DNA from: Nitrospirota bacterium
Lineage (GTDB): Bacteria; Nitrospirota; Thermodesulfovibrionia; UBA6902; DSMQ01
Direction: 5' to 3'
Assembly: GCA_016212185.1 (NCBI GenBank)
Contig: JACRGX010000047.1
Location: 1 to 37,508, forward strand
DNA: 37,508 bases
Made by a program: the position numbers and the translations under genes. The notes below the pieces were generated by a model. That model did no database searches and was not told where the DNA came from. It saw only the letters and a list, made by a program, of their open reading frames with translations. Shown piece after piece: positions 1 through 37,508 of this stretch (the first letter of the stretch is position 1; each line of letters starts with the position of its first letter).

Positions 1-129
1 ATTCTTCCAAAACCCACCCAGCAAAAAATCGTTGACTTAGTCCGTCAATCCCATGAGGCAAGAAAAAAGGCAAAAGAACTCTTGGAAGAAGCAAAAAAAA
101 CGGTTGAAAATTTAATAGAAAGTCTTTAA
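1..129 (+). CDS. Type I restriction S-subunit-like protein, C-terminal fragment (cut by window start)
   Basis: An open frame runs from base 1 to a TAA at 127-129 and encodes about 42 residues, beginning ILPKPTQQKIVDLV and ending in a charged helix (EARKKAKELLEEAKKTVENL). A proline-rich LP.P..QQ.I turn followed by a long amphipathic, Lys/Glu-rich helix is typical of the end of target-recognition domains in HsdS and HsdS-like proteins, where the helix serves as a conserved spacer. The specificity-determining part lies outside the window, so the enzyme type cannot be settled. The gene ends 14 bases before mqnC, on the same strand. The assignment rests on this short motif only. Confidence 0.5.
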   Translation: MLPKPTQQKIVDLVRQSHEARKKAKELLEEAKKTVENLIESL

Positions 130-143
130 CCAAAAAAACATAA

Positions 144-1262
144 ATGACCAGACTAACCAAAAAAGACGCCTTAACATTTCTAAAATCCGCTGACCTCTTA
201 GGTCTCGGCATGATGGCTGACAGGATGAGAAAAAAACTCCATCCTGGCGGCATTATCACGTTCATCATTGACCGCAATATCAATTACACAAACATCTGCA
301 TAAACAAATGCAAATTCTGCGCATTTTACAGAAATGAAGATGACCCCGAAGCGTATGTGTTAACCAAAAGAGAGCTTTTTAAAAAAATAAAAGAGACCAT
401 TGTCTTGGGCGGCACGCAGATACTGATTCAGGGCGGGCTTCATCCTGAGCTTGACATCAACTTCTATGTGGACCTTTTAAAATCAATAAAGAAAAAATTC
501 AATATTCATATACACGGCTTTTCTCCGCCTGAGATTTCATACATGGCGGATAAGGCAGGTCTTGCGCTCAGAAAGACTATAAAAATTTTAAAAGACGCAG
601 GGCTTGATTCCATACCCGGAGGCGGCGCTGAGATACTCTCAGACAGGGTAAGAGAAAGAGTCAGCCCTAAAAAAATAGGCAGGGACAAATGGCTTAAGGT
701 AATGGAAGAGGCGCACAGACTCGGAATGAAAACCACAGCCACTATGATGTTCGGCAGTGTTGAGGAACCGGAGGACATCATTGAGCACCTTGATGCCGTA
801 AGAAGATTACAGGATAAAACAAATGGGTTTACGGCATTTATTCCATGGAGTTTCCAGCCGGGGAATACTGAATTAAATCAGGGGTCAGGGGTAAAGGGTA
901 AAGGGTTAAAAGCTGCAAAAGATAATAAATACACCTTACGCCTTACACCTTACGCCTTACGGTTGTACCCCGCCACTGCTGTTGAATACCTTCGCATCCT
1001 TGCGCTTTCAAGAATCTATCTGGATAATGTCCCCAATATTCAGGCGTCCTGGGTGACTCAGGGGATTAAGACGGCGCAGGTGGCGCTCAGATTCGGCGCA
1101 AATGATTTCGGTTCAACAATGATTGAGGAAAATGTCGTTGCAGCAGCAGGCGTGAAATATAAAGTTTCCATTAATGATATCATGGATGCTATAAAATCCG
1201 CCGGCTTTAAGCCCGCCCAGAGGGATATGTATTACCGCAGGATTAAAATATTGAAGGATTAA
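144..1262 (+). CDS. mqnC: Cyclic dehypoxanthine futalosine synthase MqnC, with an internal repeat-derived insertion
   Basis: Radical SAM enzyme that closes the ring of dehypoxanthine futalosine in the futalosine route to menaquinone. The cluster ligands are C52, C56 and C59 (motif NICINKCKFCAFYR), followed by QGGLHPELDINFY, HGFSPPEI, SIPGGGAEILSDRVR and the family signature ASWVTQG..VALRFGANDFGSTMIEENVV near the C-terminus. At 372 residues it is slightly long for the family. The excess is a block at about residues 245-273 encoded by G-rich and CCTTAC-type tandem repeats, placed between the FQPGNTEL segment and the conserved ATAVEYLR helix. The frame is intact, so the gene is probably functional. 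The ATG at 144 has no clear Shine-Dalgarno sequence. No other mqn gene is in the window. MqnE is a related radical SAM enzyme, but the YTN.C motif and the C-terminal signature fit MqnC better. Confidence 0.93.
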   Translation: MTRLTKKDALTFLKSADLLGLGMMADRMRKKLHPGGIITFIIDRNINYTNICINKCKFCAFYRNEDDPEAYVLTKRELFKKIKETIVLGGTQILIQGGLHPELDINFYVDLLKSIKKKFNIHIHGFSPPEISYMADKAGLALRKTIKILKDAGLDSIPGGGAEILSDRVRERVSPKKIGRDKWLKVMEEAHRLGMKTTATMMFGSVEEPEDIIEHLDAVRRLQDKTNGFTAFIPWSFQPGNTELNQGSGVKGKGLKAAKDNKYTLRLTPYALRLYPATAVEYLRILALSRIYLDNVPNIQASWVTQGIKTAQVALRFGANDFGSTMIEENVVAAAGVKYKVSINDIMDAIKSAGFKPAQRDMYYRRIKILKD

Positions 1263-1350
1263 TTGACAGAATCCCTTGCAAAGTATTAATCTAAATATTT
1301 GCAACGGACGCTTAGCCCGTTGAATTATCAGTATAATTATAAGGAATGCA

Positions 1351-2460
1351 ATGTGCCGCTTAGTTGCCATAACATCAGATAAATATTTCTCTCCGATGGA
1401 GAATGTCCTGGCCCTTGAGACGATGAAGGAAGGGCATGACGGCTCAGGCATGGGTCTTGTGCTCAAGAATTTAGGCGGCGAATTTGAAAACCTGAAGGAA
1501 TTTCCCGTGCTTTCCGCTATATGTTCAAAGGACGGGATGAATGCGCTTGACAGCTATATGGACAGGCAAGGGTTTAAGCCGATACATACATGGACCCCAA
1601 AGATAAAACCGGTTAAAGGCGTTCAGGCAAGGGATTATTATTTTGCACGGGTCTATGACTACCCGCCTGCAATAAAGGACAGCCCAAAAGAGGAAAAAGA
1701 AGGGCTTTTATTAAAGACAAGGGTAGCGCTGAGGGCCATGGGCGAGGCTGATGAATCCATTATTGTATTTTCTTTTTATCCTGATGTGCTCTCGCTTAAG
1801 GAGGTCGGCGACCCGCTTGAGCTTTCAGAGTTTTTCAGTCTTCATGATGCTCCGCTTAAGGCAAAAATCATCTTTGCCCAGGGCAGGCAGAACACCAATT
1901 ATGCAATAAACCTTTATGCATGCCACCCATTTTTTATTCAGGGATACTTTTCAATGACAAACGGCGAGAATACGGCATTTGTGCCTATCAGGGAATATCT
2001 TACAAGCAGGGGCAATCCCGGCTATATAGGATACAACAGCGACAGCGAGGTATTTACGCATATTCTTCATTATATATGCAGGGATCTTGCATATCCACTT
2101 ACATACTATAAAGACGTCATTACCCCGCTTAAGGATTCGGAGATAAACAACCGGACGGACAGGGACGCTGTGAGGCTTTTAAAAATGTCTTTGAGGCCGC
2201 TTTGCATAGACGGGCCTAACTGTGTGATAGGCGCTGCCCCGGACGGCGCTACGTTTATGGTGCAGGATTCCAAAAAATTAAGGCCCGGCGTTGTTGGAGG
2301 AGTGAAGGGCCAATACGGGCTTATGTCCGAGGAGTGCGGGCTTGACAGCGCAATCCCTGAGAGGGATAAATCTAAGGATATATTCCCCATGAAATACGAT
2401 ATGGTCATCATCAGTCCTGATGCCGGGGAGGTGAAGGTATGGAACCAGCTTCACGGTTAG
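1351..2460 (+). CDS. Glutamate synthase amidotransferase subunit (class II GATase, archaeal-type split GOGAT)
   Basis: Class II glutamine amidotransferase: after removal of Met the N-terminal Cys2 (MCRLVAITSDK) is the nucleophile that releases ammonia from glutamine. The GHDGSGMGL motif near residues 29-37 and the later TNGENTAFVPIREYL and GYNSDSEVFTHIL stretches belong to the GltB N-terminal domain family. In standard bacterial GOGAT this domain is fused to the FMN domain. Here it is a free 369-residue protein, as in archaea and some anaerobes. The start is supported by AAGGA at 1341-1345. The 3' end overlaps the next gene by 22 bases, which implies translational coupling. A TATAAT hexamer at 1332-1337 could serve as a -10 box, but its -35 is poor. 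Confidence 0.85.
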   Translation: MCRLVAITSDKYFSPMENVLALETMKEGHDGSGMGLVLKNLGGEFENLKEFPVLSAICSKDGMNALDSYMDRQGFKPIHTWTPKIKPVKGVQARDYYFARVYDYPPAIKDSPKEEKEGLLLKTRVALRAMGEADESIIVFSFYPDVLSLKEVGDPLELSEFFSLHDAPLKAKIIFAQGRQNTNYAINLYACHPFFIQGYFSMTNGENTAFVPIREYLTSRGNPGYIGYNSDSEVFTHILHYICRDLAYPLTYYKDVITPLKDSEINNRTDRDAVRLLKMSLRPLCIDGPNCVIGAAPDGATFMVQDSKKLRPGVVGGVKGQYGLMSEECGLDSAIPERDKSKDIFPMKYDMVIISPDAGEVKVWNQLHG

Positions 2461-4094
2461 ACCAAAATCATGAGTTGACCTTCAGAGAATTCCCTTACAT
2501 AATTCTCTGGCGGGAAGACCGCTGCATGCGCTGCGGCAAATGCACTGCCGTGTGCCCTGTGAAGGCGATAGAGCCTGCGGTTTCCCTGCAGAGGCTTGTA
2601 AAGTCAGAAGACAGTGTGCCGGCCCCCTCCCTTGTCAGGAGCATTACCCATGTTGTTAAGCAGGTAACGGACATAGAGCGTTACTGCACCGGCTGCGGGA
2701 CTTGCACGCTTGTCTGTCCCACGGCGGCAATAATGCCTGAATACAATCCATTCAACAAATTCCTGTTTTATAAAAACAGGGGCGGGGAGCCTTACAGAAG
2801 GGGCGGCAGGAGAAACGACCCCTCAGCCTCAACGCTTGATAAGCTGAAATTCACAAGGATATCCATGCTTACCGACCCTGCGCTTGATGCAGGCAGGCAT
2901 GAATTTTACATACGCACACTTTTGGGCAGGATCCCTCCGGCGGACAAACTGCCGGTAAAGGCGGCAGACGGCAGGCTGATTGTTGACAAGGGCGAATTCA
3001 TACCGCCTGTGCGTGAGATATATCCGATTATGATAGGCAGCATGTCTGTCGGCGCGCTTTCTCCGCCTATGTGGGAAGGTCTTGCAATGGGCGTCGCCTA
3101 TCTGAATGAAGCAGAGGGCCTGCCTGTTGTCATGTGCTCAGGCGAAGGCGGCATGCCCCCCCGGCTTTTAAAATCAAGATTTCTTAAATATTTCATACTC
3201 CAGATCGCCTCCGGCTATTTTGGCTGGGATGAGATTATTCATGCCCTTCCTCACATGAAAGAAGACCCGTGTGCAATAGAGATTAAGTACGGGCAAGGCG
3301 CAAAGCCCGGTGACGGCGGGCTTTTGATGTCTTACAAGGTGCTGAAGCTGATTGCAGAGATACGCGGCGTTCCGAAGTATGTGGACCTTGCGTCTCCGCC
3401 TACGCACCAGACAAAATATTCAATTGAGGAATCAGTGGCAAAGATGATCCAGTCCATGTCAATGGCGTGGGGATTCAGGGTCCCGGTGTATCCGAAGATT
3501 TCAGGGACCAAGACGGCGCAGGCAGTTTTAAATAACCTTGCGCGCAACCCCTATGCGGCAGGGCTTTACATAGACGGCGAGGACGGAGGCACGGGTGCGG
3601 CTTACAATGTCTCAATGGATAAGATGGGGCATCCGATTGCGTCTAATTTGAGGGACTGTTATCTGGACCTTGTAAAGCAGGGCAAGCAGAATGAACTGCC
3701 CTTGATTGCGGCTGGCGGCGTAGGCAAGACAGGGAACCTGGCGGCGAATACGGCGGCGCTCATTATGCTCGGCGCATCGGCGGCCGCTATGGGGAAATAC
3801 ATAATGCAGGCGGCCGCAGAGTGTTTCGGCGATGAATATAACCGCTGCAGTTTATGCAATACAGGCAGGTGTCCGAGGGGCATTACAACGCAGGACCCGA
3901 AATTATACCGGAGGCTGGACCCTGACAAGGTAGCTGAGAGGGTTGTTGAGGTATTTAAATCAGCGGATATTGAATTAAGGAAAATATTTGCCCCTATGGG
4001 AAGGTCCACTCAGCTTCCTATCGGCATGTCAGACGGCCTGAGCGTCGGGGATAAAGAGATTGCAGAGAGATTAAAAATAGATTATGCGTGTTAA
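2439..4094 (+). CDS. Glutamate synthase FMN/Fe-S subunit with N-terminal 2x[4Fe-4S] ferredoxin
   Basis: Central synthase subunit of a split GOGAT; it condenses ammonia with 2-oxoglutarate and reduces the product to glutamate on FMN. The N-terminus carries two CxxCxxCxxxCP ferredoxin motifs (CMRCGKCTAVCP and CTGCGTCTLVCP, within residues 28-90). The FMN-binding TIM barrel follows from about residue 185 (IGSMSVGALSP, GEGGMPPRLL, KYGQGAKPGDGG, SPPTHQ, KISGTKTAQ, DGEDGGTGAA, AAGGVGKTGNLA). The 3Fe-4S ligands are in CSLCNTGRCPRGI. The order and length (551 residues) fit the ferredoxin-fused archaeal-type enzyme. A strong GGGGAGG at 2425-2431 lies seven bases before the ATG, inside the upstream gene. 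The third subunit follows after a 204-base repeat-filled gap. Confidence 0.93.
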   Translation: MEPASRLDQNHELTFREFPYIILWREDRCMRCGKCTAVCPVKAIEPAVSLQRLVKSEDSVPAPSLVRSITHVVKQVTDIERYCTGCGTCTLVCPTAAIMPEYNPFNKFLFYKNRGGEPYRRGGRRNDPSASTLDKLKFTRISMLTDPALDAGRHEFYIRTLLGRIPPADKLPVKAADGRLIVDKGEFIPPVREIYPIMIGSMSVGALSPPMWEGLAMGVAYLNEAEGLPVVMCSGEGGMPPRLLKSRFLKYFILQIASGYFGWDEIIHALPHMKEDPCAIEIKYGQGAKPGDGGLLMSYKVLKLIAEIRGVPKYVDLASPPTHQTKYSIEESVAKMIQSMSMAWGFRVPVYPKISGTKTAQAVLNNLARNPYAAGLYIDGEDGGTGAAYNVSMDKMGHPIASNLRDCYLDLVKQGKQNELPLIAAGGVGKTGNLAANTAALIMLGASAAAMGKYIMQAAAECFGDEYNRCSLCNTGRCPRGITTQDPKLYRRLDPDKVAERVVEVFKSADIELRKIFAPMGRSTQLPIGMSDGLSVGDKEIAERLKIDYAC

Positions 4095-4298
4095 CAAAAA
4101 AGAGGTTCAACATTGTTAAACGTTGTTTAAGATTGTTCAAAAAGGGATAAAGATGTTTAAATCGTTTAACATTGTTTAAAATTAAACGACTTGAACAACG
4201 TTGAACTTGTCGTTTATTGAACTGATTAAACAATGTTGAACTGTTAGGTAATATTAGACTGCTTGAAAAATATTTAACAGGATAGATAGAGCTAACAG
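4095..4298. repeat. Nested inverted-repeat region inside the glutamate synthase cluster
   Basis: This AT-rich, non-coding gap separates the FMN subunit from the GXGXG/GltD subunit. It is built from variants of a GTTCAACATTGTT/TTTAACATTGTTTAA word in both orientations. The outermost pair is a perfect 13-base inverted repeat, 4105-4117 and 4229-4241. Inside it, TCGTTTAA at 4162-4169 pairs with TTAAACGA at 4182-4189. The RNA could fold into a branched hairpin. No promoter, Shine-Dalgarno or open frame stands out, although the downstream gene needs its own ribosome binding site. It is either repeat expansion or a processing/attenuation element. Confidence 0.75.
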
Positions 4299-6626
4299 AT
4301 GAAACAATTTGTAATTAAAGGCAACATTGACGGCAAACGGGTACCGTCCCGTATACTTGAGGAACAGATACAGGAGGCGGTGCGCGACGGCGTGTGTGAT
4401 ATCCATATAATTGCCGACGGTCAGCACGGCATCGGCGGACGCATATGGCCGAGGGACAAAAATATTCAAATCATGGTTGAAGCGCCTGTGGGACAGCGGG
4501 TCGGCAGTATGGGAATGTCCGGCACGGAAATTATTGTGAAAGGCAGCGCATCCGATGACGTGGGCTGGCTTAACTGCGGCGCAAAGATTACTGTGTTGGG
4601 AGATGTCACAAACGGGGCGCATAATGCAGGCGCACAGGGAATACTTTATGTACAAGGCGGCGGCGGCGCGCGATGCGATACGATGACAAAGCACAACCCG
4701 AGATTTGAGCCTCTGCAGTCATGGTATTTCCGCGATGTCGGAGATTCCTTTGCCGAGTTTAAGGCGGGCGGCATTGCAGTAGTATGCGGGGTCAATCCGC
4801 GGAATCCTGAAAATATCCTCGGCTACAGGCCGTGCGTCGGCATGGTCGGCGGCGCTATTTATTTCAGGGGCGCAATGCAGGAATACAGCAGGAAGGACGT
4901 TAAATGCGTTGAACTGACGCCTCAGGACCGGCAGTGGCTTACTGAAAACATGAAGCCGTTTCTCAAGGCGATTGACCGCACTGATTATTATAATGAACTG
5001 ACAAATTCTCCTCAGAGCTGGAAAAAAATTATTGCGTATACGCCTGTTGAAAAGGCGGAAAAAAAGAAAACTCAGAAAATATCGGCTGCTGAATTCAGGG
5101 TAAAGACCTGGGAGGCAGAAGTAGGCAAAGGCGGTATTTTTGCAGAATATATGGCGCATCCGCTGACAATGCTTCCTTATATAACAACAGACGCTGACAG
5201 GCGAAATAAGCCGGTATGGAATAATGAAAAATATGCGCCTCCATGCGCTTTTAACTGTCCTACCCACATACCGACACATAAACGCGCGCGCCTTATCAGG
5301 GAAGGCAGGATGCGCGATGCGCTTGAGCTTGTGCTTCAGTACAGTCCCCTGCCTGCCACTGTATGCGGACAGATATGCCCCAATCTCTGCATGCAGAGCT
5401 GTACAAGGGGAATGATTGACAAGCCTCTTAATGTGCAGGAACTGGGAAGGTTAAGCCTTAACCTTAAGGCGCCAAAAAGGGCAAAACGCACCGGTCATAA
5501 GGCAGCAGTTGTAGGCGGCGGCCCTGCCGGACTTTCAGCCGCTTGGCAGTTAAGCCTTAAAGGGCATGACGTGGACCTTTATGAGGCTGAAGATAAACTT
5601 GGCGGCAAAATAGAGTTATGCATTCCGAGGGAAAGACTGCCTCACAAAATACTTCTTAAGGAGCTTTCAAGGTTTAAAGAAGCAGGCGTCAATGTACATC
5701 TCGGGAAAAAGATAAACGGGAAAGAATTTGAAAAGATATGTAAAGCGCATGAAGTTGTTGTGGTTGCATGCGGGGCGCATGAGCCTCGCAAACTTGAGTT
5801 TCAAGGCTCTGAGCATGCAGTGCCTGCGATAGAATTTTTAAAGGGGATTAATTTCGGCGAACTTCCCTCTCTGAAGGGTAAAAAAGTGGTTGTCCTAGGC
5901 GCGGGCAATGTCGGAATGGATGCAGCCTCTCAGGCGTTTGAGTGCGGCGCTGCCTCGGTCATTGCAGTGGATGTGCAGAGGCCTGCGGCATTCGGCAAAG
6001 AAATGGAAATAGCAAAAGCAAAGGGCACAGAGATAATTTATCCGAAATTTGCAGACAGGTACGACAAAAAGGCAAAGAAGATTTACTTTAAAGACAATAC
6101 ATCAATGGATGCAGACTTTGTTGTTATTGCCGTAGGTGAGACGCCGGCAGTGGATTTCCTTCCGCCCGGCATCCATACTGAAAAGGGCTGGATTGCAGTG
6201 AATGAACTTGGGCAGACATCAGACGTCAAGGTCTTTGCAATTGGAGATGCAACAAAACCCGGACTTGTCACTCATGCAATAGGACAAGGGCGGGTTATCG
6301 CTGATGTCATTCATTCACAGATGATGCACTATGATTACATGCCCGAGATAAAACAGGCAATCCCTTATGATAAGGTAAAAAGTGTCTATTACGAGCGCTG
6401 CGGGATGGATGAGTTTTCAGCAAAAAAAGATGCTGAGAGATGCCTTTCATGCGGCGCATGCCGCGACTGCCACATATGTGAAAGCGTATGCTACTGGGGC
6501 GCAATCAGCCGGATAGAGAAGAAGCGGTCATATGAATATGTTGTTGATGACAGTAAATGCATCGGCTGCGGCTTCTGTGCAGGGACTTGTCCCTGCGGCG
6601 TATGGGAAATGACGGAAAATATTTAA
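4299..6626 (+). CDS. Fusion: glutamate synthase GXGXG domain + GltD-like NAD(P)H:Fe-S flavoprotein + C-terminal ferredoxin
   Basis: Residues 1-250 are a GXGXG right-handed beta-helix as at the GltB C-terminus (GHNAG-like turns, GGGGARCDTMTKHNPR, FKAGGIAVVCGVN). From about 300 comes a GltD/dihydropyrimidine-dehydrogenase-type Fe-S domain (CAFNCPTHIP, CGQICPNLCMQSCTRG). It is followed by an FAD Rossmann motif (VVGGGPAGLSAAWQL, about 403), an NAD(P) Rossmann motif (VVVLGAGNVGMDAA, about 530) and the FAD-closing IGDATKPGLVTHAIGQGR. Residues 713-770 add another cluster domain (CLSCGACRDCHICESVC, CIGCGFCAGTCPCG). The chain would take electrons from NAD(P)H or ferredoxin to the FMN subunit encoded just upstream. 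Merging GltB3 and GltD in one 775-residue chain is a notable arrangement. The ATG start has only a weak ribosome binding site. Confidence 0.9.
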   Translation: MKQFVIKGNIDGKRVPSRILEEQIQEAVRDGVCDIHIIADGQHGIGGRIWPRDKNIQIMVEAPVGQRVGSMGMSGTEIIVKGSASDDVGWLNCGAKITVLGDVTNGAHNAGAQGILYVQGGGGARCDTMTKHNPRFEPLQSWYFRDVGDSFAEFKAGGIAVVCGVNPRNPENILGYRPCVGMVGGAIYFRGAMQEYSRKDVKCVELTPQDRQWLTENMKPFLKAIDRTDYYNELTNSPQSWKKIIAYTPVEKAEKKKTQKISAAEFRVKTWEAEVGKGGIFAEYMAHPLTMLPYITTDADRRNKPVWNNEKYAPPCAFNCPTHIPTHKRARLIREGRMRDALELVLQYSPLPATVCGQICPNLCMQSCTRGMIDKPLNVQELGRLSLNLKAPKRAKRTGHKAAVVGGGPAGLSAAWQLSLKGHDVDLYEAEDKLGGKIELCIPRERLPHKILLKELSRFKEAGVNVHLGKKINGKEFEKICKAHEVVVVACGAHEPRKLEFQGSEHAVPAIEFLKGINFGELPSLKGKKVVVLGAGNVGMDAASQAFECGAASVIAVDVQRPAAFGKEMEIAKAKGTEIIYPKFADRYDKKAKKIYFKDNTSMDADFVVIAVGETPAVDFLPPGIHTEKGWIAVNELGQTSDVKVFAIGDATKPGLVTHAIGQGRVIADVIHSQMMHYDYMPEIKQAIPYDKVKSVYYERCGMDEFSAKKDAERCLSCGACRDCHICESVCYWGAISRIEKKRSYEYVVDDSKCIGCGFCAGTCPCGVWEMTENI

Positions 6627-6641
6627 TGGAGGGAAATAATT

Positions 6642-7892
6642 ATGAAACTTAGGGGTTTATGTCTGGCAGTTATTTTTGTTTGCTTCAGCATGACAGCGCT
6701 TGCGGAAAAAGAGCAGGCAGTTAAAGGCGCATCCGAAACCATTATTGCACAAATTGATTTTCCTTCATGGATAAAAGAGTCTTTAAAGATAAGCCCTGAC
6801 GGCAAGCGAATAGCTTATGTGGTTTTTACGCTTGACAGAAAACAGTTTGTTTATGTTGATAATAAAGAGGAAAAGAGATATGACGGCATTCTGATGAATA
6901 CGCCGGTCTTCAGCCCAGACGGCAAACATATGGCATACGCCGCTCAGACGGATAAAAAATGGGTTGTGATAATTGACGGTAAAGAGGAAAAAAAATATGA
7001 CAACATCGGCGCAGGCTCCATGACATTCAGCCCTAACGGCAAACGTGCGGTTTATGCGGCGGAGTCAAACGGCAAGTGGGTTGCAGTTGTTGACGGCAAG
7101 GAAGAGAAACAGTATGATGGAATTGGATTTCTCGGTTTCAGCCCTGACGGCAAGCGAATCGCTTATGCCGCTAAGTCAGAGGGCAAATGGTTTGCAGTGA
7201 TTGACGGCAAGGAAGAGAAACCGTATGAGGGGCTTGGATTTCTTGTTTTCAGCCCTGACGGCAAGCGAATTGCTTATGCCGCCAAGTCAGAGGGTAAGTG
7301 GTTTGCGGTAATTGACGGCAAAGAGGAAAAAAAATATGACAACATCGGCGCAGGCTTCATAACATTCAGTTCTGACGGCAAACGTGTGGCTTATACTGCC
7401 AAGTCAGGCGGCAAATGGTTTGCGGTAATTGACGGCAAAGAGGAGAAACAGTATGACGGCATAAACACAGTTATTTTCAGCACTGACAGTAAACACACGG
7501 CTTGTGTAGTACGTTCAGGGGGCAAGGAGTCTGTGGTAATTGACGGCAAAAAAGTTAAACAATATAACGCAATCGGTTCCCTTGTTTTCAGCCCTGACAG
7601 CAAGCGTGTGGCATATACAGCGCTGACAGGCGGCAAGTGGTTTGCAGTTATTGGCGGTAAGATAGGGGAAAAATACGATGATATCAGGGGCGGTTCTCTT
7701 GTGTTCAGCCCTGACAGCAAGCGTGTGGCTTATGCGGCGCGTACAGGAGATAAATGGTTTGCAGTAATTGACAGGAAGCAAGGTAGACAGTATGATGATG
7801 TTAAGGAAACAAATTTTAACTTTAGCAGTGACAGCAAACATATTGTTTATATAGCTCAAAGCGATAAGAAATGGCTGATGGTTACAGAATGA
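6642..7892 (+). CDS. Secreted ten-repeat TolB/WD40-like beta-propeller protein
   Basis: The first 21 residues form a Sec signal peptide (MKLRGLCLAVIFVCFSMTALA, cleaved before EKEQ). The rest is ten repeats of about 38-41 residues with the consensus FSPDGKRIAYAAKSEGKWF followed by AVIDGKEEKKYDGIG, which matches the PD40/TolB-like blade. Blades 4 and 5 differ at only a few bases over about 90 nucleotides, pointing to recent duplication. Each blade repeats an exposed VIDGKEEK..Y strand, which suggests a scaffold or ligand-binding surface in the periplasm or outside the cell. No catalytic residue is evident. A good GGAGGG (6628-6633) precedes the ATG. The gene starts 15 bases after the glutamate synthase gene, so it may be co-transcribed. 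Specific function unknown. Confidence 0.85.
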   Translation: MKLRGLCLAVIFVCFSMTALAEKEQAVKGASETIIAQIDFPSWIKESLKISPDGKRIAYVVFTLDRKQFVYVDNKEEKRYDGILMNTPVFSPDGKHMAYAAQTDKKWVVIIDGKEEKKYDNIGAGSMTFSPNGKRAVYAAESNGKWVAVVDGKEEKQYDGIGFLGFSPDGKRIAYAAKSEGKWFAVIDGKEEKPYEGLGFLVFSPDGKRIAYAAKSEGKWFAVIDGKEEKKYDNIGAGFITFSSDGKRVAYTAKSGGKWFAVIDGKEEKQYDGINTVIFSTDSKHTACVVRSGGKESVVIDGKKVKQYNAIGSLVFSPDSKRVAYTALTGGKWFAVIGGKIGEKYDDIRGGSLVFSPDSKRVAYAARTGDKWFAVIDRKQGRQYDDVKETNFNFSSDSKHIVYIAQSDKKWLMVTE

Positions 7893-7936
7893 AAAGAAGA
7901 AAAAATTTTGTGCAGTAAGATTTTAGTTTTAAATAA

Positions 7937-9466
7937 ATGAAGTCTTCTTTGGACAATAAAACAGCCCTTATCCTCCGCAAAAACAGGGAACTTACCGCAA
8001 TCCTTGAAGTAAGCAAAGTCCTGACTGCCTCATTTGCGCTTGAACAAAATCTTTCTTCTGTCATGTCAACTCTTGCAAGCCTTTTAGAAATGCAGAGGGG
8101 GTGTGTCTTTTTGCTTGATTCAATGTCAAAAGAGCTCCGAATAATTGCGGCGCATGGGCTTGCAAAAGAAAATATTGAAAGAGGGAAATACCGTATAGGT
8201 GAAGGCATTGTGGGCCGGGTAGTTGAAAAAGGGGTTCCGATGGTAATTCCCAATATCGGGAAGGAACCGCTTTTTCTGAACAGGACAGGCTCAAGACCCA
8301 AAAAGGACGGCATTTCATTTCTCTGCGTTCCGGTTAAATTTAAGAATGAAATGCTGGGCGTGCTGAGCGTTGACAGGATTTATTCAGAGGAGGAAGGCGA
8401 TGTTGACGACGACCTCAGGGTTTTAAATATCGTGGCCTCGTTAATAGCCCAGTTTGTCAAACTTTGGGAAAGCTTTGAACGAGTTGAAAAAGAAAAGGAA
8501 AGCCTTAAGAAAGAGCTTAAGGGCAGGTATAAAATTGAAAACATTATCGGGCATTCAGACAGGATGCAGGAGGTGTTTGAGGCTGTTCACCGTGTTGCCC
8601 CGTCAAAGGCATCAGTCATTTTAAGGGGTGAGAGCGGCACAGGCAAAGAGCTTATAGCAAAGGCGATTCATTACATGAGCCCGAGGAGCAAGGGGCCGTT
8701 TATAAAAATCAACTGCGCATCAATACCCGAAGGACTGCTTGAATCAGAACTTTTTGGTCATGAAAAAGGGGCGTTTACCGGTGCAATCGCATCAAGGAGC
8801 GGCAAGTTTGAGACGGCGGACAGCGGCACCATTTTTCTTGATGAAATCGGCGACCTTCCAGTAACCCTTCAGCCCAAGATATTGCGCGTGCTTCAGGAAA
8901 GGGAATTTGAAAGGCTGGGCGGCGAAAAAACGATAAAGGTTGATGTTAGGCTTATTGCCGCAACAAGTAGAAATCTTGAAGACCTTGTTTCCAAAAATAA
9001 ATTCAGGGAGGATTTGTATTACAGGCTTAATGTCGTGCCAGTATTCCTTCCTGCGCTTAGGGACAGAAAGGAAGATATCCCTATTTTGATAGAGCATTTC
9101 CTTAATCTATTTAATGAAGAAAACAAGAAGAGCATCTCAATATCGCCGGAGGCGCTCAGGGCGCTTGTAGAATACGACTGGCCGGGCAATGTAAGGGAGC
9201 TTGAAAACACTATTGAAAGGCTTGTTGTGATGTCCGGCAGGAATACAATAAAGGCATCTGACCTGCCGGTGAGTTTGAAACTGCCGGCGTCAGTGGAATA
9301 TCATGGAAAGGAGCCGGTAAAGACAGGACTTAAGGACATAGAGAAGACAATGGTTATCAATGCCCTTGAAAAAACAAACTGGGTTCAGGCAAAGGCCGCT
9401 AAACTCCTTGGAATAACTCCCAGACAAATAGGGTATAAGATTAAGAAACATAGAATTATAGAGTAA
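7937..9466 (+). CDS. NifA-type sigma-54-dependent transcriptional activator (GAF-AAA+-Fis)
   Basis: Residues 1-180 form a GAF sensor domain of the NifA N-terminal type (SKVLTASFALEQNLSSVM, GEGIVGRVVEKGVPMVIPNI, FLCVPVKF). Residues 200-435 are the sigma-54-interacting AAA+ domain with Walker A GESGTGKE (about 231), the sigma-54 contact loop GAFTGA (about 278), Walker B GTIFLDEIGD and arginine finger region FREDLYYRLNV. The C-terminus is a Fis-type HTH, AAKLLGITPRQIGYKIKKHR, whose recognition helix is almost that of NifA. At 509 residues it is a normal NifA size. There is no response-regulator receiver domain, so control is probably by a ligand or partner bound to GAF. No nif genes are in the window. 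The likely local target is the PEP-CTERM promoter at 10037-10052. No Shine-Dalgarno is obvious before the ATG. Confidence 0.93.
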   Translation: MKSSLDNKTALILRKNRELTAILEVSKVLTASFALEQNLSSVMSTLASLLEMQRGCVFLLDSMSKELRIIAAHGLAKENIERGKYRIGEGIVGRVVEKGVPMVIPNIGKEPLFLNRTGSRPKKDGISFLCVPVKFKNEMLGVLSVDRIYSEEEGDVDDDLRVLNIVASLIAQFVKLWESFERVEKEKESLKKELKGRYKIENIIGHSDRMQEVFEAVHRVAPSKASVILRGESGTGKELIAKAIHYMSPRSKGPFIKINCASIPEGLLESELFGHEKGAFTGAIASRSGKFETADSGTIFLDEIGDLPVTLQPKILRVLQEREFERLGGEKTIKVDVRLIAATSRNLEDLVSKNKFREDLYYRLNVVPVFLPALRDRKEDIPILIEHFLNLFNEENKKSISISPEALRALVEYDWPGNVRELENTIERLVVMSGRNTIKASDLPVSLKLPASVEYHGKEPVKTGLKDIEKTMVINALEKTNWVQAKAAKLLGITPRQIGYKIKKHRIIE

Positions 9467-9556
9467 TCGCCATCCTCACCCCCGCCACTTTTTATGTTAT
9501 AAATCATTCTATTAGAAAAACTTATCACACCTATAAGAAATTATAAAATATCTTGA

Positions 9557-9919
9557 CAATTCAAATGGATTTATTTTATACCAACGACAATTTCTCTCCC
9601 ATTATTATCTATTTCTGATGAATGGGCTCTTGACCCAATCTATCATTATAGCACTTATTATGATGCTGAGGCTGTTGCAGGTGCACATATATATCCTATA
9701 GATAGCGCACTGATAATACCTGAAAATTTTATTTCATTTAGTTATTTAGCCTACAGACAGCATAGTAGTGTTGACTATGCTGTTAATTTTACTGATGGCA
9801 GTACTCTTTGGGGGGATGCCTCTTTAGCTCCCGAGCCTATCAGCTCTGTTTTGTTTTTATCAGGAGGTGCAATGTTGGCAGTTAAGGGATATTTTAGAAG
9901 GAGAAAATTTAGCAAATAA
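9557..9919 (+). pseudogene. 5'-truncated PEP-CTERM protein gene
   Basis: A frame open from the TGA at 9554-9556 to TAA at 9917-9919 encodes about 120 residues ending APEPISSVLFLSGGAMLAVK followed by GYFRRRKFSK. This is a complete PEP-CTERM exosortase sorting tail: PEP motif, hydrophobic helix, basic cluster. The PEPISS.LFLSGGA.LAVK core matches the tail of the intact gene at 10092-10640. Upstream residues (VNFTDGSTLWGDAS, DPIYHYSTYYDAEAVAGAH) look like an ordinary extracellular domain. There is no signal peptide and no usable ATG before the tail; the only ATG is within the sorting helix. The gene therefore appears to have lost its 5' end, probably by deletion after tandem duplication or recombination. 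An unusual start codon or an upstream frameshift cannot be excluded. Confidence 0.75.
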
Positions 9920-9930
9920 AAATCTTACAT

Positions 9931-9967
9931 ACATGTAACATGTCACGCATGTGTAACATGCGACATG
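9931..9967. promoter_or_regulatory. Probable upstream activating sequence: overlapping dyads with a TGT-N10-ACA site
   Basis: Three dyads overlap: CATGTAACATG (9932-9942), CATGTGTAACATG (9948-9960) and CATGCGACATG (9957-9967). Within them TGTGTAACATGCGACA (9950-9965) is an exact TGT-N10-ACA, the established NifA operator. The block ends 70 bases before the -24 element at 10037, the usual distance for activator binding with DNA looping. It sits between the truncated and intact PEP-CTERM genes. The activator at 7937-9466, which has a NifA-like recognition helix, is the natural candidate to bind here. Binding is inferred. Confidence 0.6.
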
Positions 9968-10036
9968 TTGTAATATTTTACACTTTTAATATAAATAATT
10001 TATTAAATTATCTTTAAAATCAAATAGTTAATTGTT

Positions 10037-10052
10037 TGGCACATGAATTGCT
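10037..10052 (+). promoter_or_regulatory. Sigma-54 (-24/-12) promoter of the PEP-CTERM gene
   Basis: The bases TGGCACATGAATTGCT match the sigma-54 consensus TGGCACRNNNNTTGCW at every defined position, with GG and GC ten bases apart. Transcription would start near 10064, about 28 bases before the ATG at 10092, leaving room for the GGAGG at 10082-10086. Sigma-54 promoters need an AAA+ activator; one is encoded 0.6 kb upstream, and a TGT-N10-ACA site lies at 9950-9965. Confidence 0.8.
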
Positions 10053-10091
10053 TCACTATTATTAGAAACTTAAAAATAAACGGAGGTAGTG

Positions 10092-10640
10092 ATGAAAAAC
10101 AATAAACATATATCTTTAACGATTGCAGTTGCCATTATGAGTATCTTCCTGATTTCCTCGGTGGCAGGCGCAGCTCAATCTGCAAATCTGACGTATCTTG
10201 AGATGGCATTGCCGGGGGGATGGTATCAGTATGATTACACTGCAGCTAATACCTCCACAAACGGAGCAAAACTTTGGACTTTTAACTTCTGGTTTAGTGA
10301 AGCGGCGACTTTTACATGGCTGAATGTCCCTACCGGCTGGAGCACAGATCATCCTTTTCTGTCCGGATATGAAGAGACATCAACAGATCCATATACTTTG
10401 GCCAATGCCGTACTGCCCGGCAACTCACTCTCAGGGTTTAGATTTAAGAGTGACTATCAGTTAGGGGATATGCCCTTTGAAGCATATTTTATAACAACTT
10501 CCGGCGGTCTGTCATCTTCCAGCGGCATGACAAGCGGCACTTCAGTTCCAGTTGTGCCGGAGCCAATCAGCTCAATCCTATTCTTATCCGGCGGTGCAAC
10601 GCTTGCGGTTAAAAGGTTAAGGAAAAGACTGAACGCCTGA
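10092..10640 (+). CDS. PEP-CTERM sorting-domain protein
   Basis: Secreted protein of 182 residues. An N-terminal signal peptide (KHISLTIAVAIMSIFLISSVAGAA) precedes a roughly 120-residue aromatic- and Gly/Ser/Thr-rich extracellular domain of unknown fold. A Ser/Gly linker leads to the sorting signal VPEPISSILFLSGGATLAVK and the basic end RLRKRLNA. Such tails are recognised by exosortases and usually occur in bacteria that make exopolysaccharide, consistent with the polysaccharide locus at 27508-34426. No exosortase is in the window. The ATG at 10092 is chosen over the adjacent GTG at 10089 because GGAGG at 10082-10086 is then five bases away. Expression is probably sigma-54 dependent. Its sorting tail closely resembles that of the truncated neighbour. 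Confidence 0.88.
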   Translation: MKNNKHISLTIAVAIMSIFLISSVAGAAQSANLTYLEMALPGGWYQYDYTAANTSTNGAKLWTFNFWFSEAATFTWLNVPTGWSTDHPFLSGYEETSTDPYTLANAVLPGNSLSGFRFKSDYQLGDMPFEAYFITTSGGLSSSSGMTSGTSVPVVPEPISSILFLSGGATLAVKRLRKRLNA

Positions 10641-10661
10641 TAATGTCACATCAGACGTTTT
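10632..10661. terminator. Possible shared terminator hairpin between convergent genes
   Basis: AACGCCTGAT (10632-10641) pairs with ATCAGACGTT (10650-10659) with one mismatch, around an eight-base loop, and is followed by T residues to 10661. The hairpin contains both stop codons: TGA of the PEP-CTERM gene (10638-10640) and the stop of the convergent macro-domain gene (10646-10648). It could end transcription from the left; the U-run is short and the minus-strand side is weaker. Confidence 0.45.
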
Positions 10662-11176
10662 AAGGTATTCTCATAGACTACTAAAGTTTTTTGCCCGAAT
10701 AGCACAAACCTGACAAGTTCAATATCTGTGTGCGCTTTAAGATAATCAATAGCCGTTTTAAGCGCAATCTCAGCCGCATCTCCCAGAGGATAACCGTAAG
10801 CCCCTGTGCTTATTGAAGGGAATGCAATGCTTTTAAGGCCCTTTGAAGATGCAATCTTAAGACTGTTATGATAGGCATTTCTTAAGAGCGTCGCCTCATT
10901 ATTAAGCCCGCCCCTGTAAACCGGACCAACTGTGTGAATGACAAATTTAGCCCTGAGATTGCCGCCTGTCGTAATAACAGCTTCGCCTGTTTCGCATCTG
11001 CCGATTTTGATGCATTCTTCAAGGATATTTGGACCACCTGCCCTGTGGATTGCCCCGTCAACCCCGCCTCCGCCACGCAGACTGTTGTTTGCGGCATTGA
11101 CAATTGCATCAGTATCCTGTTTTGTTATATCGCCTTCAGCAAGGGATAAAACGCTTTTATTTACTTTGGCTTCCAT
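10646..11176 (-). CDS. Macro domain protein, O-acetyl-ADP-ribose deacetylase family
   Basis: A single macro domain of 176 residues. The ADP-ribose pocket motifs are VNAANNSLRGGGGVDGAIHR (residues about 25-45) and ISTGAYGYPLGDAAEIALKT (about 117-135), as in YmdB/MacroD-type proteins that hydrolyse O-acetyl-ADP-ribose or remove ADP-ribose from targets. The Asn and Gly residues needed for substrate contact are present. It lies eight bases downstream of apt on the same strand and is probably the last gene of the mtnP-apt operon. That context suggests a nucleotide salvage or clean-up role. It converges on the PEP-CTERM gene. Confidence 0.9.
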   Translation of the reverse strand: MEAKVNKSVLSLAEGDITKQDTDAIVNAANNSLRGGGGVDGAIHRAGGPNILEECIKIGRCETGEAVITTGGNLRAKFVIHTVGPVYRGGLNNEATLLRNAYHNSLKIASSKGLKSIAFPSISTGAYGYPLGDAAEIALKTAIDYLKAHTDIELVRFVLFGQKTLVVYENTLKRLM

Positions 11177-11184
11177 GAAAAAAG

Positions 11185-11718
11185 TCAGTCGCCTTCAAAC
11201 TCTGTCAGGCAGTATGCCTTATATCCTTTGTCTTTGAGTTTTTTAGCGCCGCCCACATCAGGGAGGTCAACTATAAATGCCATTTCAACCACTACTCCGC
11301 CTAATTTCTCAATAAGCGCTGCAGCGGCAAGCGCCGTGCCTCCTGTTGCAAGGAGGTCATCCACAAGCAGCACCCGTGAGCCTTTTTCTATTGCGTCTTT
11401 ATGTATCTCAACCGTGTCAGTGCCGTATTCCAATTCATACTCATGCCGTACAACCTCTGCCGGAAGCTTCCCTTTTTTTCTTATGGGCACAAAACCCTTG
11501 CCGAGAGTGTAGGCCAAGGCTCCGCCTATTATGAAACCACGCGCCTCTATCCCGGCAATGATGTCAAAATTAATATTCCCCTGAATATATCTTTGCGTGA
11601 AGTTGTCAATGACAAGCCTGAAGCCCACAGGGTCTTTGATAAGTGTTGTTATATCCCTGAACATAATTCCTTTTTTGGGATGGTCAGGTATTGTCCTGAT
11701 TCTTGATTTGATGGGCAT
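11185..11718 (-). CDS. apt: Adenine phosphoribosyltransferase
   Basis: Cytosolic purine salvage enzyme: adenine + PRPP gives AMP + pyrophosphate. Evidence is the APRT N-terminus (IRTIPDHPKKGIMFRDITTL), the GIEARGFIIGGALAYTLG segment, the RKKGKLPAEV loop and the PRPP-binding motif VLLVDDLLATGGTA. The ATG at 11716-11718 is preferred because AGGAGG lies at 11725-11730, six bases upstream, and the resulting 177 residues is normal for the family. A longer reading frame that opens inside mtnP adds 26 residues with no family similarity. The gene follows mtnP, whose product releases adenine, so the two steps are consecutive. Confidence 0.96.
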   Translation of the reverse strand: MPIKSRIRTIPDHPKKGIMFRDITTLIKDPVGFRLVIDNFTQRYIQGNINFDIIAGIEARGFIIGGALAYTLGKGFVPIRKKGKLPAEVVRHEYELEYGTDTVEIHKDAIEKGSRVLLVDDLLATGGTALAAAALIEKLGGVVVEMAFIVDLPDVGGAKKLKDKGYKAYCLTEFEGD

Positions 11719-11771
11719 GGTCGTCCTCCTGTAATTTATAAAATGTGGTAAATTGTCTTTTTGTCGTAATT

Positions 11772-12545
11772 TTAATGGGATTTGCCGCAACTGCACTCAA
11801 CATTTTTTATCTTGGGGATAGTTTTCAGAATGAGCTTTTTAACATTTTCGGAATTCTTTCCCATTATTGAAAGTATCATCTCCCAGGTGACAGGCTCTTC
11901 GCCTTCTTTCCAGCAGTCGTAATCGGTTGACATTGCTATAGTCTGATAGCAGATGCCGGCTTCTCTTGCAAGTATGACCTCCGGCACAGTAGACATATTA
12001 ATGACATCTGCGCCAAAACTTCTGAACAGATGCGATTCCGCCTTTGTGGAAAATCTCGGACCTTCAATTGTTATGACTGTTCCGCTTTTATGGTGTCTAA
12101 TCTCAAGCTCTTTTGCAGAGGCGGAAAGGAGCGAACTCAGGTTTTTGCAGAAAGGCTCGCTCATTGGCGTGTGTATGACTTTTTCATCATGGAATGTAAG
12201 CGGCCTGTGCTTTGTGAAATCAATGAACTGGTCAACAAAGACAATGTCGCCGGGTTTTATCTTTTCCCTCAGGGAGCCGACGGCAGTAGTTGCAATAATA
12301 TGAGTACATCCCTCTTTTTTTAAGGCGTGGATGTTCGCCCTGAAATTAACACCCGTAGGGTATATTGAATGTTTTTTGCCGTGGCGGGCAAGGATAACAA
12401 TATCTATGCCGTTTATCTTTCCAATGGTAAGAGGGGATGACGGGGTTCCATAGGGGGTTTTGACTTTTTTTACCTTGATGTTCTGCAGCAGTTTCGGGTC
12501 GTCCATCCCCGATCCGCCAATGATGCCTATTTTTAAATCTGCCAT
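11772..12545 (-). CDS. mtnP: S-methyl-5'-thioadenosine phosphorylase
   Basis: Phosphorolysis of methylthioadenosine to adenine and methylthioribose-1-phosphate. The phosphate-binding loop GIIGGSGMDD is at the N-terminus. LARHGKKHSIYPTGVNFRAN, TTAVGSLREKIKPGD, TIEGPRFSTKAES and the substrate loop NMSTVPEVILAREAGICYQ...STDYDCW match MTAP rather than PNP. The length of 257 residues is near normal. AAGGAG lies just before the ATG. It is the first gene of a leftward operon with apt and the macro-domain gene. MTA is a by-product of polyamine and homoserine-lactone synthesis; neither pathway is in the window. Confidence 0.95.
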   Translation of the reverse strand: MADLKIGIIGGSGMDDPKLLQNIKVKKVKTPYGTPSSPLTIGKINGIDIVILARHGKKHSIYPTGVNFRANIHALKKEGCTHIIATTAVGSLREKIKPGDIVFVDQFIDFTKHRPLTFHDEKVIHTPMSEPFCKNLSSLLSASAKELEIRHHKSGTVITIEGPRFSTKAESHLFRSFGADVINMSTVPEVILAREAGICYQTIAMSTDYDCWKEGEEPVTWEMILSIMGKNSENVKKLILKTIPKIKNVECSCGKSH

Positions 12546-12801
12546 AGTTTCTCCTTAATATAAGATAATTATTTTGAAAGTGTAGTTAAACAGGCCGCAC
12601 ATTGTTCTAAAATTTATTTAACTTGATAAAAATATTGAAAGCACCTTTACCTGTTATATCACATGAAATATGCCGACAACTATAAGCAAGGTGTACGTTA
12701 AGGCATCAAAAAATAAATTTTTCACAACATCCGTCCTGTTTTTGTTAAGTAACAAGATAAAAAAATACGATGATGAAAGTCAAGAAGATTAATGAAGACT
12801 A
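12546..12801. other. Non-coding gap upstream of mtnP and the tRNA cluster
   Basis: This AT-rich stretch of about 250 bases lies between the divergent mtnP gene and the tRNA promoter. No open frame with family similarity and no strong repeat was found. It must hold the leftward mtnP promoter, but no convincing -35/-10 pair could be assigned by eye. Confidence 0.5.
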
Positions 12802-12830
12802 TTGATTTAATTATTAGCCTTTTTTATAAT
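12802..12830 (+). promoter_or_regulatory. Sigma-70-type promoter of the tRNA cluster
   Basis: TTGATT (12802-12807), a 17-base spacer and a perfect TATAAT (12825-12830). The predicted start near 12837 falls right at the first base of the degenerate tRNA copy at 12839, so the promoter once served that copy and now probably drives the intact tRNA-Val about 120 bases downstream. Confidence 0.7.
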
Positions 12831-12838
12831 TCCTGCAC

Positions 12839-12940
12839 GGGAGATTAGTTCAGTGGCCTATGGCTCGTTGAGCCAACGGCTCATAGAGGAGAGCGTCCCG
12901 ACACGTCGGGAAGGTCGTAGGTTAAAAACTACAGGGGTTT
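12839..12940 (+). pseudogene. Degenerate tRNA-Val copy with palindromic insertions
   Basis: GGGAGATTAGTTCAGTGG matches the 5' end of the intact tRNA at 12958 with two changes, and AGGTCGTAGGTT (12912-12923) matches its variable/T-arm region. In between, the D loop is split by about 33 bases rich in inverted repeats (GGCTCGTTGAGCC, GAGCCAACGGCTC), and the anticodon arm is replaced by the perfect palindrome TCCCGACACGTCGGGA (12896-12911). The T loop is altered, the 3' acceptor strand does not pair with the 5' strand, and there is no CCA. It cannot fold into a working tRNA. Confidence 0.75.
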
Positions 12941-12957
12941 AGAGATATAGGCATTAA

Positions 12958-13032
12958 GGGCGATTAGCTCAGTGGGAGAGCGCTTCCTTCACACGGAAGA
13001 GGTCGTAGGTTCAATCCCTACATCGCCTACCA
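12958..13032 (+). tRNA. tRNA-Val(CAC)
   Basis: A 75-base cloverleaf. The acceptor stem is GGGCGAT/ATCGCCT (one G-U pair). The D arm is GCTCAGTGGGAGAGC. The anticodon arm CTTCC-TTCACAC-GGAAG has anticodon CAC at positions 34-36, reading GUG (valine). The T arm is GTAGG-TTCAATC-CCTAC. The discriminator A is at 13029 and the CCA end is encoded at 13030-13032. It is flanked by a broken copy upstream and a 3' fragment downstream. Confidence 0.95.
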
Positions 13033-13048
13033 TGATTTAGAGTAAGCA

Positions 13049-13085
13049 GGGAGGTCGTCCCGATTCATCGGGACATCGCCTACCA
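13049..13085 (+). pseudogene. 3' tRNA-Val fragment with T arm replaced by a palindrome
   Basis: AGGTCGT, then the perfect palindrome GTCCCGATTCATCGGGAC (13057-13074, sharing its first and last bases with the flanks), then ACATCGCCTACCAT, an exact 14-base repeat of the tRNA 3' end (13020-13033 against 13073-13086). Relative to the intact gene, only the T stem-loop sequence is exchanged, for a TCCCGA/TCGGGA-type palindrome. No 5' half is present, so it is not a gene. Confidence 0.7.
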
Positions 13086-13159
13086 TTTATTAGAAAAAGG
13101 CTGCGTTAATGCAGGATGCAAAATACTAAAGATTCTGCACTATGCGCAATGATTTATTT

Positions 13160-13636
13160 TTAAAATTTTCTGCGCAGGGCTTTTTCAACTGCTTCAGGCA
13201 CAAGCCCTTTTACGCTCCCGCCGAATGAAGCCACTTCTTTTACCATCGTAGAAGTCAAAAAAGTATATTCCTCGCTCGGCATCATAAAGACGGTTTCAAT
13301 ATTTGTATCAAGCCGCCTGTTCATGAGCGCCATCTGGAGTTCATATTCAAAATCTGAAACTGCCCTGAGCCCCCGCACAATTGCAATCCCGCGGCTGTCT
13401 TTTACATAATCAACCAGCAGGCTGTCAAAGGCCTCAGCCCTTGCGCCTTTAAATCCGGCCATGGCTTTTTTTATCAGTGCAAGCCTTTCTTCAAGGGTAA
13501 ATAGAGGCTGTTTCCTCGGGCTTGGCGCAACAGCGACTATTACTTTGTCAAAAATCTTAAGTGTCCTTTGAATAAGGTCAATATGCCCGTTGGTAATGGG
13601 GTCAAATGTACCGGGATAAATTGCAAGCCTACTCAT
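13160..13636 (-). CDS. coaD: Phosphopantetheine adenylyltransferase
   Basis: Fourth step of coenzyme A synthesis: 4'-phosphopantetheine + ATP gives dephospho-CoA. The nucleotidyltransferase motif YPGTFDPITNGHIDL (T/HxGH type) is at residues 7-21, followed by RGLRAVSDFEYELQMALMN and the ISSTMVKE-like TSTMVKEVASFGG near the C-terminus. At 158 residues it is standard. Its start overlaps the end of rsmD by eight bases, the common rsmD-coaD pairing. Confidence 0.97.
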   Translation of the reverse strand: MSRLAIYPGTFDPITNGHIDLIQRTLKIFDKVIVAVAPSPRKQPLFTLEERLALIKKAMAGFKGARAEAFDSLLVDYVKDSRGIAIVRGLRAVSDFEYELQMALMNRRLDTNIETVFMMPSEEYTFLTSTMVKEVASFGGSVKGLVPEAVEKALRRKF

Positions 13637-14150
13637 CCCTTGTCTCCCCTGCCTGTTTGTAAAAGCTTAGCACAGTATCTCCGTATCTGTAATCTTTTAA
13701 AAACATTAGACTGCCGAATTCATGCGGCAGTTGTTTCTTAACAAAATGCTCTGCAATCACAACACCTTCACGTTTAAGCATGTGTGATTTGCCGATTGCC
13801 GTCAGGGCCTCGTTTAGCTCCTCCTTGTGATACGGAGGGTCCAGAAATATTATATCAAAACTCATGTCTTTTAGTTCCCCGCCCTGGAGTAATGGAAGGA
13901 CTTTTTTTGTTATTACCCTTGATTTCCGGGCAAAACCTTTTTTTGAAATAATCTGAGTTATACTTTGCGTATAGCTTCTGCCTGCATCAACAAAGATTAC
14001 CTCTGAGGCGCCGTGTTTCAGCGCTTCAATCCCGATGGCGCCTGTCCCTGCATAAAGGTCAAGGAATCTGGCATCATGGATTTTATCGCGCAGTATGTTA
14101 AACACCGCCTCTCTGACTTTGGATGTGGTCGGTCTGAGGGTCTTGGACAT
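13629..14150 (-). CDS. rsmD: 16S rRNA (guanine-966 N2)-methyltransferase RsmD, short N-terminus
   Basis: Rossmann-fold methyltransferase acting on 16S rRNA. SAM motif I is DLYAGTGAIGIEAL and the catalytic motif is DPPY; LRPTTSKVREAVFNIL is the family signature that normally follows a leader of about 15 residues (MRIIAG..KGR.L type). Here that leader is missing: the frame opens only five codons earlier, at a GTG (14165), and no upstream frame in the following 130 bases restores it. The ATG at 14150 is chosen; neither start has a Shine-Dalgarno. The catalytic core is intact, but RNA binding may be affected. Co-directional and overlapping with coaD. Confidence 0.9.
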   Translation of the reverse strand: MSKTLRPTTSKVREAVFNILRDKIHDARFLDLYAGTGAIGIEALKHGASEVIFVDAGRSYTQSITQIISKKGFARKSRVITKKVLPLLQGGELKDMSFDIIFLDPPYHKEELNEALTAIGKSHMLKREGVVIAEHFVKKQLPHEFGSLMFLKDYRYGDTVLSFYKQAGETRDE

Positions 14151-14195
14151 ATCACATCTTAGCACAGGGAATATTTATTGTGAAATGGACACTCC

Positions 14196-14225
14196 TTGAC
14201 ATAAACATGAGTTCATTGATATAAA
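14196..14225 (+). promoter_or_regulatory. Sigma-70-type promoter upstream of clpP
   Basis: TTGACA (14196-14201), an 18-base spacer and TATAAA (14220-14225). Transcription would start near 14232 and give a leader of about 97 bases that includes the 11-bp hairpin at 14243-14268. A TATAAT at 14306-14311 closer to clpP lacks a -35 partner. Confidence 0.55.
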
Positions 14226-14242
14226 TAAAGGTGTCTTATTTT

Positions 14243-14268
14243 GTCATTCCTGCGGATGCAGGAATGAC
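14243..14268. repeat. GTCATTCC-family hairpin
   Basis: GTCATTCCTGC (14243-14253) and GCAGGAATGAC (14258-14268) form a perfect 11-bp stem with a GGAT loop. The ends match the cloverleaf element at 19889-19972 and part of the element at 34635-34658. It lies in the predicted clpP leader. There is no following T-run, so it is not a standard terminator. Confidence 0.8.
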
Positions 14269-14328
14269 AGACGAAGAAATATACATTTATCACACAGTTT
14301 CCGATTATAATCATGAAAGGAGATAACA

Positions 14329-14922
14329 TTGAGTTTAATACCAATAGTTATTGAACAGACGGGAAGGACGGAAAGGGCATATGACATATATTCAAGGCTT
14401 CTTAAGGACAGGATTATTTTTATAGGCTGTCCCATAGATGATATCGGCGCAAATACGGTAATTGCACAACTCCTTTTTCTTCAGGCAGAGGACCCGGACA
14501 AAGATATTCACATCTATATCAACACCCCGGGCGGAGTAGTTTCTTCAGGTCTTGCCATATATGATACTATGCAGTACGTAAAACCTGACATTGCCACATA
14601 TTGCATGGGGCAGGCGACGAGCATGGGAGCCCTGCTTCTTGCCGCAGGGACCAAGGGCAAGCGGTATGCCCTGCCCAATTCAAGGGTAATGATACACCAG
14701 CCCATAGGCGGATTTCACGGGCAGGCAACAGACGTTGAGATTCAGGCAAAAGAAATGCTTAGAATGAAAGATGTGCTGAATAATATCCTTGCAAGACATA
14801 CAGGACAGCTGGTTGAAAAAATACAGGTTGATACCGAAAGAGACTATTTTATGTCAGGCGCTGAGGCTAAAGAATACGGCATTGTGGATGAAGTTATAGT
14901 GACGGTTAAAAATAAGAAATAA
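14329..14922 (+). CDS. clpP: ATP-dependent Clp protease proteolytic subunit
   Basis: Serine protease that forms the tetradecameric chamber used by ClpX. The catalytic triad is visible: Ser98 in [11 protein letters not shown], His123 in MIHQPIGG and Asp172 in [10 protein letters not shown]. The handle and N-terminal segments ([22 protein letters not shown]) are typical. At 197 residues it has no long propeptide. The start is a TTG at 14329 supported by AAAGGAGA at 14316-14323; no in-frame ATG fits better. clpX follows on the same strand after a 70-base gap holding a palindrome. Confidence 0.97.
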
Positions 14923-14927
14923 ACTAA

Positions 14928-14964
14928 GCCTGCCGGCTGGTCTACGACTCGTAGAGCAGGCAGG
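14928..14964. repeat. Palindromic element between clpP and clpX
   Basis: Outer arms CCTGCC (14929-14934) and GGCAGG (14959-14964) enclose the inner palindrome TCTACGA-C-TCGTAGA (14941-14955). A related sequence, GGTCTACGACTCATAG read on the minus strand, occurs near 35550-35565 beside another GC-rich palindrome. There is no T-tract. It could attenuate clpX or be a mobile palindromic repeat. Confidence 0.65.
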
Positions 14965-14992
14965 AATGAAAGGAAATAAAAGGGAATAGATT

Positions 14993-16249
14993 ATGAGAGA
15001 AAATAAAATGCCGGCAAGAAACGGCAGCGATTTAAAATGTTCTTTTTGCGGCAAGGCAGGCAATGAAGTGAGAAAACTCATAGCAGGACCTGAGGTTTAC
15101 ATCTGTAACGAATGTGTAGGTCTTTGCAATGAAATCATGGCAGAGGGGATTGAGCCTGCCTTTGATGTTTCTGCATCGCCCAAGCCGCCGCTTCCCAGAG
15201 AGATAAAGAAATTTCTTGATGATTATGTAATAAGCCAGGAAAGGGCAAAGAAGATACTTTCAGTTGCTGTGCACAATCACTACAAGAGGATAAACAATCC
15301 GGGCAAGTCTGATGTGGAATTGCAGAAAAGCAATATACTGCTTATCGGCCCCACAGGCACAGGCAAGACTATTCTTGCGCAGACGCTGGCAATGTTCCTT
15401 GACGTGCCGTTTACAATTGCAGACGCCACAACCCTCACAGAAGCAGGCTATGTTGGCGAGGATGTTGAAAACATAATACTTAAACTCCTTCAGGCGGCAA
15501 ACTACGACGTTGAAAAGGCCCAGAGGGGAATTGTATATATTGACGAGATAGACAAGATTAGCCGCAGATCTGAAAACCCGTCCATAACAAGGGATGTCTC
15601 CGGTGAAGGGGTTCAGCAGGCGCTTCTGAAAATTATTGAGGGGACCACTGCAAGCGTTCCGCCTCAGGGAGGCAGGAAACATCCGCATCAGGAATTTATT
15701 CAGGTAAATACAATAAACATTTTGTTTATCTGCGGCGGGGCTTTTGTGGGCATTGACGGGATAATAGAGCAAAGGCTCGGCAAAAAGGCAGTCGGATTCG
15801 GAGCTGAAATAAAAGGCAGGCAGGAGAAAAAGATCGGCGAAATACTCGGGATGGTTCAGCCGGAGGACCTGCTCAAATACGGGCTCATACCGGAATTTAT
15901 CGGACGCCTGCCTGTTGTTGCAACGCTTGATGAGCTTGATGAGCAGGCGCTGATCAGGATTCTTACCGAACCTAAGAATGCGCTTGTAAAGCAGTATCAG
16001 AGACTGCTTTCATTTGACAATGTCAAATTAAGATTTGATGAATCAGCCTTCCATGCAATCGCAAAAGAGGCGATAAAGCGCAAGACCGGCGCAAGGGGCT
16101 TAAGGGCCATCCTTGAGGATGTGATGCTTGACGTCATGTATGAAATACCGTCACAGAGTGGGATTAGGGAGTGCATCCTGACTGAGAATGTGATTAATAA
16201 AAAAGAGAAACCGATTCTGGTATACGAAAGACAGGCAGAAAGCGCATAG
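14993..16249 (+). CDS. clpX: ATP-dependent Clp protease ATP-binding subunit ClpX
   Basis: Hexameric AAA+ unfoldase partner of ClpP. The N-terminal zinc-binding domain has C16, C19, C38 and C41 (CSFC...CNEC). Walker A is GPTGTGKT (119-126), the pore loop is GYVGEDVE (about 152-159) and Walker B is IVYIDEID (about 180-187). [14 protein letters not shown] and [12 protein letters not shown] are ClpX signatures. Length 418 is standard. AAAGGAAATAAAAGGGAAT precedes the ATG. It ends nine bases before the convergent DciA-like gene. Confidence 0.97.
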
Positions 16250-16258
16250 GAAGTTTTT

Positions 16259-16690
16259 CTATTTCTTTTTTGTTAACCCGTGTGTAAGAAGCGTTCTGAA
16301 CTTTTCTCTGAGTCCGGCATCCTTTAAGCTGCTGATTGTATCTTCTATATACGCGTAGTCCTCTTTTGAAAGCCGGAAGGAGCGGGGAACGCCTTGTTCA
16401 ATGTCCGGATTCTTATCCGGCTTCCCAAGTTTAAACCTGATATCCTCTATATTATGGTGCCTGAGTTTTTCAGATATCTCCTGTTTATAAAAACTCAGGT
16501 GGTGCATCCACTGAGGCGTATCAACAGCGATAAAAATGGTTTTGCCTTTTATCAGGTCAGGGGATGCGTGCGCGGCAACAGTAGCGCCTACAATGCCTGC
16601 CCACTGCTTTTTAATTGCTTGAAGTTTAAGACTGCTTTCTAAGCCGTAGTCTTTGACAAACTGCCTGAGGATATTACCGACGCGCTGCAT
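16259..16690 (-). CDS. DUF721/DciA-like protein, putative replicative helicase loader
   Basis: A 143-residue protein with the DUF721 core: the WAGIVGATVAAHASPDLIKG segment (about 28-49) followed by TIFIAVDTPQWMHHLSFYKQEI, a KH-like fold found in DciA. DciA proteins load DnaB in bacteria without DnaC/DnaI. The C-terminal third (from about 90) is Lys/Asp-rich, probably flexible and not conserved. Convergent with clpX and upstream of nothing obvious on its strand except rpmB. No clear Shine-Dalgarno. The family assignment is fairly safe; the helicase-loader role is inferred from the family. Confidence 0.75.
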   Translation of the reverse strand: MQRVGNILRQFVKDYGLESSLKLQAIKKQWAGIVGATVAAHASPDLIKGKTIFIAVDTPQWMHHLSFYKQEISEKLRHHNIEDIRFKLGKPDKNPDIEQGVPRSFRLSKEDYAYIEDTISSLKDAGLREKFRTLLTHGLTKKK

Positions 16691-16733
16691 AGGTTAAGAG
16701 GTAAGAGTTTTTAACTTATCACTCATAACTCAG

Positions 16734-16922
16734 TTACACTGCTTTTTTTACTGCGCCGGAACGGATACATCGGGTGCAGACAGGAATTCTTCTTACTCCA
16801 TGCTTTGTCTGGATTTTAATCCCCTGCAGATTCGGAGAGAAAATGCGTTTCGTCCTGTTATTTGCATGACTTACGTTATTTCCGCTTACGTTCTTTTTTC
16901 CACATACCGAGCAAACTGCCAT
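16734..16922 (-). CDS. rpmB: 50S ribosomal protein L28
   Basis: A 62-residue basic protein: [20 protein letters not shown] at the N-terminus, [11 protein letters not shown] in the middle and VCTRCIRSG near the C-terminus, the normal L28 pattern with two CxxC zinc-binding pairs (C4/C7 and C48/C51). GAGGAGG lies upstream of the ATG. It is divergent from infB, with about 110 bases between them. Confidence 0.96.
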
Positions 16923-17034
16923 TTTGCAATATACCTCCTCACGTGCATTGATTGAACAAAAGGTGATGATTATGATAACATTAACAGACTAAAGTTACAA
17001 CTCAGGACAGAAATTAGATTGAAAAGAGGTCGCG

Positions 17035-19464
17035 TTGAGCAAATTAAGGGTCTACGAATTAGCAAAAAAACTGAATGTAGGCAGCAAGGACATTATTGCG
17101 GAGCTTACGAAACTTGGCATAGAGGTTAAAAGCCACAGCTCAAGCATAGAGGATAAGGACGCTGAAAAAATAACCAGAATTTTTACAAAAAAGACAAAGG
17201 CAGAGGCGCAGACTCCGGCTAAAACCTTAAAAGAAGCACCAAAACCACAGCTTCCCAAAAAGGAAGACAAGAAAGTCAAAACCGCTGAAGAAAAGCCGCT
17301 GAAACCTCACAAAGAAGTGAAAATTGAGGTGAAAAAAGCAAAGGCGGCAGTTGAAGAAAAAGCAAAAGAGGTTATACCTCCTGCTGCAGAAATTCCTTCC
17401 AAACCCCATCCGGAAATGAAACCTGAAGAACCGCCTGTTGTTCAGACTGTGCCTCCGGCAGAAGTCCCTGCCGCAGTTGAAGAGGAAGAGATAAAGGTTC
17501 CGGACAGATTCCGGAAGGCTGTTGAGATTGAGAAGTTTACAAAATTTAAGGGTAAGCCCGGCATGCAAAAGGCCTTTGACACCATGAAGCGGGTTGAGGT
17601 TGTAAAAAAATTTCATGAGGCGGGCGGCCCGGCTTATAAAAGGCATGATAAAAGGCATCATACGCCGGGTGCAGATGCAAAGACTGCGGCGCTTCCGACA
17701 CAGCCCAGGAAGCGCGTGCTTAAATTTCAGGAAGGCACAACTGTAAAGGAATTTGCAGAACTAATCGGGCAGAAACTTTCCGAGGTGTTTAAAAAATTTA
17801 TGGAGCTCGGCTATATGCTGACTATAAACCAGCCTGTAGATATAGATGCGGCGCAGATTATTGCCGAGGCCTTCGGAATAAAGATTGAACCTGTGCATGT
17901 TGAGGATGTGGAAGGCCTCATTGAAGAAGAAGTGGATGTCTCTAATCTTAGGCACAGACCGCCGATTGTAACTATTATGGGGCATGTTGACCACGGGAAG
18001 ACCTCGCTTCTGGATACAATAAGAAAGACAAAAATTACTGAAACAGAGGCAGGCGGCATAACCCAGCATATCGGCGCATACAAGGTGAGGCTGAATGACA
18101 AGGAAATAGTCTTTCTGGATACGCCGGGTCATGAGGCCTTTACGATGATGCGGGCAAGGGGCGCTAAGGTGACGGATATTGTTGTGCTTGTGGTGGCTGC
18201 CGATGACGGAGTAATGCCTCAGACCATTGAAGCAATAGACCACGCAAAGGCTGCAAATGTCCCGATTGTTGTTGCGATTAATAAAATAGACAAGTCCGAG
18301 GCAAATGCGGCAAAGGTCAGGAATGAGCTTGCCCATCACGGCATAGTTTCGGAGGAGTGGGGAGGGCAGAACATCTTTGTGGAGGTCTCGGCAAAACAGA
18401 ACATAGGGATAGACCGCCTGCTTGAGATGATTTTGCTTCAGGCGGAAATGATGGAACTGAAGGCTGATTACCAGAAACATGCCAAAGGCACAATAATAGA
18501 GGCAAAGCTGGATAAGGGCAGAGGACCTGTCGCTACCGTAATTGTTAATTCAGGCACGCTTAAGGCAGGAGATGTCTTTCTGGCCGGAACGCTTGCCGGC
18601 AGGGTGCGAGCCCTCGTTGATGATCACGGCAGCAGGGTGGAGTCTGCCGGACCTTCAATGCCGATAGAGGTGATTGGTTTTCCCGACATCCCCCAGTCCG
18701 GTGACATATTTGTAGTCATGGATGATGAAAGAAAAGCAAGACAAATTGCCATGAACAGATTTCAGAAACAGCGGGCTGTTGAAACAGCAAAGTTGAGGAA
18801 GGTTACCCTTGATGACCTCTACGACAAGATCAAGGAAGGAGAGATAAGGGAACTCAACATTATTATAAAGGCTGATGTTCAGGGATCTACCGAGGCTGTC
18901 AAGGACACACTTGAAAACCTCAGCCATCCGCAGGTTAAGGTCCGGGTAATCCATACCGGCGTGGGAGGAATCAATGAATCAGACGTCATGCTTGCAACTG
19001 CCTCCAACGCAATCATTATAGGTTTTAACGTGCGTCCTGATGCAAAGGCCGCTTCGCTTGCCGAAAAAGAAGGGGTTGACATCAGACGCTACAATGTTAT
19101 CTATGATGCGATTGAGGATATTAAGAAAGCGCTTGAAGGTCTTCTTGAACCGACCATTACTGAGAAAGTTCAAGGCAGGGTTGAGGTGAGAAACCTGTTT
19201 CATATCTCAAAAATCGGGACGATTGCAGGCTGTTATGTCCTTGACGGCACGATTGCAAGGACCTGTACCGGGATAAGGGTCATAAGGGACAACATCGTTA
19301 TCTATGACAACAAGATAGCGTCTCTTAAAAGATTTAAAGATGATGTGAAAGAGGTTCAGGCAGGATACGAGTGCGGTATTCAGATAGAGAATTTCAATGA
19401 TATCAAAGTGGGCGATATTTTTGAGGCCTATCTTATGGAAAAGGTGGCAACGAAGTTTAATTAA
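17035..19464 (+). CDS. infB: Translation initiation factor IF-2
   Basis: GTPase that brings fMet-tRNA to the 30S subunit. The N-terminal IF2N helix bundle is at residues 1-52 ([19 protein letters not shown]). A long Lys/Glu/Pro/Ala-rich linker runs to about 200, and a second IF2N domain lies near 225-280. The G domain has G1 GHVDHGKTS (about 316), G3 DTPGHEAF and G4 NKID. Domains II to IV follow, including [15 protein letters not shown]. Length 809 is typical. The start is a TTG at 17035 with an AGAGG just upstream; the sequence MSKLRVYEL confirms it. First gene of infB-DUF503-rbfA-nrnA-truB. Confidence 0.97.
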
Positions 19465-19482
19465 GAGTTAAACTGTAATTGT

Positions 19483-19764
19483 ATGTTAGTAGGCGTTCTA
19501 ACCCTTGAACTTCATCTGCTTGAGGCAGATTCCCTGAAATCAAAGCGTTTTATCCTCAAGAGTCTTAAAGACAGGATAAGAAATAAATTTAATGTTTCTG
19601 TCGCAGAGGTCGGAGATAACGACCTCTGGCAGCGTACCGTTATAGGAATTGCCTGCGTTGCCAATGAGACGAGGGCGATACACCAGGTGCTCAACAGCAT
19701 CAGGGAGATGGCTCTGAATATACCCACAGTTGAGATGATTAATTCAAAGATGGAGATACTTTAG
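19483..19764 (+). CDS. DUF503 family protein (YlxP-like)
   Basis: A 93-residue protein of the DUF503 family, seen in LKSKRFILKSLKDRIRNKFNVSVAEVGDNDLWQR, split here as KSKRFILKSLKDRI and FNVSVAEVGDNDLWQR. It is commonly encoded between infB and rbfA in bacteria, as here. The molecular role is not established; ribosome-associated functions have been suggested from context. It starts 18 bases after infB. Complete and of normal length. Confidence 0.9.
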   Translation: MLVGVLTLELHLLEADSLKSKRFILKSLKDRIRNKFNVSVAEVGDNDLWQRTVIGIACVANETRAIHQVLNSIREMALNIPTVEMINSKMEIL

Positions 19765-19774
19765 ATAGATGGGC

Positions 19775-19842
19775 TATAACGGCATATATGCCCTCAAAAT
19801 TTTAAGAACGCAACCATGATTATTATCTGTCATGCTACAAAA
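19775..19842. repeat. Truncated copy of the MITE-like element found at 23957-24115
   Basis: The stretch from TATAACGGCATATAT (19775-19789) through AAATTTTAAGAACGCAACC and CATGATTATTATCTGTCATG to about 19842 matches, with a few differences, the reverse complement of the right half of the 159-bp element between resB and ccsA. Only one terminal inverted repeat is present, so this is a half copy. It sits between DUF503 and rbfA. Confidence 0.75.
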
Positions 19843-19888
19843 AAATTTACTAATGAAATTGTAAGTAAAGCGACATTCCCAGCTATTC

Positions 19889-19972
19889 TGTCATTCCGGC
19901 TTGTCCGGAATCTTTCTTTGTTTTCAGAAGGATTCCCGACGCTCCCGAAGTTTCGGGATTGCGGGAATGACA
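19889..19972. repeat. Cloverleaf-like GTCATTCC repeat element
   Basis: Outer arms TGTCATTCC (19889-19897) and GGAATGACA (19964-19972) enclose two perfect hairpins: ATTCCGG/CCGGAAT (19893-19911, overlapping the outer arm) and TCCCGAA/TTCGGGA (19943-19958). GATTCCCG near 19931 can also pair with CGGGAAT at 19962-19968. Related half elements occur at 14243 and 34635. It separates DUF503 from rbfA within an otherwise compact operon. Confidence 0.8.
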
Positions 19973-20001
19973 AATATTGAATGCTGACCTAAGGAGATGC
20001 A

Positions 20002-20382
20002 GTGCATCCGTATAAACGCACAGTCAGGGTAAACGACCTTCTGAGGGAAGAAATCGCAGAGATTATAATGCACAAGCTTAAGGACCCGAGGGTTGGTTTT
20101 ATTACGGTCACCGGCGTCAAGACAAGCGATGACCTTAAGAATGCAAATGTCTACGTGAGTGTGCTTGAGGACTCAAAACGCGATGAGACCATCGGGATTC
20201 TCAAGTCATCAGCAAGATTTATAAGGAGCGAACTAAGCGGAAGGATTAGAATGAAATTTGTCCCCCAGCTTTTTTTCAGGCTTGATGAATCCATAGAATA
20301 CGGCGCAAAGATAGATAAAATACTCAACGAGATTAAGTCGCGGGAAGATTCCGGAGATAAAGAAGATGAAGGTTCTGCCTGA
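20002..20382 (+). CDS. rbfA: Ribosome-binding factor A
   Basis: Single KH-domain factor for 30S maturation. RTVRVNDLLREEIAEII at the N-terminus, LKDPRVGFITVTGVKTS and LRRD-like ARFIRSELSGRIRMKFVPQL are the family motifs. 126 residues with a charged tail. The start is GTG at 20002, supported by AAGGAG at 19991-19996. The 3' end overlaps nrnA by 17 bases. It is separated from DUF503 by 237 bases of repeats, so it may have its own promoter. Confidence 0.95.
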   Translation: MHPYKRTVRVNDLLREEIAEIIMHKLKDPRVGFITVTGVKTSDDLKNANVYVSVLEDSKRDETIGILKSSARFIRSELSGRIRMKFVPQLFFRLDESIEYGAKIDKILNEIKSREDSGDKEDEGSA

Positions 20383-21385
20383 AATCACAGGACTTATAAA
20401 GAAAAACAAAACATTTCTTATAGTAAGCCATCTGAACCCTGACGGCGATTCTGCCGGCTCTTGTATCGCCCTTGCCCTCGGACTGAAAAAAATTGGCAAG
20501 ACGGCATTTATCTTAAACAAGGACCACCTGCCGAAAACACTGAAGTTTCTGCCTTTTTCAAATTTATTTAACCGGCTGCCTAAAGGCAGGCTCAGGGAAT
20601 TTGATGTTTTGTTCCTTCTTGACTGCAATAGTGCGGACAGGACGGGGATCAAAATCCCTAAGGCTAAAAATATTATTGTTATTGATCATCACATACAGCA
20701 TAAAAAGATGCAGGATACAAGATGCAGGATACAGGATAAAGGATGCGACAAGAATACTGTGCTTAAGCCTGACATTGAATGGATTGAGCCAGATGCATCG
20801 GCTACGGGAGAGCTGGTGTACAAACTTCTTAGTGCCCTCCGCATTCCAATGAATAAGGGAATTGCCTCAAATTTATATGCTGCAATCTTTACGGATACAG
20901 GAGGCTTCAGGTATTCAAATACAACCCCTGAATCGCTGATTATCGCCTCCCGTCTCATTGTAGCGGGCGCGGATCCGTGGCAGGCGGCAAGAGAGATCTA
21001 TGAGAAGATGTCTTTTAACCGCGTGAAGCTTTTGACGCTTTGTTTAAAGACATTAAAAAAACAGGATGGTGTGGCGTGGGTTGCAGTTACTCATGATATG
21101 TTTGAAAAGACCGGCACCTCGGTGCAGGATACGGAGTATTTTGCAAATTATCCGAGGAAGATTGAAGGAGTTGAGGTCTCAGTTTTCTTTCGCCAGAACA
21201 GAGAGGAACAATTCAAGGTAAGCATGCGCTCAAACGGCAAAGTGAATGTTGCTGATATATGTGCGCTTTTCGGGGGAGGAGGGCACTCAAACGCCGCAGG
21301 CTGTACGGTCCATGGCGCTCTAAAGGAAGTTCAGAAAAAATTGCTCAAGGCAGTCAAAGAAGCTGTTAAACAAATTAAAAAATAA
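20366..21385 (+). CDS. nrnA: DHH-family bifunctional oligoribonuclease / pAp phosphatase (NrnA type) with repeat-derived insertion
   Basis: Phosphoesterase that degrades short oligoribonucleotides and dephosphorylates pAp. DHH motifs: HLNPDGDSAGS (about 22-32), DCNSADRTG, the hallmark D107-H108-H109, and the DHHA1 motif FGGGGHSNAAGCTV near the C-terminus. Length 339 slightly exceeds the family because about 20 residues (roughly 111-131, KKMQDTRCRIQDKGCDKN region) are inserted just after the DHH motif. They are encoded by tandem copies of GATGCAGGATACA (20707-20719 and 20721-20733). All metal ligands remain and the frame is intact. The start overlaps rbfA by 17 bases. Confidence 0.93.
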   Translation: MKVLPEITGLIKKNKTFLIVSHLNPDGDSAGSCIALALGLKKIGKTAFILNKDHLPKTLKFLPFSNLFNRLPKGRLREFDVLFLLDCNSADRTGIKIPKAKNIIVIDHHIQHKKMQDTRCRIQDKGCDKNTVLKPDIEWIEPDASATGELVYKLLSALRIPMNKGIASNLYAAIFTDTGGFRYSNTTPESLIIASRLIVAGADPWQAAREIYEKMSFNRVKLLTLCLKTLKKQDGVAWVAVTHDMFEKTGTSVQDTEYFANYPRKIEGVEVSVFFRQNREEQFKVSMRSNGKVNVADICALFGGGGHSNAAGCTVHGALKEVQKKLLKAVKEAVKQIKK

Positions 21386-21413
21386 TGTTCATTAGCGATT
21401 CTGAAATGATTTT

Positions 21414-22352
21414 ATGGACATTGTAATCAACCTCAATAAACCCAAAGGCATCACGTCGCAGGATGCAGTAACCGCGGTAAAAAAGATTTTAAACATAAAA
21501 AAGGCAGGGCATGCAGGCACGCTGGACCCTTCTGCCACAGGTATCCTCCTTGTATGTGCTGATAAAGCTACGAGGCTTGTATCTTATTTTTCTTCTCTTG
21601 ATAAAGAATATATTGCTGTGATGAAATTAGGCGAAGCAACTGATACTCAGGACTCATGCGGACATATTGTTGAAAGGGCGGACAAGGTTGATGTCCGGGA
21701 GGATGAGATTGAGAATGCGCTCAAGTCCTTTGCAGGAAGGATACTGCAGAAGCCGCCGATGTTTTCCGCATTGAAGCACAAGGGACAGCCTCTTTACAAA
21801 TTTGCGCGAAAGGGCGTAGATATTCCCCGTGAGCAGAGGGAAGTCCATATCCGCAGGATTGAACTTTTAAAAACATATTTACCATTTGTCTCATTCAGGG
21901 TGTTATGTTCAAAGGGGACCTATGTCAGGACACTCTGTGATGATATCGGCAAAAAACTCGGCACATTCGCGCATCTGTCTGAACTTGAGCGCAGTGCGAT
22001 AGGGCCGTTTGGGATTGAAGATGCCTTAAATCTTGATGAGATACCAAATCCCCCCTGTCCCCCTTTGCTAAAGGGGTGTGAGGGGGGATTTGAAAGCCAT
22101 TTTCAGTCCAAAGGTATTTACAGCATGGATGCAGCGCTCTCGTGGATGCCTGAAATAAAGGTCAAAGAACCGGTTATAAAAAACGTCAGAAACGGCAATC
22201 CCATCAAGATGAATGATTGTCTTGAAATTCCCGTTAACCTGAATGCAGGCGACAGCGTTAAGATAAAATCACCTCAGAGTGAATTTCTTGCAATAGGCAG
22301 CCTTATTGAAAACTACAAAAAAACATTCAGAATGGACATTGTTTTTGCATAA
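21414..22352 (+). CDS. truB: tRNA pseudouridine-55 synthase TruB with a palindrome-derived insertion
   Basis: Makes pseudouridine 55 in the tRNA T loop. LNKPKGITSQDAV starts the fold. The catalytic motif GHAGTLDPSATGIL has the nucleophile D38. KPPMFSALKHKGQPLYKFAR and CSKGTYVRTLCDDIG are standard. At about residues 211-226 the protein reads NPPCPPLLKGCEGGFE, encoded by a 46-bp palindrome (22046-22091), between the catalytic and C-terminal PUA-like parts. 312 residues, frame intact. The 3' end overlaps the PAP2 gene by 47 bases. Confidence 0.95.
   Translation: MDIVINLNKPKGITSQDAVTAVKKILNIKKAGHAGTLDPSATGILLVCADKATRLVSYFSSLDKEYIAVMKLGEATDTQDSCGHIVERADKVDVREDEIENALKSFAGRILQKPPMFSALKHKGQPLYKFARKGVDIPREQREVHIRRIELLKTYLPFVSFRVLCSKGTYVRTLCDDIGKKLGTFAHLSELERSAIGPFGIEDALNLDEIPNPPCPPLLKGCEGGFESHFQSKGIYSMDAALSWMPEIKVKEPVIKNVRNGNPIKMNDCLEIPVNLNAGDSVKIKSPQSEFLAIGSLIENYKKTFRMDIVFA
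22046..22091. repeat. C/G-run palindrome inserted in truB
   Basis: AAATCCCCCCT (22046-22056) and AGGGGGGATTT (22081-22091) are perfect 11-base inverted arms. CCCTTT-GCT-AAAGGG pairs inside. It lies in frame within truB and resembles the C-run/G-run intergenic palindromes common in many anaerobes. No second copy was seen in this window. Confidence 0.85.
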
Positions 22353-23226
22353 GGTTTTCCCCGCAGTAATGCCGGTGGATATCCTTACCTTCGGGTTCCT
22401 CGCTTTTCTTTTTGCCGTTACGGCTTTTTTTATGAAACAAATACCAAATGCCGTCTTTATCCTCGTGATGTACGCTGTCCTGTCAGCCGTACTTTTACTG
22501 CTCATATATCTCAGGGCAAAAAACAACAACCGGATAATAAGACTGGCATATGACATTGTCTTTCCGGTTATTACGGTATTTCTGATATTTGACAGCCTCG
22601 GCGGTTTGATACGTTATATAAATCCAAGAACTTATGACCCCCTGCTGATACGCCTGGATTACCTGCTTTTTGGCAGATACCCGACAGTTGCACTGGAGAG
22701 CCTTACACATCCTGTAATTACCGAATTTCTTCAGCTTGCCTATTTATCGTATTATTTCCTGCCTGTAATTCTCGGCGCGGCTTTAAAGCTAAAGGGAAAG
22801 GATGACGCATTTAATAAATCACTTTTCCTTATTGTCCTGTGTTTTTATCTCTCTTACATCGGTTATATCTTATTCCCTGCAATCGGGCCCCGGTACACTA
22901 TAAACCACCTTCAAAACATTGAACTGCACGGGATATTTCTGAGGGATATTATAGATAATACACTTAATGCGCTTGAGGGAACAAAGAGGGATGCATTCCC
23001 GAGCGGACACACCGCAGTAACTCTTGTAGTGCTTTACCTTGCGTACAGATTTCAAAAACCTCTTTACAACATTTTTCTCCCTGTGGTCCTTGCGCTCCTT
23101 GTCTCAACAGTATATCTGCGCTATCATTATGCCGTTGATGTAATCGGCGGAGTCCTGCTTGCAGTTTTTACGGTTTATGCGGGAGAGAGGTGCTACGACT
23201 GCTTATCCTTTCCGTCTTCATCCTGA
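22306..23226 (+). CDS. PAP2-superfamily membrane phosphatase / inositolphosphotransferase-like
   Basis: Multi-pass membrane protein of 306 residues with about seven hydrophobic segments. PAP2 motif C2 is FPSGHTAVTL (about 230) and C3 is YLRYHYAVDVIGG (about 269), providing the two catalytic histidines. The classic C1 motif KxxxxxxRP is not evident; GPRYT lies where it is usually sought. The family acts on lipid phosphates such as phosphatidate or undecaprenyl pyrophosphate. The TTG at 22306 overlaps truB by 47 bases; a later TTG or the ATG of MPVDIL (residue 22) is possible. The 3' end overlaps the convergent resB gene by 59 bases. Confidence 0.82.
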   Translation: MKTTKKHSEWTLFLHKVFPAVMPVDILTFGFLAFLFAVTAFFMKQIPNAVFILVMYAVLSAVLLLLIYLRAKNNNRIIRLAYDIVFPVITVFLIFDSLGGLIRYINPRTYDPLLIRLDYLLFGRYPTVALESLTHPVITEFLQLAYLSYYFLPVILGAALKLKGKDDAFNKSLFLIVLCFYLSYIGYILFPAIGPRYTINHLQNIELHGIFLRDIIDNTLNALEGTKRDAFPSGHTAVTLVVLYLAYRFQKPLYNIFLPVVLALLVSTVYLRYHYAVDVIGGVLLAVFTVYAGERCYDCLSFPSSS

Positions 23227-23932
23227 ATAGAATCAGAGTGACAATGCCGATTGTGAATAAAATACCGCCTGCCAAGGCCCACGAAGCGCCCGGGTCTTTG
23301 CTTACCTGAAGAAGGACTGCCTTCTCAGGCAGTGCGGTGATGTCTTTTACATTGACATTAAGGCCCATCTGAAGCGAAGGCTGGTTGGGTTTGATTTTGT
23401 CCGGCAGGATAACGCCTTTGTCTGACAAATATTCTATGTTAACCTCCCAGTCGGAAATATATCCGTCAGGAGATGCACTGATGTTTATATCCCTGATGCG
23501 GAGGAAGTCATTGTCAGTTGATATTACAAACATGGTCCCTTCATTGGCAGCCGCTACAGCGCTCAATCCGCCGGCTGCGCTTAAAAGGTGCGCGAATAAG
23601 ATAAAAAGAAATCCGGTATGTATCACCTGAGGCGAGATTAGCAGAAGCAGGTTGGTCCCCTTGCGTTTTTTTACAATAGATTCAATACTGCAAAAAAGCG
23701 TGTTGACTGTAAGTATCAGAAGAATTCCCAGCGAGCACCAGAGCCACCACGTCACGCTCAATGGCTGTCCTGCCAGCCATTGAAAAAAAGGAGCCGAGTG
23801 AATGGTCTGGAACTCTTCCCTGACAGGCATGATGAACGCGCCTGCAAGGAACATAGCAACAAGGAGGAACAAAGACCATAAGGTAGTCTTCAGTGAAAAG
23901 AAGAAGTCTGTGATGGTTTTTAAAAATTTCAT
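23168..23932 (-). CDS. resB: ResB-like cytochrome c biogenesis protein (system II)
   Basis: Membrane protein of 254 residues with hydrophobic segments near 14-36, 62-82, 98-122 and 218-240. The WSLFLLVAMFLAGAFI start and the paired helices before a periplasmic domain are typical of short ResB/Ccs1 proteins of anaerobes. With CcsA it carries haem across the membrane and attaches it to CxxCH apocytochromes. It is about half the length of full ResB, as in several anaerobes. It lies downstream of ccsA, separated by the 159-bp MITE-like element. No apocytochrome is in the window. Confidence 0.7.
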   Translation of the reverse strand: MKFLKTITDFFFSLKTTLWSLFLLVAMFLAGAFIMPVREEFQTIHSAPFFQWLAGQPLSVTWWLWCSLGILLILTVNTLFCSIESIVKKRKGTNLLLLISPQVIHTGFLFILFAHLLSAAGGLSAVAAANEGTMFVISTDNDFLRIRDINISASPDGYISDWEVNIEYLSDKGVILPDKIKPNQPSLQMGLNVNVKDITALPEKAVLLQVSKDPGASWALAGGILFTIGIVTLILFRMKTERISSRSTSLPHKP

Positions 23933-23956
23933 TTAAAAATTGTCATTCCCTCCATA

Positions 23957-24115
23957 ATATTAACGGCATATATGCCTGAAGAATTTCAAGGCAACACCTC
24001 TGAGTCATGCTGCCTTTCTTTTATGTTCAGGGCAGATACTATAAACTTTTGCAGCATGACAGATAATAATCATGTTGTATTCTTAAAATTTAGAAGGGAT
24101 ATATGCCGTTAATAT
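23957..24115. mobile_element. MITE-like 159-bp inverted-repeat element between ccsA and resB
   Basis: Perfect 17-bp terminal inverted repeats, ATATTAACGGCATATAT at 23957-23973 and its complement at 24099-24115. Internal perfect 10-base arms GTCATGCTGC (24004-24013) and GCAGCATGAC (24051-24060) and further imperfect pairing make the whole element one long hairpin. It has no coding capacity. A half copy in the opposite orientation is at 19775-19842. No clear target-site duplication could be read. It splits the ccsA-resB pair. Confidence 0.75.
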
Positions 24116-24148
24116 CCAGTAATTACAACCCTCCTCTGCATTCCTTTT

Positions 24149-24859
24149 TTAAAAGCTGTGCGAGCTTTTCATCAAAAGGCTCACTCCAAGATATGTAAAG
24201 AGTACAACGGCAAACCCGGCAATGCCTAAATACGCAAGCATCTTATCCGTCCACCGCTGCCTTAACCGCGCATGAAGGTGAAGCCCGTAGAACAGCCATA
24301 AAATGCTGGTCCATAATTCCTTAGGAGTCCAGAGCCAGTAAGTCCCCCATGCAAGATAGGCCCATATGCCTCCGAATACTATGGATAATGTAAAAAGGCA
24401 GTAGCCGATAAGTATGGCCCTGTATTGCAGGCCCTCAGTATTGTCATCTTTTCCCCTGAGATGAAGATACCCGAGTATCGCCGCAATTCCAAAGAGCGCA
24501 TATGAAAGAAAAGCAAGCACAACGTGCGCCTCAAACCAGAGTGTTTTTAGCACAGGCGGCAGGGGGGCATTGTTTTGCTTTGAAATAAGAGAGAATATTG
24601 TAAAGGCCGAGGCTGTTACTGCCAGTCCGCCATGAAAGAGCGGCTGTTTTTTTAAAATAACAACAAAGGGAATGGAAAATGCAATCAGGGATGCGCTCAG
24701 AAAGGCAATGGTGTCGTGCGGTCCGACAAGTGGAAGCCTTCCGAGTGAAAGCCCTCTTGAGATTATGTATGCAGTCTGAAGGAGAAGTCCGATATACAAA
24801 AAAGACTTTTTCACAAAAGAAAAAAGATAAGCCCCGAAAGAAAGTGCAAGTAATAACAT
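24149..24859 (-). CDS. ccsA: CcsA/ResC-type cytochrome c biogenesis protein with altered WWD motif
   Basis: Multi-pass membrane haem-handling protein of system II. The conserved haem-binding WWD region reads GGIWAYLAWGTYWLWTPKE, followed by LWTSILWLFYGLHLHARL. Flanking histidines are present (FEAHVVLAFLSYALFG and YGLHLHAR). The Asp that gives the motif its name (WxWDPKE) is Thr here. 236 residues is short for the family. The first helix is partial, suggesting the start may lie elsewhere or the protein is compact. Encoded 14 bases after the exonuclease gene and upstream of resB. Confidence 0.85.
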   Translation of the reverse strand: MLLLALSFGAYLFSFVKKSFLYIGLLLQTAYIISRGLSLGRLPLVGPHDTIAFLSASLIAFSIPFVVILKKQPLFHGGLAVTASAFTIFSLISKQNNAPLPPVLKTLWFEAHVVLAFLSYALFGIAAILGYLHLRGKDDNTEGLQYRAILIGYCLFTLSIVFGGIWAYLAWGTYWLWTPKELWTSILWLFYGLHLHARLRQRWTDKMLAYLGIAGFAVVLFTYLGVSLLMKSSHSF

Positions 24860-24873
24860 AGGATGATTTATGA

Positions 24874-25665
24874 TTAAGGAAATTTTACAAAGTCATTCCA
24901 GTATTGAAACAGTTTTTTAGTTGCGTACAAATCGCCGAGGCAGTATTTTGCAATATCAAGATACCGGCCTTTTTTATAAAGGTCTCCGACTTCAAGCCCT
25001 GTAATGCCCTGTTCCTTAGGGCTTTCTATTCCAAACGCCTTACAGCACATATGGAGGCTGAAATTTTTTCTGCTCACAGCGCCCAGGAATGTAAGCTGGT
25101 CAAACAGGTCCACATGTGATGTGCTGTTGAAACGCGGGGGCATCAGGTCTTTTGACGGTTTTATCTTAAGCGCCGCGGAGCGCAGGATGATGAATGGGGC
25201 ATCAAACGCCCTGCCGTTAAATGTGATTATCTGGTCGTATTTTTTTACAGTCTCCCAGAATTTTTTTAGCAGTCCTTCTTCTGCGCCGGCAAAATATTCT
25301 ATTGAATTTTCTTCAAACGGAAGCGGCGGGTTATCCCCTGCCTGAAAATACACAAACCCCTTGTCAGACTCCATTTCAAGCATGCCTATCGCCGCTATCT
25401 CACCGGTAAGAGGCGAGAGGCTGAGCTTATCCTTTGCCTCCTGAATCTCCTCCTCGGTCTCAGCAGACTTAAGAAGGTTTTCCTTTGTCAGTTCATCAAA
25501 GGACTCAAAGTCTCTGCCGATTGTCTCAATGTCAATCACGATTTTTTTTGCCACAGGGTTTTTTACCATGTCCGGATAGAAATTTACAAGAGAAATGTTA
25601 GCAGGTTTATTTGAAGAAGATGCAGTATGGAGTTTGTCTGAAAACTCAGAATCCGGCTCATACAT
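24874..25665 (-). CDS. DnaQ-like 3'-5' exonuclease (PolB-exonuclease-related)
   Basis: DEDD-fold nuclease of 263 residues: Exo I KIVIDIETIG (about 41-50), Exo II ITFNGRAFDAPFIILR (about 148-163) and Exo III YCLGDLYATKKLF (about 239-251). The pattern and the HVDLFDQL segment match stand-alone exonucleases related to the proofreading domain of family B polymerases. Four acidic ligands are present (D45, E47, the Asp in RAFD and the Asp of LGDLYAT). The substrate is unknown; repair or RNA processing are both possible. It starts three bases after the phospholipase D-like gene. Confidence 0.8.
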   Translation of the reverse strand: MYEPDSEFSDKLHTASSSNKPANISLVNFYPDMVKNPVAKKIVIDIETIGRDFESFDELTKENLLKSAETEEEIQEAKDKLSLSPLTGEIAAIGMLEMESDKGFVYFQAGDNPPLPFEENSIEYFAGAEEGLLKKFWETVKKYDQIITFNGRAFDAPFIILRSAALKIKPSKDLMPPRFNSTSHVDLFDQLTFLGAVSRKNFSLHMCCKAFGIESPKEQGITGLEVGDLYKKGRYLDIAKYCLGDLYATKKLFQYWNDFVKFP

Positions 25666-25668
25666 TAA

Positions 25669-26829
25669 TCAGAGCCTTTTCCTGAACACTGAAAAAACCC
25701 CTTCAAAAACTTTTTCATAAAGGGAACGTCTTGCCCACAAAGCAGGGTCAATCTTTACCGACTGGGACAGGTCTTCTTCAAAAACTTCGGTCAACTGCCG
25801 GGTGAATACCTCACCTAAAATTCCGACATTCCCCTCGTCATTCCTCCTGAGCGACTGAAAATCAAGATTCGCAGAGCCGACTATGCTCCAGCAGTCGTCA
25901 AAGACCGCTGTCTTGGCATGCAGGATTTTACCCTGATAAGTATAGACCTCTATGCCGGCCTTTAATAATTTCGTATACGATGCCCTCGCAACATAATCCA
26001 CGGGGAAGAGATCGCTTTTGTCCGGCAACAGGATTTGCACCTTAACCCCTCTTTGGACCGCATCTTCCAGCGTCATTAATATCCTCCTGCTGGGAGTAAA
26101 ATATGCAGTTGTGATCAGAATCCTTTCCCTTGCATTGTTTATGCTGTAAAAAAATAACTTCCTCAGCCTTCTCCTGCTCCTTGCAGAGTTGGAGAATATG
26201 GGAATGACCGGGACCCTATGATTGCCCGTATGAGCCTCCTGTGTGTGAATAATCGGCTCCCCTCTCCATGCGGTCCAGCTTTTTCTGAAAATCTCAAACA
26301 GGGTTTGTGCGATAGGGCCTTCCAGATAAATTCCGGTATCCCTCCACGCCTGCTTTCTTATTTTTAAATAACCATGGTACTCATCTGCAATGTTGAATCC
26401 GCCGGTAAATGTCTTTTGCCCGTCTATTATCAAGAGTTTTTTGTGGTTGCGGTGGATGTAATGCCCGGGTGAGGACCACCGGAACGGGCGTGAAACCCTG
26501 AGGTTAATGCCCGCCTTTTTCATGTCAGACCAGAAACTCCGCGACGTCATGAAAGAGCCGAAATGGTCATAAAGAAGATATACCTTTACACCCTGCCTTG
26601 ATTTTTCCTTAAGCAGGTCCGCCAGTCTCCTGCCTGTGTCATCATCTCTAAAGATGTAAAATTCAATGCAGATACTGTGCTGGGCGGCTGAAACAGAATC
26701 AAAGATTGTCTGAAAGGTCTCAGCGCCGCTCTTTAGGAGGCGGACATAGTTATCCGCTGTAAAAGGTATGCCTAAAATCTCTTCAATCTGTGTCTGACTA
26801 AAGCATCCTGATGCAAAAGATTCAGACAT
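25669..26829 (-). CDS. Phospholipase D-like protein, probable cardiolipin synthase
   Basis: Two HKD motifs: HRNHKKLLIIDGQKTFTGGF and LHAKTAVFDDCWSIVGSANL, each with His, Lys and Asp in the HxKx4D spacing; FNIADEY and LDFQSLRRNDEG follow them as in bacterial ClsA/ClsB enzymes. No N-terminal membrane helices, so it resembles the soluble ClsB/ClsC type more than ClsA. The ATG at 26829 overlaps the trpF stop by eight bases and is preferred over the TTG at 26859, which would add a basic ten-residue leader. Likely substrates are phosphatidylglycerol or phosphatidylethanolamine. Confidence 0.85.
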   Translation of the reverse strand: MSESFASGCFSQTQIEEILGIPFTADNYVRLLKSGAETFQTIFDSVSAAQHSICIEFYIFRDDDTGRRLADLLKEKSRQGVKVYLLYDHFGSFMTSRSFWSDMKKAGINLRVSRPFRWSSPGHYIHRNHKKLLIIDGQKTFTGGFNIADEYHGYLKIRKQAWRDTGIYLEGPIAQTLFEIFRKSWTAWRGEPIIHTQEAHTGNHRVPVIPIFSNSARSRRRLRKLFFYSINNARERILITTAYFTPSRRILMTLEDAVQRGVKVQILLPDKSDLFPVDYVARASYTKLLKAGIEVYTYQGKILHAKTAVFDDCWSIVGSANLDFQSLRRNDEGNVGILGEVFTRQLTEVFEEDLSQSVKIDPALWARRSLYEKVFEGVFSVFRKRL

Positions 26830-27451
26830 GTCCTTTAATCGCCTGCCGCGCCCTCTCAATAAATAATCTTAGTTTTTTATGATCCTTAATCCCCTTTTGA
26901 TTTTCCTCAACGCCAGTGACCGCATCAACGCCGTAAGGTTTGACCAGTTCTATGGCCTCGGCAACATTATCAGGCGTAAGCCCGCCTGCAAGGATTATCC
27001 TGCCGAATTTTTTTGCCTCAAGCGCAACGTCCCAGTTAAACGCCTGTCCTGTGCCGCCCGGAAGGTCCGGGGCGTAAGCATCAAGCAAAAACGCAGAAAC
27101 GCTCCTGTATGTGATTAGAGGTTCAAGGTCGGTTAAATCCTTTACCCTGATTGCCTTAATGACCTTCTTTGAAAGAATACATTTCTCAGGCGGCTCTGAG
27201 CCGTGAAGCTGAATGATGTCAAGCCCTGCGTAATTGACGGTTTTTTCTATCACTGACGGCTTCTCATCAACAAAAACTCCGACTGTGGTTATAAACGGCG
27301 GCAGTTTGGAAATAATCTCTTTTGCGGTTTCAGGCGTAACGGCGCGCGGGCTTTTGGGATAAAAGACAAAGCCGAGGGCGTCCGCGCCGAATTCCACGGC
27401 GGCATAGGCGTCTTTAAGATTCGTCGTACCGCAGATTTTTATCCTTACCAT
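26822..27451 (-). CDS. trpF: Phosphoribosylanthranilate isomerase
   Basis: Tryptophan pathway TIM-barrel isomerase. KICGTTNLKDAYAAVEFGADALG (family start; general base Cys7 in KICG), IQLHGSE (strand 3-4), LLDAYAPDLPGGTGQAFNW (general acid Asp and phosphate-binding part) and ILAGGLTPDNVAEAI are all standard. Length 209 is normal. No other trp gene is nearby, so trpF is detached. It lies 56 bases downstream of the Wzz-like gene on the same strand and may be read through from the polysaccharide operon, and it overlaps the phospholipase gene. Confidence 0.95.
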   Translation of the reverse strand: MVRIKICGTTNLKDAYAAVEFGADALGFVFYPKSPRAVTPETAKEIISKLPPFITTVGVFVDEKPSVIEKTVNYAGLDIIQLHGSEPPEKCILSKKVIKAIRVKDLTDLEPLITYRSVSAFLLDAYAPDLPGGTGQAFNWDVALEAKKFGRIILAGGLTPDNVAEAIELVKPYGVDAVTGVEENQKGIKDHKKLRLFIERARQAIKGHV

Positions 27452-27507
27452 AGCTGATATAGTTTAGCAGAAAATCAGCGGGCTTTAAATGAGAAAAAAG
27501 GGGAATG

Positions 27508-28944
27508 CTATTTCTGTGCTGGTTTCTCTTTAACCGTAAAATCAGGGATTGAAAATATCACCCGCAGCCCCATTTTTTCCGCATCGCTTATTTTTTTGAA
27601 TGTATGGTCAAAATATTCTTTGACAAACGCAAGACTGCAGCCCATCAAAAGACCTATAATAAAACCCAGCGGGATGACAATTATCTTTTTAGGAAACACC
27701 GGCCCGTTTGAAAGAAATGCCTTGCTTAAAATGCTTATATGCATTGACGTAGGGCTTGTGGAGCCCTGCACCGCTTCTTCCCTTCTTTTTGAAAAGGTAT
27801 CATAAGATTGTTTAAGCAGGTCCATTTCAAATTGAATTTTCTGGGTTGTAATATTCTGTTTCTGGAGTTCCACGTTCCAGTTTACAATATTGCTTATTTC
27901 ATTTTTTATGGCGGCTATCTGCTTATTAAGCGTTTCCAGTTCACTGGCAAGCCCGTCTTTATATATCCGTATCTCAGACCTGAGAACGTTCAATGTGTCT
28001 CTCATCTGTTTCTCAACCGGCGAGGCTTTGTCGCTTGACTGCGTATATACCCTCAGTACTTTTCCGTATTCCATAAAAATGTCCTGGAGGGATGTGCTGA
28101 GATTGGCAATGGCTGACTTGTCTATGAAAGAAAAAAACTGGATGCCTTCTTTCTTGAGAGCTGTTTCCAGGTATTCAATCTGCATCTTTTTTTCTATGGC
28201 TGAATTTCTAAGGGTATTCAGCTGGGTTTCAAGTTCCTTCTTTATCAAAAGGTTGTTTTTCAATTCCTCTGAAGGGTCTGAAATTTTATTTTTCTCTATC
28301 ATGCTTATCCAGTCTTTTCGTTTTTTATCAATCTCTTCGCCAAAACCTCCGGCTCCCTTTGTAAAATAAGTCTCTGCTTCATCCGGATAATAAATTTTCA
28401 TCCGGTATTTTATATACTCGTTCAGCAGGGCGTCCAGAAAAGTTACTGCATATGCCGGGTCATTGCTGTGAAAAGTGACCTCTATGGCATTTGATACCTC
28501 TACGACTTTAGTCTGCAGTTTTTTCTTTATGTTGTAAACTTCCTTGTTGAATTGTTTCTTGTCGCTTTGCTTATCAGGCAGAATTATGTCCAGAAGCAGT
28601 GATATATTTAAAAATCCGCCGCCTTCAGGGCGGTATAAATTCCTTTTCTTCAGGGAGTCAATTGTCATTTCAATAACATCATGGGAGGTCAGTATCTCCA
28701 CTTCAGAGGAAAGGTCTTCCGGCGTAACCGGCGAATAGCGGATATCCGACTTTTCCAAAGCCTCGGGGTTTTTAAACTGGCGTTTGATCTTTATAAGAAC
28801 AGTTCCGTAAGAAGCATAGGTAGGAGGCCAGAAAAAGGCTATCAGGACAGCGCATGTAAAGACAAATACTGTAACAGCAACGATTAACCGTTTCTGCGCA
28901 AAAAGCACGGTAAGCAGCTCTTTTCTGTAATCCTCAAACTGCAA
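27508..28944 (-). CDS. Wzz/GumC-type polysaccharide chain-length co-polymerase
   Basis: Inner-membrane protein of 478 residues with a first membrane helix at about 19-38 (LIVAVTVFVFTCAVLIAFFW), a PxxY-containing TPEDLSSEVEILTSHDV Wzz domain, a large periplasmic coiled coil (about 200-400, rich in Lys/Glu/Leu) and a second helix at about 420-440 preceded by FPKKIIVIPLG, the Pro-rich motif of PCP-2a proteins. It lacks a cytoplasmic kinase domain; the separate BY-kinase at 30044 supplies it. Third gene of the leftward export operon. It controls polymer length and links synthesis to the outer-membrane channel. Confidence 0.88.
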   Translation of the reverse strand: MQFEDYRKELLTVLFAQKRLIVAVTVFVFTCAVLIAFFWPPTYASYGTVLIKIKRQFKNPEALEKSDIRYSPVTPEDLSSEVEILTSHDVIEMTIDSLKKRNLYRPEGGGFLNISLLLDIILPDKQSDKKQFNKEVYNIKKKLQTKVVEVSNAIEVTFHSNDPAYAVTFLDALLNEYIKYRMKIYYPDEAETYFTKGAGGFGEEIDKKRKDWISMIEKNKISDPSEELKNNLLIKKELETQLNTLRNSAIEKKMQIEYLETALKKEGIQFFSFIDKSAIANLSTSLQDIFMEYGKVLRVYTQSSDKASPVEKQMRDTLNVLRSEIRIYKDGLASELETLNKQIAAIKNEISNIVNWNVELQKQNITTQKIQFEMDLLKQSYDTFSKRREEAVQGSTSPTSMHISILSKAFLSNGPVFPKKIIVIPLGFIIGLLMGCSLAFVKEYFDHTFKKISDAEKMGLRVIFSIPDFTVKEKPAQK

Positions 28945-28986
28945 TACACCTTCCTCCTGTCACTGAAAAGTTACGGCTTTGCCGCC

Positions 28987-30018
28987 TTATGGTTCAGCCG
29001 GTTCATCATGAAGTTCCCAGCTAAATCCAAAACTCCACCCTCTGAAAAGCAAAATTTCAGAGACGTCGCGCATTAATTCCGCCGCCTTGTTGATAGGTCT
29101 TTTGGGAACGTATAAAATATCATCGGGTCTTAAATAGAAAAATTTGTATTCTCTGTTGTTGTTATTAAATTTATTTGCGAAATCAATCCTCGTTGCAATC
29201 ATCCGGTCATACTGCCTTCTGACAACAAAAATATCATTCAGCCTGGCCTCCCGCATATAACCTCCTGCCATTGCAATAGCCTGTTCAATAGTCAGGGGTT
29301 TAGGGATATCGTAAACCCCGGGCTTATAAACCTGTCCCAGGACATACATCCTGGAGCCTGCATGATGTTCTAAAAAAAGGTCTACATAAAGTCCGGGGAT
29401 TATTTTGTCATACTTTTCATTAAGCTCATTGTTGACGTCGGGAAAAGTCCTGCCTCCCACAAAGATACTGCCGACTATCGGAAATGTCACATATCCGTCA
29501 GGCCTCACAGTTACCAGCCTGCTCAGCCCCCTCGGCGCGGTTTTAAGGTCAGCCTTCAGTTCTTTTATTGATGCGCGGTACTCGGGAACCAGCACCTGAA
29601 TTTCGGGATTCTGAAGAATCCCTTTGTAGCGCCCGCTCAATTCAGTCTGTATTTCTTCAATTGTTTTTCCCAAAGCTTGAAACTCTCCGATATAGGGAAG
29701 GGCTATATTCCCGTCAGGATGCACCTTATCATCAGTGTTTAATTCAGGGGCGTGGAGGAATTTTATGCTTGTAAAATCATCGATTCCCAGCCTGTAGTCT
29801 GCCTTTTTCTCCCATGTCTTAATCTGAAAAAGGACATCCAGAATATCTCCCGCATTAATCTGATATGCGGGCCAGAATTCATAGGGACTGTTTTTTTGAT
29901 CAAAAGAAAAGGTGGTAAGTTCATACGACGCTTCACCGCTGTCTTGGTCTGCTTTTTTATGACCCGAAGCGCACCCGATTATAAAAAAGATAAAAAGGAC
30001 GTATAGTAAGCGCTTCAT
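28987..30018 (-). CDS. Wza-type outer-membrane polysaccharide export lipoprotein
   Basis: A lipoprotein signal MKRLLYVLFIFFIIGC (lipobox IIGC, Cys16) is followed by a polysaccharide-export domain (YQINAGDILDVLFQI, VHPDGNIALPYIGEF, ALGKTIEEIQTELS), a second export-like block (VTVRPDGYVTFPIVGSIFVG) and a SLBB domain (MYVLGQVYKPGVYDIPKPLT). The Cys start at 30018 has AAGGGGG upstream. A longer frame that starts at 30105 would add 29 non-signal residues and overlap the kinase gene, so it is rejected. It forms the outer-membrane exit for the exopolysaccharide. Confidence 0.9.
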   Translation of the reverse strand: MKRLLYVLFIFFIIGCASGHKKADQDSGEASYELTTFSFDQKNSPYEFWPAYQINAGDILDVLFQIKTWEKKADYRLGIDDFTSIKFLHAPELNTDDKVHPDGNIALPYIGEFQALGKTIEEIQTELSGRYKGILQNPEIQVLVPEYRASIKELKADLKTAPRGLSRLVTVRPDGYVTFPIVGSIFVGGRTFPDVNNELNEKYDKIIPGLYVDLFLEHHAGSRMYVLGQVYKPGVYDIPKPLTIEQAIAMAGGYMREARLNDIFVVRRQYDRMIATRIDFANKFNNNNREYKFFYLRPDDILYVPKRPINKAAELMRDVSEILLFRGWSFGFSWELHDEPAEP

Positions 30019-30043
30019 TGCCCCCTTCTTTTCAATATAGGGT

Positions 30044-30703
30044 CTAAATTTTCCCATATAAAAACCGTGGTATGTAATATTTCCGTTTATTAAGGACTGC
30101 GCCAATAATATTGCCTCCTGACATCTTCAGCTTATTTTGAACCGTTTCAGCAATCTCCCACGTTGTCTTTTCACACTCAACAACCAAAATGATTCCGTCA
30201 AAGCATTTCGCAGAGACCAGCGCATCAGATGAGCCGATTACCGAACAGCCGTCCACGATAACATAGTCAAATTTCTGTTTGAGATTATCCAGCGTTGTCT
30301 TGAAATCCACTGACCTGAACAGGTCTGCCGTATTTTCAACAGAAGCGCCGTGAGTTATGACATACAAATCTTGCAATTCTGTGTCTCTTTCAACATCCCT
30401 CACTTTTCCATAACATAAGTCTGTAAGTCCGGAGCCGGCATCAATACTAAAAACCTCATGGAGACGCGGGGTGTGGAGGTTGCCGTCAATCAGCAAGACT
30501 TTGCGGCGTGCATTCCGGGAAAGGGCATATGCCAGACTTATTGCGGTAACAGTCTTACCCTCGGAGGCATTACAGCTCGTAATAAAAAAAACTCTAACCT
30601 GCCCGTCCTTGGCAGTGCTGAGCAGATTGCCTTCAATCTCAGACAATTCCCTTGAGTTTTTCTCAACCAGCTTCTTAATGTCAGGTGACAATATGCCAGT
30701 CAT
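30044..30703 (-). CDS. BY-kinase-type (CpsD/Wzc cytoplasmic domain) ATPase of polysaccharide export
   Basis: P-loop ATPase of 219 residues: Walker A TSCNASEGKT (about 42-51), Walker A' VLLIDGNLHTPRLH and Walker B YVIVDG, the bacterial tyrosine-kinase arrangement. It ends in KYYIPRFLYGKI, a short C-terminal tyrosine-containing tail that could be autophosphorylated. The usual P-loop glycine is replaced (SCNASEGK against SxxPGEGK), which may weaken activity. It is the first gene of the leftward operon with Wza and Wzz. The ATG lies almost at the predicted transcription start, so the message may be leaderless. Confidence 0.85.
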   Translation of the reverse strand: MTGILSPDIKKLVEKNSRELSEIEGNLLSTAKDGQVRVFFITSCNASEGKTVTAISLAYALSRNARRKVLLIDGNLHTPRLHEVFSIDAGSGLTDLCYGKVRDVERDTELQDLYVITHGASVENTADLFRSVDFKTTLDNLKQKFDYVIVDGCSVIGSSDALVSAKCFDGIILVVECEKTTWEIAETVQNKLKMSGGNIIGAVLNKRKYYIPRFLYGKI

Positions 30704-30710
30704 GATTATG

Positions 30711-30739
30711 ATTATACTATAAAAAACTGGGTTTGTGAA
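30711..30739 (-). promoter_or_regulatory. Promoter of the leftward polysaccharide export operon
   Basis: Read on the minus strand: TTCACA (30739-30734), a 17-base spacer and a perfect TATAAT (30716-30711). Only seven bases separate the -10 box from the ATG at 30703, so transcription would start at or next to the start codon. Confidence 0.65.
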
Positions 30740-30790
30740 TTTTTTAAAATACTGCTAAAAACACAGAGAAAATATTCATTGTAAATTCAT

Positions 30791-30806
30791 TCCCGACAGG
30801 TCGGGA
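30791..30806. repeat. TCCCGA/TCGGGA palindrome
   Basis: TCCCGACAGGTCGGGA: a perfect 7-bp stem with a two-base AG centre. It is one of at least five related palindromes in the window (12896, 13057, 19943, 36829). It lies in the 242-base gap between the two divergent polysaccharide operons. Confidence 0.8.
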
Positions 30807-30818
30807 CAAAGTTAGCAC

Positions 30819-30864
30819 TTAAAATTTGCATTTTGAAATGATAATTGATAATTTTGCAATAAAT
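30819..30864. repeat. 46-bp exact intergenic repeat, copy 1
   Basis: This AT-rich 46-base stretch, beginning TTAAAATTTGCATTTTGAAA and ending ATTTTGCAATAAAT, is identical to 35616-35661. It lies in the divergent intergenic region, beside a TCCCGA palindrome. It has no open frame and no clear secondary structure. Confidence 0.9.
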
Positions 30865-30915
30865 CCACTCTGTGCCCTCTGTGGTTAGCTGCGTCATCTG
30901 CATCAATGATAATTC

Positions 30916-30924
30916 TGCTATAAT
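30916..30924 (+). promoter_or_regulatory. Extended -10 promoter of the flippase operon
   Basis: TGCTATAAT (30916-30924) is a perfect TATAAT with the TGN extension. The -35 region is poor, which an extended -10 can tolerate. The start near 30931 would leave a leader of about 15 bases with a CAGGAG before the TTG at 30946. Confidence 0.45.
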
Positions 30925-30945
30925 TAAGGAATCAGGAGCCTTGTT

Positions 30946-32424
30946 TTGGACCATAAAGAAAAAGAACATACCGCTAAAACCATAATTAAGTATTCCTCCA
31001 GCAACTTTTACAAACAGTTATTAAGTGTCTTTAATGCCTTCATAAAACCCAAACTCCTCTCTCCTGAAATGTTCGGCCTGTGGAACCTTCTTTATATTAT
31101 CCCTACATACGTACCTTATATTCATTTAGGTTCGCGTTATTCAATGCGTTATTTTATTCCTTATCACGAGGAAAAAAAAGAACTGCAGAAAATAGACGAC
31201 CTCAAGGGAAGCGTATTCTACGGCACTCTTTATTTAAACATTTTAGCCGCGGCAGTTATCGTCATTGCCGCCCTAACAGGCAACTTTAATCTTGTTACAA
31301 CGACAGGGCTGATAGCGATGGCGGCCCTTGTGCTCATATGGTGGTATTATGAATATTACATCAATTATCTTAAGGCGCTGCAGGACTTCAGCCTTATCAC
31401 ATCTTCAAATTATCTCCTGACTACTGTCGCTTTCTTCTCAAGCCTGCCCCTGCTCTATTTCTTCAATATCTACGGCTTATACATCAGCGCGGTACTTTCA
31501 AATCTCGCCGTTATTTTCTATCTGAGGGCAAAACATCCTCTCGGGATTAAAACAGGATTCAGGTATTCTGTTTTTGCGGACCTTGTTAAAAGGGGCTTCC
31601 CGATTATGATTTTCTTAATCAGCGACCTTATGATACGGACCTCGGACCGGATTGTAGTCTCTTATTTTTTAGGCAATGAACAGTTAGGCTACTACAGTAT
31701 TGCCATCATGGTTTTAAATTTTGTCATGCAAATCCCCGGCGCCTCCCGTGAAGTCGTTGAGTCCAAGTTAATGAAAGATGCCGGGAGCAATTCCAAAGAG
31801 GCAATTCTCAGGGAATATTTTTTCGGTCCCCTTGTTAAGACAGCTTATTTAATGCCCCTCCTGCTCGGCCCTATTGTCCTTGTACTGCCCGTGCTTATCC
31901 CTGTATTATTGCCCCGATACATTCAGGGGATTGTTTCAGCGCAGATAGTGACTCTCGGGTGTTATTTCCTGTCCATGTCATACACTGCACGGGGGATTTT
32001 GATTGCCAGCGGCCTGCAGTTAAAGGCTTTTTATATTTCTATTTTGGTTCTGACAGGGAACATACTCTTGAGCATAATCTTACTGAAATCAGGGCTGGGC
32101 ATTAAAGGCGTTGCCATATCCTGCAGTATCTCTTATTTTCTGCTTTTTATTGGTTTTTTCATGTTTATTAAGAAAATGTGCTTTCACAACCAGGCTGACT
32201 GGAAAACCGCCGTAAAGGCCTTGAGCCTGCCGTTTCCCATCATGTGCGCGGCAATAGTCTTACTTAATTACATCTCTGCATATTTGTCCTTAAATATCTT
32301 TGTCACCACTTTGCTCAGCGCCCTGATTTTTTATGCGGTCATGTTAACAGTTGTTAATAAAGCGGAGAAAAAGTATTATTTTCTGAAAGGAGTCAGGCTG
32401 AAAAATTTATGGCAGGAACTGTGA
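30946..32424 (+). CDS. Wzx-type polysaccharide flippase (MOP superfamily)
   Basis: Multi-pass integral membrane protein of 492 residues with about 12-14 hydrophobic segments and little else. The opening TAKTIIKYSSSNFYKQLLSV and LSPEMFGLWNLL (a G.W motif near residues 40-50) match oligosaccharide repeat-unit transporters, as does PIMIFLISDLMIRTSDRIVVSYFLG. It would flip lipid-linked sugar units for polymerisation. The TTG at 30946 is preceded by AGGAG (about 30933). It overlaps the next gene by 16 bases. Confidence 0.85.
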   Translation: MDHKEKEHTAKTIIKYSSSNFYKQLLSVFNAFIKPKLLSPEMFGLWNLLYIIPTYVPYIHLGSRYSMRYFIPYHEEKKELQKIDDLKGSVFYGTLYLNILAAAVIVIAALTGNFNLVTTTGLIAMAALVLIWWYYEYYINYLKALQDFSLITSSNYLLTTVAFFSSLPLLYFFNIYGLYISAVLSNLAVIFYLRAKHPLGIKTGFRYSVFADLVKRGFPIMIFLISDLMIRTSDRIVVSYFLGNEQLGYYSIAIMVLNFVMQIPGASREVVESKLMKDAGSNSKEAILREYFFGPLVKTAYLMPLLLGPIVLVLPVLIPVLLPRYIQGIVSAQIVTLGCYFLSMSYTARGILIASGLQLKAFYISILVLTGNILLSIILLKSGLGIKGVAISCSISYFLLFIGFFMFIKKMCFHNQADWKTAVKALSLPFPIMCAAIVLLNYISAYLSLNIFVTTLLSALIFYAVMLTVVNKAEKKYYFLKGVRLKNLWQEL

Positions 32425-33506
32425 CCGGCAATTCGTTGTTTTTTAATATTCACTCTTTGGTAAGGATAAAAGCCGAAGGCCTTGTCCCTGAGGCAGATAA
32501 ATTACTGCTAAGACATTTCAGGCTTTTCCCGGATAAGGATGGACTGCAAGGCAGCAAAGCAGACATCCTTATATCTCAACTCAGGCATAAAAATATGCCT
32601 TTTTTACAGACACGCAATACGCGTGATCCCTCCGCGTTCTGGATAAATAAACACGAAGGCAACTTTTTTATTGTATTCGGCAGTATCAAAAAGCCTGACA
32701 TCCTCATCAAACTCTCTGAAAAAATGGAGCTGTTCTATACCCCGAAGAAAGGCTGTGCGTGGAGAATATTTGACTGCCTTGTGCTTTGCATCCAGCTTGC
32801 CCTTCAGAAAAAAGGCGGAATGCTTTTTCACGGCTCTGTCATGAATCAGGCGGATAAGGCCGTCCTGCTTATAGGTCCCGGCGGCATAGGGAAATCAATC
32901 CTTGTACTGAACCTGCTGAAGGAAGGCTGGAATTATCTGAGCGAAGACAAGTTTATTTTATTTGACGGGAAGGCTTATATATTCAGAGATTACATACCTC
33001 TTACGGATTATCATTTTGATATATTCCCGTGGCTTTACGGCATGAGATCACTGGATAAGAATACACTAAGGCATACCGCGTTCAGAAAGCGTTTTAAAAA
33101 ACTTGCAGAGAGTTATCTTCCGTCCTCCGTGCTTCAGCATTTGAAATACCTCTACAATCCTCCTATGTTTACGGATGTGGCTGATATTTGTCCGGACTGT
33201 AAAATTATTCATACCGCGGAGCCTTCAACAGCATTGATTTTAATTCCCGGAGCTGAGTTCAGCTTTGCAGAAGCCGGGAAAGAAGAGATTATCGGAAAAA
33301 TCAAAGCCATTCAGTGGTCGGCATTTCCAATGTTTGAAGATGTCCTTAGGCTCCTCTCGCTATACGGTTATGAGAGCAGGCATGACATAGATAATATCAT
33401 AGAAAAGAGCCTCAGCGTCCGCAGATTTTATGCGGTAACCATCCCCAATGAAAGCCCTGATAATATATACAGGAATTTTAAGAAATGTTTAAGTCAAGTG
33501 TCATAA
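32409..33506 (+). CDS. HprK-like P-loop kinase domain protein of exopolysaccharide loci
   Basis: 365 residues. A central segment reads GGMLFHGSVMNQADKAVLLI then GPGGIGKSILVLNLL (Walker A at about 156-163), which is the HPr-kinase fold seen in HprK-related proteins. Flanking regions are not recognised. Such proteins are frequent in exopolysaccharide/exosortase loci, where the substrate is unknown; no HPr or PTS gene is nearby. The start overlaps the flippase by 16 bases and the end overlaps the glycosyltransferase by 22, so the three are tightly coupled. It could phosphorylate a small carrier or a sugar-linked peptide; this is speculation. Confidence 0.7.
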   Translation: MAGTVTGNSLFFNIHSLVRIKAEGLVPEADKLLLRHFRLFPDKDGLQGSKADILISQLRHKNMPFLQTRNTRDPSAFWINKHEGNFFIVFGSIKKPDILIKLSEKMELFYTPKKGCAWRIFDCLVLCIQLALQKKGGMLFHGSVMNQADKAVLLIGPGGIGKSILVLNLLKEGWNYLSEDKFILFDGKAYIFRDYIPLTDYHFDIFPWLYGMRSLDKNTLRHTAFRKRFKKLAESYLPSSVLQHLKYLYNPPMFTDVADICPDCKIIHTAEPSTALILIPGAEFSFAEAGKEEIIGKIKAIQWSAFPMFEDVLRLLSLYGYESRHDIDNIIEKSLSVRRFYAVTIPNESPDNIYRNFKKCLSQVS

Positions 33507-34426
33507 TTCCCACATACAACAGGCCCGAAGAGCTGAAAAACTGCGTCAAGTCGCTATTGGAGCAGACGGTAAAGCCGTATGAGATTATCATTGTTGATGA
33601 CGGAAATCTCAAGGAACTGCCCTTTGAAAAAGAATGTAAAGAGGCCGGCATACGGTATCTATATCTCAAAAAAGACACGCCGGGGCTTACGGCATCAAGA
33701 AATTTAGGGATAAAGGCATCAACCGGAGACATAATTTTCTTCCTTGACGACGACGTGGTTTTATATTCCGACTATACAGAAAAAATACTCGCCGTATATG
33801 AAGAAGACGCCGGAGGAAAGATAGGCGGTGTCGGCGGGGCGATAACAAATCCAAAACCTCTTAAACTAATCCAGCGCCTGCGGAGAATAGTCAATATTAT
33901 TTTTTTAATATCAGGCTTCCAAGAGGGCAAAGTTCTTGCTTCCGGGTTCAGCACAAATTACGGCGCAACCGGTTCGCCCATACGCAAAAAAACCGAGGTT
34001 GATTTCCTCTCAGGCGGCGTAAGTTCTTTCAGGAGGGGACTCTTTGACAGTTTCGCATTTGACACCGGGTTTTTTCACAAATACCGCATTGGAGAGGACA
34101 AAGAATTTACTTACAGGGTGTCCAGAAAATATAAACTTATCTATACACCCGACGCAAAACTTCTTCATATGGAATCCCCTGCAATGAGACCTGATGATTT
34201 TGCAAAGGGGAGGATGTTTGTCCTGTTTTCATATGTTTTTTTCACACGGTATAAAAAAAGTGGAATATTAAGCAGGCTCTTGTTTTATTACGCCCTTTCG
34301 GGATATGCATTATCGCGCGCAATAGTCTTTGTCTTTTCGCCGAACAGGAGGACGCTGGAACGGTTAATAGGCGTTCTTCACGGGATAAAGGAAATCTTTT
34401 CCGGAGAAGCGGCACTCGTCGTATAG
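33485..34426 (+). CDS. Family 2 glycosyltransferase
   Basis: GT-A fold enzyme of 313 residues: SVIIPTYNRPEELKNCVKSL at the N-terminus, EIIIVDDG (nucleotide-binding Asp), LTASRNLGIKASTGDIIFFL, the DDDVV metal motif near 90-94, GGVSSFRRGLFDSFAF and IGEDKEFTYRV (catalytic ED). A C-terminal hydrophobic part (about 255-295) suggests membrane association. It would transfer a sugar from a nucleotide donor to the growing polysaccharide unit. Overlaps the HprK-like gene by 22 bases, with AGGA upstream of its ATG. Confidence 0.88.
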   Translation: MFKSSVIIPTYNRPEELKNCVKSLLEQTVKPYEIIIVDDGNLKELPFEKECKEAGIRYLYLKKDTPGLTASRNLGIKASTGDIIFFLDDDVVLYSDYTEKILAVYEEDAGGKIGGVGGAITNPKPLKLIQRLRRIVNIIFLISGFQEGKVLASGFSTNYGATGSPIRKKTEVDFLSGGVSSFRRGLFDSFAFDTGFFHKYRIGEDKEFTYRVSRKYKLIYTPDAKLLHMESPAMRPDDFAKGRMFVLFSYVFFTRYKKSGILSRLLFYYALSGYALSRAIVFVFSPNRRTLERLIGVLHGIKEIFSGEAALVV

Positions 34427-34503
34427 AGTTAACCATGGAGAGGTCGCAGAGAAATATTTTTAAATAGATATAGTGTCGCCGTCAACAACTCTAATGCAAA
34501 GAG

Positions 34504-34538
34504 AATAGTCCTGAGCAGCAGTACTGCTCAGGACTATT
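34504..34538. repeat. Perfect 15-bp hairpin
   Basis: AATAGTCCTGAGCAG (34504-34518) and CTGCTCAGGACTATT (34524-34538) form a perfect 15-bp stem with a five-base loop CAGTA. It lies 78 bases after the glycosyltransferase. There is no T-run on either side, so a simple intrinsic terminator is unlikely; it could protect a 3' end or be a repeat. Confidence 0.8.
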
Positions 34539-34634
34539 GAAGTTATCAGCAGCAACGTATCATAAAACAAAAACTATCAGCAGTAATTTTATGGAATGTT
34601 TGGCAGGCATCTAATAACTTCTCCTTTTAAAGAA

Positions 34635-34658
34635 AGATTCCGAACAAGTCGGAATGAC
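34635..34658. repeat. Partial GTCATTCC-family element
   Basis: AAGATTCCGAACAAGTCGGAATGA carries a 7-bp stem (ATTCCGA/TCGGAAT) and the GGAATGACA-type end seen at 19964-19972. It is a half copy of the cloverleaf element, in the gap between the glycosyltransferase and hepT. Confidence 0.6.
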
Positions 34659-34714
34659 AGGCTCGGCAAATAGGAATGACTGTTGCGGTTGTCTGTGATG
34701 TCATGGGTAGACAT

Positions 34715-35068
34715 CTACATATCTTCAGCAGTATCTATTTCCTTGAGAATATCTGCTATCTGTCCATTAAGCACAGGAAGTTTATTTTTTATAATATCCC
34801 AGAGCAATGAGTAATTAATGCCAAAGTATTGATGTATCAGGACATCTCTTAGTCCTGCCATCTCCTTCCATGAGATTTGCGGGTAATGTTTTCTAAAACT
34901 CTGTGGAAGATTTTTAGTCGCCTCTCCAATAACTTCCAGCGAGCGCACAAAACTTCTTATGTATGTTTCATTTTGCATAAATGACTCAAAAGTAAGATTT
35001 TCAGAATTCTTCATAAGGTATCTTACCTCATCAGCAATATGAATCAGATAAGGCTTATACTCCTTCAA
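34715..35068 (-). CDS. hepT: HepT-like HEPN toxin
   Basis: HEPN-domain protein of 117 residues (DUF86). The R-x4-H-x-Y catalytic motif is RDVLIHQY near residues 74-81, and the YLIHIADEVRYLMK / FVRSLEVIGEATKNLP helices are typical. In HepT/MntA modules the HEPN protein is an RNase whose tyrosine is AMPylated by the MNT partner. Overlaps the partner gene by 14 bases. No cognate defence genes are nearby apart from the restriction fragment at the opposite end. Confidence 0.92.
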   Translation of the reverse strand: MKEYKPYLIHIADEVRYLMKNSENLTFESFMQNETYIRSFVRSLEVIGEATKNLPQSFRKHYPQISWKEMAGLRDVLIHQYFGINYSLLWDIIKNKLPVLNGQIADILKEIDTAEDM

Positions 35069-35417
35069 GATATTTCACCTCTTTTAAAACATATGGCCGG
35101 ATATGCGGACTAATCATCTCATTGGTTAAAAGGTCCACTTTTTTCTGAAAGATTTCCTCAAGAAGAAAGGATAGGTCCATATATGTATCAAAATATCCCT
35201 CGAAATTTTTGCCGAATGAAGATGTATCAAACTCAACGAGCAGGTCTATATCACTGCGCTTTTTTTGTTCCCCCCTTACATAAGAGCCGAAAATTCCTAT
35301 TTTTTTGACGGAATATTTCCTTAAATCACCGGCGTGGTTTTTTAATATGCTGAATATCCTTTTAACTGTCAGTTCCTGCTTCTTCCTATATTTCATAGTC
35401 TGCGCCTCTTTTTTCAT
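35055..35417 (-). CDS. mntA: MntA-like nucleotidyltransferase antitoxin
   Basis: Minimal nucleotidyltransferase of 120 residues. The GSx10DxD motif is IGIFGSYVRGEQKKRSDIDL, with the third acidic residue in KVDLLTNE. It AMPylates and thereby silences the HEPN partner. The ATG may be at 35417 or, with a better-placed AGAGG, at 35396. Operon order antitoxin-toxin with a 14-base overlap is typical. Located among repeats in a region likely to have changed by gene gain. Confidence 0.9.
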   Translation of the reverse strand: MKKEAQTMKYRKKQELTVKRIFSILKNHAGDLRKYSVKKIGIFGSYVRGEQKKRSDIDLLVEFDTSSFGKNFEGYFDTYMDLSFLLEEIFQKKVDLLTNEMISPHIRPYVLKEVKYLEGV

Positions 35418-35455
35418 TATTAATTATACCATTTATTAATAAGCTGTTGACTATC

Positions 35456-35521
35456 TCACGGCTCCCTGTATTCATCTATCACCCCGTCTTCATTGTAATC
35501 TGATATCCAACAAAAATCCTG
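35456..35521 (-). pseudogene. Possible remnant of a calcium-binding (EF-hand/dockerin-like) protein tail
   Basis: On the minus strand a short frame reads QDFCWISDYNEDGVIDEYRE then a proline and a stop at 35458-35456. DYNEDGVIDEY has the Asp/Asn spacing of a calcium-binding loop, as in dockerin or EF-hand modules. An in-frame TAA lies four codons before this segment, so no full gene exists. It may be a fragment of a lost extracellular protein, or chance. Confidence 0.3.
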
Positions 35522-35615
35522 TCGGCAGGATTAATATCAAAAAGATTCCCTATGAGTCGTAGACCGGACAAGTTTACCCGCCTCTGGCGGCGCCGCAGGC
35601 AGGCTCGCTGTCCAT

Positions 35616-35661
35616 TTAAAATTTGCATTTTGAAATGATAATTGATAATTTTGCAATAAAT
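35616..35661. repeat. 46-bp exact intergenic repeat, copy 2, with a flanking word
   Basis: Identical to 30819-30864 over 46 bases. It directly follows GCTCGCTGTCCATTTAAAAT, a word that recurs with one change at about 36855-36874 (GCTCGCTATCCATTTAAAAT). It lies ten bases before the stop codon of the secreted-protein gene, whose stop falls at 35671-35673. Confidence 0.9.
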
Positions 35662-35670
35662 ACATTTTTA

Positions 35671-36888
35671 TTACTTCACCACCGGTTCTCCTGTATAGAC
35701 GACCCTGAATTTATTTGTCGGGATTTTTTCCACATTCTTATAAAAGCCGGGAAAAAGCTCATCCCATTTCTTCCGGTTGCCGTCAGATGACGGAGCCAGC
35801 AGTTGAGCCTGCAAAGCCATTGCGCCGCCGTTGTCGCCTAAAAACATACCGTATTTCTGAAGCGCCCGCGCTATAATCTTCCCTTCCCTGTTAAGCCCCC
35901 ATTTATCAAAATCCTTTTCTGTGATTGACGGGTCAAGCTGAAAGCGTATGCCTTCAATAGGATATTGCCTGCCCGCATATTTGCCGTCGCTGCGTGACGC
36001 AGGGGGCAGAAAGATGTTTTTGCCGTTTTCCGCCTGCCGGTTTTTGGGGAAAGTAAATACAAGGGCATGGCGTATCTCCCCTGCCTTTAACTCCTCGGGC
36101 CTGATAAGTCCTGCAATAAGCGGAAAACCCGACCCGCGTCCTCCGCGCACCTGCCATCTCTCCCCTTCTTTGTAATCTCCAACGCCTGTTCCATCAAGCC
36201 GCCAGATATTTAATGTGGTGGATTTTGGCGTCTTGTCATCTATCCAGCCGAATCTTGAAAGCTCCCATGAAATCCCTTTAAAAAAATCAACGATGCAGAT
36301 ATGCCCGTCCTCCGTTGGCTCTTGCCACATGTTTTTTAATATTGGAATCCCTTCATCGCTCCAGCCGTCTCTGTCTTTATCCCATGTGTCAAAAATCTTA
36401 TCGCTTCTCACTTTAAGCAGAGGGATGTTATCAGAATTTACCACCCAGACAGGAATACTGTAAACTTTGGCAAGCCGTATATTTTTAGCCTCTGCTGAGG
36501 CAAAGGCAATAATCTCATCTGAATCAGGATGTGTCAGGGCATCTGCCTTAACAGGTGTATTCCACAGCGAATCGTCTGAAAACGGCCTCCATAAACCGGG
36601 AAGGCTCTGCCCGACAACAGCGGTGTTTGTGTGATCGCCCATATAAAGCTCATGTAAAACCGGTTCTGCCTGCCGCTCTTTTGTATATCCAGAAGCAAAA
36701 ATAAAGCTGACTGCTACTGCAGTAAAAAAAATAGTCAAGGCTGTGCGCCATTGATATTCCCTGTAGCAAGCTACAGGGAATCTAATGTAAGGAATATATT
36801 TTATTATATTCGCTCGCTTGACCCTGCAGTCCCGACACATCGGGACAGGGAATATGCTCGCTATCCATTTAAAATCTTTACGCATCAT
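35671..36888 (-). CDS. Secreted protein of unknown function, start codon uncertain
   Basis: Up to 405 residues. A hydrophobic segment (WRTALTIFFTAVAVSFIFAS) looks like a Sec signal, but it begins about 46 residues in. Everything before it is translated from palindromic repeats (36756-36781 and 36829-36846). The true start may be a TTG within that segment, or the ATG at 36888/36885, which overlaps the end of the upstream glycosyltransferase gene and could be translationally coupled. The mature part contains SDDSLWNTPV, DKDRDGWSDEGIP (a possible calcium loop), RGGRGSGFPLIAGLIRPEEL and IRHALVFTFP, a pattern I associate with an uncharacterised secreted family. No catalytic motif is recognised. 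The context suggests a surface or polysaccharide role. Confidence 0.6.
   Translation of the reverse strand: MMRKDFKWIASIFPVPMCRDCRVKRANIIKYIPYIRFPVACYREYQWRTALTIFFTAVAVSFIFASGYTKERQAEPVLHELYMGDHTNTAVVGQSLPGLWRPFSDDSLWNTPVKADALTHPDSDEIIAFASAEAKNIRLAKVYSIPVWVVNSDNIPLLKVRSDKIFDTWDKDRDGWSDEGIPILKNMWQEPTEDGHICIVDFFKGISWELSRFGWIDDKTPKSTTLNIWRLDGTGVGDYKEGERWQVRGGRGSGFPLIAGLIRPEELKAGEIRHALVFTFPKNRQAENGKNIFLPPASRSDGKYAGRQYPIEGIRFQLDPSITEKDFDKWGLNREGKIIARALQKYGMFLGDNGGAMALQAQLLAPSSDGNRKKWDELFPGFYKNVEKIPTNKFRVVYTGEPVVK
36756..36781. repeat. Perfect 12-bp-stem palindrome
   Basis: ATTCCCTGTAGC-AA-GCTACAGGGAAT, a 26-base palindrome, lies in the 5' part of the secreted-protein frame. Its ATTCCC/GGGAAT ends resemble those of the cloverleaf element. 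Confidence 0.8.
36829..36846. repeat. TCCCGA/TCGGGA palindrome near the start of the secreted-protein gene
   Basis: GTCCCGACACATCGGGAC, flanked by CCCTGCA and AGGG that extend the pairing. It is a relative of the palindromes at 12896, 13057, 19943 and 30791. It lies in the stretch that would encode the uncertain N-terminus. Confidence 0.75.
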
Positions 36889-37507
36889 GCTTTTTTATAC
36901 CATAAACTTTTAAGGTTTCCATCATCATCCTCTCAATTGAGAATTTTTCAGAGACCATTTTGTATGCAGCCTTGCCCATCATCGCACTTTCTGCAGGGTT
37001 TTCAATAAGCCGTAGGATACCTCTTTCCAGAGCCTCTGAACTGCCGGGCTGTACCAATAATCCTGTCCTGTTGTTTTCAAGCAAATCAAGAATCCCGCCT
37101 GTTGCTGTTGCAAGAACAGGCAGGGCGCATGCACATGCCTCAAGCAAAGCATAAGGATGCCCTTCGGACAAAGACGGCATGCAAAAGGCATTACAGCAAT
37201 TCAGGATTTCCCTCACTTCATTGCTAAAACCTGTGAAATGTATATTTCCTTCAAGTTTTTCATCTATAACAAGAGATTGCAATTCCTTCTTCATCCTCCC
37301 TGCCCCGATAATAAGGCAGTGGAGCCGGGGATGTTTTTTCACCGCGTTTTTCATAGCTTGTATAAAGTATTTATGCCCTTTCACAGGCTCAAGGCGGCCC
37401 ACTACTGCAATGAGATAATCATCTTCCCTGATGCCGAATAATTTTCTCACGGCACAATCACCCTCAGGGGATTCCGTTATTTTTATGCCGTTGCTGATTA
37501 TTGCAAT
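36878..37507 (-). CDS. Family 4 glycosyltransferase, C-terminal part (cut by window end)
   Basis: The frame is open to the window edge; a GTG at 37450 is internal, because ISNGIKITESPEGDCAV precedes it in frame, as in the NG(I/V) loop of GT4 enzymes. VGRLEPVKGHKYFIQAM, LIIGAGRMKKELQ, HFTGFSNEVREIL and MPSLSEGHPYALLEACACAL (the E-x7-E nucleotide-sugar site) are typical of the GT-B C-terminal half. It would belong to surface polysaccharide synthesis. The gene ends with TAA at 36880-36878, overlapping a possible ATG of the next gene. Confidence 0.92.
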   Translation of the reverse strand: MAIISNGIKITESPEGDCAVRKLFGIREDDYLIAVVGRLEPVKGHKYFIQAMKNAVKKHPRLHCLIIGAGRMKKELQSLVIDEKLEGNIHFTGFSNEVREILNCCNAFCMPSLSEGHPYALLEACACALPVLATATGGILDLLENNRTGLLVQPGSSEALERGILRLIENPAESAMMGKAAYKMVSEKFSIERMMMETLKVYGIKKHDA

Positions 37508-37508
37508 A

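What the first reader, a model, noticed from the sequence alone, without database searches (positions are those of the whole stretch)
12839..13086. tRNA-Val cluster in which palindromes replace tRNA arms
An intact tRNA-Val(CAC) is flanked by two broken copies. In the upstream copy the anticodon arm is exchanged for TCCCGACACGTCGGGA and the D loop is split by nested inverted repeats. In the downstream 3' fragment the T arm is exchanged for GTCCCGATTCATCGGGAC while AGGTCGT and ACATCGCCTACCAT on either side are preserved. Both replacements fall exactly at tRNA hairpins, suggesting that the palindromes enter or convert stem-loop DNA. Alternatively the exact 14-bp duplication of the tRNA 3' end is an attachment-site footprint.
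Basis: partly seen in the sequence, partly recalled or inferred. Interest (0 to 1): 0.65.

Follow-up and report, generated by a model that had tools for sequence, protein, structure and literature searches.

The report
Hairpin-scarred tRNA remnants flanking tRNA
An intact valine tRNA gene sits between two broken copies of itself whose arms have been swapped for a short palindrome scattered through the genome; the same layout, often with a small GIY-YIG nuclease gene or a toxin gene inside, recurs at many tRNA genes in this bacterial phylum, so it looks like the footprint of a tiny undescribed mobile element.

Summary
An intact tRNA-Val(CAC) lies between a 5' remnant, whose anticodon arm is exactly replaced by TCCCGACACGTCGGGA, and a 3' remnant, whose T arm (minus its outer pair) is replaced by TCCCGATTCATCGGGA. 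The palindrome TCCCGA-N4-TCGGGA is dispersed: 84 copies in the genome against 0 for a reversed control. It occurs near tRNA genes about four times more often than chance. In several Nitrospirota genomes it replaces arms of broken copies of tRNA-Val, Asp, Ala, Ile and Pro at the same structural positions. A second hairpin, GTCG-N3-CGAC, replaces the anticodon arm in 13 of 47 genomes of the order; 9 of its 22 places lie within 600 bp of a GIY-YIG gene (0.03 expected). The same layout (5' remnant, intact tRNA, 3' remnant) encloses GIY-YIG genes in relatives; in this genome, toxin-type genes sit between two other tRNAs and their 3' remnants. The window locus is best read as a cargo-less member of a family of tRNA-nested micro-elements. 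Elsewhere the palindrome tends to sit at hairpin apices (stem score >=7: 18% against 1.4%), and sister-species comparisons show loops or arms exchanged for it. How the palindrome enters is inferred. A RAYT link is not supported.

The parts
12839..12856 (+). 5' tRNA-Val remnant, nt 1-18 (acceptor 5' strand and start of the D arm)
   Evidence: 89% identical to tRNA 5' end (D3); also present in G001
12857..12888 (+). Nested inverted repeat inserted in the D loop (CCTATGGCTC..GAGCCAACGGCTCATAGAG)
   Evidence: Absent from G001; the same insert family lies in the D loop of a broken tRNA-Ala next to a GIY-YIG gene in G047 and at G000:C8
12896..12911 (+). Palindrome TCCCGACACGTCGGGA in place of the anticodon arm (the 17 nt CTTCCTTCACACGGAAG of the intact tRNA)
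   Evidence: same palindrome in G001
12912..12926 (+). Variable region and start of the T arm of the 5' remnant (AGGTCGTAGGTTAAA)
   Evidence: 93% identical to tRNA nt 43-57 (D4)
12958..13032 (+). Intact tRNA-Val(CAC)
   Evidence: ARAGORN; Rfam RF00005, 68.3 bits
13052..13057 (+). 3' remnant: variable loop plus first T-stem base (AGGTCG, tRNA nt 43-48)
13058..13073 (+). Palindrome TCCCGATTCATCGGGA in place of the inner T arm (the 15 nt TAGGTTCAATCCCTA of the intact tRNA)
   Evidence: folds z = -4.0 with flanks
13074..13086 (+). 3' remnant: last T-stem base, acceptor 3' strand, ACCA and T (tRNA nt 64 onward)
   Evidence: Exact repeat of the tRNA 3' end (D1; 12/12)
19943..19958 (.). Other copy of the palindrome, inside an ATTCCCG..CGGGAAT repeat
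30791..30806 (.). Other copy of the palindrome, in the TAAATTYAT..CAAA repeat family
36830..36845 (.). Other copy of the palindrome, between CCCTG and CAGGG

Best explanation
The locus is a cargo-less member of a family of tRNA-nested micro-elements. An intact tRNA is bracketed by a 5' remnant and a 3' remnant of the same tRNA; in other members a small free-standing GIY-YIG nuclease gene, or a toxin-type gene, sits between them (shown in relatives and at other tRNAs of this genome). Inferred mechanism: a GIY-YIG homing endonuclease breaks the tRNA gene; repair with the element copies in the cargo and a complete tRNA, leaving partial tRNA copies as flanks. In the leftover copies the breakable arms are exchanged for short stable hairpins (TCCCGA-N4-TCGGGA or GTCG-N3-CGAC), so that the remnants can no longer be cut or cannot mispair with the intact tRNA. 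The TCCCGA hairpin also belongs to a dispersed palindromic repeat that settles at the apex of other hairpins (terminators, repeat palindromes), probably by repair or template switching at opened hairpins.
For: Same layout with a GIY-YIG gene inside: G006 tRNA-Ala (5' remnant with anticodon arm -> palindrome; GIY-YIG; intact tRNA; 3' remnant with T arm -> the same palindrome), G106 Asp, G049 Asp, G047 Ala, G023 Ala, G055 Ala, G042 Ala. Partial copies of the same tRNA were found at 8 of the 9 GIY-YIG loci tested that lie by a tRNA, and also in L166, whose GIY-YIG gene lies between intact tRNA-Ala and its remnant. The domain is confirmed by Pfam PF01541. The GTCG-N3-CGAC anticodon-arm swap: 22 places in 13 of 47 genomes, control 0; 9 of 22 within 600 bp of a GIY-YIG gene against 0.03 expected. 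Palindromes fall at fixed tRNA positions in Val, Asp, Ala, Ile and Pro copies of G000, G001, G006, G010, G023, G049, G106 and G136. Palindromes near tRNA genes: 13 within 200 bp against 3.0 expected. In G000 a TumE/HVO_A0114 pair lies between tRNA-Ala and its 3' remnant, and a Gp49-like gene between tRNA-Val(GAC) and its 3' remnant. Hairpin-apex preference. Orthologous exchanges: a TTAACT hairpin loop, a tRNA T arm and an ATTCCG apex. Precedent: the phage GIY-YIG enzyme SegB cuts inside tRNA genes and causes tandem copies of tRNA plus segB (PMC13096335).
Against: The window locus has no GIY-YIG gene or trace of one. Many palindromes lie neither at tRNAs nor at clear hairpins. tRNA-Pro and tRNA-Asn copies have D-region changes instead of anticodon-arm swaps. 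The intact tRNA inside the element keeps its arms, so simple immunity to cutting does not explain how it survives. No donor-recipient event or cleavage was observed. Palindrome counts correlate about equally with Y1 genes (rho 0.43) and GIY-YIG genes (rho 0.45), both confounded by phylogeny.
Confidence: 0.6

Rival explanations
1. The hairpins are kept by selection at the RNA level: in one transcript the remnant tRNA arms would pair with the intact tRNA, so changes to self-contained hairpins insulate it. No hairpin mobility is needed.
For: Stems are constant and loops free; arms are replaced while connecting nucleotides stay tRNA-like. Two unrelated hairpins serve the same position.
Against: The same palindrome lies at apices of terminators and repeats, with orthologous loop exchanges. 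De novo selection would not reproduce one 12-nt stem sequence.
Confidence: 0.18
2. Classical attachment-site footprints: integrases inserted islands at the tRNA 3' end and the remnants are attR/attL scars.
For: Exact 14-bp 3'-end repeat in the window; 3' remnants bound toxin-gene insertions in G000.
Against: No integrase in the 0.3-1 kb insertions read; there are 5' remnants as well; the exact arm-for-hairpin exchange is unexplained; G001 lacks the 3' copy.
Confidence: 0.1
3. A REP-like element moved by a RAYT/Y1 transposase that targets hairpins.
For: Short dispersed palindromes at high copy; Y1 genes in 48 of 61 genomes; some REP families lie inside palindromes (PMC3733652).
Against: No palindrome within 900 bp of 13 Y1 genes; no GTAG tag; G004 has 8 Y1 genes and no palindrome.
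Confidence: 0.07
4. Ordinary decay: tandem tRNA duplications, with hairpins gained by unrelated mutation.
For: The 5' copy is drifting between G000 and G001.
Against: Identical stem sequences at identical tRNA positions in many lineages.
Confidence: 0.05

Closest known systems
Phage SegB (free-standing GIY-YIG homing endonuclease at tRNA genes; PMC13096335)
   Same: A GIY-YIG gene beside a tRNA; cuts within tRNA genes; produces tandem tRNA copies
   Different: Here chromosomal; the proteins of about 80-90 aa match only the GIY-YIG domain; tRNA remnants carry hairpin-swapped arms; the window copy has no nuclease gene
REP/GTAG and CGTC palindromic repeats (PMC3733652)
   Same: Short dispersed palindromes, constant stem and variable loop; some families lie within other palindromes
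   Different: No GTAG tag, no nearby Y1/RAYT; hosts are many unrelated hairpins including tRNA arms
Rickettsia palindromic elements (RPE; cited in PMC3733652)
   Same: Palindromes also found in frame in genes; one such case here (L222:9297, +9 nt)
   Different: Much shorter (16 bp), mostly intergenic, hairpin-seeking
Repetitive hairpin elements of mitochondrial DNA (sponge RHE; PMC2800124)
   Same: Conserved stems, free loops, dispersal between close relatives
   Different: Organellar; not reported there as exact replacement of tRNA arms
tRNA-integrated genomic islands
   Same: Partial tRNA copies at the edges of inserts at tRNA genes
   Different: No integrase seen; inserts of about 0.3-1 kb; arms replaced by palindromes

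Membership tests
tRNA-nested GIY-YIG element (as defined here) | Intact tRNA bracketed by a 5' and a 3' remnant of the same tRNA | tested here: met
tRNA-nested GIY-YIG element (as defined here) | Arms of the remnants replaced by constant-stem hairpins at fixed positions | tested here: met
   Anticodon arm and T arm
tRNA-nested GIY-YIG element (as defined here) | GIY-YIG gene between the copies | tested here: not met
   No ORF in the 19-31 nt spacers of the window; present at G000 tRNA-Asp and in relatives. The locus is therefore only called a cargo-less relative
REP / RAYT | GTAG or CGTC tag beside the hairpin | tested here: inconclusive
   GTAG in 3 of 76; CGTC overlapping the start in 27 of 76, partly from the tRNA sequence itself
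REP / RAYT | Palindromes flanking a Y1 transposase gene | tested here: not met
   0 of 13 Y1 loci
Integrase-type genomic island at tRNA | Integrase gene next to the tRNA | tested here: not met
   The window neighbours are mtnP-like and coaD-like genes with no integrase between them; insertions in L180, L185 and L372 carry only toxin-type or GIY-YIG genes
Integrase-type genomic island at tRNA | Direct repeat of the tRNA 3' end | tested here: met
   14 bp, period 53
SegB-like homing endonuclease | Cleavage within the tRNA gene | not testable with these tools
   Needs biochemistry

The most novel reading that the evidence does not exclude
Structure-directed cassette exchange: a bacterial process removes the apex or whole arm of a DNA hairpin, whatever its sequence, and puts a standard short hairpin in its place. 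It acts at tRNA arms, terminators and repeat palindromes, and small GIY-YIG (SLX1-like) nucleases would be the candidate openers.
Probability: 0.3. Interest if true: 0.88.

Novelty: new variant of a known kind. Interest (0 to 1): 0.72.

Why it matters
It would add a kind of minimal mobile element: inserts of a few hundred bases that live inside tRNA genes, keep the tRNA intact and mark their edges with hairpins in place of tRNA arms. It offers a sequence-based test of whether DNA secondary structure, rather than sequence, can be the target of short palindromic repeats. It also explains a class of broken tRNA copies that annotation pipelines may miscall.

Tried and rejected
RAYT/Y1 as mover: no palindrome near any of 13 Y1 loci, and the count correlation is no better than for GIY-YIG. 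Palindrome loop taken from the old tRNA loop: some matches (TTCA, CAAG, CCTG), but the non-tRNA exchanges do not show it; dropped. G014 tRNA-Ser variable arms that read TCCCGAGTAATCGGGA and TCCCGAGTAAGATCGGGA in intact tRNAs: may be natural class II variable arms, so not used as evidence. Palindromes inside coding genes: several are ordinary codons (for example a pilin-like GTCCCGAAATTTATCGGGA, L196:3202); L222:9297 is the clearest case with a sister that lacks it. Public genome scan with CoaD: gave Nitrospirota relatives, but the nearest ones held (L046-L050) have no tRNA. Papers: no report of hairpin-swapped tRNA remnants with GIY-YIG genes in bacterial chromosomes was found in 10 searches of an open-access library; this is not proof of absence.

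Full report
WHAT IS THERE. The window (contig C47 of a 2.33-Mb Nitrospirota genome; the closest named relatives are Nitrospirae MAGs) carries one tRNA, tRNA-Val(CAC) at 12958-13032, between an mtnP-like and a coaD-like gene. Upstream lies a copy of its 5' part whose anticodon arm is exactly replaced by TCCCGACACGTCGGGA and whose D loop holds a nested inverted repeat. Downstream lies a copy of its 3' part whose T arm, except the outermost pair, is replaced by TCCCGATTCATCGGGA. In the congener G001 the 5' copy has the same palindrome but no D-loop insert, and the 3' copy is absent. G003 keeps only the last 27 nt of the tRNA region at this locus. Whether G000 gained the 53-nt repeat or G001 lost it cannot be told from these three.

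THE PALINDROME IS A DISPERSED REPEAT. TCCCGA-N(0-12)-TCGGGA occurs 109 times in the genome (reversed control 3), and with a 4-nt loop 84 times (control 0). Relatives range from 0 to 230 copies. It is the commonest 6-bp stem with a 4-nt loop in 1.2 Mb (64; next 20). Stems are constant and loops vary, also between orthologous copies (CCAG/CAAG, AACA/AGCA); the stem constancy is partly ascertained by the search pattern.

HAIRPIN PREFERENCE. Among 88 sites with different flanks, a stem score >=7 around the palindrome is found in 18%, against 1.4% at shifted centres and 2.5% with swapped partners (Mann-Whitney p = 4e-8 and 3e-4; an earlier version is). Examples are AAGAAAGGCG[P]CGCCTTTCTT, TTAAAAAAGAG[P]CTCTTTTTTAA and TTAAGAGTTA[P]TAACTTTTAA. 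About two thirds of sites show no strong flanking stem, so this is a preference and not a rule.

WHAT WAS THERE BEFORE. Pairs of orthologous sites show: a TTAACT hairpin with loop TTAAAACAT in G001 and the palindrome in G000; ATTCCG-TGTCAGGCA-CGGAAT in G000 and ATTCCG-CAT[P]-CGGAAT in G001; the T arm GGGGTTCGATACCCC in G001 against TCCCGACACTTCGGGA in the G000 tRNA-Val(GAC) remnant; and an in-frame exchange of AGGGGTT for the palindrome (+9 nt) inside a gene (L222:9297). The direction of change is inferred in each pair.

IT RECURS AT tRNA GENES. 13 palindromes lie within 200 bp of a tRNA gene against 3.0 expected (largest of 2000 permutations 12), and 11 of 27 tRNA genes have one. Boundaries on the tRNA repeat from case to case: the anticodon arm nt 27-43 in Val, Asp, Ala and Ile copies of G000, G001, G006, G010, G106 and G136; the T arm nt 50-64 with the outer pair kept in Val and Ala copies of G000, G001, G006 and G023 and in an Asp copy of G049; and the D loop nt 13-19 in all three tRNA-Pro of G000. 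The tRNA-Asn copy (nt 19-25) is an exception. Matches of the anticodon-arm swap pattern are rare elsewhere: 5 of 296 genomes, one of which (G267) is a one-mismatch match with no tRNA nearby. At tRNA-Leu(TAG) the two halves of the palindrome are split by an inverted repeat with the intact tRNA at its centre.

CARGO. In relatives the same layout encloses a small GIY-YIG gene (Pfam PF01541, E 6e-15 to 2e-20). In G006 and G106 the two outer palindromes of one locus are identical. A second hairpin, GTCG-N3-CGAC, replaces the anticodon arm at 22 places in 13 of 47 genomes of the order (control 0), and 9 of these lie within 600 bp of a GIY-YIG gene listed, against 0.03 expected. In this genome a TumE toxin with an HVO_A0114 regulator lies between tRNA-Ala(GGC) and its 3' remnant, and a Gp49-like toxin gene between tRNA-Val(GAC) and its 3' remnant.

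HOW IT MOST LIKELY WORKS. Shown: layout, fixed boundaries, association with GIY-YIG genes, dispersal and apex preference. Inferred: a free-standing GIY-YIG endonuclease breaks the tRNA gene, recombination copies the element with a complete tRNA, and partial tRNA copies remain as flanks; arms of the remnants are exchanged for a standard hairpin, which removes the cut site or insulates the intact tRNA. The phage enzyme SegB, a GIY-YIG nuclease that cuts within tRNA genes and drives tandem copies of tRNA plus segB, is the closest experimental precedent (PMC13096335). The window locus has no nuclease gene, so I call it a cargo-less relative, not a member with all features.

AGAINST KNOWN KINDS. 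REP elements share the short palindrome, and a few REP families sit inside palindromes (PMC3733652), but here the GTAG tag and nearby Y1 genes are missing. Integrase islands share the tRNA 3'-end repeat but not the rest. Mitochondrial hairpin elements share constant stems and free loops (PMC2800124). No paper describing hairpin-swapped tRNA remnants was found in the library searched.

LIMITS. The genomes compared are mostly drafts and probably metagenome-derived; recurrence in unrelated assemblies argues against artefact. Genome-wide tests used 1.2 Mb of 2.33 Mb of G000 and a sixth or less of each relative. Correlations between genomes are confounded by ancestry. The GIY-YIG list was cut off, so may undercount the association.

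Noticed in passing
L185:9504-10530 (G000:C61): A TumE toxin / HVO_A0114 regulator pair lies between intact tRNA-Ala(GGC) and its palindrome-bearing 3' remnant.
   Followed up: partly
L180:18150-18817 (G000:C44): A Gp49-like toxin reading frame lies between tRNA-Val(GAC) and its 3' remnant; its listed ORF runs into the tRNA.
   Followed up: partly
L220:5913-6107 (G000:C75): tRNA-Leu(TAG) sits at the centre of an inverted repeat whose outer ends are TCCCGA and TCGGGA, nested in the anticodon arm of a broken tRNA-Leu copy.
   Followed up: partly
L166, L351, L355, L372 and places: A second hairpin cassette, GTCG-N3-CGAC with variable loop, replaces the anticodon arm of broken tRNA copies (tRNA-Ala where the sequence was read).
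   Followed up: yes
L222:9297 (G000:C77): The palindrome adds 9 nt in frame inside a gene (reads like a hydroxymethylpyrimidine kinase, not searched); G001 lacks it.
   Followed up: partly
L172:1300-1560 (G014): Two intact tRNA-Ser genes have variable arms that read as the palindrome; possible origin of the sequence, or coincidence.
   Followed up: no
G010:C30:103569-103761: Four tandem copies of a TCCCGAGGTATCGGGA unit, about 57 bp apart, just after a GIY-YIG gene; letters could not be fetched.
   Followed up: no
L340/L342 (G000:C53 end, C95 start): The palindrome-bearing tRNA-Asp remnant is itself tandemly repeated and probably breaks the assembly there.
   Followed up: no
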